DNA from: Mycobacterium sp. | GTDB lineage: Bacteria; Actinomycetota; Actinomycetes; Mycobacteriales; Mycobacteriaceae | Reading direction: 5' to 3' | Length of the DNA stretch: 64,000 nt | NCBI GenBank assembly: GCA_011620645.1 | Contig: WOYS01000110.1 | Coordinates: 29,774-93,773 of the forward strand | In this document: piece by piece, positions 1-64,000 of the stretch | How positions within the stretch are numbered: position 1 is the stretch's first letter | Layout of the letters: each line of letters starts with the position of its first letter | Notes under the pieces: generated by a model | The model's database searches: none | What the model was told of the DNA's origin: nothing | What the model saw: the letters and a program-made list of their open reading frames with translations, nothing else | Made by a program: the position numbers and the translations under genes

Positions 1-589
1 CGTAGGTGCCCCGCACCGCATCGGGGATGTCCGGATGGGTTTCGGTCAGGCCCTTGACGTGGGCCTCGTAGATGAAGCTGTCGGCGTACTCGTGCCGCGG
101 CGGCCGGTCGATGCCCCAATCGAAGAACGGGTTGATCACCACCGACTTCGGCATGCTCGCCGCAGAGTCGTCATCGTTGCGGCTGTCGGGTTCGCCGAAG
201 TTGTAGCCGAACAGCGACTGGTCCCATTGAAAAATGCCAACGATGGCCTTGGCGTAGGGGTCCAGCAGCAGCTTGTTGGGATTGCATCGGTCGCCGGCGT
301 CGGGTTCATACGGTCCGTGTACCCGGTATCCGTACCGCTGGCCCGGTTCGATGCCGGGCAGGAATCCGTGCCAGACGAATGCATCCACCTCGGGCAGGGC
401 GAATCGCGTCTCGGTGCCGTCCTCTTCGAAGAGGCACAGCTCGACCTGCTTGGCGACCTCACTGAAGAGCGCAAAGTTGGTCCCGGAACCGTCGTAGGTC
501 GCGCCGAGGGGATAGGCCTTACCGGGCCACACTTCCTGATCGGGAATGGCGGTTACCCGGCTGGTCAACGGTTTGGGGGATACCCGCAT
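1..589 (-). CDS. glgX: Glycogen debranching enzyme (GlgX/TreX-type), N-terminal part, cut by window edge
   Basis: Reading the minus strand from an ATG at 589 gives about 196 uninterrupted codons running off the left end of the window. The protein starts MRVSPKPL and soon shows YPLGATYDGSGTNFALFSE, then an FVWHGFLPG stretch, RYGYRVHGPY, NPNKLLLDPYAKAI and FIYEAHVKGLT. This is the N-terminal carbohydrate-binding domain of the GH13 debranching isoamylase family, followed by the start of the catalytic barrel. These cytoplasmic enzymes cleave alpha-1,6 branches of glycogen, releasing maltodextrins for recycling or for trehalose synthesis. A GTG at 601 is an in-frame alternative start; neither start has a convincing Shine-Dalgarno. 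The catalytic residues lie outside the window, so activity cannot be judged. In mycobacteria glgX usually sits beside treY/treZ; here it abuts a wrecked oxidoreductase gene. Confidence 0.85.
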   Translation of the reverse strand, partial: MRVSPKPLTSRVTAIPDQEVWPGKAYPLGATYDGSGTNFALFSEVAKQVELCLFEEDGTETRFALPEVDAFVWHGFLPGIEPGQRYGYRVHGPYEPDAGDRCNPNKLLLDPYAKAIVGIFQWDQSLFGYNFGEPDSRNDDDSAASMPKSVVINPFFDWGIDRPPRHEYADSFIYEAHVKGLTETHPDIPDAVRGTY

Positions 590-729
590 GGATGTCCTCA
601 CTTGCTCAACGGCGTGTGCAAACTGATCGCGCAGCTCATCATCGAGCAGCGGGTGTACGGAGTACCCCGCCGGGACAGATCGTATTCTGCGAGTTCGGTC
701 ACGTCCCCCCGAAGGTGGCGGCGCGCAGG

Positions 730-1558
730 TCAGTGCGTTTCGGGCAGCACTGCGCTTGTCGTGTGCGTCGGAGAGGCAGCGACTGCCTCCAACCGGACCG
801 CCACCGCGTTGAGCACCGACATACCGGCGAGCACCTCAAGATCCTCGGGCCGGTTGGAGGTCAGCTCGTTGACGTTCACGCCGGTGCCAGGCACACCTTT
901 CCGTCCCGGAGGGCCACCACATCGCGCAGCCCGCCGTGCGGTGCGTGCTCGGTCCAGCACGGATACCGTGCGGATTGTCCTTCAGCAGTTGGGGATTCAG
1001 CCCGCTGCGGCGAAAACCGAACTCGGCCACCATAGGGCCCGATGGCCAGCAGGGACGCGTTCATGCGGGCGGCCAACTCCTCGAACACCCCCCATTCGGG
1101 CCGGGCCTGCCCGTAGGGTTCCAGCACCGGTTCTGCGGCCTGCAGGAACACCGTCGGGCAGTAGGCCGCATAGGCCATCGGCATATCGTCGCGTTCCTGG
1201 AAGGTGGTGCCCGCCAGGATGTAGTCGGCGTGCCGGTTGGTCTCGTTGGCGTAGAGGTCCAGCGACACCATCAGATCCAGCTTCTGCGGCGCGGAATCCA
1301 GTTCGGCGATGTCGGGAACCGACAGCACCGGGTTCCCGACGACCGCGTGAACTCGCCCCCTTCGCCGGCGGCGGTGATCACGTCGGCGATCAACGCTGCT
1401 GGGAAGGAGCCGAAAACATCTGGGAAATCACCGATCCGGGATCGCTTGCTGTTGTAGCCGAAAGCACCCGCTCGTTCGCCGAACTCCTGATGTGACACCG
1501 AGGCCCCGCCGGGACGATCCAGATTGCCGGTCACCATGTTGAGCCCGTCGATCAGGAA
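730..1558 (-). pseudogene. Molybdopterin oxidoreductase, truncated, frameshifted and internally deleted
   Basis: Three minus-strand segments in different frames together read as pieces of a bis-MGD molybdopterin oxidoreductase. Positions 1558 to about 1330 give FLIDGLNMVTGNLDRPGGAS and onwards; after a frameshift, about 1345 to 1010 gives AVVGNPVLSVPDIAELD, YANETNRHADYILAGTT and VLEPYGQARPEW. A third segment, about 960 to 730, gives a GLRDVVALRDGKVCL piece and then GVNVNELTSNRPEDLEVLAG, the typical C-terminal molybdopterin-dinucleotide-binding end. The N-terminal half, with its Fe-S and cofactor domains, is missing: the sequence is cut at 1558, right beside the stop codon of the next gene. 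A stretch between the KVCLAPA and GVNVNEL motifs, normally over 100 residues, is also gone. The gene cannot make an active enzyme. The exact substrate class of the parent protein is not recognisable. Confidence 0.8.
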
Positions 1559-1559
1559 G

Positions 1560-2006
1560 CTACTTGCAGCTTCCTTTTCCGACTGAAGTGGTCTTGGTCC
1601 CGTAGGGGCCGAGCTTCACCGAAATGCCTGGAGCGCAGACCTTGAAGTCTAGGTTCGCCGTGAACCACATGTAACGCTCGCGGGCACCCGGGGGAACCAA
1701 GATGAGCGGGCTGAATTTCACGATAGGAATACCGAGAGGGAACGTGGGACTCGGGCGAGGCTCCACCGACCCATTGAGATACCAGTTATCCGGAAAGAAC
1801 GTGAAGAGGGGACCCGGGTCGTCCGGTGTGGGGTTTGTGGGGCTGCGACCGAAGATGCGATCGAAGCTAAGTGTGCCCGCGCGCGAGCCCAAGTTGGTCG
1901 ACAGCTCGGGCGCCGCCTGCGCAACGGGGATAGGGGTGAGCGTTGCTGCGGCTGCCATGGCGCATGTCACGACACCGATGCTCAACTTCTGAGTGATTAC
2001 TGACAT
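1560..2006 (-). CDS. Small secreted protein of unknown function
   Basis: A 148-residue protein beginning MSVITQKLSIGVVTCAMAAA has a classic Sec signal peptide (short basic n-region, hydrophobic core, cleavage near AQAAPEL). The mature part is about 115 residues with many Pro and aromatic residues and two Cys that could form a disulfide (CAPG and the C-terminal GSCK). I do not recognise the family. The start at 2006 is chosen over an upstream in-frame ATG at 2030 because AGGGGG lies five bases before it and the signal peptide begins there. Its stop codon directly touches the broken oxidoreductase gene, so the junction after it is a deletion or insertion boundary. Confidence 0.65.
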   Translation of the reverse strand: MSVITQKLSIGVVTCAMAAAATLTPIPVAQAAPELSTNLGSRAGTLSFDRIFGRSPTNPTPDDPGPLFTFFPDNWYLNGSVEPRPSPTFPLGIPIVKFSPLILVPPGARERYMWFTANLDFKVCAPGISVKLGPYGTKTTSVGKGSCK

Positions 2007-2177
2007 GTGTCCCCCTCGAATGGGCCTCAAGTTGGGGAAAGCATCGCAGACTGTGTGGAGCCTGTCAAAAGATCTTCCCAGCTAGTGCCGCATGTCGCCC
2101 ATATTTCGCGTTACCCCCTTCGTATTACCCCTCCGCGTTCATGTGGTCGTAACCGATTACCGACGTTGCTCACCGCA

Positions 2178-2207
2178 GTGTCTCCCAGAAGCGTGTCTCC
2201 CAGAAGC
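2178..2207. repeat. Perfect tandem duplication, 15 bp x 2
   Basis: GTGTCTCCCAGAAGC occurs twice without a gap (2178-2192 and 2193-2207) in the intergenic space before the TenA-like pair. The rest of 2007-2284 shows no gene, no riboswitch signature that I can recognise (no thiamine-box elements) and no clear promoter. Confidence 0.9.
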
Positions 2208-2284
2208 ATGTGAGTGCAGCCGATGGCCGGCATCGACGGACACGAGCCCCGAGCATATCCGAGAGCCGAGGCTATTCTGCTGGC

Positions 2285-2851
2285 GTGCCTGATGACCTCT
2301 GGACGGCTGCGACCCGCCACCCGTTCCTGGATGCGGTGCGTGACGGCACCGTCACCAATGTTGCTTTCGACCGGTGGCTGCGCCAGGACGCGCTGTTCGT
2401 CGCCGACCTGCTGATCTTCCAGTCCCGGCTGCTGGGCCGCGCTCCGCGCGCAGCGCAAGGCGTGCTCGTCGGTGGGTGCGTCGCACTGGTGGCCGAGCTG
2501 GACTGGTTCTCCGAGCAGGCGGCCCTGCGCGGCATCGACCTAGACGTACCGCCGCTGCCCACCACGGTGGCCTACCGCGACCTGCTGCGGCGTCTCGATG
2601 ATGAGCCCTACCCGGCGGCCGTCACCGCCCTGTGGGTCCTCGAGCGGGTGTATCTGCTCGGCTGGACCTCGGCCGCTCCCGCGGCGGCACCGCTGGACCA
2701 GTTCGTCGAGCACTGGACCACCCCGGACTTCGCCTCCTATGTCGAGGGGCTGGGTCGACTCGCCAGGGCGGACGAGCACCAGAGCCTGATCGATGAGGTG
2801 CTCCGGCTCGAGGTGGAGTTCTGGAACATGGCCTGGGAGAACGCCGCATGA
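2285..2851 (+). CDS. TenA-like protein lacking the active-site cysteine (TenA_E-like)
   Basis: The protein from GTG 2285 (VPDDLWTAATRHPF) is 188 residues and all-helical in character. It has the TenA helix motif FDRWLRQDALFV, corresponding to the YxxQD pocket of TenA/thiaminase II, and the closing helix with a Glu (LRLEVEFWNMAW). At the place where TenA has its catalytic Cys, this protein reads ALWVLERVYLLGW with no Cys, so it resembles the Cys-less TenA class rather than the Cys-bearing class. TenA family members hydrolyse aminopyrimidine thiamine-degradation products for salvage; Cys-less relatives can act on related compounds. The downstream gene starts inside this gene's stop codon (ATGA overlap), so the two are translationally coupled. 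A longer in-frame start at 2210 exists but adds an arginine-rich non-conserved leader. Confidence 0.75.
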   Translation: MPDDLWTAATRHPFLDAVRDGTVTNVAFDRWLRQDALFVADLLIFQSRLLGRAPRAAQGVLVGGCVALVAELDWFSEQAALRGIDLDVPPLPTTVAYRDLLRRLDDEPYPAAVTALWVLERVYLLGWTSAAPAAAPLDQFVEHWTTPDFASYVEGLGRLARADEHQSLIDEVLRLEVEFWNMAWENAA

Positions 2852-3468
2852 GCCTGTCATCTGAACTGTGGTCGGAGAACGCCGATATCGCAGCCGAGGT
2901 GCTGGCCAACCCCTTCGTCCGCGGTATCGGGGACGGCTCGCTGGAGCGCGATCTGTTTGCCGGCTACATCGCCCAGGATGCCTTCTTCCTCGAATCCTTC
3001 GCGCGGGCATACGCTTTGGCGCTTGCCCGCAGCACCGACACCGAGACGCTACTGAGCTTCGCCGATCTGCTGGCCGGCGTGCGCGACGAACTGGGGTTGC
3101 ATTCGGCGTATGCCGCTGAGTGGGGTATCGATATGTCCGGGGTGAAACCTACCGCCGCGACACTGGCCTACACCGAGTTCCTGCTCGCCACGGCAGCCAT
3201 CGGCGGCCTGGGCGTGGTGTGTGCGGCGATGACGCCGTGCATGCGCCTCTACGCCCACATCGGGTCCACGTTGGACGCGGGCACAGCGGGTCCGTACGCG
3301 CAGTGGGTGCAGACCTACGCCGACCCCGGTTTCGATGAGATCGCCGCACTACTGGAGCGTCTGCTCGACCAGCACGGTGAGGGCACGCCGACAATTCGGC
3401 ACGCATACCGGCGGGCCATGCGCCTGGAACTGGCGTTCTTCGATGCGGCACTGAGACCGGTCGGCTGA
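2848..3468 (+). CDS. TenA/thiaminase II family protein with catalytic Cys
   Basis: This 206-residue protein matches the TenA fold from end to end: NPFVRGIGDGSL at the start, the FAGYIAQDAFFLESFARAY helix that lines the pyrimidine pocket, then AMTPCMRLYAHIG with a Cys at about residue 131 where TenA's nucleophile sits, and a final LELAFFDAAL helix with Glu at about residue 194. Known TenA enzymes hydrolyse aminomethyl-pyrimidine (HMP precursor) in the cytoplasm to salvage the thiamine pyrimidine. The start overlaps the stop of the upstream TenA-like gene by ATGA. No thiamine biosynthesis genes or TPP riboswitch are visible next to it, so the physiological substrate remains open. Confidence 0.85.
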   Translation: MSLSSELWSENADIAAEVLANPFVRGIGDGSLERDLFAGYIAQDAFFLESFARAYALALARSTDTETLLSFADLLAGVRDELGLHSAYAAEWGIDMSGVKPTAATLAYTEFLLATAAIGGLGVVCAAMTPCMRLYAHIGSTLDAGTAGPYAQWVQTYADPGFDEIAALLERLLDQHGEGTPTIRHAYRRAMRLELAFFDAALRPVG

Positions 3469-3487
3469 TCTATCTCGGCGCCCGCAG

Positions 3488-3910
3488 TTACTCCAGCACG
3501 AAGACCGGGATCAGCCGGTCGGTCTTGGTTTGGTAATCCGCGTACGGCGGGTAGGCCGCCACGGCCAGCTCCCACCAATGCTGACGCTCGGCGCCCTCGA
3601 TCTCGCGAGCGGTCAGCTCGACAACCTTGTCGCCGTCCTGGGCGGTGATCTGCGGATGCGCCTTGACGTTGTGATACCACGACGGGTGCTTCGGGGCGCC
3701 GCCCTTGGAGGCGACCATGGCGTATTTGCCGTTCTCCTCGACGCGCATCAGCGGGACGTAACGCTTCTTGCCGGACTTGGCGCCGGTGGTGGTGAACAGC
3801 ACGATCGGCCGGTCCAGGACCTCGACCCCGTCGGTGGTGCCCTGCTCGATGATGCGTTCGGTCTGCTCGCGAACCCAGTCGGTGGGGCTCAGCTCGGCGT
3901 TGTCAGTCAT
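3488..3910 (-). CDS. F420-type (Ddn family) nitroreductase/quinone reductase
   Basis: A 140-residue protein starting MTDNAELSPTDWVREQTERI. The family core is clear: RPIVLFTTTGAKSGKKRYVP (the flavin-phosphate-binding TTGxKSG stretch), GGAPKHPSWYHNVKAHP and ERQHWWELAVAAYPPYADYQ. These are the conserved blocks of the mycobacterial deazaflavin-dependent nitroreductase family, split beta-barrel proteins that bind F420H2 and reduce quinones or other acceptors, often at the membrane. The start at 3910 gives the family's usual length; an upstream in-frame start at 4054 adds an arginine-rich leader without homology. It is convergent with the TenA pair (20 bp gap) and divergent from the sulfurtransferase gene. 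Confidence 0.85.
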   Translation of the reverse strand: MTDNAELSPTDWVREQTERIIEQGTTDGVEVLDRPIVLFTTTGAKSGKKRYVPLMRVEENGKYAMVASKGGAPKHPSWYHNVKAHPQITAQDGDKVVELTAREIEGAERQHWWELAVAAYPPYADYQTKTDRLIPVFVLE

Positions 3911-3977
3911 AGGGCCAATAACAGTACGGCGCGTGCCCGCTATTCCGCATCTTCGCCGGATCTGAGACCCTCGCCGG

Positions 3978-4829
3978 GTGACTGCACGCGGCGATGTCTT
4001 CGTATCCGTGGCCGAACTCTCCCAGCGCCTCGAGGCCGGCGACCCGACGACCATCCTCGATATCCGCTGGCAACTCGGCGCCCCGGACGGACGTGACGAC
4101 CACGCCGCGAGGCATCTGCCCGGCGCGGTGTACGTCTCGCTGGAGGACGAGCTCAGCGATCACGGCGTGACGGGTCGGGGCAGGCATCCGCTTCCGTCGG
4201 GCCACAGCCTGGAAATGGCGGCACGGCGGTGGGGTGTGCGCGCCGGAGTGCCGGTCGTGGTCTATGACGACTGGAACCGCGCCGGGTCGGCCCGCGCCTG
4301 GTGGGTGCTACGGGCGGCGGGCATCGCCGACGTGCACATCCTCGACGGCGGACTGGCCGCGTGGCGGGCCGTCGGCGGGGCACTGGAGACCGGGGGTGTG
4401 ACGCCCCCACCGGGTGACGTCATCGTCGACCATGATGACCTCTATGCAGGGGCGATGCCCACCCTGACCGCCGATGAGGCCGCCGAGCATGCGAATCTGC
4501 TCGACGCGCGGGCGCCGGAGCGGTTCCGTGGCGACGTCGAGCCCGTCGACCCGGTCGCCGGCCACATTCCTGGAGCGAAGAATCTGCCCAGTACCGCGGT
4601 GTTGGCCGCCGACGGCACACTGCTGTCCGAGGACGCGCTGGCCGCGCTGGCCTGGTCGTTCGGCGGAACGGAGCAGGTCGGGGTGTACTGCGGCTCGGGT
4701 GTCACCGCCGCTGTGGCGGTCGCGGCCCTGGCGGCTGCGGGCGTCGACGCGGCGCTGTTCCCGGGGTCGTGGTCGCAGTGGGTATCTGAGTCAGGCAGGC
4801 CCGTCGCTAGTGGTGAGCATTCATCTTGA
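3978..4829 (+). CDS. Two-domain sulfurtransferase (rhodanese/SseA-like)
   Basis: The 283-residue product begins at GTG 3978. Two rhodanese homology domains are visible: an N-terminal one with TILDIRWQLG, HLPGAVYVSLEDEL and VVVYDDWNRAGSARAWWVLR, in which the active Cys is replaced by Asp-Asp (normal for the inactive domain), and a C-terminal one with LLDARAPERFRGD, HIPGAKNLP and the active loop VYCGSGVTAA carrying the catalytic Cys. Such proteins transfer sulfane sulfur from thiosulfate or 3-mercaptopyruvate to acceptors in the cytoplasm. The C-terminal segment GSWSQWVSESGRPVA is typical of the thiosulfate sulfurtransferase group. The last 23 bases overlap the convergent desaturase gene. Confidence 0.9.
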   Translation: MTARGDVFVSVAELSQRLEAGDPTTILDIRWQLGAPDGRDDHAARHLPGAVYVSLEDELSDHGVTGRGRHPLPSGHSLEMAARRWGVRAGVPVVVYDDWNRAGSARAWWVLRAAGIADVHILDGGLAAWRAVGGALETGGVTPPPGDVIVDHDDLYAGAMPTLTADEAAEHANLLDARAPERFRGDVEPVDPVAGHIPGAKNLPSTAVLAADGTLLSEDALAALAWSFGGTEQVGVYCGSGVTAAVAVAALAAAGVDAALFPGSWSQWVSESGRPVASGEHSS

Positions 4830-5730
4830 CCGCCGCCGCCTTCTCCTCGTAGAAACGGGCTTGTCGGTCGACGGCGCCGAGGAAGTGGGCCAGTTCCGTG
4901 CGGGCCTGCTCGCCGTCGGGGCCGAAGTCGTCGCGATCGAAGATCCGCCAGAATCGCAGCACCGGTTGCAGCACCTCGTCGTGGTGGATGCGCAGATCGT
5001 AGATGCCGGCCTTCGCGATGAGGATGGAGTTCTCGCGGAAGTCCGTCATGCCGGCGCCGGGCATCGCGAACCCGATCACCTCGTCGCGGATGGCCGCGAT
5101 GGCGGCGTCGGGGGCGAGATCGAGCGCGGCGGCCATCAGGTTGCGGTAGAAGACCATGTGCAGGTTCTCGTCGGTGGCGATCCGTGCGAGCAACTGATCG
5201 GCGATGGCGCATCCCGAGGCGCGTCCGGTATTGCGATGTGAGACGCGGGTGGCCAGTTCCTGAAATGACACGTAGGCCAGCACCGCGAGTGGCGTCTTGT
5301 CCCCGGTGTCGTAGCCGGCGATGGTGTGCTCCATGCGGAGCGCCTCGAGCTTCGACGGGTCGACGCCGCGGGTCACCACCAGATAGTCGCGCAAGGCGAT
5401 GCTGTGGCGTCCTTCCTCGGCGGTCCACTGACCGACCCAGGTGCCCCATGCGCCGTCACGGCCGAACCGGGTGGCGATCTCACGGTGATAGGACGGCAGG
5501 TTGTCCTCGGTCAGCAGGTTGACGGTGAGTGCCGCCTTGGCGACGGGATCGAGCGGGGAGTCCTCGGGCGTCCAGTCCTCGCCGCCGAGGAAGGCGAAAT
5601 CGCGACCACGGCTCCAGGGGACGTAATCGTGCGGATCCCACGGCTTTGCCATACCGAGGTGACGCTCGAGATTCTGCTCGACAACCGGTTCGAGTTCGTG
5701 CAGAAGTCCGGCTTGGGTGTTCATCACCAT
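4807..5730 (-). CDS. Acyl-ACP desaturase (DesA-type di-iron enzyme)
   Basis: Product of about 307 residues. It carries both di-iron signatures of soluble acyl-ACP desaturases: WTAEEGRHSIALRDYL (ExxH 1) and IATDENLHMVFYRNL (ExxH 2), plus LLTEDNLPSYHREI with the first Glu ligand. It would insert a double bond into ACP-bound fatty acids in the cytoplasm, for membrane lipids or mycolate precursors; its length and motifs are closest to the mycobacterial DesA1/DesA2 group. The start at ATG 5730 is chosen because GGAG lies four bases upstream; in-frame GTG 5727 and ATG 5724 are possible. Two palindromic TACGG-N2-CCGTA sites lie just upstream and suggest TetR-type repression. The gene is convergent with the sulfurtransferase gene. 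Confidence 0.88.
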   Translation of the reverse strand: MVMNTQAGLLHELEPVVEQNLERHLGMAKPWDPHDYVPWSRGRDFAFLGGEDWTPEDSPLDPVAKAALTVNLLTEDNLPSYHREIATRFGRDGAWGTWVGQWTAEEGRHSIALRDYLVVTRGVDPSKLEALRMEHTIAGYDTGDKTPLAVLAYVSFQELATRVSHRNTGRASGCAIADQLLARIATDENLHMVFYRNLMAAALDLAPDAAIAAIRDEVIGFAMPGAGMTDFRENSILIAKAGIYDLRIHHDEVLQPVLRFWRIFDRDDFGPDGEQARTELAHFLGAVDRQARFYEEKAAAVKMNAHH

Positions 5731-5757
5731 GCGACTCCGTTCCAGTGGGGAGTGACC

Positions 5758-5784
5758 TACGGTTCCGTAAGTTACGGTACCGTA
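5758..5784. promoter_or_regulatory. Double palindromic operator upstream of the desaturase gene
   Basis: Two copies of the palindrome TACGG-NN-CCGTA lie exactly 15 bp apart: TACGGTTCCGTA (5758-5769) and TACGGTACCGTA (5773-5784, perfect). They end 28 bp before the start of the acyl-ACP desaturase gene and 31 bp from the stop of the nitroreductase gene, which is on the same strand. The size and symmetry fit a TetR-family repressor binding as two dimers on one DNA face or overlapping faces. The regulator itself is not identified. Confidence 0.65.
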
Positions 5785-5814
5785 GACCACTCGGTGGAGT
5801 CGAGAGTGGCTTGT

Positions 5815-6801
5815 TCAGACCCTGGCCCGCAACACGTCCGAGAGCGGACGACGCGGAGTGGGCGGTGGCACCTCGTCCAGCTCCGGGATGACTCCGAGGC
5901 GTACCACCACCTGCGGGAACGGCCGGTCGACCAGCGCGCTGACGATATCTCGGCTGGCGGGCACCTCGGTCAGATGGCTCAGGGTGCACGACGCGAGTCC
6001 GGCCACGGTGGCATCCAGGAGCAGGGCGGACAGCGCCTCACCACAGCGCAGCACATCGGCGCGGGTGTCGTCGAGCGCCGAGATCACCACCAATTGCGCA
6101 GTGTCCTCAACGACGTTCTGGCGGCGCTCCCGGTTGCGGGTGACGGGGAATGTCCGTCCCACGTCGACGCGGTCGGCTTCGGCGGCCGAGACCAGCGAGC
6201 TGTGCGGAATGCCATCGGTCACCTCGAATGGTGATGTCCACCAGGCAATTTCGTGGTGGTATGCCGAATCGTACAGCCGCAACGCGTCGGTGAGCTGGGA
6301 GGCTTCCGCGACGGTGGGTCGGTCGGCTGCGTCGATGACGTTTATCGCGGCGAGCTCGGGATCGGCGGATTCGCGCAACAGCAGTGCAAACGACTCCCAA
6401 TCGGCCGGTGCCGTCATAGGCAGCCGGTCGGTGCGCCGCCGCAGGATCGCATCGGCGCGGGCGCGGTGCCCGGCGGTGACCGCCGGCATCTCACTGAAGG
6501 TGATGGTGGCCAGGTGGTGGTGATCGTTCGGATCGGGGTAGCGGTCCACCTGGGTGTTCAGCCCCGCCGCCGCCGCGGCCACCCGGAAGTGGTCCAACGC
6601 AGCGCCACAGCTGAGCACGGCCTGCCGGCCGCTGGTATCGGTGGCCACCAACCGGTCGGTGTCGACGAACAGCTGCACGCCCTCGGCGGAGATGACCCAT
6701 CGCCACGGCTGGCTGTTGTGATACGACGGGGCGCGGCACGCGAGGCGGACGGCATCCTCGATGATCTTCACAGGGCCAAGGGTCTGCGATGTTGGTGCCA
6801 T
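5815..6801 (-). CDS. Acg-type nitroreductase family protein
   Basis: A 328-residue protein with the Acg-family opening KIIEDAVRLACRAPSYHNSQ followed by PWRW, then ARADAILRRRTDRLPM in the middle and a C-terminal GEALSALLLDATVAGLASC block. This family (Rv2032/Acg, Rv3127, Rv3131 in M. tuberculosis) has two nitroreductase-like halves with a lid-covered FMN site; members bind flavin but their redox substrate is unknown, and several belong to the dormancy DosR regulon. The start at MAPTSQ (6801) matches the usual N-terminus length; ATGs at 6825 and 6822 are in frame but precede a non-conserved leader. A degenerate DosR-like box lies upstream at 6835-6853. Confidence 0.85.
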   Translation of the reverse strand: MAPTSQTLGPVKIIEDAVRLACRAPSYHNSQPWRWVISAEGVQLFVDTDRLVATDTSGRQAVLSCGAALDHFRVAAAAAGLNTQVDRYPDPNDHHHLATITFSEMPAVTAGHRARADAILRRRTDRLPMTAPADWESFALLLRESADPELAAINVIDAADRPTVAEASQLTDALRLYDSAYHHEIAWWTSPFEVTDGIPHSSLVSAAEADRVDVGRTFPVTRNRERRQNVVEDTAQLVVISALDDTRADVLRCGEALSALLLDATVAGLASCTLSHLTEVPASRDIVSALVDRPFPQVVVRLGVIPELDEVPPPTPRRPLSDVLRARV

Positions 6802-6834
6802 GAACGAAGTCTGCGGCGGCATCATGACCCACGG

Positions 6835-6853
6835 TAGGGCCGGAAGTCCTTAA
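6835..6853 (-). promoter_or_regulatory. Possible DosR-like box upstream of acg-type gene
   Basis: The top-strand sequence TAGGGCCGGAAGTCCTTAA resembles the DosR palindrome (consensus TTSGGGACTWWAGTCCCSAA) in its outer halves: GGG-C on one side and AGTCC-TAA on the other, about 11 of 17 core positions. It sits 34-52 bases upstream of ATG 6801, where a DosR site would lie if that start codon were at or near the transcription start. The left half is poor, so this is tentative. Confidence 0.3.
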
Positions 6854-6927
6854 CCCTTCAGGTACGCGCCGATCGCATTGGACCGGCCGCGTCGGGCTCC
6901 CCCCGAAGGGTAACTTCACGCACGTTT

Positions 6928-6943
6928 ATTTACGTGTGTAAAT
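6928..6943. promoter_or_regulatory. Palindrome upstream of TetR gene, probable operator
   Basis: ATTTAC-GTGT-GTAAAT is a perfect inverted repeat with 6-bp arms and a 4-bp spacer, ending eight bases before the chosen GTG start (6952) of the TetR regulator. It is probably the autoregulatory site. Its AT-rich character stands out in this GC-rich sequence. Confidence 0.6.
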
Positions 6944-6951
6944 TACCCGGG

Positions 6952-7569
6952 GTGGCCACTGAGCTCCGCAAGCGCAACGCCAGAGGCTCTGGCGCCCTGC
7001 TGCGCGACGAGATTCTGGCCGCGGCGGCCGGGCTACTGGACTCCGCCGAGCGCGAAGCCGATCTGACCCTGCGTGGAATAGCCTCTGCCGCAGGTATTTC
7101 CGCCCCGGCGATCTACGCCCATTTCGAACATCGGGATGCCATCCTGGCGGCCATCGTCGACCAGAGCTGGCAGCAGGTGGTCGGCGATATCAGGGCCGCG
7201 GTGGACCCACTGGCACCGCCCCGCGACCGGCTGCTGCGCGGGTGCCAGGTCTATCTGGCCTACGCGCAGCGATACCCGATGCGCTACACCTTGATGGCTC
7301 AGGCCGCGGGCCCGTCGCCGGCGGCCACGGAGGCGCTCGGCGTGCTGACCCAGGCACTCGCCCACTGCCAACAGCGGCCGGGACGGCACCCCGACGCGAT
7401 ACGCATCGCCGCCGCACTGTTCACCGCCCTGCACGGGGTGGCGATGCTCAACCGCACCGACGTCCCCTCCATGTGGCTCAGCGACGTCAGCCCCGATGAG
7501 GTGCTTCGCACCCTCGTCGACGGTGCCATCGACCAACAGAACCGATCGACTGTGAAGGAAAACCAATAA
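6952..7569 (+). CDS. TetR-family transcriptional regulator
   Basis: About 205 residues. The N-terminal helix-turn-helix is clear: DEILAAAAGLLDSAE, LTLRGIASAAGISAPAIYAH and FEHRDAILAAIVDQSW, followed by a helical ligand domain (YLAYAQRYPMRYTLM, RIAAALFTALHGVAML) of the TetR_C WHG-like type. The GTG at 6952 is preferred over GTG 6934 because the latter lies within a palindrome that looks like its operator. The thioesterase gene follows after two bases, so the regulator probably controls that gene in the same transcript and itself. The inducer is likely an acyl-CoA or a related hydrophobic molecule, but this is inference from the neighbour only. Confidence 0.85.
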   Translation: MATELRKRNARGSGALLRDEILAAAAGLLDSAEREADLTLRGIASAAGISAPAIYAHFEHRDAILAAIVDQSWQQVVGDIRAAVDPLAPPRDRLLRGCQVYLAYAQRYPMRYTLMAQAAGPSPAATEALGVLTQALAHCQQRPGRHPDAIRIAAALFTALHGVAMLNRTDVPSMWLSDVSPDEVLRTLVDGAIDQQNRSTVKENQ

Positions 7570-7571
7570 CC

Positions 7572-8363
7572 GTGTTCGACAAGGGAATAGCCCTCGAACC
7601 TGCCGGCGACGGACAGCTGCGTGGTCGTACGGTGCCCGAGTGGGCCAACATGGTAGGTCCCTTCGGGGGCATCACCGCGGCAACACTGTTACGGGCCGTC
7701 GAACTGCAGCCCGATGTGCACGGCCAGCCGGTGGCGCTGACGGTGAACTATCTCGCCCCGATTGTCGACGGCGACTACGAGATCCGGGCGCGGGCGGTGC
7801 GGACGAACCGGTCCAACCAGCACTGGATTGTCGAACTCAGCCAGGACGGCGATCCGAAGACCACTGCCACCGCGGTCTTCGGAATCCGCCGGGACACCTG
7901 GGGGGACACCGAGCTCACACGGCCGGCGGTACCGGCAGCCGCGCAGGTGCCCGCCGGGCCGGACAACGGGCCGACCTGGATGCGCAACTACGAGATGCGT
8001 TACGTCGCTGGTGGCATTCCCTGCCCCGAAGACGGGGAATCCGACTCCTCGGAGACCAGCGTGTGGGTACGGGATACCCCTGCTCGGCCCTTGGATTTCG
8101 CCGCCTTGACGGCCGTCTGCGACATCTTCTATCCCCGGGTGTTTCTGCGGCTCGGCCGTCTGATGCCGGCGGGTACCGTATCGATCACCGTCTATTTCCA
8201 CGCCGACAGCGAGAGCCTGGCCGCGCAGGGCGATGACTTCGTGCTGGCAACTGCCCGGGCACAACGGTATTCGTCCGGCCACTTCGACCACTCCGCCCAG
8301 ATCTGGGGGACCGGTGGCGCGCTGCTGGCCACCAGTCACCAGATCGTCTACTTCAAGGGATGA
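7572..8363 (+). CDS. Acyl-CoA thioesterase family protein (double hotdog)
   Basis: The 263-residue product starts at GTG 7572, two bases after the TetR stop. It has two hotdog-like halves: LRGRTVPEWANMVGPFGG followed by ITAATLLRAVE, with VALTVNYLAPIVDGDYEI, and a second half with RPLDFAALTAVCDIFYPRVF, VSITVYFHADSESLAAQGDD and GHFDHSAQIWGTGGALLATS. This is the pattern of the mycobacterial thioesterase (TesB-like, acyl-CoA thioesterase) family, which hydrolyses acyl-CoAs to free acid and CoA in the cytoplasm. The Asp of the second hotdog (LDFAAL) is in a plausible catalytic position. It probably forms an operon with the TetR gene. Confidence 0.82.
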   Translation: MFDKGIALEPAGDGQLRGRTVPEWANMVGPFGGITAATLLRAVELQPDVHGQPVALTVNYLAPIVDGDYEIRARAVRTNRSNQHWIVELSQDGDPKTTATAVFGIRRDTWGDTELTRPAVPAAAQVPAGPDNGPTWMRNYEMRYVAGGIPCPEDGESDSSETSVWVRDTPARPLDFAALTAVCDIFYPRVFLRLGRLMPAGTVSITVYFHADSESLAAQGDDFVLATARAQRYSSGHFDHSAQIWGTGGALLATSHQIVYFKG

Positions 8364-8387
8364 GCACTCGGTGCAAGTAGTTGGGCC

Positions 8388-8450
8388 TTATCGGGCAGGC
8401 TTGCGGTGACGGCCCATCAGAGCGGTCAGCCAGCGAACGTCGATCAACAT
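8388..8450 (-). CDS. Candidate 20-residue small ORF downstream of STAS gene
   Basis: ATG at 8450 on the minus strand is preceded by an AAAGG element about ten bases upstream and opens a 20-codon frame, MLIDVRWLTALMGRHRKPAR, ending in TAA at 8388. It starts 20 bases after the stop of the STAS protein gene. The peptide is amphipathic with a basic tail. I have no homology support; it could be a translated small protein or chance. Confidence 0.3.
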   Translation of the reverse strand: MLIDVRWLTALMGRHRKPAR

Positions 8451-8470
8451 ATGGGTTCTGCCTTTCGTGG

Positions 8471-8893
8471 TTATGCGGTCTTGTGCAGGAGTGGGAGCAA
8501 CCGGCGCCGGGCAAGGGTGCCTTCGGCGAAGTGGTGCAGCGCCTCTGGGACGGAGACCGTGATGGGGAATGCGTCGTCGAGCATCCGCAGGACATCGAGC
8601 ACGTCGGGGCCAGCGACGACGGCCCACTCGACTCCAGCGATATCGCACTCATCATCGAGGGCGTAGAGAAGCGACACACCGCGCGCGGATAGGAACGTCA
8701 CGTCACTCAGATCGAGTGCGAACGGCTTCTCCGCGAGAACCAGTTGACGGACCTTGCGGGTGAGGTGATCGAAGTTGTCGTCGTCGATGGCACCGGAGAT
8801 GGTCACCACCATGGCGAGGTGACGGCACTGTGCTCGAAGCTCGGCGCCGTCGCACTTGACCGCTGGGTTGCCGTAGCGGAATGCGATCGTCAT
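8471..8893 (-). CDS. STAS-domain protein (anti-anti-sigma factor-like)
   Basis: A 140-residue protein with a STAS domain at about residues 25-125: LAMVVTISGAIDDDNFDHLT is the first strand and helix, FALDLSDVTFLSARGVSLLY is the diagnostic loop and helix where SpoIIAA-type proteins have the phosphorylatable Ser, and WAVVAGPDVLDVLRML closes the fold. Such proteins bind anti-sigma factor kinases and release sigma factors under stress. The Ser in FLSARG is offset by one relative to the classic DSxG, so phospho-control is uncertain. The start at 8893 has AGAAGGGGG upstream. The upstream DNA contains a perfect 18-bp tandem duplication. No partner anti-sigma factor is adjacent. Confidence 0.78.
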   Translation of the reverse strand: MTIAFRYGNPAVKCDGAELRAQCRHLAMVVTISGAIDDDNFDHLTRKVRQLVLAEKPFALDLSDVTFLSARGVSLLYALDDECDIAGVEWAVVAGPDVLDVLRMLDDAFPITVSVPEALHHFAEGTLARRRLLPLLHKTA

Positions 8894-8908
8894 GTTCTGG
8901 CCCCCTTC

Positions 8909-8944
8909 TCGTACTGACGTGTCGTGTCGTACTGACGTGTCGTG
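8909..8944. repeat. Perfect tandem duplication, 18 bp x 2, in the leader of the STAS gene
   Basis: TCGTACTGACGTGTCGTG is present twice head-to-tail (8909-8926 and 8927-8944), 16 bases upstream of the STAS gene start codon. It lies in the probable 5' untranslated or promoter region and could alter expression. Apart from this repeat and the remnant at 9145-9378, the stretch 8945-9459 shows no gene. Confidence 0.9.
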
Positions 8945-9144
8945 CTCACTGCCACTGAAGTTATCCGCGGAACTTAAGGTACTTGGGAGTAGCGATTGAG
9001 ACTTTGCTAAGAAGATAACCTGAGAGCCAGGTAAGGGTTCGCTGATCGAATTGAAAGTCGTTGTCCCGCAATGATTGTGACGTACAGGTTTGATTGACCG
9101 AAATATCGGGTATACCCGGCGTCCGAGTAGCCCAAATTCCGGAC

Positions 9145-9378
9145 TCAGTGCTTGAACTGATTGCCTGAGTATCTGTCCCACGGCGAATAGTCCGCGATCA
9201 ACGCCTCCCGGGAAGGGCGGATCTCCTCGGGCACGTGGTGCAGATTGATCCGGACGCGTTACCAGATCAAGCTCGGCCCGCGCATCCCGTCGATGGGTAC
9301 GTCGACCGGCTCCAGCCGTTCGCATGCCTCAGGATGGAGACCACGCCACTCATCCAGCGCGGCCATCGCCTCATCGTC
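9145..9378 (-). pseudogene. Remnant of an unrecognised gene with an in-frame TAA
   Basis: One minus-strand frame reads DDEAMAALDEWRGLHPEA, then LEPVDVPIDGMRGPSLIW, a TAA, then RVRINLHHVPEEIRPSREAL and IADYSPWDRYSGNQF before a final TGA. The frame keeps clean coding-like composition on both sides of the TAA, which differs by one base from a Tyr codon (TAC). It has no proper start in range, so it seems to be the C-terminal remnant of a gene that lost its 5' end and then gained a nonsense mutation. I do not recognise the family. Confidence 0.45.
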
Positions 9379-9459
9379 CTGCGACTGCCGGCTGAAGGGC
9401 CCATCCGGCCATCGCAGTTATCTGCCGCGACTCGACACGCATCACATATTGTTGCGTTC

Positions 9460-11139
9460 ATGCCCAGTCTCACAGACCTGCCCGGTCAGGCAGCGGCCAA
9501 AGCCCAGCAATATCTCGGCCGCGGCGCCGCGGAACTGCATTACGCGCGCAAGATGTTCGAGGCCGGAGCGCTTCCGCTCGAGTCGCCGAAGGCGATGGCC
9601 GCCATGCTCGCCGACATCTGGCGCTGGGGTGAGTTCGGAATGATCCCGGCACTCAACGGCCGCCGCCATCCGGACCGCGTCGCCATCATCGATGACGACG
9701 GCGAGATGACGTTCGGGGAACTGGACCGCGCCGCGCACGCGGTGGCCAACGGGCTGCGCGCCAAGGGCGTCCAGGGTGGCGACGGTGTCGCGCTGCTGAT
9801 CCGCAACCACCGCTGGTTCCTGGTCGGTGTGTACGGCGCCGCCCGGGTGGGCGCCCGCATCATCCTGCTCAACAGCGAGTTCTCCGGACCGCAGATCAAA
9901 GAGGTCTCCGAGCGCGAGGGGGCTCAGGTCATCATCTACGACGACGAATACACTGCCGCGGTGTCGCAGGCCGAGCCGGCGCTGGGCAAGTTCCGGGCGC
10001 TGGCCACCAACCCCGACTCCGAAGCGCCGTCGGGATCCACCGATGACACGCTGGCTGACCTGATCGCGCGCAGCAGCACGCAACCCGCCCCGAAGGTGAC
10101 CAAGCATTCGTCGGTCATCATCCTGACCAGCGGCACCACCGGCACCCCCAAGGGCGCCAATCGCAGCACGCCGCTGTCGCTTGCGCCCATCGGCGGAGTG
10201 GTGTCACACGTCCCGTTCAAGTCCGGTGAGATCACCTCACTGCCCGCGCCGATGTTCCACGCACTTGGGTTTCTGTACGCCACCATCGCGGTGATACTGG
10301 GGACCACCCTGGTCCTGCGACGCCGGTTCAAACCGGCCACCGTGCTCTCCGATATCGAAAAGCACAAGGTGACCGCCATCGTGGTGGTCCCGGTGATGTT
10401 GTCGCGCATGCTCGACGAGCTGGACAAGATGCAGCCCAAGCCGAACTTGTCGAGCCTGCGGATCGTCTTCGTCTCCGGTTCGCAGCTCGGTGCCGAACTC
10501 GCCGGCCGGGCGCTGCGTGAGCTGGGGCCGATCATCTACAACATGTACGGCTCCACCGAGATTGCGGTCGCGACGATCGCCCGGCCCAAGGACCTGTCCA
10601 TCAACCCGGCGACCGTCGGCCCTCCGGTCAAGGGCGTCACGGTGAAGATCCTCGATGACAACGGCGGCGAACTCCCGCAGGGTGACGTCGGGCGCATCTT
10701 CGTGCGCAACACCTTTCCCTTCCAGGGCTACACCGGGGGCGGCGGTAAGCAGATCATCGACGGGATGCTGTCCTCCGGCGACGTGGGCTACTTCGACGAG
10801 CACGGGCTGCTCTACGTCTCCGGCCGCGATGACGAAATGATCGTGTGCGGCGGCGAGAACGTCTTCCCCGCCGAGGTCGAGGACCTCATCTGTGGGCATC
10901 CCGAGGTCATCGAGGCGACCGCGCTCGGCGTCGAGGACAAGGAGTGGGGCCACCGGCTGCGGGCCTTCGTCGTCAAGGCGGATGGCGCCAGCGTCGACGA
11001 GGACGTCATCAAGGCCTATGTGAAGGACAACCTGGCCCGCTACAAGGTGCCGCGCGAGGTCATCTTCCTCGATGAGCTGCCGCGCAATCCGACGGGCAAG
11101 ATCCTCAAGCGCGAGCTGCGTGAGATCCAACTCGATTAG
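9460..11139 (+). CDS. fadD2: Fatty-acyl-CoA/AMP ligase FadD2
   Basis: The 559-residue protein belongs to the ANL adenylating superfamily: P-loop-like AMP motif IILTSGTTGTPKGANRS (A3), MYGSTEIAVAT (A5), SSGDVGYFDEHGLLYVSGRD (A7/A8) and NPTGKILKREL with the catalytic Lys (A10). It activates fatty acids as acyl-AMP and transfers them to CoA. The ATG at 9460 (MPSLTDLPGQAAAKAQQYLG) gives the usual FadD2 length; an upstream in-frame start at 9235 runs through the remnant on the other strand. The convergent gene is a FadE6-like acyl-CoA dehydrogenase, the same pair as Rv0270/Rv0271c, so the two probably act on the same beta-oxidation substrate. A strong hairpin separates them. Confidence 0.88.
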   Translation: MPSLTDLPGQAAAKAQQYLGRGAAELHYARKMFEAGALPLESPKAMAAMLADIWRWGEFGMIPALNGRRHPDRVAIIDDDGEMTFGELDRAAHAVANGLRAKGVQGGDGVALLIRNHRWFLVGVYGAARVGARIILLNSEFSGPQIKEVSEREGAQVIIYDDEYTAAVSQAEPALGKFRALATNPDSEAPSGSTDDTLADLIARSSTQPAPKVTKHSSVIILTSGTTGTPKGANRSTPLSLAPIGGVVSHVPFKSGEITSLPAPMFHALGFLYATIAVILGTTLVLRRRFKPATVLSDIEKHKVTAIVVVPVMLSRMLDELDKMQPKPNLSSLRIVFVSGSQLGAELAGRALRELGPIIYNMYGSTEIAVATIARPKDLSINPATVGPPVKGVTVKILDDNGGELPQGDVGRIFVRNTFPFQGYTGGGGKQIIDGMLSSGDVGYFDEHGLLYVSGRDDEMIVCGGENVFPAEVEDLICGHPEVIEATALGVEDKEWGHRLRAFVVKADGASVDEDVIKAYVKDNLARYKVPREVIFLDELPRNPTGKILKRELREIQLD

Positions 11140-11186
11140 ATCGGCTTCCGGAATGTCGCCAATATGATGACCTATCCGCCGAAAAG

Positions 11187-11230
11187 ACGTGAATGGCCGC
11201 CAAATCACGTAATTTGGCGGCCACTCACGT
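11187..11230. terminator. Bidirectional hairpin terminator between fadD2 and fadE6
   Basis: Two 19-base arms (11187-11205 and 11212-11230) pair with a single mismatch around a 6-base loop; the core arm is TGGCCGCCAAAT. It lies 48 bases past the fadD2 stop and 27 bases past the fadE6 stop, where convergent genes need termination. It has no long U tract, which is usual for mycobacteria. Confidence 0.75.
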
Positions 11231-11256
11231 TCCCCGGCTCACGCGGGGGGGCAGGG

Positions 11257-13455
11257 TTACGGGTCGCGAGGCAGACCCAGCAGCCGCTCGGCGATGATGT
11301 TGAGCTGCACCTCGGTGGTGCCACCGTAGATGGTGGTGGCGCGGCTGAACAGCAGTCGCGCCGCCCACTTGCCCGGTTCTTGTTCCTTGTCGCCGATGGC
11401 GGCGTCGGTGCCGAATGAGGACACCCCGAACTCGGCGTAGCCTTGCCCGGTCTTCATCGACAGCAACTTCGAGATCGCCGCCGCGGGCATCGGATCGCCG
11501 CCGGCCAGGGTGAGCAGCGTCGAGCGCAGGTTGAGCACCTTGGCGGCGTAACCCTCGGCGATCAGCTTGCCGGCGTGGTTCTGCTCGATCTGGTCGAACT
11601 GGCCGTCGCGCACGAACTCCACGAACTGCTCGAGGCTGGCCAGGAACGGCGGCTCGGAGCTGCCGATCGACACCCGCTCGTTGGTCAGGGTGTTGCGGCT
11701 GACCTCCCAGCCGCGGTCCACCTCGCCGAGGACCATCGAATCCGGCACGAAGACGTCGTCGATGAACACCGTGTTGAACATGGCGTCACCGGTGAGCTCG
11801 CGTAGCGGCTTGACCTCTACGCCCGGTGACTTCATGTCGATCAGGAAATAGGTGATGCCGTTATGCTTCGGGGCGGTCGGGTTCGTGCGGGCCAGCAGTG
11901 CGCCCCATTGGGAGAACTGCGCGCCGGTGGTCCAGATCTTCTGGCCGGTGATCCGCCAGCCGCCGTCGACCTTGGTGGCCTTGGTGGTCAGGCCGGCCAG
12001 GTCGGATCCGGCTCCGGGCTCGGAAAACAGCTGGCACCAGATCATTTCGCCGCGGAACGTCGGCGGCAGGAACTGCTGCTTCTGCTCGTCGGTGCCGTAG
12101 GCGACGATGGACGGGATGATCCAGGCGGCGATGCCCATCTGCGGCCGCGCCACCCGGCCGGTGGAGAATTCCTGGGAGATGATGATCTGCTCGATCGGGG
12201 CGGCGTTGCGGCCCCATGGCTTTGGCAGGTGTGGCTGAACCCAGCCGCCTTCGGCGATGGCGGCGTTACGCTCTTCGCGCGCAATGGATTTCAGGCCGGT
12301 AACCTCGGCGCGGATCTCCTCACGTAGCTTCTCGGTGTCGGGGTCCAGATCGATGTCCAGCTTGCGCAGGCCGCTGCCGGTGGCGGTGTCGACGACCTGC
12401 TGCGGATAGTCGGCAGCGCGGCCGAAGCCGGCCGCCAATGCTAGTGCGCGACGGTAATAGATGTTGGTGTCGTGCTCCCAGGTGAAGCCGATACCGCCGT
12501 GCACCTGGATGCACTCCTGGGCGGTGTGCTGGGCTGCGACGGGGGCCAGCGTGCCGGCGACGGCAGCGGCGAACTCGTACTTGGACTCCTCATTCCCGCC
12601 ATGGAATTCGTCGATGGCGCGTGCGGCGTCCCACACCGCGGCGGTGGCCCGCTCGGTCTCGGCGATCATCCCGGAGCACTTGTGCTTGATGGCCTGGAAC
12701 TGGCCGATCGGACGGCCGAACTGCTCGCGGATCTTGGCGTACTCGGTGGCGGTGTCGGTGGCCCAGCGGGCCACGCCGACGGACTCGGCCGACAGTAACG
12801 TCGAAATGAGTGCGCGGGCGTGCGCGCGGGTGAGGTTCGACAACACCCGGACCCCGTCGTCAATGACAATCTCGACACCGTTGGCGCGCACGTGCGCCAG
12901 TGGACGCAGCGGGTCGATGCTCTTGACCGGCTCGAGTCCGAGGGAGTCGGTGTCCAGCACCACCCACGCCTCGCCGCTGTCGATGGACACCGGTAATACC
13001 AGCAGCGAGGCCTGCGCGGCGGCCGGCACGGCGCGAACCTCGCCACGGATGACCAGCTTGTCGCCCTGGCGGGTGCCGGTCAGACCGGAATCGATGGCGT
13101 ACGCGGCGATGGTGTCACCGCCGGCCAACCCGGCCAGCAGTGGCGACTCGGCGTCGTGGGCGGCGATCAGTGCGCTGGCGATGGCCGAGGGGACGAAGGG
13201 TCCCGGCATCGCGCCGTAGCCGAACTCGGCCAGCGTGATGGCCAGTTCCAGGATGCCGAAGCCCTGTCCGTCAACGGATTCGGACAGGTGAACACCCTGC
13301 AGCCCCTGCTCCGCGGCGGCCTTCCAGTAGGGCGGCGGATTGGAGATCGGAGTCTCCAGCGCCTCGTGCAGGACGTCGGCGGGGGCCACTTTGGCCACCA
13401 GTGACCGGACCGAATCGGCCAGGTCGATGTGTTCAGAGTTGATCGCGATGGGCAC
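11257..13455 (-). CDS. fadE6: Acyl-CoA dehydrogenase FadE6 (two-domain, fused)
   Basis: The 732-residue protein contains two acyl-CoA dehydrogenase modules. The N-terminal one (about residues 1-365) starts MPIAINSEHIDLADSVRSLV and includes ESVGVARWATDTATEYAKIR and CIQVHGGIGFTWEHDTNIYY. The C-terminal one (about 375-732) has LFSEPGAGSDLAGLTTKATK, WRITGQKIWTTGAQFSQWG and a terminal RATTIYGGTTEVQLNIIAER. Such FadE proteins oxidise acyl-CoA to enoyl-CoA with FAD, passing electrons to ETF and then to EtfD, whose gene is also in this window. It is convergent with fadD2. Upstream lies a palindrome AACCG-GT-CGGTT that may bind a TetR repressor. Confidence 0.88.
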   Translation of the reverse strand: MPIAINSEHIDLADSVRSLVAKVAPADVLHEALETPISNPPPYWKAAAEQGLQGVHLSESVDGQGFGILELAITLAEFGYGAMPGPFVPSAIASALIAAHDAESPLLAGLAGGDTIAAYAIDSGLTGTRQGDKLVIRGEVRAVPAAAQASLLVLPVSIDSGEAWVVLDTDSLGLEPVKSIDPLRPLAHVRANGVEIVIDDGVRVLSNLTRAHARALISTLLSAESVGVARWATDTATEYAKIREQFGRPIGQFQAIKHKCSGMIAETERATAAVWDAARAIDEFHGGNEESKYEFAAAVAGTLAPVAAQHTAQECIQVHGGIGFTWEHDTNIYYRRALALAAGFGRAADYPQQVVDTATGSGLRKLDIDLDPDTEKLREEIRAEVTGLKSIAREERNAAIAEGGWVQPHLPKPWGRNAAPIEQIIISQEFSTGRVARPQMGIAAWIIPSIVAYGTDEQKQQFLPPTFRGEMIWCQLFSEPGAGSDLAGLTTKATKVDGGWRITGQKIWTTGAQFSQWGALLARTNPTAPKHNGITYFLIDMKSPGVEVKPLRELTGDAMFNTVFIDDVFVPDSMVLGEVDRGWEVSRNTLTNERVSIGSSEPPFLASLEQFVEFVRDGQFDQIEQNHAGKLIAEGYAAKVLNLRSTLLTLAGGDPMPAAAISKLLSMKTGQGYAEFGVSSFGTDAAIGDKEQEPGKWAARLLFSRATTIYGGTTEVQLNIIAERLLGLPRDP

Positions 13456-13485
13456 GTCTAACCTCCATTGGGCAGCTTCCCTATT

Positions 13486-13497
13486 AACCGGTCGGTT
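13486..13497. promoter_or_regulatory. Palindrome upstream of fadE6
   Basis: AACCG-GT-CGGTT is an inverted repeat with 5-bp arms located 31 bases before the fadE6 start. AACC-N4-GGTT-type palindromes are common as operators of TetR regulators of fatty-acid genes in mycobacteria; the matching regulator is not identified, although a TetR gene lies 0.5 kb away. Confidence 0.45.
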
Positions 13498-13541
13498 GGG
13501 TTCCGAGGGTACCTTGCGGTGAATGGGGACACACCAGTGGC

Positions 13542-13940
13542 CTAGCTGACTTGGTTCACCACGTTGGCGAGCTCCTGCCCGTCGCAGCCGCCGGCCAGTG
13601 CGGTCTCGTCGACGATCGGTAATTCGCGGAGCACGGTGACGTCGTCATCCTCGGCGCACCACCGGATATCCAGCCAATCTAATTCCGGTGCAACGAAATC
13701 GAGTAACTTTCGACCCGGCGTGGCCATCGGATACCGACACCGATGTCGACCAGTGCGTGGTCGAGCAGGAAGGTGCTCTCGAAACCACGGAACCGGGTGT
13801 TCCAGCCCAGGAATCCGATACCGCGGGCGGCCAGGTAGTCGGCGAGATAGTGCTCTGAGAAATCGATCTGATAGTGCGTGGCGATCACTGCGACGTTGGG
13901 CTTGCGGCCGACCCCGCGGTGGTACAGCCCTTGGCACCAT
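13542..13940 (-). pseudogene. Alpha/beta-hydrolase-like gene (Rv0272c-type), broken
   Basis: Two minus-strand frames carry pieces of one protein. About 13940-13725 reads KPNVAVIATHYQIDFSEHYL, ADYLAARGIGFLGWNTRFRG and ESTFLLDHALVDIGVGIRW, a typical opening of a mycobacterial alpha/beta-hydrolase related to Rv0272c. The frame then stops making sense and a second frame (about 13725-13542) gives LLDFVAPELDWLDIRW and a tail ending VVNQVS. The nucleophile elbow and most of the hydrolase fold are missing, so there is both an internal deletion and a frame change. Its position between fadE6 and a TetR gene is the position of Rv0272c in M. tuberculosis. Confidence 0.65.
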
Positions 13941-13985
13941 CACGGTGCCCAAGACGGCGGCAGACCGCCGGCTCCGCGCGGCGGT

Positions 13986-14594
13986 CTAGGGCCGACGCGG
14001 ATCGGGGAAGCTGTCCAACATCGTCGTCAGCAGGTCGATCAATTCGTCGGCCGTGAGCGCGATGGCACCGCTCAGCCAGCCGTTGATGGTCTGACTGACC
14101 CCGCCGACGACGAAGTGCGCGATGGCCTTGACCTGATCGGCTCCGGCCCGTGGCAGCACATCCTGGGCGTGCTCGGCGGCCAGTACCGCGAAGAAACCAC
14201 CGAGTTCGGCGCGCTTGCGTACCAACACGGTATTGGACTGCTTGTCGTCGAAGAGCAGGCGGCCGACGCGGGCGTCCTCGCCGATGGTGCGCACCAGGTT
14301 GGTGATACCGGCTCTGTTCTGCGCGGCCGGCAGCACGGCGGCGACAGCGGCCTGCGTGGTAACGGCGATGGCGCCGACCACCGAGTCGAACACCGCCTCG
14401 ACGAACTCGTCCTTATCGGTGAACGCCTCGTAGAAATGCCGGGTGGCCACACCCGCGGACCGGCAAATGGCACGGACCGTCAGATCGTCGTATTCACTGC
14501 TCAGCAGGTCGAGGCCGGCATCGAGAAATCGGCGCCGGCGGTCGGCCAGACGCTGTGGTGCCGCCACGCCGCGGTAGGGCCGAACTTGCGTCAC
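13986..14594 (-). CDS. TetR-family regulator (Rv0275c-like)
   Basis: About 202 residues from GTG 14594 (VTQVRPYRGVAAPQRLADRR). The DNA-binding helices are RRRFLDAGLDLLSSEYDDLT, VRAICRSAGVATRHFYEAF and TDKDEFVEAVFDSVVG; a helical ligand-binding domain follows, ending in a short Pro/Arg tail. An ATG at 14633 is in frame, but a perfect 12-bp palindrome GTCAATATTGAC lies between it and GTG 14594, so the shorter form is preferred. The gene is divergent from the MpaB-like oxygenase gene, the arrangement of Rv0275c/Rv0276, and probably controls it. Confidence 0.82.
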   Translation of the reverse strand: MTQVRPYRGVAAPQRLADRRRRFLDAGLDLLSSEYDDLTVRAICRSAGVATRHFYEAFTDKDEFVEAVFDSVVGAIAVTTQAAVAAVLPAAQNRAGITNLVRTIGEDARVGRLLFDDKQSNTVLVRKRAELGGFFAVLAAEHAQDVLPRAGADQVKAIAHFVVGGVSQTINGWLSGAIALTADELIDLLTTMLDSFPDPRRP

Positions 14595-14597
14595 GGC

Positions 14598-14609
14598 GTC
14601 AATATTGAC
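14598..14609. promoter_or_regulatory. Perfect palindrome between TetR gene and oxygenase gene
   Basis: GTCAATATTGAC is a perfect 12-bp palindrome four bases upstream of the preferred TetR start and about 67 bases upstream of the divergent oxygenase gene. It is the natural candidate for an operator controlling both genes. Confidence 0.6.
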
Positions 14610-14675
14610 ACCTGTCGAGTGAGAGGGCAACATTAGGAAACCTTCGTTCTCACTTTTTGTTCAAGGGGTAGCTCC

Positions 14676-15563
14676 ATGGGTATCGTCGAACGTGCTGTCC
14701 ACGACACGACCTGCAAACCCGTGCCGCTACGGCAGCGGCAGCCGCGGTGGGGTGCCTCCACGGCCGACGGACTGATGGGTGTGGCGCTGCTCGCAGGCCC
14801 GGCGAATGTGGTCATGCAGCTCGGCCGGCCGGGCGTGGCATACGGGGTGATCGAGAGCCGGGTCGAAAGCGGGCGCATCGATCGCCATCCGGTCAAGCGG
14901 GCCCGGACCACATTCACCTACCTGGCCGTGGCGGGCCGCGGCAGCGACGAGCAGAAGGCCGCGTTCCGCCGGGCCGTCAACAAGGCCCACGCGCAGGTGC
15001 ACTCGACCGAGGAAAGCCCGGTCAAATACAACGCGTTCGACAAGGATCTTCAGCTTTGGGTGGCGGCGTGCCTGTACAAGGGATCGGTCGATGTGCGGCG
15101 GATCTTCGTGGGGGAGATCGACGACGAGACCGCTGACGAGCACTACCGGAACGGCATTGCGCTCGCGACCACGCTGCAGGTCACTCCGGATATGTGGCCT
15201 GCCGACCGCGCGGCCTTCGACAAGTACTGGGAAGAGCAGCTCGAGCACATTCACATCGATGACACCGCGCGCGAGTTCCTGTACCCCATCGCGGTGGGGC
15301 GACTGCGCGGTGTCAGGTTGGGCCCGCTGCAGAGTGTCGCCGAGAACTGGGCAGGACTGATCACCACCGGTTTCCTGCCGCAGCGATTCCGCGACGAGAT
15401 GCGGCTGCCGTGGGATCCGCAGCGTCAGCGCCGCTTCGACCGGCTGATGGGCGCGCTGCGGGTGGTCAACAACGTGATGCCTCCCCCGCTGCGACAGTTC
15501 CCGTTCAACGTGTTGCTCAAGGACCTGGACTGGCGCATCCGCACCGGTCTTCCCCTCGTGTAA
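14676..15563 (+). CDS. MpaB-like (DUF2236) oxygenase family protein
   Basis: The 295-residue product shows the family hallmarks: GVALLAGPANVVMQLGRPGV near the start, ARTTFTYLAVAGRGSDEQKA followed by VNKAHAQVHS (the haem-ligand region), QLWVAACLYKGSVDVRRIF and PLQSVAENWAGLITTGFLP. DUF2236 includes latex-clearing protein and MpaB/Rv0276-like enzymes, thought to be haem-dependent oxygenases; the mycobacterial substrates are not known. The gene is divergent from a TetR gene and has a strong ribosome site (AAGGGG) nine bases before ATG 14676. Confidence 0.82.
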   Translation: MGIVERAVHDTTCKPVPLRQRQPRWGASTADGLMGVALLAGPANVVMQLGRPGVAYGVIESRVESGRIDRHPVKRARTTFTYLAVAGRGSDEQKAAFRRAVNKAHAQVHSTEESPVKYNAFDKDLQLWVAACLYKGSVDVRRIFVGEIDDETADEHYRNGIALATTLQVTPDMWPADRAAFDKYWEEQLEHIHIDDTAREFLYPIAVGRLRGVRLGPLQSVAENWAGLITTGFLPQRFRDEMRLPWDPQRQRRFDRLMGALRVVNNVMPPPLRQFPFNVLLKDLDWRIRTGLPLV

Positions 15564-15886
15564 GACATAAACAGAACGCATACTTGCCGGACCTTCGCCT
15601 CTACGTCCTGCTGAACCAGCTACGAGATGCCCGTCGCTCTGGCCGAATCAGATCCTCGACAAATCCCATTCTTCCACCACAACAAGGCATTTCGCCCTTA
15701 CTGGCCACCCAAGACCCCCACCGCATCGGTGGATTCGGAAGTCGTGGGCGGGTGGAATGTCATCACTTAGGCAGCTGTCATGGAACGTCTCGACAGGACA
15801 TTAGGGCGATGCTACGTTGCCCCAAGTTAGCCCGGCCATACTTAAGGAGACGGCAGGGGGGCGTCGCGCTTCTCTGCGAATGACAT
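15564..15886 (+). promoter_or_regulatory. Leader and promoter region of the ESX-3 operon
   Basis: This 323-bp stretch has no convincing gene. In other mycobacteria the ESX-3 operon is repressed by iron through IdeR and by zinc through Zur. Here I see only imperfect IdeR-like pieces: TTAGG-N6-GCTA at 15801-15814 and a GTTAGC/TACTTAA stretch at 15824-15845 (consensus TTAGGTTAGGCTAACCTAA). No Zur-like TGA-N-TCA palindrome is evident. The start codon of eccA3 has no strong Shine-Dalgarno directly before it. Confidence 0.35.
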
Positions 15887-17734
15887 ATGGATACGGTCAG
15901 TGACACGCTCACATCGAGCGTTGGGGGAACACGCGTCGATCGCGACGTGGTGAACAGGTTCGCGACCTGTTGTCGATCGCTGGGCTTATCGGTCAACGAC
16001 CGGCAGCGTCCGGCGGACCTGGCCGCGGCGCGGTCGGGGTTCACCGAGCTGACCCGCATCGCCCGTGAACAGTGCGACGCCTGGATCGGCCTGGCCGCCG
16101 CCGGGGCGGGCACCGCGGACAACTCAGGCCGTGTCATCGCCACCATCTGGCGCACCAAGGCCACCTTCGGGATGCTGACCCGCGAGATCGACCTGGGCAC
16201 AGACGATCTCGGATTCACCTATGACACCGGTCTGTACCTGCAGTTCCGGGCGACCGACCGCGACGATATCGCGCTGGCCTATGCCGCTATGCTCGCCGAG
16301 GCCGGCGAGTTCGCCGACGCTGATCAGCTCCTTGAGGAACTGATCTCGCGCCGGCCGACGTGGCTGCAGGCCCGCTGGGTGCGGGTCGCCACCTACCACC
16401 GCAGCCGGCGCTGGTCCGACGTGGTGCGCACGCTCACCCCGGTGGTCAATGACCCCAAACTCGACGGGCATTACGCGCATGCGGCCCGGGTCACCCTGGC
16501 CATCGCGCTGGCAAGCCTGGGCATGTTCGCTCCCGCGCTGTCGCACCTGGAGAACCCGGAGGGTCCCGTCGCGGTGGCCGCCGTCGATGGCGGACTGGTG
16601 AAGGGCCTGTGCCTGCGCGCGCAGGGCGAGGACGACGAGGCCGCCGACGTGCTGGCCGAGCTCTACGCCGCGAATCCCGAGTATCTCGGGGTGGAAGAGG
16701 CGCTGTCCGACAGGTCATTCGGGCTCGACACCACCACTGCCGCGCGGATCGAAGCACGCAGCAACCCATGGGACCCCGCGACAGAGCCGGGGGAGTCGGA
16801 CTTCGTCGATCCCGGTGCCAAGGAGCGCAAGGCCTACCTGCTCATCGAGGCCGAAGCCGAACTCGCCGAGTTCATCGGCCTGGAAGAGGTGAAGTACCAG
16901 GTCGCTCGCCTGAAAAGCTCGGTGGCGATGTCGATCCGGCGCCAAGAGCGCGGGCTGACCGTCGCTCAGCGCGCCAACCACCTCGTCTTCGCGGGCCCGC
17001 CCGGAACCGGCAAGACCACGATCGCCCGTGTTGTCGCCAAGATATATTGCGGACTCGGCCTTTTGAAGAAGGAAACGGTGCGCGAGGTGCACCGTGCCGA
17101 CCTGATCGGCCAGCACATCGGCGAGACCGAGGCCAAGACCAACGCCATCATCGACAGCGCACTCGACGGCGTGCTGTTCCTCGACGAGGCGTATGCCCTG
17201 GTGTCCACCGGCGCCAAGAACGATTTCGGGCTGGTCGCCATCGACACACTGCTGGCGCGCATGGAGAACGACCGTGACCGGCTGGTCGTGATCGTCGCCG
17301 GGTACCGGGCCGATCTCGACCGCTTCCTCGACACCAACGAGGGTCTGCGGTCCCGCTTCACCCGCAGCATCGACTTTCCCTCCTACAGCGCACCGGAACT
17401 CGTCGAGATGGCGACCCGGATGGCAGAGAAGCGCGACAGCGTCTTCGAACAGGTCGCCCATGGCGAGATGGAAGCGCTGTTCGCCCATCTGGCGGCCAGC
17501 ACCACGCCGGATGCCACCGGCACCGCCCGGCGCAGTCTCGATATCGCCGGTAACGGTCGATTCGTGCGAAACCTTGTCGAGCGTTCCGAAGAGGAACGCG
17601 AATACCGATTGGACCACTCCGATTCCGACGACTTCACCGACGAAGAATTGATGGCCATCACCGCCGATGACGTGAACCGCTCGGCGGCCCCACTGCTGCG
17701 CGGGCTGGGATTGTCGGTGCCCGGCGATGGCTGA
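15887..17734 (+). CDS. eccA3: ESX-3 secretion AAA+ ATPase EccA3
   Basis: The 615-residue cytoplasmic ATPase has an N-terminal TPR-like helical domain (about 1-300; RFATCCRSLGLSVNDRQRPA, MFAPALSHLENPEGPVAVAA) and a C-terminal CbxX/CfxQ-type AAA+ domain. Walker A is FAGPPGTGKTTIARVVAKI at about residue 370, Walker B is VLFLDEAYALV at about 427, and sensor/arginine-finger segments follow (NEGLRSRFTRSIDFPS). Family knowledge: EccA recognises or releases Esx and PE/PPE substrates before export. The sequence closely follows Rv0282 in motif order, including the ending PLLRGLGLSVPG. It overlaps eccB3 by eight bases, showing operon organisation. Confidence 0.95.
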   Translation: MDTVSDTLTSSVGGTRVDRDVVNRFATCCRSLGLSVNDRQRPADLAAARSGFTELTRIAREQCDAWIGLAAAGAGTADNSGRVIATIWRTKATFGMLTREIDLGTDDLGFTYDTGLYLQFRATDRDDIALAYAAMLAEAGEFADADQLLEELISRRPTWLQARWVRVATYHRSRRWSDVVRTLTPVVNDPKLDGHYAHAARVTLAIALASLGMFAPALSHLENPEGPVAVAAVDGGLVKGLCLRAQGEDDEAADVLAELYAANPEYLGVEEALSDRSFGLDTTTAARIEARSNPWDPATEPGESDFVDPGAKERKAYLLIEAEAELAEFIGLEEVKYQVARLKSSVAMSIRRQERGLTVAQRANHLVFAGPPGTGKTTIARVVAKIYCGLGLLKKETVREVHRADLIGQHIGETEAKTNAIIDSALDGVLFLDEAYALVSTGAKNDFGLVAIDTLLARMENDRDRLVVIVAGYRADLDRFLDTNEGLRSRFTRSIDFPSYSAPELVEMATRMAEKRDSVFEQVAHGEMEALFAHLAASTTPDATGTARRSLDIAGNGRFVRNLVERSEEEREYRLDHSDSDDFTDEELMAITADDVNRSAAPLLRGLGLSVPGDG

Positions 17735-19277
17735 CCAGAACGCCGAGGACCGCCGCGAGTTCACCTCGCGCACACCGGTCAATGAGAACCCCGAGCGCGT
17801 CGTCTACCGACGCGGCTTCGTCACCCGCCATCAGGTGTCGGGCTGGCGATTCATGATGCGGCGCATTGCATCTGGTGTCGCTCTGCATGACACCCGGATG
17901 CTTGTCGACCCGCTGCGCACCCAGAATCGCGCGGTGCTCGTCGGTGCCCTCGTGTCGGTGACCGTCGTCGCGGGCTGCTTCGTGTTCTCACTCATCCGGC
18001 CAGGCGGTGATGCCGGCAGTTCGACCATCCTGGCCGACCGCGACACCTCCGCGCTGTACGTGCGAATCGGCGACGTGGTGCATCCGGCGCTCAACCTCAC
18101 TTCGGCCCGGCTGATCGCCGACGCGGCCGATAACCCGACCACGGTCAAGAGCAGCGAGATCGACAAGTTCTCCCGCGGCAACCTGATCGGCATCCCCGGC
18201 GCTCCGGAACGCATGGTGCAGAACACATCCCGAGATGCCAACTGGACGGTGTGCGATGCGGTGTCCGGCAACGCCGTCGGGGTCACCCTGATCGCAGGTA
18301 CCCCGGACGAGCAGGGTGAGCGGGCGGCCACCTTGCCGTCGGACCGAGCCGTACTGGTGCAGAACGTCGGCGGCGTGCACTCCGGCACCTGGCTATTGTG
18401 GAATGGCAAGCGCAGCCCCATCGATCTGGGCAACCGGCCTGTCACCGACGCCCTCGGCCTGGATACCGACATCCCAGCGCCGCGGATCATCGCGCCCGGG
18501 CTGTTCAACGCCATCCCGGAATCCGCGCCCCTGGTCGCCCCGGCCCTGCCCGGCGCCGGTGAACCGCCGCGCTTCGAGTTGCCGGTGCCCGCTCCGGTCG
18601 GAGCCGTGGTAGCCGCCTACGAAGCCGACAACACCATCCGCTATTTCGTGGTGCACGCCGACGGTCTGCAGCAGGTGTCACCGGTGCTGGCCTCGATCCT
18701 GCGCAACTCCAATTCCTATGGGCTGCAGCAGCCGCCGCGACTCGGTGCCGATCAGGTGGCGAAGCTTCCGTTGGTCGGTGGCATCGACACCGGTGCCTAC
18801 CCGACGGATGAGGTCAGCCTGGTCGAAACCGGCCCGGCGCCGATCACCTGCGCCTACTGGTCCAAGCCCGCTGATGCGACCGAGAGCAGGCTGAGCCTGC
18901 TGATCGGTGCGGCGCTGCCGCTGCCCGAGGGACTGCAGACCGTGAGCCTGGTGGGCGGCGGTGCCGGGTCCACCGCCGATCGTGTTGCGCTGACGCCCGG
19001 CAGCGGATACTTCGTCCAGTCGGTCGGGTCCGACGCCGGTGCACCGCCGACCGGGTCGGCCTTCTGGGTCAGCGACACCGGTGTGCGCTACGGCGTCGAT
19101 ACCTCCGGTGATGGCAAATCCGTTGCTGCACTGGGTCTGACACCGCCGCCGCTGGCAGTGCCGTGGTCGATGCTCACCCAGTTCGCAGCCGGTCCCACTC
19201 TTTCCAGGGTCGATGCGCTCGTAGCGCATGACGCCGTGGCGTCCGCGGTCGCGTCCGGCCGTGAGGGAGAAAACTGA
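17727..19277 (+). CDS. eccB3: ESX-3 membrane core component EccB3
   Basis: The 516-residue protein has a cytoplasmic N-terminus of about 65 residues containing the family motif [20 protein letters not shown] followed by LHDTRML, one transmembrane helix (about 66-90, [20 protein letters not shown]), and a large periplasmic domain made of R repeats. Two Cys in the periplasmic part ([15 protein letters not shown]) are in the positions of the conserved disulfide. EccB forms the periplasmic part of the type VII membrane complex together with EccC, EccD and EccE. It is translationally coupled to eccC3 through a TGATG overlap. Confidence 0.95.
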
Positions 19278-22200
19278 TGAGTCGCTTGATCTTCGAGGCT
19301 CGCCGCCGGCTGCCGGCACCGGAGGCGCGCAAGGGCACCATCACCATCGAGGCGCCGCCGTCGCTGCCCCGGTTGGTGCCGCCGTCATTGCTGCGCCGTG
19401 TGCTGCCCTACCTGATCGTCATCCTGATCGTCGGCATGATCGTCGCGCTCTTCGCGACCGGTATGCGGATGGTCTCCCCGACGATGCTGTTCTTCCCGTT
19501 CGTGCTGTTGCTCGCGGCAACGGCGCTCTACCGCGGTTCCGACAACAAGCTGCGCACTGAGGAAGTCGACGCCGAACGGGCCGACTACCTTCGCTATCTC
19601 TCGGTGGTCAGGGACAACGTTCGGGCACAGGCCGCCGATCAGCGTGCGGCACTTGAGTGGTCGCATCCGGAACCGGATCTGCTCGCCGCCGTGCCCGGCA
19701 CCCGCCGGCAGTGGGAACGCGATCCGCGCGACAGTGACTTCCTGGTGGTGCGGACAGGTCTGACCGATGTGCCGCTGAACACCGCGCTGCGTGTGAAGGA
19801 CGCCGCCGACGAGATAGACCTGGAACCGGTGGCACACACCACCCTTCGCGGCCTGCTGGACGTGCATCGCACCGTGCGTGATGCGCCGACCGGAATCGAC
19901 CTGGGCAAGGTCTCGCGCATCACCGTGCTCGGTGAAGCCGACGAGGTTCGGGATGCGCTGCGTGCCTGGGTAGCCCAGGCCGTCACCTGGCATGACCCCG
20001 CGGTGCTGGGCGTGGCCCTGGCCACCCCTGATCTGGAGTCGCCGGACTGGGCATGGCTGAAGTGGCTGCCGCACACCGATGTACCCGGTAGATCCGACGG
20101 TGTCGGCCCGGCCCGCTACCTGGCGACGACCGCCGACGGGTTGCACGGTCTGCTGGCACCGGCGCTCGATGAGCGCGATGCCTTCAGCGGTAGCGCGCTG
20201 GCATCGGGCAAGCACCTGCTGGTGCTGCTGGACGACCCGGATGCAGACCCCGACGCCGTCGTCGGCCGGACCGGCGCAGCAGGTGTCACCCTGATCTGCC
20301 GTTGCACCAAAGAACCCCACCGTGAACAGTATTCGGATCCCGAGCGGCCCATCCTCAAGGTGGCGGACGGCAGGATCGAGCGCTGGCAGAGCGGCGGGTG
20401 GCAGCCCTTTGTAAACACCGCGGATGCGTTCTCCGCCGCACAATCCTCACATCTGGCGCGCCGGTTGGCCCGCTGGGACACCAACCCGGAGCAGGCGCGC
20501 ATGGCCGCCACCGGTGCAACGACGTTCACCACGCTGTTCGGTATCCCGGATGCCTCGGCACTCGACGTGGCCAGCTTGTGGGCGCCGCGCAGCCGCGATG
20601 AGGAACTACGGGTGCCCATCGGCGTCACCGCGACCGGTGAACCACTGATGTTCGACCTCAAGGATGAGGCCGAAGGCGGTATGGGCCCGCACGGCCTGAT
20701 GATCGGTATGACGGGATCGGGCAAATCCCAGACCCTGATGTCGATCCTGCTGTCGCTGCTCACCACGCATTCGGCAGAGCGACTGATCGTGATCTACGCC
20801 GACTTCAAGGGTGAGGCCGGCGCGGACATATTCCGGCATTTCCCGCAGGTCGTCGCCGTCATCTCGAACATGGCCGAGAAGCGTTCGCTGGCAGATCGTT
20901 TCGCGGACACCCTGCGCGGCGAAGTCGCCCGCCGCGAGCTGCTGCTCAAGGAGGCGGGCCGACGCGTTCAGAACAGCGCCTTCAACTCGGTGACCGAGTA
21001 TGAGGGCGCGATCGCGGCGGGACACGACCTGCCGCCGATACCGACACTGTTCGTGGTCGCCGACGAGTTCACGCTGATGCTCGCCGAGCACCCCGAGTAC
21101 GCCGAGCTGTTCGACTACGTCGCCCGAAAGGGACGCTCGTTCCGGATCCACATCCTGTTCGCGTCCCAGACGCTGGATATTGGCCGCATCAAGGACATCG
21201 ACAAGAACACCTCGTACCGGATTGGCCTGAAGGTGGCCAGCCCGTCCATCAGCCGTCAGATCATCGGCACCGAGGACGCCTTCCAGATCGAATCCGGCCG
21301 CGAGCACAAGGGCGAGGGCTTCCTGGTCCCCGCACCCGGCGCGAACCCGATCAAGTTCCGCAGCACCTATGTCGACGGCATCTACGACCCGCCGCGCGCC
21401 AGTCACTCCGTGGTGGTGCATTCGTTGCCCGAGCCGCAGCTGTTCACCGCCGGTTGGGTCGAACCGGCACCGGACACCGTGCTGGTCACCGGTGAGTTCG
21501 AGGAGGTCCCGCCGCCGCGCAAGCTGGTCTCGACCATCGGCGACCAACTCGCCAACTACGGTCCACGGGCACCCCAGCTGTGGCTGCCTCCGCTCGAGGA
21601 GGCCATTCCGCTCATCGACCTGCTGGCGCGCGCCGAGATCGGCGAACGCACATGGCGCTGGCCGCTCGGTGAGATCGACAAGCCCTTCGAGATGCGACGC
21701 GATGCACTGGTGTTCGACGCCGGTACCGCCGCCGGCAACCTGCTGATCCACGGCGGTCCCAAATCCGGAAAGTCCACCGCCCTGCAGACATTCATGCTGT
21801 CGGCCGCTGCGCTACACGCCCCGGGCGATGTCAGCTTCTACTGTCTGGACTACGGCGGTGGGCAGCTGCGGGCCCTCGCGGATCTGGCACATGTCGGCTC
21901 GGTCGCGACACCGCTGGAGCCCGAACTCATCCGGCGCACCTTCGCCGAGCTCGAACAGCTGCTGCGGGCACGCCAGGAGAGCGGGGCACGATCAGGTTCG
22001 GGCGGCTACCAGGACGGCTACGGCGAAGTCTTCCTGCTGATCGACAACCTGTACGCGTTCAGCCGCGACAACGTCGACACCTTCAACACCCGCAACCCGC
22101 TGCTGGCCCGGGTCACCGAGCTGGTCAACGCCGGTCTGTCCTACGGCATCCACGTCGTGATCACCACCCCGAACTGGCTCGAGGTACCGCTGGCCATGCG

Positions 22201-23233
22201 CGACGGCCTCGGACTGCGCCTGGAGCTCAAGCTCAACGACTCCCACGACAGCAATGTCCGGGTCGTCGGCGCGCTGACCCGGCCGGCCGACAGCGTGCCC
22301 GCAGACCAGCCGGGACGCGGCCTGACCATGGCCGCCGAACACTTCCTGTTCGCCGCAACGGATCTGCGCGATATCGCCGTCATCAACTCGCGTCACCCCG
22401 GCGAGCACGCCCCGGCGATTCGCCTGCTGCCGACTCAGCTCTCGCCGGAAACTGTCGGCCGGATCTATGTCGGGCCCGAACAGGTCGTCATCGGGCAACG
22501 CGAGGAAGACCTGCGGCCGGTGGCCATCGACTTCGCGCGCAACCCGCTCATGATGGTTTTCGGTGACAGCAGGTCAGGCAAGACCACCCTGCTGCGGCAC
22601 GTGATCCGCTCGATCCGGGACAACTCCACCGCCGAGCAGGTCGCGTTCACCGTCATCGACCGGCGCCTGCACCTGGTCGAGGAGCCGTTGTTCCCCGACA
22701 ACGAGTACACCCCGAACATCGACCGGATCACCCCGGCGATGCTGGGCCTGTCCGCCCTCATCGAGAAACGTCGACCGCCCGCGGGATTGTCGTCGGAGGA
22801 TCTGCGCCGCTGGAGCTTTGAGGGTCAGACGCACTACCTGATCATCGACGACGTCGACCAGATCCCGGACGGTCCCGCGGTCAGCGGGCCCTACGCCGGT
22901 CAGCGGCCGTGGAGTCCGCTGCTCGGTCTGCTGGCCGAGGCCGGTGACCTGGGTCTGCGGGTCATCGTCACCGCCAGGGCCAGTGGATCGGCCCACGCGG
23001 TGATGACCGCGCCGCTGTTGCGCCGACTCAATGATCTGCAAGCGACTGTCGTGATGCTGTCGGGTAGTCCGGCCGACGGTGGCAAACTCCGCGGCCACCG
23101 CTTCAGCAGGCTGCCCGCGGGCCGGGCGATGCTGCTCGGTGACAGCGAAGAGGCAACCTACGTCCAACTGGTGAATCCGCTCGTCCCCGAAGGCGTTTCA
23201 CCTGCAAGTTCCAACGGAAAGGAATACAGCTGA
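19277..23233 (+). CDS. eccC3: ESX-3 FtsK/SpoIIIE-type ATPase EccC3
   Basis: The 1318-residue motor protein is encoded as one chain, as in other ESX-3 systems. It has two transmembrane helices near residues 35-90, a DUF domain, and three FtsK-like ATPase domains with P-loops at about residues 475 ([10 protein letters not shown]), 826 ([11 protein letters not shown]) and 1095 ([11 protein letters not shown]). The first domain has [20 protein letters not shown] and the Walker [11 protein letters not shown]. EccC recognises the YxxxD/E signals of Esx and PE substrates and powers export. The coding sequence is intact. The PE gene starts inside its stop codon. Confidence 0.95.
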
Positions 23234-23544
23234 TGACTCTAAGGGTGGTCCCTGAGGGACTGGCGGCTGCCGGCTCGGCAGTCGAGGCCCTGATCGCGCG
23301 GCTTGCCGCCGCCCATGCTGCTGCGGCACCGCTGGTGAACGTCGTGGTACCACCGGCCGCCGATCCGGTGTCGCTGCAGACGGCAGCCGGCTTCAGCGCC
23401 GCCGGCAACGAGCACAGCGCCGTGGCCGCACTGGCCGTGGAGGAACTGGGCCGTGCCGGTGTGGGTGTCGCCCAGTCCGGTACCAGCTACGCCACCGGCG
23501 ACGCGCTGGCCGCATCGACCTACCTGATGGCGCGCGGCGGCTGA
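23233..23544 (+). CDS. pe5: PE-family protein (PE5-like) of ESX-3
   Basis: The 103-residue protein is a minimal PE domain: [20 protein letters not shown] carries Pro-Glu at residues 7-8, then two long helices and the C-terminal secretion signal [11 protein letters not shown], a YxxxD motif. PE5 normally forms a heterodimer with PPE4, which docks on EspG3 and is exported by ESX-3 during iron acquisition. Here the downstream PPE gene is almost entirely deleted, so PE5 has no local partner. The start overlaps the stop of eccC3 (TGATG). It could still pair with a PPE protein encoded elsewhere. Confidence 0.92.
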
Positions 23545-23545
23545 C

Positions 23546-23815
23546 ATGACCGGTCCCGTCTGGATGGCACTGCCACCCAACCACGCCTTGCACGGCGCAT
23601 CGGCCGCTGGCGAGCATCGCGCCGGCAGGCACGCCGACCGCCGCTCCCTCAGGCGCACCTGCTTCGGCAACGGACCGACCAACCCCATGCTGCCGGGCTC
23701 CTGGAGCCCCGACGATCCGTCGGCGCCGGAGGGGGGGAAGGCACGACTGAACGCTCCCTGCAAAACCCAGATCGCTTCGACTGACCACAGATCCAACCGA
23801 AAGGAAATTCCATGA
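23546..23815 (+). pseudogene. ppe4: PPE4 remnant: start codons and C-terminal tail joined, core deleted
   Basis: The frame opens MTGPVWMALPP, the signature start of PPE4 (which continues with PEVHSALL in intact homologues), immediately after PE5. From about 23580 the homology breaks off and a short low-complexity stretch follows, then PMLPGSWSPDDPSAPE, which looks like a PPE C-terminal tail. The PPE core, including the WxG helical hairpin and the EspG-binding tip, is absent: about 90 codons remain out of a normal several hundred. A run of seven G at 23731-23737 may also shift the frame; with one G fewer the reading would end soon after (GGRHD, stop). The frame as it stands runs through the esxG ribosome site and stops inside esxG. 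Confidence 0.82.
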
Positions 23816-24105
23816 GCATGCTTGACGCGCACATCCCCCAGCTGGTCGCCTCGGAATCGGCGTTCGGCGCCAAGGCTGCCCTGATGCGCAGCACCATCGC
23901 CCAGGCCGAGCAGGCCGCCACGGCTTCGCAGGCATTCCACATGGGCGAGTCCTCGGCCGCGTTCCAGGCCGCACATGCCCGGTTCATCGAGGTTTCGGCC
24001 CGGGTCAATGGCCTGCTCGACATCGCCCAGGTCAACCTGGCCGACGCCGCAGGCACCTACGTCGCGCAGGACGCGGCGGCCGCCAGCACCTACACCTCCA
24101 TCTAA
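23812..24105 (+). CDS. esxG: ESX-3 secreted WXG100-family protein EsxG
   Basis: A 97-residue WXG100-like protein starting MSMLDAHIPQLVASESAFGA. The turn between its two helices lies at FHMGESSAAFQ (EsxG proteins lack Trp here), and the C-terminal export motif is TYVAQDAAAAS (YxxxD). It forms a tight heterodimer with EsxH that is exported by ESX-3 and is needed for siderophore-dependent iron uptake in mycobacteria. An AAAGGAAA ribosome site precedes ATG 23812. The coding sequence is intact although the neighbouring PPE gene is not. Its stop codon lies inside a tandem 18-bp duplication. Confidence 0.93.
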   Translation: MSMLDAHIPQLVASESAFGAKAALMRSTIAQAEQAATASQAFHMGESSAAFQAAHARFIEVSARVNGLLDIAQVNLADAAGTYVAQDAAAASTYTSI

Positions 24106-24128
24106 TCAACCACCTCCATCTAATCAAC
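24093..24128. repeat. Perfect tandem duplication, 18 bp x 2, spanning the esxG stop codon
   Basis: CACCTCCATCTAATCAAC is repeated head-to-tail at 24093-24110 and 24111-24128. The first copy holds the last codons and TAA stop of esxG; the second copy duplicates them in the esxG-esxH spacer, lengthening it. The esxH ribosome site (GAGGAG) lies intact after the repeat. Confidence 0.92.
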
Positions 24129-24150
24129 CCACTCGACGAGGAGAACTCAC

Positions 24151-24438
24151 ATGTCTCAGATCATGTACAACTACCCGGCCATGCTGGGCCTGTCGGCCGA
24201 GATGAATGGTTTCGCAGGTGCTTTGAGCGCAGTCGGCGCTGACATCGCCGCCGAGCAGGCCGCGCTGTCCGGAGCATGGCAGGGCGATACCGGTATGACC
24301 TACCAGGCCTGGCAGGCACAGTGGAACGCCAGCATGACCGAACTGGTACGTGCGTACCAGGCGATGGCGAGCACCCATGAGACCAACACCATGTCGATGA
24401 ACGCCCGCGACGCGGCCGAAGGCGCCAAATGGGGATAG
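24151..24438 (+). CDS. esxH: ESX-3 secreted WXG100 protein EsxH
   Basis: A 95-residue protein beginning [20 protein letters not shown] with the central WxG turn [20 protein letters not shown] and a helical C-terminus ending AEGAKWG. This is the TB10.4/EsxH family, partner of EsxG; the pair binds zinc through His/Glu residues in M. tuberculosis, and a His-Glu pair is present near the end (STHETNTMS). A GAGGAG ribosome site precedes ATG 24151. Followed directly, with no gap, by espG3. Confidence 0.93.
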
Positions 24439-25299
24439 ATGGCTGCTAATGCGGTCGAGCTGACCGTCGAGCAGGCCTGGTTCATCGCAGAAGAGGGTGG
24501 CTGCGGCTCGTTTCCATGGGTGCTGGCGATCACGCCGCCCTACAACGAGCAGGCGGCCACCGGTCGGTTCGCGGCCGATCGTGTCGCCGAGCTGACCGAG
24601 CTGGGGGTGATGTCCGATAGTAAGGTCATCAATCCCGCAGTCGCCCAGTGGATTCAGCAGACCTGCCGAGCTCGGACGTGGCTCGAATTACGAATTGTTG
24701 GCGTGTGCGGCGACATGCTGCGCGGCTTCGTCGCCCGCCATGACGACGTGTCGGTGGTCGCGCTGCGCAGTGGCGGCCTGGTGACGTTCACCGCCATGGA
24801 GCTCGTGGCACCGCATGACCTGGTGTCGGTACTGGTCGCCGGGCTGGCCGGGCGCCACGTGGCAACCTTCGACGATTTCACCGTACCCGTCCGAGCCGGG
24901 GCCCGCGCCGACGAGAAGCTACGAAACGGAGCTGAGTTGGCCGAAGTCCTTGAATACCTGTGTATTCCGGCCTCCGCGCGACCTGTCGTCGAGGCTCTGT
25001 TCACCGGCAGGCGCAGCTATGTCGAGATCGTGGCCGGCGAGCACCGGGACGGCCACCGGGTCAGTACCGAGGTCGGCGTCAGCATCGTCGACTCCGAGGC
25101 GGGCCGCATTTTGGTGAGCCCCTCGAAAGCCTTCGACGGTGAATGGGTGTCCACGTTCACCCCAGGGTCCGCGGCCGTCATCGCCGACGCGGTCGACAGA
25201 CTCATCGCAACACTGCCGCACGGATCGTGGTTTCCCGGCGCGCACCAGAACCTAGATTTCGACCAGAGAACGGAAGACCGATGCCCGACAACACTGTGA
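24439..25299 (+). CDS. espG3: ESX-3 PE/PPE chaperone EspG3
   Basis: The 286-residue cytoplasmic protein starts MAANAVELTVEQAWFIAEEG immediately after the esxH stop. It shows the EspG-type quasi-symmetric beta layout: GVMSDSKVINPAVAQWIQQT, LVTFTAMELVAPHDLVSVLV and RRSYVEIVAGEHRDG. EspG3 binds the hydrophobic tip of PPE proteins in PE-PPE dimers and keeps them soluble for export. With PPE4 lost, the retained EspG3 must serve PPE partners encoded elsewhere or be on its way to decay; no lesion is visible in it. It overlaps eccD3 by 19 bases. Confidence 0.92.
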   Translation: MAANAVELTVEQAWFIAEEGGCGSFPWVLAITPPYNEQAATGRFAADRVAELTELGVMSDSKVINPAVAQWIQQTCRARTWLELRIVGVCGDMLRGFVARHDDVSVVALRSGGLVTFTAMELVAPHDLVSVLVAGLAGRHVATFDDFTVPVRAGARADEKLRNGAELAEVLEYLCIPASARPVVEALFTGRRSYVEIVAGEHRDGHRVSTEVGVSIVDSEAGRILVSPSKAFDGEWVSTFTPGSAAVIADAVDRLIATLPHGSWFPGAHQNLDFDQRTEDRCPTTL

Positions 25300-26684
25300 T
25301 GCCGATCGTGCGGGTGGCCGTGCTGGCCGCCGGGGAGGGGCCCGCCGGTAGCGGCGGTGGACGGCTCACCGAGATGGCGCTGCCTGCCGAACTGCCGCTG
25401 CGCGAGATCATCCCGGCCGTACAGCGCACCGTGCTGCCCACCGGCGACACTCCCGCCCGGCTCAGCCTTGCGCCGATTGGCGGTGCGCCGTTCAGCCTGG
25501 ATGCAACCCTGGACACCGTCGGTGTCGTCGACGGTGACCTGCTTGCGCTGCAAGCGATCCCGACCGGCCCGTCCGCCCCGCGCATCATCGAGGACATCGC
25601 CGACGCCGCGGCCATCTTCTCCGCTGCCCGTGAGCGTCCCTGGGGGCCTGCGCAGATCCAGCGTGCCGCGGCCGCCGCCGTCATCGCGCTGATCCTGCTC
25701 GGCACCGCCCTCGCGACTGCCGTCCGGTTCGCCACAGGACATTCGGCGGCACTGTTCACCGTCGCCGGCATCGCCGCGGTCACCGTGGTTGCATCGTTCG
25801 CCACCCGGGCCCGTTTCCCGGGACTGGGCACCGCTCTGGCGGTCACCGCACTGGCCCCCGTCGCCGCGGCCTTCGCCGTCGCCGTACCCGGTGACTTCGG
25901 TGCCGCACAGGTACTACTGGCCGCAGCGGGTGTGGTGGCCTGGTCGGTGATCGGCATCGTCGTCTTCGAACGGGTCATCGCCACCTTCACGGCCGCGACT
26001 GTGCTCGGCCTCGGCGTGCTGCTGTCCGCCCTTCTCGCCACCATCTGGGACATGACCGATGTCCGCACCGGATCGGGTCTCATAGTGTTCGCACTGGTGG
26101 TGACCGTGCAGGCCGCCCGATTGTCCGCGCTGTGGGCACGACTGCCCGTCCCGACCATACCCGCTCCCGGTGACCCCACACCGTCGGCCCCGCCGCTGCG
26201 CGTGCTGGAGGATCTGCCGCGGCGGATCAGGGTCACCGATGCGCACCAGACCGGCTTCCTGGCCGCCGGTGTGCTGCTTTCGGTGACGGGTTCGCTGATC
26301 CTGGTCGGCTCGACCGGGACCTCGCCATGGACCTGGGTACTCGTGGTGGCCGCGGCGCTGGGTGCCACTCTGCGTGCGCGCGTGTGGGATTCGACCCCAT
26401 GCAAGGCATGGCTGCTGAGCCAGTCGTTCCTGCTGCCCGCCGCGCTGCTGGTTGTCTTCGCGCTCACCGACCGGTACGCAGCGGCCTGGTGGGCACTGGG
26501 CGCACTGGTGGCGGTCGTCGCCCTGTGGATCGTGGTCGCGCTCAGCCCGCGCATCGCATCGCCAGACACTTATTCGTTGCCCGCGCGTCGTCTGTTCGGA
26601 TTCGCGAGCTCCGCGGTCGACGCCTCGGTCATCCCGGCAGCCGCCTATCTGGTCGGCCTCTTCGAGTGGGTTCTCAACCGATGA
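25281..26684 (+). CDS. eccD3: ESX-3 membrane channel component EccD3
   Basis: The 467-residue protein has a ubiquitin-like N-terminal domain (about 1-95: VMPIVRVAVLAAGEG, LPAELPLREIIPAVQRT) and then eleven predicted transmembrane helices rich in Ala, Val and Leu. EccD subunits, two per protomer, line the type VII membrane pore. The ATG at 25281 (MPDNTVMPIV) has a GGAAG site before it and is chosen over an upstream frame start inside espG3. It overlaps mycP3 by ATGA. Confidence 0.93.
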   Translation: MPDNTVMPIVRVAVLAAGEGPAGSGGGRLTEMALPAELPLREIIPAVQRTVLPTGDTPARLSLAPIGGAPFSLDATLDTVGVVDGDLLALQAIPTGPSAPRIIEDIADAAAIFSAARERPWGPAQIQRAAAAAVIALILLGTALATAVRFATGHSAALFTVAGIAAVTVVASFATRARFPGLGTALAVTALAPVAAAFAVAVPGDFGAAQVLLAAAGVVAWSVIGIVVFERVIATFTAATVLGLGVLLSALLATIWDMTDVRTGSGLIVFALVVTVQAARLSALWARLPVPTIPAPGDPTPSAPPLRVLEDLPRRIRVTDAHQTGFLAAGVLLSVTGSLILVGSTGTSPWTWVLVVAAALGATLRARVWDSTPCKAWLLSQSFLLPAALLVVFALTDRYAAAWWALGALVAVVALWIVVALSPRIASPDTYSLPARRLFGFASSAVDASVIPAAAYLVGLFEWVLNR

Positions 26685-28066
26685 GACGCCGAAATCGCAG
26701 AAGCGCCGCCGCACTGGCGGCGGTTCTGGCGGTGGTAACCGTCGGCTGCCCGGCCGCCGGCGCGATCACCCCGCCCGAGGTGGACAGCGCCGCAACGCCC
26801 CCGCCGGGTACGGCGGGGGCGTTGCAGACTATGGCACAACGTGGGGCATGCACGGTGACCGGAGTGATTCCGGGTACCGATCCCGCTACGACCAGCCCGA
26901 ACCAGCAGGGGCTCGATCTGACCGAGGCCTGGCGCTACAGCCGCGGTGACGGACAGATCGTCGCGGTGATCGATACGGGCGTGCAACCGGGTCCGAGATT
27001 GCCCAACGTCGAAGCCGGCGGCGACTTCGTCGCCAGCACAGACGGCCTGACCGACTGCGACGGGCAGGGAACCATGGTGGCCGGACTCATCGCCGGTCAG
27101 CCTGGGGCGGAAGGCTTCTCCGGTGTCGCACCGGGAGCTCAGCTGTTGTCGATCCGGCAGACGTCGGCGAAGTTCTCGCCCAATCAGCCCGGTCAGGATC
27201 CGGTGATCGTGGAAGCCAACAATGATATCGCCACGCTGGCGCGCGCCGTGGTGCGCGCCGTCGACCTCGGCGCCACGATCATCAACATCTCGTCGGTGGC
27301 CTGCGTCCCGGCGAACACCGCGATCGACCAGTCCGCGCTCGGTGCGGCGTTGCGATACGCGGCGGTGGAGAACGACGTGGTGATCGTGGCCGCGGCAGGT
27401 AACACCGGCGGCGGCATCGCCGGCGGAACTGGTTGTGCGGCAAACCCGCTGACCGATCCGGCGCGGCCCGAGGACCCACGGAACTGGGCCGGCGTCACCT
27501 CGGTGTCGACACCATCCTGGTGGCAGCCCTACGTGCTGTCGGTCGGGGCGCTCAACCCGCTCGGACAGCCCGCGCCGTTCAGCATGTCCGGGCCCTGGCT
27601 CGGCCTGGCGGCACCCGGGGAAAACATCACCTCACTGAGCAACAGGCCCGACGGTGGACTGGCCAACGGACAACCCAACGACAAGGGCGAGTTGGCACCG
27701 GTCAGTGGCACCAGCTATGCGGCAGCGTATGTCTCCGGAGTTGCGGCGCTGGTACGCAGCCGCTTTCCGGAGCTGAGCGCGGAGCAGGTGGTGCGCAGGC
27801 TCACCATCACCGCACGCGGTGCGGATCGATCTCCGTCTTCACTGGTGGGCGCCGGAACCGTCGACCCAGTCGCCGCGCTGACCTGGGATGTGCCCGGTCC
27901 GGGCAGTCCCGCCGAGACCACCAAACCCGTTGCGGCTCCGCTGGAACCGGTGCAAGACGATCACACCGGGCGCAACGTCGCCTACATCGGTACCGGCGTG
28001 CTCGCATTGGCTGCCGCGTTGACCGCCGCGTTCGCCGCACACCGACGGAAGGACAAAGCCGCATGA
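26681..28066 (+). CDS. mycP3: Mycosin-3 (MycP3), subtilisin-like protease with catalytic His replaced by Gln
   Basis: The 461-residue protein has a signal peptide, a subtilisin-like domain and a C-terminal transmembrane helix (about 432-455). The catalytic Asp is at residue 98 (VIDTGVQPG), the oxyanion Asn at 241 (AAGNTGG) and the nucleophile at Ser345 (SGTSYAAAYVSGVAAL). The His box, which reads DCDGHGT in MycP3 homologues, reads DCDGQGTMVAGLIAGQ here: codon 129 is CAG, Gln. A subtilisin without the His should have little or no proteolytic activity. Mycosins also have a structural role as a cap of the type VII complex that does not need proteolysis, so the protein may still be useful. The rest of the gene is intact and in operon overlap with its neighbours. 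Confidence 0.93.
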   Translation: MRRRNRRSAAALAAVLAVVTVGCPAAGAITPPEVDSAATPPPGTAGALQTMAQRGACTVTGVIPGTDPATTSPNQQGLDLTEAWRYSRGDGQIVAVIDTGVQPGPRLPNVEAGGDFVASTDGLTDCDGQGTMVAGLIAGQPGAEGFSGVAPGAQLLSIRQTSAKFSPNQPGQDPVIVEANNDIATLARAVVRAVDLGATIINISSVACVPANTAIDQSALGAALRYAAVENDVVIVAAAGNTGGGIAGGTGCAANPLTDPARPEDPRNWAGVTSVSTPSWWQPYVLSVGALNPLGQPAPFSMSGPWLGLAAPGENITSLSNRPDGGLANGQPNDKGELAPVSGTSYAAAYVSGVAALVRSRFPELSAEQVVRRLTITARGADRSPSSLVGAGTVDPVAALTWDVPGPGSPAETTKPVAAPLEPVQDDHTGRNVAYIGTGVLALAAALTAAFAAHRRKDKAA

Positions 28067-28977
28067 CTGCCCGACTCGCCCTGGCCCTGCTGTTCATCGT
28101 GCCCGCGGCACTGGCATACCCGTACGAAACGCTGACCCAGCGCTGGGTTCTCGGCGTCGCGGTAGCCGTTGTGATCCTGCTATTCGCTTGGTGGCGTGGC
28201 GATTTCGCCACCACGAAGCTGGCTCGGCAATGGTCCATCTGGCGTGGCAATCACGCCACGGTAGGCTCCACCAAGGTGAGCTCCACCGAGGCAGGCGACA
28301 CCGCAACGGTGGTGTTGCGGCTCGACGACTCGGCATCCGTTGAGTTGCCGGTCGCCCTGATCGCAGGCTACGCGGACCGATACGGGCTGCGGTTGGATAA
28401 GGTGCGTATCACCAGTCGCGACCGGGCAGCGGAGCGTCGAAGCTGGATCACCCTGACCCTGGATGCAGCGCAGAATCTGCCCGCGCTGCAATCCCGTTCG
28501 GAGCGGATCCCGTTGCACGACACCGCCGATGTCACCGGCCGTCGGCTGGCCGACCACCTGCGCGAGAGCGGGTGGACGGTGTCGGTGCGCGAGGTTGTTC
28601 CGCGTCCGGTCTCGAGCGAGGCCAGGGAGACCTGGCGTGCGCTCACCGACGAGGCGGGATTCCTGACCGCATACCGCATTCCTGCCGCATCCCTGCCGTG
28701 GGTGCTGGACGCGTTGTGGTCGAACCCGACTGCCGAGCTTTGGACTGCGGTCGAATTCGGTCCCGATACGGTTACCGGGGCGGTCGCGGTGCGCTCGGCC
28801 GAGCTGCCCGCCGCCGACGCGCCCATTCCCGGGCTGGCCACGCTCGGTGGCCGTCAGCGCAGGGTGCTCGATGCACTGAATCCGGCATCTTCGCAACGTC
28901 TTCCAGGCCATCAGCCCGCCGACCCGGCGCTGGCCGGGAAGCTTCGCTGGCCGACAGGCACTGCCGTCAGAACATGA
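28063..28977 (+). CDS. eccE3: ESX-3 membrane component EccE3
   Basis: A 304-residue protein with two N-terminal transmembrane helices (LALALLFIVPAALAYPY and VLGVAVAVVILLFAWW) and a cytoplasmic domain. EccE sits at the periphery of the EccBCDE complex and stabilises it. The start ATG at 28063 overlaps the mycP3 stop (ATGA). It closes the ESX-3 operon; 110 bp separate it from the next gene, with no clear hairpin. Confidence 0.92.
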   Translation: MTARLALALLFIVPAALAYPYETLTQRWVLGVAVAVVILLFAWWRGDFATTKLARQWSIWRGNHATVGSTKVSSTEAGDTATVVLRLDDSASVELPVALIAGYADRYGLRLDKVRITSRDRAAERRSWITLTLDAAQNLPALQSRSERIPLHDTADVTGRRLADHLRESGWTVSVREVVPRPVSSEARETWRALTDEAGFLTAYRIPAASLPWVLDALWSNPTAELWTAVEFGPDTVTGAVAVRSAELPAADAPIPGLATLGGRQRRVLDALNPASSQRLPGHQPADPALAGKLRWPTGTAVRT

Positions 28978-29087
28978 ACGGCCGCAACTGATCGTGCAAT
29001 CACGTGGTCTCCAGCAGTGCGATGCGCCGTTCGCCTATGCTCGGCCGCAGTCAGTGCTCGAGAGGCTGACATGAGATCCGAACGGGA

Positions 29088-29789
29088 ATGGGAGAGCCCT
29101 TGCAGTACCAGATTTCCCCGCGTCACCCGGTCCTCGCGGCCGGTGCGGTATTGGCGGGCGTGGTGTTCCTGCTCGCGCTGGCCGGCGTGCTCGCGCGGTG
29201 GGAGTGGATGGAGAAGGCCGACTGGGCGGTACTGGATCCGCTGTACCGGTACGGCGTCGCGCATCCCGGCTGGGTGCACGGGTGGGATGTGCTGTGCACC
29301 GTCTTCCACCCTGTGACGTTCCGGCTGATCGCCTTGATCTGGATCGTGTACCTCCTGATGGGCCGCGCGGTGAACAGATACCGGGTGGCGCTGTTCCTGG
29401 CGCTGACTGTGGAGTTCTCCGCGCTGATCGTGGTGTTCACGAAAGCGGTTGTTGCACTCCCACGTCCGCCCACCGCGCTGGTCCCCGAGCTGTCTTCGTC
29501 GTTTCCGTCCGGGCATGCATTGGGGACAGCGGTGGCCGTGTTGGCGATGTTCTTCGCCTCATCACCGCAGCTGCGACAGCGGTGGCGTATTGCATGCGCC
29601 GTCATCGGCGTGCTGATCGTCGCCGCGGTCGGTATCGGGCGGGTGGTCCTTAACGTGCACTACCCCTCCGATGTGCTGGCCGGTTGGGCGCTCGGCTACC
29701 TGTGGGTGCTGGCGTGCCTGCCGGTGCTCACCGGCAGGCGGGTCAGGGCAGTGGACGAAACACCGGCAGCGACCGATACCGGTTCTTGA
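29088..29789 (+). CDS. PAP2-family membrane phosphatase
   Basis: A 233-residue integral membrane protein with about five to six helices and the three-part PAP2 phosphatase signature: KAVVALPRP (KxxxxxxRP), SSSFPSGHALGT (PSGH) and GIGRVVLNVHYPSDVLAG (SRxxxxxHxxxD). Such enzymes dephosphorylate lipid phosphates such as phosphatidic acid or undecaprenyl/decaprenyl pyrophosphate on the outer face of the membrane. It corresponds in position to Rv0308. Its last 47 bases overlap, tail to tail, a second PAP2-containing gene. Confidence 0.88.
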   Translation: MGEPLQYQISPRHPVLAAGAVLAGVVFLLALAGVLARWEWMEKADWAVLDPLYRYGVAHPGWVHGWDVLCTVFHPVTFRLIALIWIVYLLMGRAVNRYRVALFLALTVEFSALIVVFTKAVVALPRPPTALVPELSSSFPSGHALGTAVAVLAMFFASSPQLRQRWRIACAVIGVLIVAAVGIGRVVLNVHYPSDVLAGWALGYLWVLACLPVLTGRRVRAVDETPAATDTGS

Positions 29790-31185
29790 AAGTCGCTTCC
29801 TGGCAGACGATTTCCACCTCACCGTCGTGCGCGATCCGGGTGGGGCCGTCCAGCGCGGTGAAGCTGAACTCGGGCACCCGAAGCTCGTGATAGAGCGGGC
29901 TGTGCACCAGACGGCCCGCCGCCAGGGCGCCGAGGATCCGGATCGTGGCGAATTTGCGGCCTGTCTCCAGGATTCGTACGTCGATCAGTCCGTCATCCAT
30001 TCGGACCCGGCGTGACGGGGCGAAACCCGAGGGCGAGTACAGCGAGTTGCCGAGGAAGAACAGCGATGTCTGCACCGTCCTGTTGTCGTATTCGATGCGC
30101 ACGGCAGCGTCGCTGCGCAGGGTGCGGTGCAACGCGTACGCGCCGGCCAGTGGCTTGCCCATCCGGTGCTCGAGTTTCTCCCGGATCCGCACGAACCTCG
30201 GGTAGGCGCCGATGCTGGCGGTGTTGACGACGGTGTCGGTGTCGTTGAACCCGATGGTGTCGACGTAGGCGGCCGATCCGCTGCGCAGCGCCCCGACCGT
30301 GGCGGCGACGGTGTCGCAGCCGATGTCCTTGGCGAAGTGGTTGAAGGTCCCGCCGGGGAACACCGCGAGTGGAACATCGGCCTCCAGTGCGATTCCGCCC
30401 GCGCACGACACGGTGCCGTCACCGCCCCCGACGGCCAGCACCTCGGCCCGACCGGCCGCCGCACGCAACTGCTCCTCGATGTCCTCGTCATCGCCGACCT
30501 CGACGATCTCGGCTTTGGGCAGTGCCTTGCGGACCTCGTCGAGGATGCGTGCCCCGGTGCCGCTGCCCGAATTCGGGTTGACGACGAGGATCACGCCTTC
30601 GCCCTCGGGCCGGGGTGAGGTCTCGTATCTGCGGGGTTCACCGGCGGTGACCAGGGGCTCGGGGATCGGCTTGACGATGGTCGCGCCGGCCAGGGCAATC
30701 GCGGTGCCGATTCCGAAGCCGGCCAGCACATCCCCGGGGTAGTGCGCCCCGGTGGCGACCCGGGACAGTCCCACCAGGCCGGCGAGCACCCCGAGGCCGA
30801 TGCCCAGCGAGCGGTTCTCCAGGCCGACACCGACGGCGAACGCGGCCGCGCTCGCGGAGTGCCCGGACGGCAGCGAGTTCGACGTCGGCATCCGCCGCGA
30901 CCGGCGCACGAACGGCACCGGTGTCGAGTCGGGCCTGGGCCGTTTCCAGATGCGCTTTGCCCCCTGGTCGGTGACCAGGCTGGTCACGGCCAGTGTCAGG
31001 AGGCCTCTGGCTGCGCCACGGCGCATGGCCGGAGTGCCGACACCGGCGAGCCCGGCCGCGATCGCCATCCACAATTTCGAATGGTCGGCCGCCGAGGTGA
31101 GCCGGGGCATCACGGTGTCGAGCACCTTGCTCTCGGATTCTGCAACGGCTACGAAGATGCGGCGGTCAACCGTTCCGAGTCCCAT
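29743..31185 (-). CDS. PAP2 phosphatase fused to a diacylglycerol kinase-like lipid kinase
   Basis: The 480-residue fusion begins MGLGTVDRRIFVAVAESESK. Residues about 1-180 form a PAP2 domain (KRIWKRPRP, NSLPSGHSASAAAFA, SRVATGAHYPGDVLAG); about 190-480 form a diacylglycerol/sphingosine kinase-like domain with VILVVNPNSGSGTG (nucleotide entry), VLAVGGGDGTVSCAG (the GGDGT catalytic loop) and FPGGTFNHFAKDIG. The two reactions would be dephosphorylation and ATP-dependent phosphorylation of lipid substrates, perhaps recycling between lipid alcohol and lipid phosphate. The C-terminal kinase must be cytoplasmic. It overlaps the neighbouring PAP2 gene by 47 bases tail to tail. Confidence 0.88.
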   Translation of the reverse strand: MGLGTVDRRIFVAVAESESKVLDTVMPRLTSAADHSKLWMAIAAGLAGVGTPAMRRGAARGLLTLAVTSLVTDQGAKRIWKRPRPDSTPVPFVRRSRRMPTSNSLPSGHSASAAAFAVGVGLENRSLGIGLGVLAGLVGLSRVATGAHYPGDVLAGFGIGTAIALAGATIVKPIPEPLVTAGEPRRYETSPRPEGEGVILVVNPNSGSGTGARILDEVRKALPKAEIVEVGDDEDIEEQLRAAAGRAEVLAVGGGDGTVSCAGGIALEADVPLAVFPGGTFNHFAKDIGCDTVAATVGALRSGSAAYVDTIGFNDTDTVVNTASIGAYPRFVRIREKLEHRMGKPLAGAYALHRTLRSDAAVRIEYDNRTVQTSLFFLGNSLYSPSGFAPSRRVRMDDGLIDVRILETGRKFATIRILGALAAGRLVHSPLYHELRVPEFSFTALDGPTRIAHDGEVEIVCQEATFKNRYRSLPVFRPLP

Positions 31186-31263
31186 GGATTCCAAAGTAGG
31201 CAGAAAGCACCGTGTCCAAACCTTGACTTGACCTGGGTCACTTCCGGTGCGAACGATGGGGGG

Positions 31264-31917
31264 ATGCGCCGACTGCTCATGGTATTGAGCGTGCTCTGGC
31301 TGACTCTCGCGTTGGCACCTGGCGCCGACGCCGCCGAGACACCGTGGTTCGTGAACTCCGTCGGCAACGCCACGCAGGTGATTTCCGTTGTCGGCGTGGG
31401 GCCTTCGACAGCTAAAATCGACGTCTGGGAGCGCACCGCGGCAGGCTGGAATCCGATCGAGGTGGGCATACCAGCACATATCGGCGCCAACGGCATGGCC
31501 CCGGAGACTCATGACGGTGAGATGAAAACCCCGATGGGCGTTTTCACGCTGGACTTCGGGTTCGGCACCGAGCCCAACCCTGGCGGTGGGTTGCCCTATG
31601 TCGAGGTCGGCCCGGACCACTGGTGGGACGGCGATATGCAGAGCCCCACCTACAACACCATGCAGGTGTGCAAGAAGGCGCAGTGCCCGTTCGACACCGA
31701 TCCGAGCAGCGGCACCGAGAATCTGCAGATACCGCAGTACGCGCACGCCGTGGTGATGGGGGTCAACAAGGCGCGCATCCCCGGCAACGGTGGAGCCTTC
31801 TTCCTGCACACCACCGATGGCGGCTCGACCGCCGGATGCGTCGCCATCGACGACGCAACCCTGGTGAAGATCATGCGGTGGCTGCGCCCCGGCGCCCTGA
31901 TCGCGGTCTCGAAGTAG
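31264..31917 (+). CDS. Exported L,D-transpeptidase-like (YkuD/ErfK) protein, Rv0309-like
   Basis: The 217-residue protein has a clear signal peptide (MRRLLMVLSVLWLTLALAPG ADA). The C-terminal catalytic-type block is HAVVMGVNKARIPGNGGAF followed by FLHTTDGGSTAGCVAIDDAT, which matches the HxxxxxxSxGC pattern of the YkuD/L,D-transpeptidase fold with Cys at about residue 195. Such enzymes make 3-3 peptidoglycan cross-links or attach proteins, but this Rv0309-type branch is not proven to do so. It stands alone, divergent from the PAP2/kinase gene. The 210-bp gap before the next gene has no recognised element. Confidence 0.82.
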   Translation: MRRLLMVLSVLWLTLALAPGADAAETPWFVNSVGNATQVISVVGVGPSTAKIDVWERTAAGWNPIEVGIPAHIGANGMAPETHDGEMKTPMGVFTLDFGFGTEPNPGGGLPYVEVGPDHWWDGDMQSPTYNTMQVCKKAQCPFDTDPSSGTENLQIPQYAHAVVMGVNKARIPGNGGAFFLHTTDGGSTAGCVAIDDATLVKIMRWLRPGALIAVSK

Positions 31918-32127
31918 CTCAGATATTAACTGCCCGACGAGCTTCACCTTGAACCCGGGATTCTCGGTGGACAGCGAGGCATCGCGGCGCGCATGAGCTC
32001 TACTTGACCTGCTTGATTTCGGCGATCCCACCGAGGTTGTCAGCCATGCCCGACATCACAGCACAGCGTGTCGCCACGTTGCGTTCGTTCGCCCGATCCG
32101 AGGCGTGGCGGTTAAGGTGGGCTCAAT

Positions 32128-34035
32128 ATGACCGACCCGTTGGGGTTGTCCATCGGGACGACCAACCTGGTCGCGGCACGTGTCGGCGACCGTCCTGTAA
32201 CCCGGCGCGCTGTCCTGACACTTCCTGTCCAGGGTGCGCCGGAAGTCGGCGTGCCATCTGGGCGGCCGGGCAAGGTGTTGTCCGGATTCGTTGACCGCGT
32301 GGGTGATCCGGTGCCCCTGGTGGCCTCCGACGGGTCCTCCTATCTTGCCGATGACCTGTTGGTCGAGGCGCTGGAAGCGATGATCGTAGTCGCGGGCGGC
32401 ACCCCGACTACGCAGACGGCAGTCGCGGTTCCCGCGCACTGGAACGCGGCGACGCTGCGGGCGTTGCGGGCGACCATGCGATCGAATCCGGTGCTGTCTC
32501 CGAATGGGACGCCGCCGCGGCTGGTTTCCGATGCCGTTGCCGCGTTGACCTCCCTGCGCGCCAATCCGGGCCTGAGTCCAGGTGGGCCGCTGGTACTCGT
32601 GGATCTCGGTGGCGGCGGCACGAGCATCACGCTCGCCGATTCCGGAGCGGCCATCGAACCTCTCGACGAAACCACCCGGGTGGCCGAATTCTCCGGTGAC
32701 CTGATCGATCACGCGCTGCTCACCCATGTGCTGGCAGGTATAGAGGATACCGACCCCGGCGCCACCGCCGCGGTCGGAGTGCTCGGCAACCTGCGTGAGG
32801 AATGCCGCCAGGCCAAGGAACGACTGTCCGCGGCGACCGCCACCGAGATCCCGGTTGAGCTCCCCGGATACAGGTCGGTGGTGCGGGTCACCCGGGCCGA
32901 GTTGGACGCGTTGCTGGCCGAGCCGCTGCAGCAGGTGCTGACCGAACTGGACAACCTGTTGCAGCGCAACAGGATCAATTGGGCCGACGTATCCGTCATC
33001 GCCGCCGCGGGTGGCGGAGCCAGCATTCCGCTGGTCACCCAGCAGCTCTCCGCGCACACCCAGATCCCGGTGGTGAGCACCCCGCAGCCCGCACTGGACG
33101 CCGCCGTCGGCGCCGCAGTGTTCGCGGCCTATGCGGCCCAGGCCGGGGCCCAGACCGGGATGGCGCCGGCCATCGGTGCGGACGCCCCGACCAGCATGGC
33201 GCCGGCTCCCAAGGTGATCCCGGATCCATCCGGTTCCTCGACGTTCCGGGCACTGGCGTGGTCGCAGGACGACGCGGGCGCCGAACCGGTGCCCTATACG
33301 GGCCCGAACGACTATGTCAGCCCGACTCAGTACGAATCCAATCCCTACACCGGGGCCAACCCGTATATCGGCGACGAGTCCACCCGGATTGTCTCCCAAC
33401 ATGTTCCGGACCGGTACGACGAGCCTCGCGGCATGCCGCGACTGCCGATGGCGGTGTTCGCCGCGGCGGGGGTTCTGGCTGTCGTGGCTCTCGGCGGGGT
33501 GGCGATCGCGCTGACAAGCGTCTCGGAGACCGAAGCCCCGACGCCGTCGACCGCGCCGGTCTCCAGGGTGTACGCCCCGCCGCCCGCGCCGGCCCCGCCG
33601 ACCGAACCGCCGTCCGGCATCCTCACCGTGACGGAGGCGCCGCCCGCGCCGCCTCCGCCGCCGGAACCCGTCGCACCGCAGCCGGTGGTGCCGACGTACA
33701 CGACCACCACTACGCAGCCCACCACTACGCAGCCCACCACGACGACGCCGTCCACGACCACCACGACGACGATGACCACCACCACCACGACGACCACCAC
33801 CACGACGCCGTCCACCACCACCACCACGGCGCCGTCCACCACCACGACCACGACGGCGCCGAGCACAGTGACCACGAAGCCTGAGACCTCGGTCACCAAG
33901 CCGAGCACAGTGACCACGAAGCCTGAGACCTCGGTCACCAAACAGCCGGCCATGACGACGACGCACATCAACGTGCCTTTGCTGCCGCCGATACCGATTC
34001 TTGTGCCCAATCGGGGTGCTCCGGCCGCTCCGTAG
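32128..34035 (+). CDS. Hsp70-like membrane protein with Pro/Thr-rich tail (Rv0312-like)
   Basis: The 635-residue protein has three parts. Residues about 1-340 carry an Hsp70/actin-type nucleotide fold: phosphate-1 loop GLSIGTTNLVAARVG, phosphate-2 loop VLVDLGGGGTSITLADSG and adenosine loop AAAGGGASIPLVTQQL. A linker of about 100 residues follows, then one transmembrane helix (about 438-461, FAAAGVLAVVALGGVAIAL) and a tail of about 170 residues rich in Pro, then Thr, which includes a 42-bp tandem duplication. The ATPase half should be cytoplasmic and the tail outside. It resembles Rv0312. It has no Hsp70 substrate-binding domain. A close paralogue lies at 62155-63957. Function unknown. Confidence 0.85.
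   Translation: MTDPLGLSIGTTNLVAARVGDRPVTRRAVLTLPVQGAPEVGVPSGRPGKVLSGFVDRVGDPVPLVASDGSSYLADDLLVEALEAMIVVAGGTPTTQTAVAVPAHWNAATLRALRATMRSNPVLSPNGTPPRLVSDAVAALTSLRANPGLSPGGPLVLVDLGGGGTSITLADSGAAIEPLDETTRVAEFSGDLIDHALLTHVLAGIEDTDPGATAAVGVLGNLREECRQAKERLSAATATEIPVELPGYRSVVRVTRAELDALLAEPLQQVLTELDNLLQRNRINWADVSVIAAAGGGASIPLVTQQLSAHTQIPVVSTPQPALDAAVGAAVFAAYAAQAGAQTGMAPAIGADAPTSMAPAPKVIPDPSGSSTFRALAWSQDDAGAEPVPYTGPNDYVSPTQYESNPYTGANPYIGDESTRIVSQHVPDRYDEPRGMPRLPMAVFAAAGVLAVVALGGVAIALTSVSETEAPTPSTAPVSRVYAPPPAPAPPTEPPSGILTVTEAPPAPPPPPEPVAPQPVVPTYTTTTTQPTTTQPTTTTPSTTTTTTMTTTTTTTTTTTPSTTTTTAPSTTTTTTAPSTVTTKPETSVTKPSTVTTKPETSVTKQPAMTTTHINVPLLPPIPILVPNRGAPAAP
33700..33858 (+). repeat. Thr-codon (ACC/ACG) low-complexity tract encoding the tail of the Hsp70-like protein
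   Basis: Runs of ACC and ACG codons interrupted by CCG-TCC (Pro-Ser) encode a poly-Thr tail. The period is three bases with no strict longer unit. Such tracts are prone to length change between strains and could carry O-mannosylation on the extracytoplasmic side. Confidence 0.85.
33859..33942 (+). repeat. Tandem duplication, 42 bp x 2, inside the tail of the Hsp70-like protein
   Basis: Two head-to-tail 42-base units (33859-33900 and 33901-33942) differ by one base at the end. Each encodes PSTVTTKPETSVTK, so the reading frame is kept. It extends the Pro/Thr-rich tail by 14 residues. Confidence 0.9.
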
Positions 34036-34107
34036 CCACCGCATCGCGCCGTCACCTGCGCATACCAATCTCGCAAAGAGTTGAGCCGCCGCGACACGCC
34101 GGGTTAT

Positions 34108-34140
34108 AGTCACCCGGGTTTGAGTCACGGATATGTAACG
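34108..34140 (+). promoter_or_regulatory. Direct repeats resembling an MtrA-type site
   Basis: AGTCAC occurs at 34108-34113 and 34123-34128, followed by TGTAACG at 34134-34140, about 70-100 bases upstream of the secreted M15-like protein gene. MtrA, the mycobacterial cell-wall/division regulator, binds loose direct repeats of GTCAC/GTAAC upstream of secreted hydrolase genes. This is a weak, motif-only call. Confidence 0.25.
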
Positions 34141-34205
34141 ACAAGCAAACGGCCTGGTTTCGGTGGTTGCTGAAAGCGAACTTGGCTAGCTCGAAGGTGT
34201 GGTCA

Positions 34206-34901
34206 ATGCAGGGACAAAGAATGGCCAACGGCTGGCTCCGGTCGTCTGCCGCCCTTGCCGCGATCGTTGCCCCGGCCGCCGTGCTCTTCTCTGTCGGTGG
34301 CGATATCCAGCCCGCCGACACCCTCACTGAACAGGTGGTGGAGGTCGCTTCCACCACCATCCTCCCCGCCGCAGCGCCCGCACCGCTGGGCGTCGAGGTC
34401 ATCGCCGTGCCTGCCGCCTTCGGCTGGAGCCCGATGGTGGCGGCAGCGCCCGCACCGGCGGTCGCTTCCGCTCAGCTCGTCTCCGCATCGAGGTGGCGCG
34501 CCGACACCCGCTCGCTGCTGTTGCCCAAGGGTGTCGCTCCCGAACACGGCCTGCAGATCAGGACCATCCTGACCGCCCGCGCCATCAGCGCGGTTTTCCC
34601 GGAGATCCGCAGTATCGGCGGCGTTCGCCCCGATGCACTGCGCTGGCATCCCAACGGTCTGGCCCTGGACGTCATGATCCCCAACCCCGGCAGCGCGCAG
34701 GGTGCCGCGCTGGGGAACCAGATCGTCGCCTACGTGATGAAGAACGCCGGCCGGTTCGGCATGCAGGACGTCATCTGGCGCGGCACCTATTACACGCCGA
34801 GCGGTGCGCAGGGGTCCGGCGGTTACGGCCACTATGACCACGTGCACGTCACCACCAACGGTGGCGGCTACCCGAGCGGCGGCGAGCAGTACTTCCGCTG
34901 A
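34206..34901 (+). CDS. Secreted protein with M15/VanY-like zinc-site pattern (Rv0320-like)
   Basis: Product of about 231 residues with a signal peptide (GWLRSSAALAAIVAPAAVLF). The C-terminal 130 residues read like an M15/ARB-type domain: IRTILTARAISAVFPEIRSI, ALRWHPNGLALDVMIPNPGS (His and Asp ligand pair) and GYGHYDHVHVTTNGG (last His ligands), which is the Zn-binding HxxxxxxD...HxH order. In bacteria such folds act as D-Ala-D-Ala or cell-wall peptidases, but mycobacterial members are not characterised. Starts at 34206 and 34221 are both possible; an upstream codon at 34167 precedes the signal peptide by too far. Confidence 0.78.
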   Translation: MQGQRMANGWLRSSAALAAIVAPAAVLFSVGGDIQPADTLTEQVVEVASTTILPAAAPAPLGVEVIAVPAAFGWSPMVAAAPAPAVASAQLVSASRWRADTRSLLLPKGVAPEHGLQIRTILTARAISAVFPEIRSIGGVRPDALRWHPNGLALDVMIPNPGSAQGAALGNQIVAYVMKNAGRFGMQDVIWRGTYYTPSGAQGSGGYGHYDHVHVTTNGGGYPSGGEQYFR

Positions 34902-34905
34902 TCGA

Positions 34906-35010
34906 TCAGTCTTTGCGGCGTAGCCGCTGGGGGGTGACGGTCACCGGAGTCGGCGCGATGGCGCCGGCACGGGCAAGGACGACGCCAGCGGTGAGGGCAC
35001 CTTGTTGGCT
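34906..35010 (-). other. Possible C-terminal remnant of a gene
   Basis: A minus-strand frame reads GALTAGVVLARAGAIAPTP and then VTVTPQRLRRKD before TGA at 34906. It looks like a normal protein C-terminus with coding-like composition, but there is no matching upstream part. I do not recognise the family. The rest of 34902-35167 shows only a small hairpin (GCGTCG/CGACGC, about 35030-35057). Confidence 0.25.
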
Positions 35011-35167
35011 GTGCCTTTAATGACTCCTGCGTCGCATCCGATAGTTTGCCGACGCAAACGCTAGCTGAGCTTTCGGTGAAAGTGGCCGCTCCCTGTTTGT
35101 CGTCCGGGCGGTTCGCTCTTCGCGTGGTTGCGCGCGAAACCCGCCCCTCCTCGTTTATGGTTCGCCT

Positions 35168-36046
35168 GTGCCTGATTTTGATCGACGCAGTGCCTTGTTG
35201 ATGCTGGGACTGGGTGCGGCGGCTGCCGCACTGCCCACCCCGTCGGCCCATGCCGAGCCGGTCCCCGGTGATCTGCCGCCCGGGCCAATACCCGGTCCAC
35301 GGGCTCCGGTGCCCGAGGTTGCGGCGCCGACGATGCTGTTCCAAGACGAGTTCAATGGACCGGCAGGCTCACCGCCTGACCCGGCGGCGTGGTTCATTGT
35401 GCCCGTCCGCGAGACGATCAGGAATCCCGCCGAATGGGACAAGCCCTACAATATGGGCCGTTACGTCACCGACCAGGAGCATGTCTTCCAGGACGGCAAC
35501 GGCAACCTCGTCATCCGTGCCACCCGCGGTGAGGGGGCGAATATCCAGGAGAAGTACGCCGGCGCGAAGATCATCGGGAACTGGCGCGGCGGCGTCGGCA
35601 CCACCTGGGAAGCGCGCATCAAGCTCAACTGCCTGACCGATGGTGCGTGGCCGGCCTTCTGGCTGCTCAACGACGATCCGGTCCGCGGTGGTGAGATCGA
35701 CCTGGTGGAGTGGTACGGCAACCGCGACTGGCCGTCGGGCTCCACCGTGCACGCGAGGCTGGACGGCACCGCGATGGCCACCGACAAGCACCCGGTCGAC
35801 GGCAACTGGCATTCCTGGCGCATGACATGGCAGCCGACCGGTCTGTACTTTTGGAAGGACTACCAGCCGGGCATGGAGCCCTACTTCACGGTGCCGGCGA
35901 ACTCGCTGGATCCGTGGCCCTTCAACGATCCCGGTTACACGATGGCGCCGATCTTCAACATCGCCGTCGGTGGATCCGGCGGCCGTGAGCCAGCCGCCGG
36001 CAACTATCCGGCCGAGATGCTCGTCGACTGGATTCGGGTGTTCTGA
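35168..36046 (+). CDS. Tat-exported GH16 beta-glucanase-like protein (Rv0315-like)
   Basis: The 292-residue protein starts at GTG 35168 with MPDFDRRSALLMLGLGAAAA, a twin-arginine signal (DRRSALL). The GH16 fold follows: FQDEFNGPAG near the start, VTDQEHVFQDGNGNLVIRAT, WEARIKLNCLTDGAWPAFWL and the catalytic motif RGGEIDLVEWYGN (ExDxxE). The enzyme would cleave beta-1,3- or mixed beta-glucan outside the cytoplasm; Rv0315 is described as a beta-1,3-glucanase-like antigen. All catalytic acids are present. It is monocistronic here, followed by a convergent GAF-ANTAR gene. Confidence 0.88.
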   Translation: MPDFDRRSALLMLGLGAAAAALPTPSAHAEPVPGDLPPGPIPGPRAPVPEVAAPTMLFQDEFNGPAGSPPDPAAWFIVPVRETIRNPAEWDKPYNMGRYVTDQEHVFQDGNGNLVIRATRGEGANIQEKYAGAKIIGNWRGGVGTTWEARIKLNCLTDGAWPAFWLLNDDPVRGGEIDLVEWYGNRDWPSGSTVHARLDGTAMATDKHPVDGNWHSWRMTWQPTGLYFWKDYQPGMEPYFTVPANSLDPWPFNDPGYTMAPIFNIAVGGSGGREPAAGNYPAEMLVDWIRVF

Positions 36047-36088
36047 CCCGGGACACTCGGTAGTGGCGCCAGAGGTCCGCGTAGCGCG

Positions 36089-36772
36089 TCACTCGCGGGT
36101 GTTGATCACCTGCTGAGCGACCTCCACCAACTTGGTGTTGCTCTCCTGCGATATCTGGCGCAGCATTTCGAATGCCTGCACGTCGTTGACCTTGTAGCGC
36201 TCCATGATGATGCCCTTGGCCTGGCCGATACGGTCCCTGGTGGACAGCGCCGCCTCCAGTTGCTGCCCCTCCTGGCTGGCCAGAATCGCGGCTGCGGCAT
36301 GCGCGGCCAGCACGACGCCGATGGTCTCGGCCTCCCCACGCCAGATGTTCGGCTGAAAACCGAAGAGATTCAGGGCACCTGCGGTCCGGTCGGATGTGTA
36401 CAGCTTGAACGACAGCCCGCTGAGAACGCCGATCTCGACACACGCCGGCGCATAACGCGGCCAGCGCTCCTCCTCGCGGAAGTCGTCGGTGCGCACGATC
36501 AGGTCATCGAGGGCTGCCTGCACGCAGGGCCCCTCGTCGAACTGCATCTGCAGTCGGTGTAGTTCGGTGGTGAGCCGAGCCTCTTTGGGCATCGTCTCGA
36601 AGGTGCGTTGCTTGCCGATGAGCAGGACCCCTGCGGTATCGACGCCGGGAATCAGCTCCAGTGCCGCGGCGGCGACCCCGGACAGCACCTCATCGAGGCT
36701 GCGCGGGCCCGCAAGAGAGCGAGCCAACTCGGCCATGCGCGCGGCCAAGTCCTGCTTCTCCAAGAACGTCAT
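36089..36772 (-). CDS. GAF-ANTAR RNA-binding antitermination regulator
   Basis: A 227-residue protein. Residues about 1-160 form a GAF sensor domain (DTAGVLLIGKQRTFETMPKE, QFDEGPCVQAALDDLIVRTD, GALNLFGFQPNIW), and about 160-227 form the ANTAR domain (LEAALSTRDRIGQAKGIIME, RYKVNDVQAFEMLRQISQES, NTKLVEVAQQVINT). ANTAR proteins bind paired hexaloop hairpins in leader RNAs and stop termination. It is divergent from a peptide ABC transporter operon across a 226-bp gap, which may be its target or its own leader. I see a 7-bp-arm hairpin (36842-36858) in that gap, but its loop is three bases, not the six-base ANTAR loop. Confidence 0.88.
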   Translation of the reverse strand: MTFLEKQDLAARMAELARSLAGPRSLDEVLSGVAAAALELIPGVDTAGVLLIGKQRTFETMPKEARLTTELHRLQMQFDEGPCVQAALDDLIVRTDDFREEERWPRYAPACVEIGVLSGLSFKLYTSDRTAGALNLFGFQPNIWRGEAETIGVVLAAHAAAAILASQEGQQLEAALSTRDRIGQAKGIIMERYKVNDVQAFEMLRQISQESNTKLVEVAQQVINTRE

Positions 36773-36998
36773 GATTGAAGTCTCCCCTCAAGAACGCGCG
36801 AGCCGGTGTTTGCCTGGAGATGGGACCTCCGCAGGCGTATTGCAGGAATGTTTCCTGCCTGTTGCCGAAAAGACAACATAATTTACGTCCCTCGAAATGC
36901 ATTCTCATAGATTTCCGTCCAAGATGGCTACCCGGATCGCCTTTTATGAAGCGTGAACGTGGACGGGACTCGCCCGAGCCGCGAAGCTAGGGAGCCAG

Positions 36999-38654
36999 AT
37001 GAGCAAGCTGCGCACCGCCCTGCGCAAGACAACCGTCCTGTCCTGCATCTCCGCTGTCGCCGTCTTCGGTGTCGCCGCCTGCGGCGACGAGGGCTCCGAC
37101 GCATCAGGCGGCGGGGGTGACATCAACATCTCGATGACGTCGTTCCCGGATTACGTCGACCCGCAGTTGTCGTACACCCTCGAAGGGTGGGAGGTGCTGT
37201 ACAACACCTACACTCCGCTGCTGACCTACAAACACGCGAAAGGCGCGGAGGGCACCTCGGTGGTGCCGGGCCTGGCAGAGGACATGCCCGAGATCTCGCC
37301 CGATGGGAAAATCTACACGCTGAAGCTGCGGCCGGACATGAAGTACTCCGACGGCACACCCATCAAGGCGTCGGATTTCACCTATGCCATCCAGCGGCTG
37401 TTCAAGGCCGACTCCGGCGGATCGGTGTTCTACAGCGGGATCGTCGGAGCGCCCGAGTACGCGGAGGGGACGGCGGACAGCATCGCCGGCATCGTCACCG
37501 ACGACGCCACCGGCGATATCACCATCACGCTGGACGGCCCGAACGGCACCTTCGAGAACGTGCTGGGACTGCCGTTCGCGGCGCCTGTTCCGCCGAGTAC
37601 CCCGTTGTCCGATGACGCGACGAACAATCCGCCGCCGTCCAGCGGCCCATTCATGATCACGAGTGTCGAAGCGCCGCAGACCCTGACGATGGAGCGCAAC
37701 CCGAACTTCCAAAGCGTCCTCGATGCCGGCGCCACCGAGGTCGCCGATGCCGAAGTCGACAAGATCATCGTCACGCAGAACAAGAGCAACACCGCCCAGG
37801 TGACGGGCGTGCAACAGAACACCATCGACTTCATGGTCGACCCGCCGGACGCGGACCGTCTGCAGGAAGTGAAAACCCGTTTCGCCGAGCGGTTCCGGAT
37901 GGAAGAGTCGATCAACACCTACTACTTCTGGATGAACAACCAGACCGCACCGTTCAACGATGTGCGGATACGTCAAGCAGTCAACTACGCCATCGACCCG
38001 GAGGCGCTCAACCGGGTGTTCGGCGGGCGCATGCACCCGACGCAGCAGATCCTGCCGCCCGGAATGCCCGGCTACCAGGAATACAAGCTCTACCCCGGAC
38101 CCGATATGAACAAGGCCAAAGCGCTTCTTGCCGAGGCCAATCCGACCGACCGTGACATCACGGTGTGGACCAACGACGAGCCCGACCGCAAACGGATCGG
38201 TGAGTACTACCACGACGTGCTCAACCAGTTGGGCTTCAACGCGACGTTGAAGGTGATCGCCGGCGACGTCTACTTCACTACGATCGGCAACCAGTCCACT
38301 CCGGACCTGGACACCGGTTTCGGCAACTGGTTCCAGGACTTCCCGCACCCGGACGATTTCTTCCGGCCGCTGCTCAACAGTGATGCCATCCTGCCCACCA
38401 ACGGCAACAACTTCTCCAGGGCGTCCTACCCGGAGTTGGACGCGAAGATGGACGAGCTGCTGACCAAGCAGCTCACTGACGGTGACACCGAGGCGCAGTA
38501 CACGGCACTGGACAAGGCCTACATGGAGCAGGCGGCGTGGGCGCCGTACGGCAACGAGCAATTCACCACGTTCGTCTCCGACCGGATCGACTTCGACAAG
38601 GCCTACCACCACCTCCTGTTCAATCAGGACTGGTCGGCGCTGGCCCTGAAGTAA
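36999..38654 (+). CDS. Peptide ABC transporter substrate-binding lipoprotein (DppA/OppA family)
   Basis: The 551-residue protein has a lipoprotein signal with lipobox VAACG at about residue 27, then an SBP family 5 fold: GLAEDMPEISPDGKIYTLKL, RPDMKYSDGTPIKASDFTYA, GPFMITSVEAPQTLTMERNP and YYFWMNNQTAPFNDVRIRQA followed by VNYAID. It would bind di- or oligopeptides or a related ligand outside the cell and deliver them to the permeases. It is the first gene of a five-gene operon with short spacings. The start ATG 36999 has a GGGAGC site upstream. Confidence 0.9.
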   Translation: MSKLRTALRKTTVLSCISAVAVFGVAACGDEGSDASGGGGDINISMTSFPDYVDPQLSYTLEGWEVLYNTYTPLLTYKHAKGAEGTSVVPGLAEDMPEISPDGKIYTLKLRPDMKYSDGTPIKASDFTYAIQRLFKADSGGSVFYSGIVGAPEYAEGTADSIAGIVTDDATGDITITLDGPNGTFENVLGLPFAAPVPPSTPLSDDATNNPPPSSGPFMITSVEAPQTLTMERNPNFQSVLDAGATEVADAEVDKIIVTQNKSNTAQVTGVQQNTIDFMVDPPDADRLQEVKTRFAERFRMEESINTYYFWMNNQTAPFNDVRIRQAVNYAIDPEALNRVFGGRMHPTQQILPPGMPGYQEYKLYPGPDMNKAKALLAEANPTDRDITVWTNDEPDRKRIGEYYHDVLNQLGFNATLKVIAGDVYFTTIGNQSTPDLDTGFGNWFQDFPHPDDFFRPLLNSDAILPTNGNNFSRASYPELDAKMDELLTKQLTDGDTEAQYTALDKAYMEQAAWAPYGNEQFTTFVSDRIDFDKAYHHLLFNQDWSALALK

Positions 38655-38656
38655 GT

Positions 38657-39694
38657 ATGGCCACCCCGATCGACGCGGTCGAAGGGCCGGGGGACCCCCC
38701 GCTCCCCGTGAGGGTCCCCGCGGCGCAGATCCGAGGCCGAAGCCCGTGGTTTCTGGCGTGGCTTCGGCTGCGGCGCAACATAGTCAGCCTCGCCTTCGGT
38801 GTGCTATTCATCCTGATCGTGCTGTTCTGCCTGGCGGCGCCGCTGTGGGCCGACCACGTGGCGCACACCGGGCCCAACGAGAACCACATCACCGACGTGG
38901 TGATGATCGACGGGCAGGAGACCGATGTCGTCTCACCTGATGGGACCCCGATCGGGCCGGGCTTGCACGGCCGGTACCTGCTGGGCGCGGATCAGAACGG
39001 ACGAGATGTGATGGTGCGCCTGATGTACGGCGGCCGGACGTCCATCTACATCGGCATTCTGGCCGCGGCCATCACCACGGTGCTCGCCGTCCTGGTCGGG
39101 CTGCTGTGCGGCTTCTACCGCGGATGGGTCGACGCCATCCTGTCCAGGGTGATGGACGTGGTGTGGGCGTTTCCGGTGCTGCTGCTCGGCATCGCATTGG
39201 GTACCGCACTTGCCGTGGGCGGGTTGACGATCGGCGCGCTGCAGGTGGCCGGTGACTCGCTGTGGATCCCGATCCTGATCATCGCGCTGGTCTACGTACC
39301 GTATATGGCCCGTCCCATCCGCGGTGAGATCCTGGCGCTGCGGGAGAAGGAGTTCGTGGAGGCGGCGGTGGCGCAGGGCAAGGGCCCGGTGCGGATCATG
39401 GTCAGTGAGTTGTTGCCCAACGTGGTGTCGACCATCATCGTGTTCTTCACCCTCAATATTGCCAACAACATGCTCCTGGAATCCGCGCTGTCGTTCCTGG
39501 GCGCGGGCGTGCGGGCGCCGAACGCCTCCTGGGGAACCATGATCGCCGACGGCTACCAGACCATCTACACCGCGCCGCACCTGACGATCGTGCCCGGAGT
39601 GATGATCGTGCTGACCGTGTTGTCGCTCAACGTGTTCGGCGATGGTCTGCGAGACGCGCTGGATCCGCGCGCCAAGATCCGGTTGGAGCACTGA
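38657..39694 (+). CDS. Peptide ABC transporter permease (DppC type)
   Basis: A 345-residue protein starting MATPIDAVEGPGDPPLPVRV two bases after the SBP stop. It has an N-terminal transmembrane helix (VLFILIVLFCLAAPLWA), an extracytoplasmic part with HGRYLLGADQNGRDVMVRLM and YGGR (the DppC hallmark), five further helices, and the EAA loop EFVEAAVAQGKGPVRIMVSE followed by LLPN. It forms the translocation channel with the DppB-type protein encoded next. In most dpp operons the B gene comes before C; here the order is reversed. Confidence 0.9.
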   Translation: MATPIDAVEGPGDPPLPVRVPAAQIRGRSPWFLAWLRLRRNIVSLAFGVLFILIVLFCLAAPLWADHVAHTGPNENHITDVVMIDGQETDVVSPDGTPIGPGLHGRYLLGADQNGRDVMVRLMYGGRTSIYIGILAAAITTVLAVLVGLLCGFYRGWVDAILSRVMDVVWAFPVLLLGIALGTALAVGGLTIGALQVAGDSLWIPILIIALVYVPYMARPIRGEILALREKEFVEAAVAQGKGPVRIMVSELLPNVVSTIIVFFTLNIANNMLLESALSFLGAGVRAPNASWGTMIADGYQTIYTAPHLTIVPGVMIVLTVLSLNVFGDGLRDALDPRAKIRLEH

Positions 39695-39695
39695 C

Positions 39696-40658
39696 ATGCT
39701 GCGTTTCGTGGTCCGGCGGCTGATCGGCATGGTCGGTGTGCTGTTCGCGATCTCGGTATTGGTGTTCTTGATCTTCAATGTGATTCCCAACTCCGACCCG
39801 GCGGCCCGCATCGCGGGCAAGAACGCCGACCCGGAACTGATCGCCAGGGTCAGCGCCGATCTGGGTCTCGACCAGCCGCTGTATGTGCAGTACCTGACGA
39901 TGATGAAGCAGATCTTCACCGGTCAGCTGACCTCCTATGCCAGCTCGCAGAACGTCGTCGAACAGATCTGGAAGGGCCTGCCCGCAACGTTTTCGCTCTG
40001 CATCGGCGCCGCCGTGCTGTGGATGACGCTGGCGATCTGCTTCGGCTATTTCAGCGCGGTGCATGCCGGCAAGTTCACCGACCGTGCCTTGACCATCGTG
40101 TCGTTGGTGGGTATCTCGATGCCGGTGTTCTGGTTGGCGGCAATTCTGTTGTACTACTTGAGCTTCAAAGCAGAGCTCTTCCCCACCAGTAGTTACGTGC
40201 CGCTCACAAAAGATCCGCTGGACTGGGCGTATCACCTGATCCTGCCGTGGCTCACGTTGGCGGTGCTCTACGTCGGCTTCTACAGCCGGGTGCTGCGGTC
40301 CAACATGCTGGACGTGATGAACGATGATCACGTCCGGACCGCACGGGCCAAGGGCATCAGCGAACGGCAGGTGCGCATCAAACATGTGCTGCGCAATTCG
40401 ATGATCCCGATCGTCACGTTGTTCGGACTCGACTTCGGTGCCGTCGTCGGGGGCGGCGCGATCCTCACCGAGACGGTGTTCAACCTCAACGGCGTCGGCC
40501 TCTATGCGGGGCAGGCGATCGGATCGCTGGACCTGCCGCCGCTGATCGGGGTGACGATGTTCGGCGCGTTCTTCATCGTGCTGTTCAACACCTTGGTCGA
40601 CGTGACGTACGCATTCCTGGATCCCCGGATCCGACTCGGAGAGGCAGCGCCGGTATGA
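39696..40658 (+). CDS. Peptide ABC transporter permease (DppB type)
   Basis: A 320-residue membrane protein beginning MLRFVVRRLIGMVGVLFAIS, typical of DppB/OppB permeases, with LGLDQPLYVQYLTMMKQIFT (family signature), six helices and the EAA motif HVRTARAKGISERQVRIKHV followed by LRNSM. It would pair with the DppC-type protein upstream. The start ATG 39696 lies one base after the preceding stop, and its end overlaps the next gene by ATGA. Confidence 0.9.
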   Translation: MLRFVVRRLIGMVGVLFAISVLVFLIFNVIPNSDPAARIAGKNADPELIARVSADLGLDQPLYVQYLTMMKQIFTGQLTSYASSQNVVEQIWKGLPATFSLCIGAAVLWMTLAICFGYFSAVHAGKFTDRALTIVSLVGISMPVFWLAAILLYYLSFKAELFPTSSYVPLTKDPLDWAYHLILPWLTLAVLYVGFYSRVLRSNMLDVMNDDHVRTARAKGISERQVRIKHVLRNSMIPIVTLFGLDFGAVVGGGAILTETVFNLNGVGLYAGQAIGSLDLPPLIGVTMFGAFFIVLFNTLVDVTYAFLDPRIRLGEAAPV

Positions 40659-41683
40659 GTCCGTTACTCGAAGTCGACAATCTGCGAGTCAGTTTCACCA
40701 CCCAGGATGGTGTGGTAGGCGCTGTCGATGGCGTGTCGTTCGACCTGGCCGCGGGGGAGGTGCTGGCCATCGTCGGCGAGTCCGGGTCCGGTAAGAGCGT
40801 GACCGCGCAGACCGTGATCGGTCTGACCCGCGCGCCGAACGCGACCATCGGTGGCGCGGTGCGGTTCGACGGCAAGGATCTCACGCAACTCAACGACCGC
40901 GAATTGCAAAGTATCCGAGGCGAACACATCGCCATGGTGTTCCAGGATCCGATGACATCGCTGAATCCGGTGTACCGGGTGGGTGATCAGATCACCGAGA
41001 TGATCCGCGCCCATCGGGACGTCTCCCGCGCCGAGGCACGGGACCGTGCCGTCGAACTGTTGCGCACCGTGGGCATTCCCAATCCCGAGCGTCGCGTGCG
41101 CGACTACCCGCACGAGTTCTCCGGCGGTATGCGCCAGCGGGTGATGATCGCCATGGCGCTGTCCTTGGAACCCGAAGTGCTGATCGCTGATGAGCCCACC
41201 ACCGCGCTGGACGTGACGATCCAGGCGCAGATCCTGCGGCTGCTGGCCGATCTCAACGCCGAACGCGATCTCGCGGTGGTGCTGATCACCCATGATCTCG
41301 GCGTGGTCGCCGAGATCGCCGACCGGGTGCTGGTGATGTATGCGGGGCAGGTGGTCGAAGACGCCAGCGTCGAGGACATCTTCTACGATCCGCAACACCC
41401 CTATACCTGGGGTCTTCTCGGGTCGCTGACACCGCTCGACGCACCGCATCATTCACGGTTGCCGCAGATCGGGGGAGCTCCGCCGTCGCTGCTGTCACTG
41501 CCGCCGGGGTGCCGTTTCGCGCCGCGCTGCCCCCATGCGTTCGAAAATTGCACGCAGCTCCCACCGTTGGAGACCAGAGCGACGGTTGGTCACCTGGACC
41601 GGTGCTGGCTGGACCCGGTGCAGAAGGCGACGCTGCGTGAGGTGGACGGCCGGATCGGCCTGCGGAAGCCGGTGAGCTCGTGA
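40655..41683 (+). CDS. Peptide ABC transporter ATP-binding protein (DppD type)
   Basis: A 342-residue ATPase with Walker [14 protein letters not shown]-loop [23 protein letters not shown] signature [15 protein letters not shown], Walker [15 protein letters not shown] and H-loop [16 protein letters not shown]. The C-terminal oligopeptide-transporter domain has [17 protein letters not shown], with Cys residues that in some homologues bind an Fe-S cluster. It couples ATP hydrolysis to import through the DppB/C channel. It overlaps neighbours on both sides by ATGA/GTGA. Confidence 0.92.
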
Positions 41684-42687
41684 CCACGGGACAGCCGTTG
41701 CTCGAGGTCACCGACCTGGTCAAGCATTTCCCCATCAAGGCGGGCGTGATCATCGAGCGCGAGGTGGCCCGGGTGCGCGCGGTGGACGGAGTCAGCCTGA
41801 CCCTGCGCGAAGGGGAGACGCTGGGCCTCGTCGGTGAGTCGGGATGCGGAAAGTCGACCTTATGCCGGCTGATCCTGCAGCTGTTGGCGCCGACCTCGGG
41901 ATCGGTGCGGTTTCAGGGCGAGGAACTGGTGGGGCGATCGCGCCGGGACCTGCGGCCGATACGCAGGCACATCCAGATGGTGTTTCAGGATCCGTACGCG
42001 TCGCTCAATCCGCGCAAACGGATCGGCCAGATCATCGGTGACCCGATCGCGTTGCACGGGCTGGCGAGCGGCGGCGAGGTGAAACGCCGGGTGCAGGACC
42101 TGCTGGATCGGGTTGGTCTGCAAGCCGAGCATTACAACCGCTTCCCGCATGAGTTCTCCGGCGGGCAACGGCAACGGATCGGGATCGCCCGCGCGTTGGC
42201 GTTGCGGCCCAAGCTGATCATCGCCGATGAGCCGGTATCGGCCCTGGACGTCTCGGTGCAGGCACAGATCATCAATCTGTTCGAAGATCTTCAGGACGAG
42301 TTCGGCTTGTCGTACCTGTTCGTCGCGCACGACCTCGGTGTGGTCCGGCATGTCTCGGACCGGGTGGCGGTGATGTACCTGGGCAAGATCGTCGAGACTG
42401 CTTCGGCGACCGAGCTGTACGGCAAGCCGTTTCACCCGTATTCGAATGCGCTGCTCGCTGCGGTCCCGGTTCCCGATCCGAGGCGCAACGCCGCCCGTGA
42501 ACGGGTGATCCTCGAAGGCGACGTGCCCAGCTCGATCCATCCACCGTCGGGGTGCCGCTTCCACACGCGGTGCCGATGGGCGACTGAGCTCTGCACGGCC
42601 GAGGAGCCGGGCATGATCGAACGGGAGCGCGCACACGCGGCGGCCTGCCACCACCCACGGAACCTGGAGGCGGTGGCTACCGGCTGA
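41680..42687 (+). CDS. Peptide ABC transporter ATP-binding protein (DppF type)
   Basis: A 335-residue ATPase starting at GTG 41680, overlapping the DppD-type stop. Motifs: Walker A GESGCGKSTLCRLI, Q-loop MVFQDPYASLNPRKRIGQII, signature FSGGQRQRIGIARAL, Walker B KLIIADEPVSALDVSVQAQI, H-loop LFVAHDLGVVRHVSD, and the C-terminal HPPSGCRFHTRCRWATELC Cys region. It is the second ATPase of the heterodimeric pair and the last gene of the operon. Confidence 0.92.
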   Translation: MTTGQPLLEVTDLVKHFPIKAGVIIEREVARVRAVDGVSLTLREGETLGLVGESGCGKSTLCRLILQLLAPTSGSVRFQGEELVGRSRRDLRPIRRHIQMVFQDPYASLNPRKRIGQIIGDPIALHGLASGGEVKRRVQDLLDRVGLQAEHYNRFPHEFSGGQRQRIGIARALALRPKLIIADEPVSALDVSVQAQIINLFEDLQDEFGLSYLFVAHDLGVVRHVSDRVAVMYLGKIVETASATELYGKPFHPYSNALLAAVPVPDPRRNAARERVILEGDVPSSIHPPSGCRFHTRCRWATELCTAEEPGMIERERAHAAACHHPRNLEAVATG

Positions 42688-42745
42688 GATTGTCAGCGTC
42701 GCTCCCTGACCGGCCGGCATCGCCTGATCGCACTACGATTCGGGA

Positions 42746-43609
42746 GTGACCACGAAATCGGCTGAGCCTAGGACAGCGAAGACGTCGAAGAAGAAGCGCT
42801 CCGCTCCCAGGATCACCAATGAGGTGTACGAGGCCGAGTTGTTCCGCCTCCAAACCGAATTCGTGAAACTTCAGGAGTGGGCGAAGCACACCGGCGCCCG
42901 GGTCGTCGTTATCTTCGAAGGCCGCGACGCGGCGGGCAAGGGCGGCACGATCAAACGGATCACCGAATACCTGAGCCCCCGCATCGCCAGAATCGAGGCG
43001 CTGCCCGCGCCCAGTGATCGTGAGCGCGGCCAGTGGTACTACCAGCGCTACATCTCGCAGTTGCCCGCCAAGGGCGAGATCGTGCTGTTCGACCGGTCCT
43101 GGTACAACCGTGCCGGTGTGGAGACGGTGATGGGTTTCTGCACCCCGGCCGAGCATGAGTTGTTTCTGCGTCAGACACCGGTTTTCGAGCAGATGCTGAT
43201 CGAGGACGGGATCCTGCTGCGCAAGTACTGGTTCTCGGTGTCCGATGACGAGCAGCTACGCCGGTTCAAATCGCGCCTGAAAGACCCTGTGCGCCAATGG
43301 AAGTTGTCACCCATTGACATGGAGTCGGTGTACCGGTGGGAGGACTACTCACGCGCCAAGGATCAGATGATGCTGCACACCGACACCCCGCTGAGTCCGT
43401 GGCATGTGGTGGAGTCCGATATCAAGAAGCACGCCCGGCTGAACATGATGAGCCATCTGCTGTCGACCATCGACTACCACGACGTCGAGAAGCCGAAGGT
43501 TTCCCTGCCCAAGCGTGCGGTGCTCAGCGAGGGCTACCAGCGGCCGCCGCGGGAGCTCTCGACGTATGTCGACAATCATGTGGCCACGCTGATGGGTGAC
43601 CCGGAGTAG
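42746..43609 (+). CDS. ppk2: Polyphosphate kinase 2 (PPK2)
   Basis: The 287-residue protein begins at GTG 42746 with a Lys-rich leader. It has the PPK2 P-loop FEGRDAAGKGGTIKRITEYL at about residues 56-75, lid module APSDRERGQWYYQRYI, Walker B VLFDRSWYNRAGVETVMGF and YWFSVSDDEQLRRFKSRLKD. PPK2 enzymes use polyphosphate to phosphorylate GDP/ADP to GTP/ATP, or the reverse, in the cytoplasm. The sequence is of the single-domain type with full motifs. It marks the last conserved chromosomal gene before the small island that begins about 43.6 kb. Confidence 0.92.
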   Translation: MTTKSAEPRTAKTSKKKRSAPRITNEVYEAELFRLQTEFVKLQEWAKHTGARVVVIFEGRDAAGKGGTIKRITEYLSPRIARIEALPAPSDRERGQWYYQRYISQLPAKGEIVLFDRSWYNRAGVETVMGFCTPAEHELFLRQTPVFEQMLIEDGILLRKYWFSVSDDEQLRRFKSRLKDPVRQWKLSPIDMESVYRWEDYSRAKDQMMLHTDTPLSPWHVVESDIKKHARLNMMSHLLSTIDYHDVEKPKVSLPKRAVLSEGYQRPPRELSTYVDNHVATLMGDPE

Positions 43610-43760
43610 GCACGCAGCGGCGTGACACCGACTTCTGCGCGGTCCTTGCGAAGATGACAGGTTCCGTCGATGCCGACCCAGTGGGCTTGGCGGGAGTCCA
43701 ACCGCACCGTGCCCGAGCGGGTCGCCGCGATCGTCTCCGGGGTCGCACCAGCGGCTTCCA
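43610..43760 (-). pseudogene. Unrecognised coding remnant at the island edge
   Basis: A minus-strand frame (about 43758-43610, running on into ppk2 antisense) reads AAGATPETIAATRSGTVRLD, SRQAHWVGIDGTCHLRKD and RAEVGVTPLRA, which has coding-like composition but no start. It directly follows the transposase-like fragment on the same strand. I cannot name it; it could be the tail of a lost mobile-element or host gene. Confidence 0.3.
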
Positions 43761-43860
43761 CAGCGCGTAGCGGGCGCCCTTGAGCTTGCGGGCGCGTTCA
43801 CCGAGGCGCTCGATGTCGAGCGGCGCCGGGCCTGGAACGACGCGCGAACCCTGGCGCGTC
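43756..43860. mobile_element. Fragments of an ISL3-type transposase in opposite orientations
   Basis: Minus strand 43803-43756 reads ERLGERARKLKGARYALWK, the stretch of ISL3-family transposases that precedes the KNPENLT motif. Plus strand 43791-43851 reads EALDVERRRAWNDARTLAR, which resembles the segment normally lying just before it (RRxAWNDAR). The two pieces face opposite ways and are joined at about 43795, so a rearrangement has inverted one. No terminal repeats or catalytic residues are visible. The call rests on motif memory only. Confidence 0.35.
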
Positions 43861-43967
43861 GAGGGCGGCGTCGATGGCTTTGACGGCGCTGCCCAGCAGT
43901 TTGGTGGTTCATTTTGCGCACTCGGCACGGACACTACCGGCGTGACCCTGTCGATCAAAGGCTGGAC

Positions 43968-45744
43968 ATGACTTCATGTGTGGTATGGGAGTTCGAGGGT
44001 GATCGGCCCGCAGACGAGCATGATCATGGATTGGGGCACGGTGCAGGTGGTGTTGGAGGCGCCGGCCGGGACGGGCAGGGCCAGCCGGTCTGCGCGCGGT
44101 GCGCCGACCGGCCGCAGCGGGTCTGCGGCACGTGCGGACGGACCCGACGGATCGCCCGCCGCGCCCGCGACGGCCAACCCGACATCTGCGATTCCTGCTT
44201 CCGAGGGCCCGGGGCCGTCTGCAGCCGCTGCGGGCGGCGGCGGCCCTGTTCGTTCGCGTCCGGCCCGAGCCCGGTCTGCGCCCGATGCGCGCCCCGGACG
44301 ACCGCGACGTGCGCGCACTGCGGCGCCGACCGCCCACCGACCGCCCGGTGGCCCGAGGGACCGGTCTGCGACCCCTGCTACATCGCGGCGCTGCGCCGCC
44401 GCGGCACCTGCGCCACCTGCCGGACCGAGCGCCGCCTCGTCCACCCGCCCGGCCCGAACGCCTGCATCTGCGCCGACTGCGCCGGTGTCCCGGTCAGCCA
44501 CACCTGCACCGACTGCGGGATCGAGGACAGAGCCTACGAACGCGGCAGGTGCGCATCGTGCGCACTCAACCGCAGAACCGCGGCCGCGTTGTCCGGCCCC
44601 GATGGGCAGAACCGGCCCGACCTGGAACCGGTCTACCAGGCGATCACCGCCACCGACGCTCCACGCACCGCGCTGAATTGGCTGCGCAACAGCGCTGGCG
44701 CGTCCCTGCTGACCCAGATGGCTTCCGGCGCTGTGGATCTGACCCACCAGGCACTCGACGAGTACCCACGCCAGGGTGTCGCCGGATACCTGCGGGCCGT
44801 GCTGGTCGCCAACAACGTCCTACCGCAACGCGACGAACAACTCACCGCCACCGAACAATTCCTCACCCGCACCGTGGCCGGCGTCACCCGCGACAGCGAC
44901 CGCCGCCTCGTCCACTCCTACGCCACCTGGCAGGTCCTACGCCGCCTGCGGGTGACCGCGGCACACGGCGACGCACCTACACCCATCACGCCCGCACCAA
45001 CATCAACGCCGCAATCGACCTGCTGGACTGGCTCGCCGACCACGAAACCACCCTGGCCGACACCGGCCAAGCCGACATCGGCACCTACCTGGCCGGACAA
45101 CCGCCGTCCCGCTACCGCGTCCGCGACTTCCTCCAATGGGCCGCCGCAACCGGTCACACCGGCCCGGTCACCATCGCCACCCCGGGCCGCAACCCCGGCC
45201 CGGCCACCGGCCACGACCAACGGTGGGCCCAGATCGCCCGGCTCCTGCACGACGACACCATCGAACTCACCGACAGGGTCGCCGGAGCACTACTGCTGCT
45301 CTACGGCCAGCACCTGGCCCGGATCGTGGCGATCACCCACGACCAGATCAAAACTCAAGGCCCGCAACTCTTCCTCCGACTCGGAACCGACGACCTGCAC
45401 ATCCCCGAACCGCTCGCCGAGCTCATCGCAACCCTCGCCCGCGACGGCCGCCCCTACACCGGAGTCGGCACCCCAAGCACCACCCGCTGGCTGTTCCCCG
45501 GACTGCAACCCGGCAGACCCCTCACCGCCGCCCGACTCGGCGACCGCCTCCGCAAACTCGGGATCCGAGCCCAACCCGGCCGCCGCGCCGCGCTCACCCA
45601 CCTCGCCGCCCAACTACCCGCCGCCTCATCGCCGACCTACTCGGCATCCACCCCACCACCGCCGTCCACTGGGTCCACGACGCCGGCGGCGACTGGGACC
45701 GCTACGCCGCCCAACTCACCCACGACGCCAGTCACCAACCCTGA
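43968..45744 (+). pseudogene. Zinc-finger recombinase-like gene (XerD-type third recombinase), frameshifted
   Basis: Frame 1 (about 44080-44985) encodes a Cys-rich array of CxxC pairs (VCGTCGRTRRIARRA, VCSRCGRRRPCSFASGPSPV, ATCAHCGADRPPTA, TCTDCGIEDRAYERGRCASC) and then a helical part (TEQFLTRTVAGVTRDSDRR, LVHSYATWQVLRRLR). Frame 2 (about 44975-45620) continues ARTNINAAIDLLDWLADHET and VAGALLLLYGQHLARIVAIT. Frame 3 (about 45620-45744) ends ADLLGIHPTTAVHWVHDAGG DWDRYAAQL. Together this is the large zinc-finger protein usually found with two tyrosine recombinases in actinobacterial mobile units. Two frameshifts make it a pseudogene. The exact N-terminus is unclear. Confidence 0.68.
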
Positions 45745-45747
45745 CGA

Positions 45748-46020
45748 ATGCCTCGCATGATCGGCAGCCCGCGGCTGGGCATTCGCAGGGTTCGAACATT
45801 GCTGGTTACCAGTTTGGCGGCGGGCATCCGGCCCATCGACATCGCGGAGCTTATGGGCTACCGGGACGTCAAGACGACGCTCACCGTCTACGCGCACTTG
45901 ATCAACACCGACGACCACACGGGCAACATGGCCGCGCTCGGGGCGTTGTCAGCGCCTGTGCAGGCTCCGAGCTACGGCAAAGTGATCCCGCTACACGGCG
46001 CAAAATTGCCCTGTGGATAG
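45748..46020 (+). pseudogene. Tyrosine recombinase C-terminal remnant
   Basis: A 90-codon frame reads IRRVRTLLVTSLAAGIRPID, IAELMGYRDVKTTLTVYAHL and INTDDHTGNMAALGAL. The last segment is the C-terminal box of tyrosine recombinases, with Tyr of TVYAHL in the place of the nucleophile and LGxxDVKTTLxxY before it; the preceding helix, which should carry HxxR, reads RRVRTLL and has lost the His. Everything upstream of this helix is absent. It follows the zinc-finger recombinase pseudogene by three bases. Confidence 0.55.
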
Positions 46021-46150
46021 CTCTCAAATCGAACACATGTGCGAATAGCCTAGAAGGCGTCAACGCAACTCGCCGGACACAAGCCTCCGAGGGTCGGAGG
46101 ACCTAGGGTGTGATCCTTAACGGCGAGTCTTGGGAGAGTGGGAGAGAGCA

Positions 46151-46870
46151 ATGGCAGCTAGTGAGAAGCCCGCGCCAGGACACATCCGGGGCGGTCGTAA
46201 ACAGCAAGGCAAAGCAACGAACGATCTAGTCCTTTCGTCACACCTGGGAGTCAACGCCGACCTGTTCCATCAGATTCTCGACTTGTACGTCAGTACCGGC
46301 TCAACGGTCGCGGACGTGACATACGGCTCGGGAGCGTTCTGGAAGAAAGTTAAGCGGGAGGACATCAAACTCCTCGCGACGGACCTAGCGGATGGTGTTG
46401 ATTGCCGAAAGCTTCCATACGAGGACGGCTCAGTCGATGTGGTGGTTTTGGACCCGCCGTACATGCACACCCCCGGCCAAGGGGCCCACGTTGGGCACCA
46501 GAATTTCGAGACGTACTACCGGAACAACGCGACCGCAAATACCGGTGGGAGCAAGTACCACGAAGCGGTGCTGGATCTTTACTTTGCCGCAGGCAAGGAA
46601 GCGTCACGCGTACTGAAAGACGGCGGCATCTTCATCGTTAAGTGCCAAGACGAAGTTTGCGCCAACAGGCAACGGCTGACCCACGTCGAAATCATCAACG
46701 AATACGAGGGGTACGGCTTCCAGGCTGAAGATCTGTTCGTGGTGACGCGGCCGCATCGACCGGGTCTAAGTCGAATGATTCGGCAACGGCACGCACGGAA
46801 GAACCACTCATACTTCCTTGTCTTCTGGAAGGCCGACAAACGACGGCGGTGGCCCGGCCGCCTCGACTGA
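46151..46870 (+). CDS. DNA methyltransferase of a restriction-modification pair
   Basis: The 239-residue protein starts [20 protein letters not shown] after a GGAGAG site. It has the SAM-binding motif [15 protein letters not shown] (motif I) followed by [20 protein letters not shown] and the catalytic motif [15 protein letters not shown] (DPPY, motif IV) and [12 protein letters not shown] (motif VI-like). DPPY enzymes methylate N6 of adenine or N4 of cytosine. The short size leaves little room for a target-recognition domain, so recognition may be by the segment [17 protein letters not shown]. The gene overlaps, tail to tail, an apparent restriction endonuclease gene. The GC content looks lower than in the neighbouring chromosomal genes. 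Confidence 0.82.
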
Positions 46871-47761
46871 GCTGGTTACGGCGAGGTTTGGCCGAACGAT
46901 TTCGACTGCCTCGTAGAAGAAATCTGCAAACGGTTTCACTTCAAGAAACGGGTAGTGATCGCGTAACGCTCGGTACTTCTCCGGCACGTCGAAGTAGTAC
47001 ACGCGATGGAGCTGTGCGATGTACATCTGGTACGCCATCCACTGCTTGGGAAGACAGACTTCGGCGATCGAGTTCGTCTTGGTTTGGCGGTTCGTCTCCG
47101 CGAGGACTACTAACAGCCCACGGAAGCGATTAACGCCATGCATTCCATCGAGCACACGTTGGTGAGCCCAGACTTGGATAACCCGCTCGCGAGTGGACGC
47201 CTTGACAGGCAGGTGAATTCGGCTCTTGGTGGGACCGAGGTCAAAAACGAAATCCGTCGGCAGTGCAACTTCGATATCTAGCGTAGGGGCGATGACTGAC
47301 TTCGTGGGGGACACGCCGAAGGTTGAGGCCACGAGGTGGCCGACGAAGTTCTCCAGGAACGTGCCCGGCGACTTCTTGTCGCCGTCCTTCGTGACGTCGG
47401 TTCCTGCTGGGTAGGAGATTGCCGCCGTGTACAACGCCTCATGAAGCTCGATGGGGTCGGCTGGCACCTCTCTATTGATTACCTTCGTGACCATCCGCAG
47501 CACCTCGTCGATGTTGTCGAGGAACAGAGCCTCGTTGATCCCGCGAGAACTCCGCAGTTTCGGAGATGTCGTTGTAAAGGCGAAGTACTCCTTGCCTGGG
47601 ACGTTAGAAACGAGCGGGGACCGCGATGTCTTGGCCAGCAGTTCGAGCGATAGGGCGATGCAGTCGATCAGCGCTTCGCTGACAGCGGGATGCCCCAGGC
47701 CGTGTGTTGCGGCCTTGTTCGATAGCTCGGTGTAGCTCGGCTCCAACGGGAAGGATGCCAT
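46808..47761 (-). CDS. Probable restriction endonuclease of the R-M pair
   Basis: A 317-residue protein ([20 protein letters not shown]) convergent with the methyltransferase gene, overlapping it by 63 bases. It has a plausible PD-(D/E)xK core: [15 protein letters not shown], then [20 protein letters not shown], where Asp-Phe-Val-Phe-Asp and the Val-Lys-Ala strand fit the acidic residues and Lys of the nuclease active site. The next part ([40 protein letters not shown]) looks like a DNA-contact and fold-completing region. I do not recognise the exact subfamily; the nuclease call relies on gene context and the weak motif. It lies between the methyltransferase gene and tRNA-Gly. Confidence 0.6.
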
Positions 47762-47858
47762 CGGCGCAGTGTAGGCGTCGTCTGCGCCCGAATACGGGAC
47801 CGTTACGGGACCGCGTGCCGGAAAAACTGGGAGACCGGCACGAAAGCCCTCGTAAACG

Positions 47859-47932
47859 TGGAGCCGATGACGGGAATCGAACCCGCGTATTCAGCTTGGG
47901 AAGCTGATGTTCTGCCATTGAACTACATCGGC
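47859..47932 (-). tRNA. tRNA-Gly, anticodon CCC
   Basis: Read on the minus strand from 47932: GCCGATG acceptor stem, TAGTTCAATGGCAGAA D-arm, anticodon arm TCAGC-TTCCCAA-GCTGA with anticodon CCC, T-arm CGGGTTCGATTCCCG and CATCGGC closing the acceptor, then U discriminator and encoded CCA (47861-47859). All stems pair perfectly. The island with the restriction-modification pair lies directly on its 3' side, the usual side for tRNA-targeted integration. Confidence 0.97.
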
Positions 47933-48013
47933 ATGTTCGAACAGGAAGGCTAGCACCCGCAGGTCGCCCGCAGGGCACGAGCCTGCCCGGGCCGCATCAC
48001 GCATCGGGGATTC

Positions 48014-48289
48014 ATGAAAACAGGAACTCGTGCTGCACCGACAGTCGAGCACCGGCCGGCACACCCACCCCGGACCCGAGACACCGTCATCACCGGCGGC
48101 ACCGTGTCGGTCCAGACCGCGCAGCAGTGCGCGCCCACGGCCTATCTGGCCGGCCAAGCCGTCTTCATCCCGGCGGGGGTGCCGCATACCATGCGCAATG
48201 ACAGCCCTCATGACGCCAACGCGGTCGTCACCTACACCGTGCCCGCCGATCTACCGGTGCCTGACGACGCGCCCGCAGCCTGTCCCTGA
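48014..48289 (+). pseudogene. Small cupin-family protein gene, frameshifted and N-terminally truncated
   Basis: One frame reads TVEHRPAHPPRTRD and then VITGGTVSVQTAQQCAPTAY, LAGQAVFIPAGVPHTMRNDS and NAVVTYTVPADLPVPDDAPA, a typical cupin C-terminal half. The metal-binding N-terminal motif STGRHTHPGPET is present only in another frame just before. So one frameshift near 48085 separates the HTH metal motif from the rest. The secretion signal and first strands of the parent protein are missing too. Parent proteins are small secreted cupins of unknown ligand. Confidence 0.6.
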
Positions 48290-48317
48290 CGCAGGCCACG
48301 ACGGCTAGGCTCGTCGC

Positions 48318-48887
48318 GTGCTGCTCTCCGATCGCGATATCCGCGCCGAGATCGCCGTGGGCCGGCTGGCGCTGGACCCGCACGATGACGGTCTGATCCA
48401 GCCCTCGAGCGTCGACGTCCGCCTCGACAGCCTGTTCCGGGTGTTCAACAACACCCGTTACACCCACATCGACCCAGCGCAGCGCCAGGACGACCTGACC
48501 ACCCTGGTCGAACCCAAGGAGGGTGAGCCGTTCGTGCTGCACCCGGGCGAGTTCGTGCTGGGCTCGACGTTGGAGCGTTGCTCGCTGCCCGACGATCTGG
48601 CCGGACGGTTGGAGGGCAAGTCCTCACTGGGGCGCCTCGGGCTGCTCACACATTCCACTGCCGGGTTCATCGACCCCGGCTTCACCGGCCACATCACCCT
48701 CGAGCTGTCCAACGTCGCCAACCTGCCGATCACGCTGTGGCCCGGCATGAAAATCGGGCAGCTGTGCCTGCTGCGACTGACCAGCCCCGCCGAGCATCCG
48801 TACGGCTCCTCGGCGGCCGGTTCCAAGTACCAAGGGCAGCGCGGACCGACCCCGTCGAAGTCATATCTGAACTTCCTCAAGTCGTGA
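48318..48887 (+). CDS. dcd: dCTP deaminase (Dcd)
   Basis: The 189-residue protein begins at GTG 48318 and shows [60 protein letters not shown] followed by [17 protein letters not shown], and the flexible C-terminus [17 protein letters not shown]. These are the conserved blocks of Dcd; the mycobacterial enzyme is bifunctional, deaminating dCTP and then hydrolysing dUTP to dUMP. It is cytoplasmic and homotrimeric. In M. tuberculosis dcd (Rv0321) likewise lies beside a tRNA-Gly gene, which supports synteny. Confidence 0.95.
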
Positions 48888-49036
48888 TCCCGCGTAGGGT
48901 GGTTATGTGGGCTAGCTAATACCGTCAGCGGTAACGGCGGGGCTTGCTCATGGCGATGATTTATCTAGTTGCTGGCTTGTGTCCAGTGGTCGGCATCGAT
49001 GAATCGAGCGACGTAGCAAACCCTTGGGAGGGGTAA

Positions 49037-50620
49037 GTGGACATCGTATTGGGTGTGTCACTGACACCTACGACGGTGCGTATGGTGCTGGTCGAAGGGG
49101 AGAAGGGTGACGGAGCGATCGTCGATCACGATGCCTTCGAGGTATCGGGTTCGGATGGGTCAGCAACGCCGAGTGCGGCCGAACAGGTAGCGCAGGCGGT
49201 GCTCGGAACCCAGGAGAGCGCCGAAGCTGGCGGACACCATCTCACGTCGATCGGTGTCACCTGGACAGACCACACCGAGGCCGCAATATTACGCGACGTG
49301 CTCGCCGCCCGCGGCATCACCGACGTGATGCTGGTGTCCGAGCTGCACGCCGCCGGCGCACTGGCCCAGGCGGCCGGCCGCGCGGTCGGCTACGGCACCA
49401 CCGCCCTGCTGTTCCTCAACCGCGACACCGCGACCCTGTCGGTGGTGCAGGGTGACGACGGTTCGGTCGTCAAGGTCCTCAGCCGCAGCCTGCACAGCAC
49501 CGATGCGATGGCGGTGCTCGGCGATATGGCGGCCGCAGTCGCCGGACAGGACACCGCCCCGGAGGGGATGTTCGTGGTCGGCTCGGGGGTCGACGTCGCG
49601 TCGGTGAAAGAGCACCTGGCCCGACTCGTCGACATCCCGGTCAGCGCGCCCGAGGAATCCGGACTGGCACTGGCGCGCGGCGCGGCGCTGGCCTCGGCCA
49701 GCGCACCGACGTTCGAGGCGTCCACCGTGGGCTTGGCCTACTCCCTGGATCCCGACGGCCCCACAGCGGGCGCCGCGCTCGCCGCGGCCGGTACGCAGCT
49801 GGCCCCGGCCTCGCCGCCCCATTACGTCGACGGCCTCGACGTTGACGTTCCTGATGATCTCGCCGGTCTGAACGTGGAACCCGTCGAGGAAGGGCGCGAG
49901 CCGTTCCTGTTGGTCGGTAGCGCAATGGCGTCGATCTTCGTGGTCGGTGTGGTGGCACTGGCGATCTCACTGGCAGTGAGCATCCGCCCGACCGCCGACG
50001 AGCGTCCCGCTCCGGCACGCGCCGCGATCGCACCGAGCGCCCAGGCCCCTGCGCCGGTCCCCGAAGCCCTTCCCGTGCAACCGGCCCCGCCACCGCCGCC
50101 GCCCGTGACCATCAAGGCGCCCATCCCCGTCGTGCAGGAGGCACCGCGGCGGGCTCCTCGGAAGGTGTACGTCGAGCAGGCCCCGGCCCCGGCGGCACCC
50201 GCGCTGGCCCCGGCCCCGGCGGCACCCGCGCCGGCCCCGGCCCCGGCGGCCCTGCCGCCGGCACCTGCGCCGATCGCCCCACCCACCGTGCCGCCGGTGT
50301 GGGCTCCACGGGTGGTGCTTCCTCCACCGGTGATCGTGTTGCCGCGTCCGCCGTGGCCGTTGTGGCGTCGGCCGTGGGAGCAGAAGGCTCCGCAGACGCA
50401 GACGCCGTCCTATCCCGATTACCCGGATCAGCCCGGCTACCCGAACTACCCGCAGCAGACCCAACAACAGCCCCAGCCGCAGTGGCCCTCTCCAAGCGGC
50501 GGCAACGGTTCGGGCGGAGGCAATTCCGAGGGCTCCCGTGGTGACTCTGGTTCCCGGGCCGAGTCGGGCGGTCGCGGTGGTGGACAGGACAGTGACTGCT
50601 TCCTGATCTTCTGTCGCTGA
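49037..50620 (+). CDS. DUF7159-like membrane protein with Pro/Ala-rich tail
   Basis: The 527-residue protein starts at GTG 49037 (MDIVLGVSLTPTTVRMVLVE) after a GAGGGG site. Residues 1-285 look like an actin/Hsp70-type fold reduced in motifs: GVSLTPTTVRMVLVEGE at the start, ALLFLNRDTATLSVVQGDDG in the middle and VVGSGVDVASVKEHLARLVD near the end. One transmembrane helix (about 291-313) follows, then a low-complexity part rich in Pro and Ala, then Gln/Gly, ending CFLIFCR. This mycobacterial family is uncharacterised. It resembles the two Hsp70-like membrane proteins in domain order only; the tail differs. Confidence 0.78.
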   Translation: MDIVLGVSLTPTTVRMVLVEGEKGDGAIVDHDAFEVSGSDGSATPSAAEQVAQAVLGTQESAEAGGHHLTSIGVTWTDHTEAAILRDVLAARGITDVMLVSELHAAGALAQAAGRAVGYGTTALLFLNRDTATLSVVQGDDGSVVKVLSRSLHSTDAMAVLGDMAAAVAGQDTAPEGMFVVGSGVDVASVKEHLARLVDIPVSAPEESGLALARGAALASASAPTFEASTVGLAYSLDPDGPTAGAALAAAGTQLAPASPPHYVDGLDVDVPDDLAGLNVEPVEEGREPFLLVGSAMASIFVVGVVALAISLAVSIRPTADERPAPARAAIAPSAQAPAPVPEALPVQPAPPPPPPVTIKAPIPVVQEAPRRAPRKVYVEQAPAPAAPALAPAPAAPAPAPAPAALPPAPAPIAPPTVPPVWAPRVVLPPPVIVLPRPPWPLWRRPWEQKAPQTQTPSYPDYPDQPGYPNYPQQTQQQPQPQWPSPSGGNGSGGGNSEGSRGDSGSRAESGGRGGGQDSDCFLIFCR

Positions 50621-50710
50621 CAGCCCCAGGAAATCGGCAGCCCGGTGAGCCCCGAACCTCCCACTTGCGGGGGAAGATCAAAGCAGCTCGGGAATCGAAG
50701 GGGATTGAGC

Positions 50711-52039
50711 ATGAGGCAAGGCCCGATCAAGCAACGCATCCACTGGCTGGCCATGCACGGGGTCATCCGCGGGATGTCCAAGGTGTTCGCCCGCCGCGGC
50801 GATCCCCAGGGCCGGCTGATCGCCGACCCCTCGGTGCGGGCCGACCCGGTCACCTTCACCGAGGAACTGCGCGCCCAAGGTCCCATCGTCAAGGCTCGCG
50901 TCGTCTTCATGTCCGTCGACCATAAGATCTGCAGCGACGTGCTGCGGTCCGAGGATTTCCGCGTCCTCGCACTGGGATCCAACCTGCCCAAACCGCTGCA
51001 ATGGGTCATCGACCGCACCAAACCCGACGTGATGCATCCCTTGCAGCCGCCGTCCATGCTGTCGGTGGAGGCGCCTCAACACACCCGCTACCGCAAGCTG
51101 GTGTCCTCGGTGTTCACCACGCGCGCCGTCGCCGCGCTGCGGGACAGGGTGCAGGACACCGCCAACCGGTTGCTCGACGATCTCGCAGCGGAGGCGGGCA
51201 CCGTCGATATCGTCCAGCGCTACTGCGGACAGCTGCCCGTCACCGTCATCGGCGACATCCTCGGGGTCCCCGAAGACGCCCGCCCGCACATCCTGGAATT
51301 CGGCGAGCACGGCGCGGCGAGCCTGGACATCGGTCTGACCTGGCCGCAGTACCGGGTGGTCAGCGGCGCCGTCCAAGGCTTCAACGACTGGCTCTCGGCG
51401 CACCTGGAAGAGCTGCAGCGCAATCCCGGTGATGACCTGATGAGCCAGATCATCCGGGCCTCAGCGGCTTCCGAGGAGGGGCCGCTGACCCACCAGGAGC
51501 TGGTGGCCACCGCGGGACTGGTGCTGGCCGCGGGCTTCGAGACCACGGTCAACCTGCTGGGCAGTGGGATCCGGCTGCTGCTCGAGCACCCGGAGCATCT
51601 GCGGACGCTCGCCGAGCGCCCCGAGCTGTGGCCGACCGCCGTCGAGGAGATCCTCCGACTGGAATCGCCGGTGCAGCTCAGCGCCCGTGTCGCGGTCAAC
51701 GATGCCGAGCTGGGCGGCAAGCATGTGCCCGCGGGCTCCGCGATTCTCGTCTACATCTCCGGCGCCAATCGTGACCCGAACGTCTTCACCGATCCGCATC
51801 GCTTTGACATCGAACGCGAGAACGCCGGGCGCCACCTCGCGTTCTCCGGCGGACGGCACTTCTGCCTCGGCGCGGCACTCGCTCGCGCCGAGGGCGAGGT
51901 CGGGCTGCGCACCTTCTTCGAGCGCTATCCCAACGCCCGACTCGCCGGCGCCGGCATCCGCCGGGAAACCCGGGTTCTGCGCGGCTGGTCGAGTCTTCCA
52001 ATCGCCCTCGGCGACACCCGCACCGCGCTACGGTCGTAG
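50711..52039 (+). CDS. Cytochrome P450
   Basis: A 442-residue P450. The I-helix is LAAGFETTVNLLGSGIRLL, with the acid-alcohol pair as E-T; the K-helix is VEEILRLESPVQLSARV (ExxR); and the haem-binding loop is LAFSGGRHFCLGAALARAEG with the Cys ligand. The start ATG 50711 (MRQGPIKQRIHWLAMHGVIR) has an AAGGGG site and a leader that looks like a membrane-proximal segment. It would oxidise a lipophilic substrate with ferredoxin/NAD(P)H partners encoded elsewhere. I cannot place it in a CYP family. It is followed by the DinB-like gene after two bases. Confidence 0.9.
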   Translation: MRQGPIKQRIHWLAMHGVIRGMSKVFARRGDPQGRLIADPSVRADPVTFTEELRAQGPIVKARVVFMSVDHKICSDVLRSEDFRVLALGSNLPKPLQWVIDRTKPDVMHPLQPPSMLSVEAPQHTRYRKLVSSVFTTRAVAALRDRVQDTANRLLDDLAAEAGTVDIVQRYCGQLPVTVIGDILGVPEDARPHILEFGEHGAASLDIGLTWPQYRVVSGAVQGFNDWLSAHLEELQRNPGDDLMSQIIRASAASEEGPLTHQELVATAGLVLAAGFETTVNLLGSGIRLLLEHPEHLRTLAERPELWPTAVEEILRLESPVQLSARVAVNDAELGGKHVPAGSAILVYISGANRDPNVFTDPHRFDIERENAGRHLAFSGGRHFCLGAALARAEGEVGLRTFFERYPNARLAGAGIRRETRVLRGWSSLPIALGDTRTALRS

Positions 52040-52041
52040 GC

Positions 52042-52776
52042 GTGGATTTCCGAGCCGCCCTGCTCGAGCAGACCAAAAGCTTTGGTGAACTGATCCTCGG
52101 CGCCGACCCGTCGACGCCGGTGCCGACCTGCGGCGAGTGGACCTTGAAACAGCTGTTCCGTCACGTTGGCCGCGGAAACCGTTGGTGCACACAGATAATC
52201 GCCGAACGCCGCACCGAACCGTTGGACCCGCGCGCGGTGCACAACGGTAAACCGCCCGAGGACCTCGACGAGGCCGTCGACTGGCTCAACGAGGGTGCGC
52301 AAGCGCTCATCGACACCGTGGAGCAGATCGGCCCGCACACCAAGGTGTGGACCTTCGTCGGCCCGCACATCCCGGGCTGGTGGATCCGGCGCCGGGTGCA
52401 CGAGCAGACCGTGCACCGCGCGGACGCCGAGCTGGCGCTGGGTAAGGATTTCACCCTGCCCGCCGAGCTGGCCGCCGACGGCGTCAGTGAATGGATCGAC
52501 CTCGCGACCGCGCGGCACGCGCCGCTGCAACGCGGACAGACGTTGCATCTGCATGCCACCGACGAGGGCCTGGGCCCGACCGGCGAATGGACCATCGTGC
52601 ATGACGAGGACGGGATGTCCTGGTCGCACGCGCACGGCAAGGGCGACGCCGCGGTCCGCGGCCCGGCCGTCGACCTGCTGCTGGCGATCACCCGGCGCAC
52701 CGCCGCCGAGTCCGACGTGGAGATCCTGGGGGCCTCGTCCGTATGGGACGGCTGGCTGGCCGGCACGCCGTTTTGA
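52042..52776 (+). CDS. DinB/MDMPI-type mycothiol-dependent enzyme family protein
   Basis: The 244-residue protein starts at GTG 52042. It has the TIGR03083/maleylpyruvate isomerase-like layout: CGEWTLKQLFRHVGRGNRWC (metal-binding His on the second helix), then HIPGWWIRRRVHEQTVHRAD (HExxxHR, the His pair of the metal site) and a C-terminal domain with DEDGMSWSHAHGKGDAAVRG. Such proteins bind zinc or another metal and use mycothiol in S-transfer or isomerisation. It is cotranscribed with the P450 gene (two-base gap), which suggests detoxification or modification of the P450's product; this is inference. Confidence 0.82.
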   Translation: MDFRAALLEQTKSFGELILGADPSTPVPTCGEWTLKQLFRHVGRGNRWCTQIIAERRTEPLDPRAVHNGKPPEDLDEAVDWLNEGAQALIDTVEQIGPHTKVWTFVGPHIPGWWIRRRVHEQTVHRADAELALGKDFTLPAELAADGVSEWIDLATARHAPLQRGQTLHLHATDEGLGPTGEWTIVHDEDGMSWSHAHGKGDAAVRGPAVDLLLAITRRTAAESDVEILGASSVWDGWLAGTPF

Positions 52777-52846
52777 ATCCCCGGGTCGCTTCGCTCCTGC
52801 CCGCCGGACTTGAATCCCCGGGTCGCTTCGCTCCTGCCCGCCGGAC
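52773..52846. repeat. Perfect tandem duplication, 37 bp x 2, downstream of the DinB-like gene
   Basis: Two identical 37-base units (52773-52809 and 52810-52846), each with the core GGGTCGCTTCGCTCCTGCCC that can fold around TTCG. The first copy begins with the TGA stop of the DinB-like gene. The unit may be a small hairpin (terminator-like) element that was duplicated. Confidence 0.92.
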
Positions 52847-52861
52847 TCTAGAGTTGCACCC

Positions 52862-53227
52862 ATGAGCACCTCCGAAATCGCCACCGTCCTTGCCTGGCAC
52901 GACGCACTGAACGCCGGCGACAACGACACCCTGCTATCCCTGTGCAGCGACGATGTCGAGGTCGGCGACTCCGAGGGCGCTTTCCAGGGACGCCAGGCCC
53001 TGCTGGATTGGGTGCAGAACTCGGGCCGCGGTGTCGTGGAGGTCGGCAGGCTCTACGTGCACGGCGGCGTGGTCGTCGCCGAGCAGACCGCGACGGGCGC
53101 CGATGGTGTCGCCGACGCCTCGGCGTTCCGGGTGGTCCACGACCACGTCACCTCGGTGTTCCGGCACGAGACGCTCGAGGCAGCGCTGGCCGCGACCGGG
53201 CTCACCGAACGGGACCTCGACGCATAG
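52862..53227 (+). CDS. SnoaL/NTF2-like protein
   Basis: The 121-residue protein reads MSTSEIATVLAWHDALNAGD NDTLLSLCSDDVEVGDSEGA, GRQALLDWVQNSGRGVVEVG RLYVHGGVVVAEQTATG and ends ALAATGLTERDLDA. This is the cone-shaped NTF2/SnoaL fold used by isomerases, cyclases and many unknown proteins. No specific catalytic residues are identifiable. It sits directly against rmlA (the stop at 53227 touches the start at 53228), so it may be cotranscribed with it. Confidence 0.78.
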   Translation: MSTSEIATVLAWHDALNAGDNDTLLSLCSDDVEVGDSEGAFQGRQALLDWVQNSGRGVVEVGRLYVHGGVVVAEQTATGADGVADASAFRVVHDHVTSVFRHETLEAALAATGLTERDLDA

Positions 53228-54091
53228 ATGCGTGGCATCATCCTGGCCGGGGGATCTGGCACCCGGCTCTACCCGATCACCCGGGGTATCAGTAAGCAGC
53301 TGCTGCCGGTCTACGACAAGCCGCTGATCTACTACCCACTGTGCACGTTGATGATGGCGGGCATCCGCGATATCCAGATCATCACCACCGCACACGATGC
53401 GCCCGCGTTCCACCGGCTGCTCGGCGACGGTTCCTGTCTGGGCATCGACCTGACCTACGCGGTGCAGGAGGAACCCGACGGTCTGGCGCAGGCCTTCGTC
53501 ATCGGCGCCGACCATATCGGCGACGATTCGGTTGCTTTGGTGCTGGGGGACAACATCTTCTATGGCCCGGGTCTGGGCACCGGTCTGCGCCGGTTCCAAA
53601 ACATCAGTGGCGGAGCGATTTTCGCCTACTGGGTGGCGCAGCCCGGCGCCTACGGAGTGGTCGAGTTCGACGCCGACGGCAAGGCGCTGTCGTTGGCGGA
53701 GAAGCCCGCCACGCCGAAATCGCACTATGCGGTGCCCGGGCTGTACTTCTACGACAACGATGTGGTGCAGATCGCCCGCTCGCTGCAGAAGTCGGCCCGC
53801 GGCGAGTACGAGATCACCGAGATCAACCAGACCTACCTGCAGCAAGGCAAGCTTTCGGTGGAGGTGCTGGCCCGCGGTACCGCATGGCTGGACACCGGAA
53901 CCTTCGATTCTCTGCTGGACGCAAGCGATTTCGTGCGCACCATCGAACAACGCCAGGGCCTGAAGATCAGCGCTCCCGAAGAGGTGGCGTGGCGGCTGGG
54001 CTTCATCGATGACGATCAGCTCGCCGAGCTGGCGCAGGGGCTGCTCAAGTCGGGTTACGGTGCGTATCTGTTGGAGTTGCTGCAGAGGTAG
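53228..54091 (+). CDS. rmlA: Glucose-1-phosphate thymidylyltransferase (RmlA)
   Basis: The 287-residue protein begins [20 protein letters not shown], the nucleotidyltransferase G-loop, and has [32 protein letters not shown] and [20 protein letters not shown] with [17 protein letters not shown]. It converts glucose-1-phosphate and dTTP to dTDP-glucose, the first step of dTDP-rhamnose synthesis for the arabinogalactan linker of the mycobacterial wall. It is intact and of standard length. Its last 47 bases overlap the convergent YibE/F-like gene. Confidence 0.95.
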
Positions 54092-55295
54092 GTGTCGACA
54101 GCACCGCCGCGATCGCCGTCGTCAACGGCACAGACAATGCCAGCGCGATCCCGCCGACCGCCGACCGGGCGATCTCGATGGCCACACTCTCGCTGACCAG
54201 CACATCGCCCAGCGAGCGGTTGGCCACGCTGAACAACAACAGCAGCGGCAGCGCACTGCCGGCATACGCGAGCACGAGTGTGTAGACGGTACTGGCGATA
54301 TGGTCGCGGCCCACCCGCATCGCACCGAAGAAGACCGCACGCCGTGAACTGCTGTGTTCGGCCAGTTCGAAAGCTGTGGACGCCTGCGTCACCGTCACGT
54401 CGTTGAGCACGCCGAGCGAGCCGATGATGAACCCGGCCAGCAGCAGACCGGTGATCGAGACACCGCCCAGGTAGGTCGCAACGGCGTTGTTCTCCTCCTC
54501 GGACAGTCCGGTGAGGTGCGTCAGTTCAATTGCTCCCCAGGATAATACGGCGGCCAAGATCAGCGAAGTCAGCGTCCCGAGCAGGGCGGCGCTGGTGCGC
54601 AGGCTCACGCCGTGCGCCAGGTAGAGCACCGCGTACAGAATCATCGACGAGGCGACCACCGCGACCGGGATGGCATCGGCTCCGTCGCGCAGGGCGGGCA
54701 GCATGAACACCACCAGCACACCGAATGCGACGACGATGCCGATCAGTGCGCGCAGACCACGCCAGCCGGCGATGGCGACGACCACCACCGCGAACGCCGC
54801 GGCCAGCGCGGTCAGCGGCCATGACCGTTCGTAGTCGTAGAACGAGTAGGCGGTCGTCCCATTGGGATCGACGGCGCGGGTGATGCGCAGATCGTCACCG
54901 ACGGCGAGCTGGGGCTGACCGGGCCCGCCACTGAACTCCAGCACGGTGTACGCGCCGGCGTTGGGCCCGGAGTCGATGGCGATGAACGACTGGGTGCAGT
55001 GCGTATCCGTGCCCGTCGTCGGGGCCGGCGGGGCCGTGAGCACCACCCCTACCGACGGGCCACCGCACGGTGCGGCGCTGACGGACTGCACGTGCCCGGC
55101 CTCGGTCCTGACCCCACCGCCTGCGGAGTTTTGGAAAGGCAGTGGGATGTCGACCTTCTGCTGGCTGGGCCATAGCCACGCGGCGCCGGCCAGGGTGGCC
55201 ACGCCGATGGCGATCAGCAGCCCGACCACAAGTTTGGCCGCCAACGGTCCCAGTGGTGCCGGGCCGCTCAGTGAATGGGAATGCGAGTGCGCCAC
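54045..55295 (-). CDS. YibE/F-family membrane protein
   Basis: The 416-residue protein starts [20 protein letters not shown]. It has one N-terminal transmembrane helix, an extracytoplasmic domain of about 110 residues ([40 protein letters not shown]) and then seven to eight helices with [20 protein letters not shown], the typical YibE/F core, [20 protein letters not shown] and [20 protein letters not shown]. The function of YibE/F proteins is not known; transport has been suggested. It is convergent with rmlA, overlapping it by 47 bases, and 39 bases downstream of the aminotransferase gene. Confidence 0.85.
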
Positions 55296-55334
55296 CGCAC
55301 CAGCGTAGGCGGCGACCCGAGGCGCGCGGACCGG

Positions 55335-56606
55335 CTACTGCCGGTAGCTCACCAGGAAGTTGCCGAGGCGTTCGATGGCGTTGGCCAGATCCCGTGACCA
55401 CGGTAGCGTCACGATGCGCAGGTGATCCGGTGTGGGCCAGTTGAATCCGGTGCCCTGGGTGACCAGGATCTTTTCCTGCAGCAGCAGATCGAGCACCAAC
55501 TGCTCGTCATCGTGGATGTCGTAGACCTCCGGGTCGAGCCGCGGGAAGGCGTACAGCGCGCCTTCGGGCTTGACGCACGAGACGCCGGGGATCTCGTTGA
55601 GCTTCGTCCAGGCGGTATCGCGTTGCTCGAGGAGGCGTCCGCCCGGCAGCACTAGATCGTCGATGCTCTGATGTCCACCGAGTGCCACCTGAATGGCATG
55701 CTGGGCAGGCACATTCGGGCACAACCGCATATTGGCGAGCAGATTGATGCCCTCGATGAAGCTGCTTGCATGCTCCTTTGGGCCGGTGATCACCAGCCAG
55801 CCCGAACGGTAGCCCGCGACGCGGTACGCCTTGGACAGCCCGTTGAACGTCAACGTGAGCAGATCAGGGGCCAGCGTTGCGAGGCTGATGTGCTTGGCAT
55901 CGTCATAGAGAATCTTGTCGTAGATCTCGTCGGCGAGCAGCAGCAGTTGATGCTTACGCGCGAGTTCGACCATCTGCTCGAGGATCTCGCGGCTGTACAC
56001 CGCGCCGGTCGGATTGTTCGGGTTGATCACCACCAGCGCCTTGGTGCGGTCGGTGATCTTGGACTCCAGATCGGCGATATCGGGATTCCAGCCCTGGGTC
56101 TCATCGCACATGTAGTGCACCGGGGTGCCGCCGGCCAGTGCCGTGGACGCCGTCCACAACGGGTAGTCCGGCGCCGGGATCAGCACCTGGTCACCGTTGT
56201 CGAGCAGTGCTTGCAGAGTCATGGTGATGAGCTCGGAGACGCCGTTGCCCAGGAAGACGTCATCGACGTCGAACTTGGGGAACCCCTCGACGAGCTCATA
56301 GCGGGTGAATACGGCGCGACGGGCCGGAATGATGCCCTTGGAGTCGGAGTATCCCTGCGCGTGCGGCAGCGCACCGATGATGTCGCGCATGATCACATCG
56401 GGGGCCTCGAAGCCGAACGGCGCCGGGTTCCCGATGTTCAGCTTGAGAATGCGGTGGCCCTCGGCCTCCAGGCGCGAGGCGTGCTCGTGTATGGGGCCGC
56501 GGATCTCGTAGAGCACGTCCTGCAGCTTGGTGGACTGTGCGAACGTCCGCGGCCGAGGCTGGTGGCCGGATTGCCACGTCTTGTCGGGCAGCTGATGGGT
56601 ACTCAC
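55335..56606 (-). CDS. aspC: PLP-dependent aminotransferase (AspC/AlaA type, Rv0337c-like)
   Basis: The 423-residue protein starts at GTG 56606 (MSTHQLPDKTWQSGHQPRPR). It is a fold-type I aminotransferase: LKLNIGNPAPFGFEAPDVIM, NGVSELITMTLQALLDNGDQ (PLP phosphate site), NNPTGAVYSREILEQMVELA, DEIYDKILYDD, and the Schiff-base Lys in LTFNGLSKAYRVAGYRSGW. The C-terminal PDHLRIVTLPWSRDL holds the substrate-carboxylate Arg. Family members transaminate Asp, Glu or Ala; the Rv0337c subgroup acts with alanine or aspartate. It lies downstream of etfD in the same orientation, as in M. tuberculosis. Confidence 0.9.
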   Translation of the reverse strand: MSTHQLPDKTWQSGHQPRPRTFAQSTKLQDVLYEIRGPIHEHASRLEAEGHRILKLNIGNPAPFGFEAPDVIMRDIIGALPHAQGYSDSKGIIPARRAVFTRYELVEGFPKFDVDDVFLGNGVSELITMTLQALLDNGDQVLIPAPDYPLWTASTALAGGTPVHYMCDETQGWNPDIADLESKITDRTKALVVINPNNPTGAVYSREILEQMVELARKHQLLLLADEIYDKILYDDAKHISLATLAPDLLTLTFNGLSKAYRVAGYRSGWLVITGPKEHASSFIEGINLLANMRLCPNVPAQHAIQVALGGHQSIDDLVLPGGRLLEQRDTAWTKLNEIPGVSCVKPEGALYAFPRLDPEVYDIHDDEQLVLDLLLQEKILVTQGTGFNWPTPDHLRIVTLPWSRDLANAIERLGNFLVSYRQ

Positions 56607-56639
56607 GGGATCCAGTGTCCCACGGGCTCGCAAACCGAT

Positions 56640-56654
56640 TTACTGGCGAAGTAA
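56640..56654. promoter_or_regulatory. Inverted repeat in the etfD-aspC spacer
   Basis: TTACT-GGCGA-AGTAA forms a 5-bp-arm inverted repeat 34 bases upstream of the aminotransferase start. Its TTACT/AGTAA arms resemble half-sites of the double palindrome before etfD (GTTACTG...GGTAAC), which may indicate shared control, though the match is short. Confidence 0.35.
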
Positions 56655-56688
56655 CGATGTGACGGCTGGGTTTAGATGCCGAGACCCT

Positions 56689-59568
56689 TCACGGTGCTTC
56701 GTCGACGGCTTCCGCGGGTGTGGCCGGAGCAGCGGCCTTGGGGGCCGCCTTCTTCGCGCCCGGCCGGCGTGCACCGGCCGCGATACCGAGGCCCTTGACC
56801 TCGGGTTCGGGCTTCGCGGGAGCGGCCTCGGCGGGAGCTTCAGCGGGCGCTGCCGCAGCAGCCGGAGCGGCCTTCTTGGCGCCCGGCCGGCGTGCACCCG
56901 AGGCGATGCCAAGGCCCTTGACCTCGGGTTCGGACTTCGCGGGAGCGGCCTCGGCGGGCGCTGCGGCAGCGGACGTTGCCGCAGCAGCCGGAGCGGCCGG
57001 AGCGGCCTTCTTGGCACCCGGACGCTTTGCGCCACCGGCCATTCCGAGTCCCTTGACCGGAGCGGCGGCTGCAGGTGCGGCTGCTGCCGCAGGCGCTTCA
57101 GCCTTCGCCGCAGGTGCGGCAGCCGCCTTCTTGGCGCCGGGGCGCTTGGCTGTGCCGGCCATGCCGAGACCGGTGACCGGTGCCGCCGGTGCTGCCGGTG
57201 CCGCTGCCGGAGCAGCGGCCTCGACCGTTGCCTCTTCGACCTCTTCCTCGACGGGCGCGGCTGCTTCCGCCTCGGCCTCCCGTGCCGCACGTTCCTCGGC
57301 GCGGGCCGCGGATGCCGCTGCGGCAGTGCCCTTTTCGGGCAGCGTGTAGAGGCTGGTCTCCAGCGAGTTCAGCAGCAGCTGTGCGACGTCGAGCACCTCG
57401 ACCTTCTCGATGTCGCGGGTGGCGGCGACATCGTCGACACCATCGGTGATCATCACGCGGCAGAATGGGCAGCCGGTCGCGATCGCCGAGGCGCCGGTAT
57501 CGATGGCCTCCTCGGTCCGCTCGGTGTTGACGCGCTTACCGATGTGCTCTTCCATCCACATCCGGGCACCACCGGCGCCACAGCACAGGCCGCGGTCGGC
57601 GTGGCGGGGCATCTCGGTGAGCTTTGCGCCGGCGGCGCCGACCAGCTCACGCGGTGCCTCGTACTCCTTGTTGTGCCGGCCGAGGAAGCATGGGTCGTGG
57701 TAGGTGACTTCCTGGTCGACCGCGGTGACCGGGATGAGCCGCTTGTCGCGGACCAGCCGGTTGAGCAGCTGGGTGTGGTGCACGACGGTGTAGTCGGACC
57801 CCAGTTGCGGGTACTCGCGGTTGATCGTGTTGTAGCAGTGTGGGCAGGTCACCACGACCTTGCGGTTGGACGTCTCGACGCCTTCGAACAGTTCGTTGAT
57901 GGTCTCGACGTTCTGCGCAGCCAACTGCTGGAACAGGAACTCGTTACCGGCACGCCGGGCCGAGTCGCCGGTGCAGGTTTCGCCGGTGCCCAGCACCAGG
58001 AACTTCACCCCGGCGGTGGACAGCAGTTCGGCGACGGCCTTGGTGGTCTTCTTGGCTCTGTCCTCGTAGGCCCCGGCGCAGCCGACCCAGAACAGGTACT
58101 CGAAGCCTTCGAACGAATCCACATCCTGGCCGTAGACGGGGACGTCGAACTCGACCTCGTCGATCCAGTTGGTGCGGTCCTTGGCGTTCTGGCCCCAGGG
58201 GTTGCCCTTGTTCTCCAGGTTCTTGAATAGCACGCCGAGCTCTCCGGGGAACTCGGATTCGACCATGACCTGATAGCGGCGCATGTCGACGATGTGGTCG
58301 ATGTGCTCGATGTCGACCGGGCACTGCTCGACGCAGGCACCGCAGTTGGTGCACGACCACAGCACGTCGGGGTCGATGACGCCGCCCTGCTCGAGGGTGC
58401 CGACGAGCGGACGCAGTGCCTGTTCGGGGCCGGAGCCCGTGATGCGCTCGTAACCGGACTCCGGCACGTGATGATGCTCACCGCCGTGGTTGTGGTCGAT
58501 CGCGGCGAAATCGACCGAGCCCTCTTCGGGGATCTCCCTGCCCCCGATCAGGTAGGGAGCCTTCGCGAACATGTGATCGCGCAGGTTCATGATCACGAGC
58601 TTGGGGGACAGCGGCTTACCGGTGTTCCAGGCCGGGCACTGCGACTGGCAGCGGCCGCACTCGGTGCAGGTGGTGAAGTCGAGGTAGCCCTTCCAGCTGA
58701 AATCCTCGATCTTGCCGCGGCCGAACACGGCGTCCTCGGCGGGATCGTCGAAGTCGATCTGCTCGCCCTTGTGCTCCATCGGCAGCAGCGGGCCCAGGCC
58801 GTCAGGCAGGCGCTTGAAGGTGACGTTGATGGGGGCCAAACCGATGTGCAGGTGCTTGGAGTGCAGCACGATCAGCAGGAACACCAGCATGACGCCGATG
58901 TGACCCATCAGGGCGAGGGTCTCGATCCACATGTTCGCGGTCGCGCCGAGCGGGCTCAGCAGCGACGCCATCCCGTCGGAGAGGAATGCACCGGACTGGT
59001 AGGGGAACTCCTCGCCGAGCACGTTGACCGCGGCGCCGCGGAACGGCAAGTAGGTGGCGATGACCAGGAAGATCATGAAAAGGATCTCCCACGCGCCGCC
59101 GGTGTGCGAGCCGTAGAAGCGGGATTCGCGGCCGATCTTCTTGGGCTCGCGGGTCACCCGGATGATCGCGAACGTCGCGATGCCGAGCAGCACCATGAGG
59201 GCGAAGAAGTCCTGCAGGAAGCCGAGCACGGGCCAGCGTCCGATGAACGGGATGTGGAACTCGGGATCGAAGAGCACACCGAAGGCCTCGAGGTACACCG
59301 AGCCGAGGACGAAGAAGCCCCACATGGTGAAGAAGTGCGCGACACCGGGGATCGACCATTTCAGGAGCTTCGACTGAGCGAAGACTTCCTTGTTCTGGTT
59401 CAGGAAGCGCGTGACCAGATGGTCTTTGCGGCCGCGTTCGTCGCCTACCTTCTGGCCCGAGCTGATCAGCTTCGTCAGCCACAGCACGCGCTTGGCGGCG
59501 AACACCAACACGACGGCGGTCATCAGCATTGCGAGGACCAACCTGCTCACTTCGAGCGTGTGCTGCAC
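56689..59568 (-). CDS. etfD: Membrane Fe-S electron-transfer flavoprotein dehydrogenase EtfD-like, C-terminal repeat truncated by a single-base shift
   Basis: The 959-residue protein has an N-terminal membrane domain with about five to six helices, two 4Fe-4S motifs (CTECGRCQSQCPAWNTGKP and CTNCGACVEQCPVDIEH) and CCG-type cysteine modules (CCGAGGARMW and related). It matches Rv0338c/EtfD, which passes electrons from ETF, fed by acyl-CoA dehydrogenases, to the quinone pool. The C-terminus is Ala/Pro/Glu-rich with four copies of the VKGLGIASGARRPGAKK type. One base is missing near 56692: with it the frame would continue VKGLGI and stop at 56672, completing a fifth repeat. As it stands it stops at 56689. 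Confidence 0.88.
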   Translation of the reverse strand: MQHTLEVSRLVLAMLMTAVVLVFAAKRVLWLTKLISSGQKVGDERGRKDHLVTRFLNQNKEVFAQSKLLKWSIPGVAHFFTMWGFFVLGSVYLEAFGVLFDPEFHIPFIGRWPVLGFLQDFFALMVLLGIATFAIIRVTREPKKIGRESRFYGSHTGGAWEILFMIFLVIATYLPFRGAAVNVLGEEFPYQSGAFLSDGMASLLSPLGATANMWIETLALMGHIGVMLVFLLIVLHSKHLHIGLAPINVTFKRLPDGLGPLLPMEHKGEQIDFDDPAEDAVFGRGKIEDFSWKGYLDFTTCTECGRCQSQCPAWNTGKPLSPKLVIMNLRDHMFAKAPYLIGGREIPEEGSVDFAAIDHNHGGEHHHVPESGYERITGSGPEQALRPLVGTLEQGGVIDPDVLWSCTNCGACVEQCPVDIEHIDHIVDMRRYQVMVESEFPGELGVLFKNLENKGNPWGQNAKDRTNWIDEVEFDVPVYGQDVDSFEGFEYLFWVGCAGAYEDRAKKTTKAVAELLSTAGVKFLVLGTGETCTGDSARRAGNEFLFQQLAAQNVETINELFEGVETSNRKVVVTCPHCYNTINREYPQLGSDYTVVHHTQLLNRLVRDKRLIPVTAVDQEVTYHDPCFLGRHNKEYEAPRELVGAAGAKLTEMPRHADRGLCCGAGGARMWMEEHIGKRVNTERTEEAIDTGASAIATGCPFCRVMITDGVDDVAATRDIEKVEVLDVAQLLLNSLETSLYTLPEKGTAAAASAARAEERAAREAEAEAAAPVEEEVEEATVEAAAPAAAPAAPAAPVTGLGMAGTAKRPGAKKAAAAPAAKAEAPAAAAAPAAAAPVKGLGMAGGAKRPGAKKAAPAAPAAAATSAAAAPAEAAPAKSEPEVKGLGIASGARRPGAKKAAPAAAAAPAEAPAEAAPAKPEPEVKGLGIAAGARRPGAKKAAPKAAAPATPAEAVDEAP

Positions 59569-59588
59569 CGCGTGCCTCCCCGAGGTTT

Positions 59589-59631
59589 AAGTTACTGGCC
59601 GGTAACTTGAGTATCGTTACTGACCGGTAAC
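59589..59631. promoter_or_regulatory. Double palindromic operator upstream of etfD
   Basis: AAGTTACTGGCCGGTAACTT (59589-59608, one mismatched pair) is followed by GTTACTGACCGGTAAC (59616-59631). The two GTTACTG-(G/A)-CCGGTAAC cores are 25 bp apart start to start. They lie 21 bases upstream of the etfD start. Such tandem palindromes usually bind a TetR-family regulator of fatty-acid oxidation. The remaining spacer (59632-59731) holds no further recognised element. Confidence 0.7.
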
Positions 59632-59731
59632 CTAGGCTATTTGCCTGCTCATAGTTACATCACCGGTTGTCATACCGCTAGCAAGGCTGACCTAACTCAC
59701 AAGTCGGTCGTTCCGGTCACCGGCAACGGTG

Positions 59732-62149
59732 TCAGGCCGGAGTGCCGATCAGAGCGCGCAGCATCGACAGCATTTCGGAGCGGGACTCAGCTCCGAGCCG
59801 GCGCCGGATGCGCGCCACGTGATGCTCGACGGTCTTTGCCGAGATGAAAAGTTGACTGCCGATATCCCGGTAGGGCATGCCGAGCAGGAGCAGTTCGGCC
59901 ACCTCACGCTCCCGGTCCGACAGCCGCGACGACGGGGTCGCTGCGGGGCGCGCAATGGCCGCCGGCGCTCGCGCCGGGTCGTCGTACGTGTCCGGGGTGT
60001 CCGCGGTATCGGACTTCAGGTCCCGCGCGAGTTGCAGCATCACCCCCGACACCCGGGAATCCGGCGTCTGCAATGCGGCCTGGCTGGCCAGCCGGGTCGC
60101 ATCCCAGGTCAGCCCGAACTGCGCGAGCCCGCGGGCCGCCAGGGTCACATCGTCCACATCGACCTGGTTGGCCAGTACCCGCAACCACGACCGGCCCGCC
60201 CTCGCCAACGCCCGTGCATAGGCGCTGTCGGCCGCGGCGGCAGTGAGCGCCTGACCGTGCGGTGCCACGGCGTCCGGGGAATTGGCCAGAATCCCGGCGT
60301 GCACCCCGGCCCAGTGCAGCGGAACCGACCACAGAGGTGGCCGGCCCAGCGTGTCGAGCAGATGCAGCGCTTCGTGGAGATGCTGTTGAAGCCGGTCCAC
60401 CAGTCGCATCCGTGCGGCCGCGACCCATAGTTCACCCAGCGGCAGCAGGGAGTAGAGGTCCATCGAGTACTCGGCCAACACCTCCATGGCGGCATACCAG
60501 TGCCTCTGCATCGCACCGCTGTCGCCGGCGCGCCGCGCGATCGCAGTGCTCAGCGCACAAGACCACAGGGCATCGCGGCGGTGCAGCTCCACTTCGGCCA
60601 GTGCGGCGACGTCGCCGGCGGCCCGGTTGAGCTGACCGTCGAGCATGCGGGTCCAGCCCAGCAGCAGCCGGTGCCGGTGCGCGCTGAACACCTCACCGTG
60701 CCCCGCGGCGCGCCCGATGATGCTGCTGGCGCGCACCGGGTCGCCGCCGTGCAACGCGGCCAGGGTGACCAACGCGGCGGCGCTGTCCGGCGCCACCCAG
60801 GATGACGAGCCTTCCGCGGTGATCGCCTGGCTCAGTCGACCGATGGCGGTGGGGAACGGACGGTGCAGGGTGTCCAGTAATCCGTCGGCCAGGCTGCGCG
60901 CGGCCCGCGCGGTCGACGTCGGTGGGCCGGTGTCCCCGGCCTCCAGTGCGGCCCGTGCCGTCGCCACGTCACCGGTGGCCAAGGACACCACGGCGGCCGC
61001 GGAGCCGACGAAGGCGTCCGGGTACGGGCCGAGCCAGCGGAAGAGGTCGGCCGCCGCGGCCGCGCCGCCGTCGTGCATGGCCACGCTCGCGGCGATCCGC
61101 ACTGCCGCCGCTCGCTGCGCCGGGTCGGTGGACCCGAGCAACTCGTCGCTCAACCGGGCGGCCGTCGCACAGTCACCGGTCAGCGCCAGCGCATCGCAGA
61201 GTTCGGCGCTCAACCGGGTGGAGCCGGCGTCCGAGGCCGCCCGGTAGAGCCGGGCCGCCCGGGCGGGATCATCGCGGTGCCGGGCCGCCAGCGTGGTCAA
61301 GGCCTCGGCAAGATGCTCGTCGAGCAACCCGTGTTCGGCCATCCGTAGTGCGAGATCGGCTGACAGCGTGGTCATTTCGAGCTGTGAGCGCAGCAGTGAT
61401 ATCTCGGTGTCGTGGTGGCGTGCCGCCCCGTTGATCTCGGCCACCACCTGGTGCAGGGTGTGCTGAAACGTCGGATGCCTGCCTGGTTCCAGCAGTCCGC
61501 TGGCGCGGGCACGGTCGACCAATGCCTGGGCCATATCTGCGTCGACGCGTAGCGCGGCGGCGATATCGTCGGGCCCGAGGCGTGGGTCCAACGAGCAGAC
61601 CAGCAGGGTGTCGAGAACCGGCTGATCCAGGCGACGCAACCGCTCCACGAGTGCGAACCGGGCGGCCTCGGCCGGAGATTCGGCGCCCGAATCTTCCAGC
61701 GCGGCCGCGACCAGAAATGGCAGCCCGGCCGTCGCGGCCAGTACGGCCCGTCCGTGCTCTGGCGCAAGATGGGACAGTTCGGCGGCCGTCCACGCGCCCA
61801 GTGTCACCGCGGGGTTCTCCCGGGTGAGCGCAAGGGTCAGCGACCGCAATGCCCCATGGTGAGCCAGCGGTTCGGTCGCGACGACGACGGTGCGGCCCGG
61901 TTCGGCGGCCCGCTCACACAGCAGCACGAGTTCGTCATCGGGAAGCAGATGGGCATCATCGACGATCAACGCCCCAGGGCTGTCGTCCGCAGGCCGGCTC
62001 AGCACCGGCACGCCGGCCGCGCGCAGAGCGGTGCGCACCGTGCTGAGCATCATCGTCTTTCCGGCACCGATGCCACCGGAGACAAGCACCTTGACCGGCT
62101 CGGTCGGAGCCTGGATCAACGCCGAGATCGCACCGGTGTCCGATCCCAC
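59732..62149 (-). CDS. iniR: IniR-like signal-transduction ATPase with LuxR-type HTH
   Basis: The 805-residue protein has an N-terminal P-loop ATPase domain (VSGGIGAGKTMMLSTV at about residue 25; Walker B-like ALIVDDAHLLPD), a long helical (TPR-like) middle of about 450 residues, and a C-terminal LuxR DNA-binding domain (SDREREVAELLLLGMPYRDI, SAKTVEHHVARIRRRLGA). This is the MalT/LAL layout. By position next to etfD it corresponds to Rv0339c, known as IniR, the regulator that activates the cell-wall-stress operon iniBAC in response to free trehalose. It follows, after five bases, an Hsp70-like gene in the same direction. Confidence 0.82.
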   Translation of the reverse strand: MGSDTGAISALIQAPTEPVKVLVSGGIGAGKTMMLSTVRTALRAAGVPVLSRPADDSPGALIVDDAHLLPDDELVLLCERAAEPGRTVVVATEPLAHHGALRSLTLALTRENPAVTLGAWTAAELSHLAPEHGRAVLAATAGLPFLVAAALEDSGAESPAEAARFALVERLRRLDQPVLDTLLVCSLDPRLGPDDIAAALRVDADMAQALVDRARASGLLEPGRHPTFQHTLHQVVAEINGAARHHDTEISLLRSQLEMTTLSADLALRMAEHGLLDEHLAEALTTLAARHRDDPARAARLYRAASDAGSTRLSAELCDALALTGDCATAARLSDELLGSTDPAQRAAAVRIAASVAMHDGGAAAAADLFRWLGPYPDAFVGSAAAVVSLATGDVATARAALEAGDTGPPTSTARAARSLADGLLDTLHRPFPTAIGRLSQAITAEGSSSWVAPDSAAALVTLAALHGGDPVRASSIIGRAAGHGEVFSAHRHRLLLGWTRMLDGQLNRAAGDVAALAEVELHRRDALWSCALSTAIARRAGDSGAMQRHWYAAMEVLAEYSMDLYSLLPLGELWVAAARMRLVDRLQQHLHEALHLLDTLGRPPLWSVPLHWAGVHAGILANSPDAVAPHGQALTAAAADSAYARALARAGRSWLRVLANQVDVDDVTLAARGLAQFGLTWDATRLASQAALQTPDSRVSGVMLQLARDLKSDTADTPDTYDDPARAPAAIARPAATPSSRLSDREREVAELLLLGMPYRDIGSQLFISAKTVEHHVARIRRRLGAESRSEMLSMLRALIGTPA

Positions 62150-62154
62150 GACGA

Positions 62155-63957
62155 CTATCCGGCGGCGGCGGGTTGCGCGGGCTCGGGTTTCGGAATCGGC
62201 TCAGGTTCGGGCTGCGGGGGCGGCACCACCGGAGTGGTCGTGACGGGCGGCGGAGTGGTCGTGGTGACCGGTTTCGTCGTCGTGGTGGGCGGGGCGGTGG
62301 TCGTTGCTGTGGTCCTCGTTGTTGTTGTGGGCGTGGTCGTGGTGGTGGTGGGCGTCGTGGTGGTGGTCGTCGTCGTCGTGGTTGCGGTGGTGGACGACGT
62401 CGTCGAGGGGGCGGTCGCCGTCGTTGTGGTCGCAGTCGTTGTAATCGACGGCGGCGGTGGCGGCGGCGCTACGGAGGTCGTCACGACACCGTCGTCCCCG
62501 GTCACGGTCACCGTCTGAGGTTCGGTCACCACCGGTTCGCCGGGCTGCCCGGGCTCGGTGGAGAAGCTGGTCGCGGTCTCGGTGACCGGACCGCTCGGGC
62601 TGCTGGTCCCGGTCAGGGTGACGGCAAGGCCACCGACTGCCAGCAGGGCGGCCGCGGCAGCCGCACCGAACAGCAACGGCGGGCGCTTGTACCAGGCCAG
62701 CGGCTCCGGCTCGGCCGGATAGTCGTCCTCGCCGGGCGTGAACGCGATGGGCGGGCGCGCATCGGTCGGGGTTGCGGCATAACCGGTTTCGTATTCCGGT
62801 CCCTGATAGGGGACCGGCTCGCCAGTGGGCGCGCCGCCATCCTGGGACCACGCCAGCCCGCCGGGGGCGCCCGCGTCGGCGGCGGCTGCGCCACCGGCCC
62901 AGCCCATCGTCGGCGCCATCCCCGTCGGTGCGCCGGCCTCGAAGGCGACATCGGCGACCAGGGCGGCACCGGCCGCAGCGCTGGCTGCGGCCTGCGGCGC
63001 GGTGATCACCGGCACCTGGAGTCGCTCGGAAAGTCGTTGAGTGACAAGTGGAATGGCGGCGCCACCACCCACAGTGGCCACTGCGGACAGGCGGCCGGGC
63101 GCAATACCGTTGTGCTGCAGCAATTCTTCGATGGCGCCCAGCAGGCCGCCCAGCGGCTGGTCGATGAGCTGATCGAGTTCAGCGCGGGTCACCCGGACAT
63201 CGGCGCTGAATCCGGGTAGTTCCGCGGGCAGCACCGTGGCGGTCTCGGCGGACAGCCTTTCCTTGGCCCGACGGCACTCGTCGCGCAGCCGGCCCAGCGA
63301 GCCGACCGCGACGGTGCCCGCAGGGTCGGCGTCGCCGGCATCGGCGATCCCGGTGAGGACGTGGTTGAGCAGCGCCTGGTCGATCTGTTCACCGGAGAAG
63401 TCGGGGTACCGCAGCGTCGCGCCGATCGGCGCGAACTGGGCACCGGCATCAGTCAGCGTCACGCTGGTGCCACTGCCACCGAAATCGCATAGGGCGACGA
63501 CGCCCTGGGGTGGAAGGCCGCCCGCGGCGCGCAGACCTGCCAGTGCCGCAACGGAATCCGGTACCACCGCTGCCGAGGCCAGTCCGGGCTTGTTGCGCAG
63601 TGCCGTTTGCAGCGCAGCCACCACCGACGGCGCCCAGTGCGCGGGCACCGCGATGGTGATGGGATTGCCGCCACCGACAGTGCGGGTCATGGCGTCGAGA
63701 GCCTCGGCGAGCACCTGATCGCCGCGGTGGGAAGACCCGTCGGACGCCACCAGCGGCACCGGGTCACCCACGCGGTCGACGAAACCGCCGAGCACCAGTC
63801 CGGGCTGGCTCAGCTTGGGGTTCTCACTGGGGACACCGACCTCGGGTGCGCGGTCGGTGAACAGGGTCAGCACCGAACGGCGGGTGACGGGTGGCCTGCC
63901 GTTGCGGGCCGCCACCAGATTGGTCATCCCGACGGACAAACCGAGAGCGTCGCTCAT
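62155..63957 (-). CDS. Hsp70-like membrane protein with Thr/Pro-rich tail, paralogue of the 32128-34035 gene product
   Basis: The 600-residue protein begins MSDALGLSVGMTNLVAARNG (phosphate-1 loop), with VVALCDFGGSGTSVTLTDAG (phosphate-2) and VATVGGGAAIPLVTQRL (adenosine loop). A linker leads to a transmembrane helix at about 426-448 (PPLLFGAAAAAALLAVGGLA) and then a Thr-rich tail (TTTTTTTTPTTTTTTPTTTT) ending in Pro/Glu (PQPEPEPIPKPEPAQPAAAG). The ATPase half is close in sequence to the protein at 32128-34035. The gene lies five bases upstream of iniR, so they are probably one transcript. The start ATG 63957 is at the window edge region; the promoter is partly outside. Confidence 0.86.
   Translation of the reverse strand: MSDALGLSVGMTNLVAARNGRPPVTRRSVLTLFTDRAPEVGVPSENPKLSQPGLVLGGFVDRVGDPVPLVASDGSSHRGDQVLAEALDAMTRTVGGGNPITIAVPAHWAPSVVAALQTALRNKPGLASAAVVPDSVAALAGLRAAGGLPPQGVVALCDFGGSGTSVTLTDAGAQFAPIGATLRYPDFSGEQIDQALLNHVLTGIADAGDADPAGTVAVGSLGRLRDECRRAKERLSAETATVLPAELPGFSADVRVTRAELDQLIDQPLGGLLGAIEELLQHNGIAPGRLSAVATVGGGAAIPLVTQRLSERLQVPVITAPQAAASAAAGAALVADVAFEAGAPTGMAPTMGWAGGAAAADAGAPGGLAWSQDGGAPTGEPVPYQGPEYETGYAATPTDARPPIAFTPGEDDYPAEPEPLAWYKRPPLLFGAAAAAALLAVGGLAVTLTGTSSPSGPVTETATSFSTEPGQPGEPVVTEPQTVTVTGDDGVVTTSVAPPPPPPSITTTATTTTATAPSTTSSTTATTTTTTTTTTPTTTTTTPTTTTRTTATTTAPPTTTTKPVTTTTPPPVTTTPVVPPPQPEPEPIPKPEPAQPAAAG
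62270..62470 (-). repeat. Thr-codon low-complexity tract in the second Hsp70-like gene
   Basis: On the plus strand this is a run of GTG/GTC triplets, i.e. CAC/GAC-type complements encoding ACC/ACG Thr codons on the minus strand, broken by Pro and Ala codons. It is a triplet repeat with no strict longer unit, matching the tract in the paralogous gene at 33700-33858. Confidence 0.8.
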
Positions 63958-64000
63958 GCGACGCCCTCGCAGGCTCGGCCGTCGCAAGTCCGCCCGATGA

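What the first reader, a model, noticed from the sequence alone, without database searches (positions are those of the whole stretch)
27062..27070. Mycosin-3 with the catalytic His replaced by Gln
The conserved DCDGHGT box of MycP3 reads DCDGQGT (codon CAG at 27065-27067, residue 129), while Asp98, Asn241 and Ser345 are all kept. A subtilisin without this His should be nearly inactive, so this would be a natural protease-dead mycosin whose retained role is structural. The gene is otherwise intact, so the change is not part of general decay.
Basis: partly seen in the sequence, partly recalled or inferred. Interest (0 to 1): 0.82.

Follow-up and report, generated by a model that had tools for sequence, protein, structure and literature searches.

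The report
Secretion-system protease that lost its catalyst
A protease built into a mycobacterial export machine has lost its key catalytic histidine here, and related species have repeatedly lost catalytic residues of the same protein while keeping the rest of it, which suggests that its lasting job is structural rather than cutting.

Summary
MycP3 (window 26681-28066, 461 aa) reads DCDGQGT with Gln129; Asp98, Asn241 and Ser345 are kept, the protease domain holds no histidine, and the frame is intact. The 11 closest relatives keep the His. Of 396 genus genomes, 21 carry Gln, Arg, Thr or Ser at this site, in MycP3-type mycosins. Of 141 MycP3s taken by DNA similarity alone, 16 lack Asp, His or Ser. 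Neighbouring motif residues stay invariant; dN/dS stays near 0.1. On a 171-row tree the triad state changes at least 14 times, 6 if all branches under 95 support are collapsed. Best reading: MycP3 repeatedly becomes a protease-dead structural cap of ESX-3. Also new: in this locus the substrate gene PPE4 is a deletion remnant. No activity was measured.

The parts
26681..28066 (+). mycP3, ESX-3 mycosin, 461 aa (signal-like N-terminus, S8 domain about 78-405, C-terminal hydrophobic helix)
   Evidence: TIGR03921; PF00082; signal and helix seen by eye in the sequence, not tested
27065..27067 (+). codon CAG, Gln129 at the catalytic His position of the DCDGHGT motif
26972..26974 (+). Asp98, catalytic Asp, kept
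27401..27403 (+). Asn241, oxyanion-hole Asn, kept
27713..27715 (+). Ser345, catalytic Ser, kept
17727..19277 (+). eccB3
19277..23233 (+). eccC3
23233..23544 (+). PE5 (PE family)
23546..23740 (+). PPE4 remnant: about the first 12 codons and a C-terminal tail; most of the gene is deleted
23812..24105 (+). esxG (WXG100 model matched below its cut-off; identified by 97% identity to relatives' EsxG)
24151..24438 (+). esxH
24439..25299 (+). espG3
25143..26684 (+). eccD3
28063..28977 (+). eccE3

Best explanation
This MycP3 is a naturally protease-deficient mycosin kept for its structure. In the ESX-5 complex a MycP trimer caps a periplasmic EccB dome and holds the membrane complex together, and laboratory protease-dead MycP1 and MycP5 still support secretion. 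By analogy, the fold of this MycP3 would still cap and stabilise ESX-3 while Gln129 removes the general base. It is one event in a recurrent trend: ESX-3 mycosins lose His, Ser, oxyanion Asn and, rarely, Asp again and again, while the rest of the protein stays under purifying selection. Shown here: the residue states, their recurrence, their focus on catalytic positions, and the selection on the gene. Inferred: loss of activity, the cap role in ESX-3, and that ESX-3 works in this organism.
For: His absent, and no other His in the domain. Frame intact, in an ESX-3 locus whose core genes are open. Window MycP3 dN/dS 0.11-0.16. 21 of 396 genus genomes carry a non-His MycP3-type mycosin; codons with first base not C and second base A occur in 0 of 396. 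Among 141 MycP3s taken by DNA similarity 16 lack Asp, His or Ser, 15 of 140 without the window. In those 141, positions 125-128, 130 and 131 never vary while 129 does; Gly240 never varies beside 241, nor Ala347 near 345. At least 14 triad changes on the tree; 11, 8 and 6 with branches under 80, 90 and 95 collapsed in the most favourable way. One 13-row clade is degenerate in every member. Degenerate pairs have median dN/dS 0.107 (n=11), intact pairs 0.082 (n=20). In 38 triad-deficient rows the 93 other near-invariant positions are broken in 64 of 3534 cells. Papers: MycP1 and MycP5 active-site mutants still secrete (PMC5082899, passages); a MycP5 trimer caps and stabilises ESX-5 (PMC8131196, passages).
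Against: No activity, secretion or structure was measured; the structure tool was off. Read support at the codon is unknown. Only the His is lost in this genome, so the loss could be recent and the dN/dS may mostly reflect the time before it. PPE4 is broken in the same locus, so ESX-3 may be losing functions in this lineage. M. smegmatis without mycP3 grew like wild type under low iron (PMC6389172, passages), so a need for the cap in fast growers is not proven. Degenerate pairs are slightly less constrained than intact ones.
Confidence: 0.72

Rival explanations
1. Early decay: ESX-3 of this small-genome lineage is being dismantled; PPE4 went by deletion and the mycP3 change is the first hit in a gene that is no longer needed.
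For: PPE4 remnant in the same locus; genome 3.98 Mb against 5.4-6.8 Mb in the 11 nearest relatives.
Against: The core ecc genes, esxG, esxH and espG3 are open and conserved; dN/dS of MycP3, EccD3 and EspG3 in window pairs lies in or near the range of pairs of relatives. Other degenerate ESX-3 loci mostly keep PPE4 (29 of 35 with the interval held), and one degenerate group has lasted long enough to form a diverged 13-row clade.
Confidence: 0.14
2. Residual or substrate-assisted catalysis: Ser345, Asn241 and Asp98 remain, and a substrate side chain or Gln lets the enzyme cut a narrow set of targets. (Recalled, not read: engineered His-less subtilisin can use a substrate His.)
For: The state here is DQNS, three of four residues kept; DQNS or DRNS occurs in 10 of 171 unique rows.
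Against: Other lineages have lost Ser and Asn as well as His (DQDG, DRDG, DTDG), which no serine catalysis would allow; no His elsewhere in the window's domain.
Confidence: 0.08
3. Sequencing or assembly error at one base.
For: Draft assembly, 128 contigs, 5.2% estimated contamination; sister species keep His; no second assembly of this species turned up in my searches.
Against: The same substitution recurs in other genomes, some held as single contigs. Fourteen triad changes over a tree length of 22.65 give about 0.05 expected on this tip of length 0.084, well above an ordinary per-base error rate (rough inference; no error rate was measured).
Confidence: 0.05

Closest known systems
MycP3 crystal structure 4KG7 (entry named only as an S8 peptidase; that it is M. 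smegmatis MycP3 is recalled)
   Same: Best-matching solved chain (E 1.7e-163), same motifs around the active site.
   Different: 4KG7 has DCDGHGT; the window has Gln at that position.
MycP1 of ESX-1 (4KPG, 4KB5, 4J94, 4HVL, 4M1Z)
   Same: Mycosin; needed for secretion while a protease-dead allele still secretes (PMC5082899, passages).
   Different: A substrate, EspB, is known for MycP1; the loss of activity there was engineered, here the residue loss is natural.
MycP5 of ESX-5 (7NP7)
   Same: Mycosin; its trimer caps the EccB5 dome and stabilises the complex (PMC8131196, passages); a protease-dead allele secretes (PMC5082899, passages).
   Different: Paralogs that I take for MycP5-type (5 of 44; label inferred from the Asp and the length) keep Asp, His and Ser and differ only at the oxyanion Asn, which is Asp.
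Pseudoproteases in general
   Same: Fold kept, catalytic residues lost, binding or structural role inferred.
   Different: Here the losses recur in one component of one secretion system within one genus, at different residues.

Membership tests
T7SS mycosin (TIGR03921) | Score above the curated cut-off of the family model | tested here: met
   387.8 bits, cut-off 278.75
ESX-3 mycosin (MycP3) | Encoded in an ESX-3 locus between eccD3 and eccE3 | tested here: met
ESX-3 mycosin (MycP3) | Groups with MycP3 rather than other mycosins | tested here: met
   about 56-90% identity to MycP3s, 44-47% to the genome's two other mycosins; one of a fully supported 12-row MycP3 clade
Active S8 serine peptidase | Catalytic Asp | tested here: met
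   Asp98
Active S8 serine peptidase | Catalytic His | tested here: not met
   Gln129
Active S8 serine peptidase | Catalytic Ser and oxyanion Asn | tested here: met
   Ser345, Asn241
Active S8 serine peptidase | Proteolytic activity | not testable with these tools
   needs an assay
Structural cap of a T7SS complex | Trimer binding EccB and stabilising the membrane complex | not testable with these tools
   read for MycP5 only (PMC8131196, passages); structure prediction was off

The most novel reading that the evidence does not exclude
ESX-3 mycosins as a group are on a repeated path from protease to pseudoprotease. No conserved ESX-3 substrate needs cutting, and losing catalysis may even be favoured (protease-dead MycP1 hypersecretes in ESX-1), so the catalytic residues are removed while the cap is kept. 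A diverged, fully degenerate MycP3 clade already exists.
Probability: 0.4. Interest if true: 0.75.

Novelty: new variant of a known kind. Interest (0 to 1): 0.64.

Why it matters
Whether mycosins matter as proteases or as scaffolds has been argued from a few engineered mutants of MycP1 and MycP5. Nature has run the experiment for MycP3 many times: intact genes without His, Ser or both, kept under purifying selection. That makes the question directly testable with natural alleles, suggests that MycP3 proteolysis is not a general requirement of ESX-3, and warns that annotating MycP3 as an active serine protease, or aiming active-site inhibitors at it, is unsafe for part of the genus.

Tried and rejected
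PPE4 loss as the cause of catalytic loss: rejected as a general rule. Among 35 loci with a changed MycP3 (two of them changed only at Asn) whose PE5-EsxG interval was held, 29 match PPE4 over 50% or more of a relative's length and 6 do not: the window, L224, L238, L043 and the compact duplicates L215 and L228. Five further loci (L225, L233, L235, L236, L237) are cut by contig ends and were left out. Nine of 9 intact loci with the interval held keep PPE4; L041 is cut.

Gene duplication as the cause: rejected for the window, where one MycP3 and three EccD were found. Of three genomes with two MycP3 copies, G022 has both copies DHDG; G018 has one DHDG and one changed only at Asn; G159 has one intact and one DRNG.

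Coupling of losses: Ser and Asn changes co-occur (22 rows with both, 4 with Ser only, 4 with Asn only), but independent pairs give a median p of 0.125; Ser and His changes show no coupling on the tree.

Uniqueness of MycP3 among mycosins: not absolute. Of 44 paralogs, 37 are DHNS, 5 have Asp at the oxyanion position, 1 (L282) has Asn in place of Ser, and 1 (L277) could be read only in part. The 44 are part of the paralogs listed plus those of this genome. I ran no test on 16 of 141 against 1 of 43.

Bias: rows found by DNA pattern are forced to keep the flanking DCD..GT bases, so flank invariance is claimed only on the 141 rows taken by similarity. Those 141 are of the 150 genomes listed, out of 389 with a match; 9 listed ones were not fetched. 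So 11% is the rate in the nearer part of the genus, not a genus-wide rate. The 171-row tree is a quick one with 60 open forks.

Structure model: not made, tool off. Wagner 2013 and van Winden 2019 on mycosin structure and specificity are not held, so an earlier mention of such losses there cannot be excluded. One script printed nothing because of a slip in its pattern and was repeated.

Full report
Observation. MycP3 starts with ATG at 26681, overlapping the end of eccD3, and ends at 28066. Residue 129 is Gln, codon CAG at 27065-27067, in DCDGQGT. Asp98, Asn241 and Ser345 are kept. The protein is a mycosin by its family model (387.8 bits, cut-off 278.75) and an S8 domain protein by Pfam. Its only histidines are at 428 and 454, outside the protease domain, so no other His in the domain could act as base.

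Surroundings. The locus is ESX-3: eccB3, eccC3, PE5, esxG, esxH, espG3, eccD3, mycP3, eccE3, all open. Between PE5 and esxG the closest relatives carry PPE4 of about 517 aa; here only about its first 12 codons and a C-terminal tail remain. In the genome three EccD proteins were found, so probably three ESX systems, and two PPE proteins over the cut-off elsewhere, one of which (contig C59) is 42% identical to a relative's PPE4. Three S8-domain mycosins were found; the other two keep His.

Nearest relatives. By MycP3 the window belongs with Mycolicibacterium frederiksbergense, M. neoaurum, M. bacteremicum and unnamed kin. In the tree it is one of 12 rows of a clade with support 100; the other 11 are all DHNS (Asp, His, Asn, Ser). 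The change is therefore derived in this lineage, or an error.

Recurrence at the His. A pattern scan of 396 genus genomes for DCDG followed by Gln found 7, the window included. A scan for codons whose second base is not A found 22 places in 21 genomes, of which 14 are MycP3-type mycosins with Arg (11), Thr (2) or Ser (1); the other 8 places are in unrelated frames or proteins. Codons whose first base is not C and whose second base is A: 0 of 396. A wider Gln pattern in 366 genomes found 6, all among the 7 already known. So 21 of 396 genomes have a non-His MycP3-type mycosin, and no other type of mycosin turned up. The patterns miss mycosins with altered flanking residues, and I did not count how many paralogs they covered.

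Other catalytic residues. I then took MycP3 from genomes in the order of DNA similarity to the window: 141 of the 150 listed, out of 389 with a match. Of these 141, the window included, 124 are DHNS, 17 are not, and 16 lack Asp, His or Ser; without the window 15 of 140. The states are DHDG (9), DQNS (2), DHNG (2) and one each of DRDG, DQEG, DRDS and DHTS. Over all 171 unique MycP3s, which include those sought by pattern and two second copies, 131 are DHNS and 40 are not, among them DQDG, DRDG, DTDG, DTDA, GHDG and GSDG. Before that count 14 duplicate rows and 11 loci that are not MycP3 were dropped, and 9 of 202 loci had no matching frame.

Focus on catalytic positions. In the 141 rows taken by similarity, positions 125, 126, 127, 128, 130 and 131 are the same in 141 of 141, while 129 is His in 136. 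Gly240 is the same in all while 241 is Asn in 128; Ala347 is the same in all while 345 is Ser in 128, the other 13 being Gly. Asp98 is kept in all 141. Positions 343 and 344, just before the Ser, do vary (130 and 127 of 141). In the 38 triad-deficient rows of the 171, the other 93 near-invariant positions are broken in only 64 cells of 3534. This is not the picture of a decaying gene.

Selection and history. Window against four relatives, MycP3 dN/dS is 0.11-0.16; four pairs of intact relatives give 0.07-0.15. Within degenerate groups the median is 0.107 (11 chosen pairs, range 0.05-0.21), within intact ones 0.082 (20 chosen pairs, range 0.03-0.13). The tree, built without the catalytic columns and two columns on each side, needs at least 11 changes at His, 12 at Asn, 11 at Ser, 2 at Asp and 14 for the triad. 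With branches under 80, 90 and 95 collapsed in the most favourable way, triad changes fall to 11, 8 and 6. A 13-row clade is degenerate in every member. Parsimony cannot tell gain from loss; one row there, L090, bears Ser.

Paralogs. Of 44 other mycosins, 37 are DHNS, 5 are DHDS (which I take for MycP5-type), 1 could be read only in part, and 1 (L282) has Asn for Ser. Loss of catalytic residues is thus mainly, not only, a matter of MycP3.

Mechanism. From passages: MycP1 and MycP5 are needed for secretion in M. marinum while their active-site mutants still secrete, the MycP1 mutant even more, and the complexes are not stable without the mycosin (PMC5082899; commentary PMC5156307, first of two parts read). 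In ESX-5 three MycP5 cap a dome of EccB5 and order the complex (PMC8131196). I infer the same for MycP3 in ESX-3. The ESX-3 structure paper does not use the name MycP3 in its main text (PMC6986878, passages). Against a strong need: M. smegmatis without mycP3 grew without major difference in low iron (PMC6389172, passages).

Novelty. I found no paper on natural loss of mycosin catalytic residues in searches for mycosin with MycP3, ESX-3 and catalytic, with pseudoprotease (none), with active site, loss and evolution, with catalytic triad and degenerate, for pseudoprotease with subtilisin and secretion system, nor in the listings for mycosin (40 of 134 listed) and MycP3 (30 of 44 listed). For most of these I saw only the listing. 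Only open-licence papers are held, and two key papers were not.

Verdict.

Noticed in passing
window 23546-23740: PPE4, neighbour of PE5 in ESX-3, is a deletion remnant here while the closest relatives keep it whole.
   Followed up: partly
whole genome G000: Genome of 3.98 Mb against 5.4-6.8 Mb in its 11 closest relatives by MycP3, at an estimated 100% completeness: possible genome reduction.
   Followed up: no
L215 (G022), L228 (G159): Compact second ESX-3-like loci with eccB, eccC, eccD, mycP and eccE but no match to PE5, PPE4, EsxG, EsxH or EspG3, each with a degenerate MycP3.
   Followed up: partly
L282 (G020): A mycosin that is not MycP3 with Asn in place of the catalytic Ser (GTNYAA).
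   Followed up: no
L022 (G016), L084 (G156): MycP3 with Gly in place of the catalytic Asp (VAVIGTG).
   Followed up: no
L043 (Segniliparus rugosus): ESX-3-like mycosin of another genus is DHDG, and no PPE4 match lies in its locus.
   Followed up: no
L040 and L224 (Mycobacterium tilburgii): MycP3 with Arg at the His position, next to a PPE4 matched over only 25%.
   Followed up: no
171 MycP3 rows: Asn241 to Asp and Ser345 to Gly tend to occur together (22 rows with both changed, 4 and 4 with one); the reason is unknown.
   Followed up: partly
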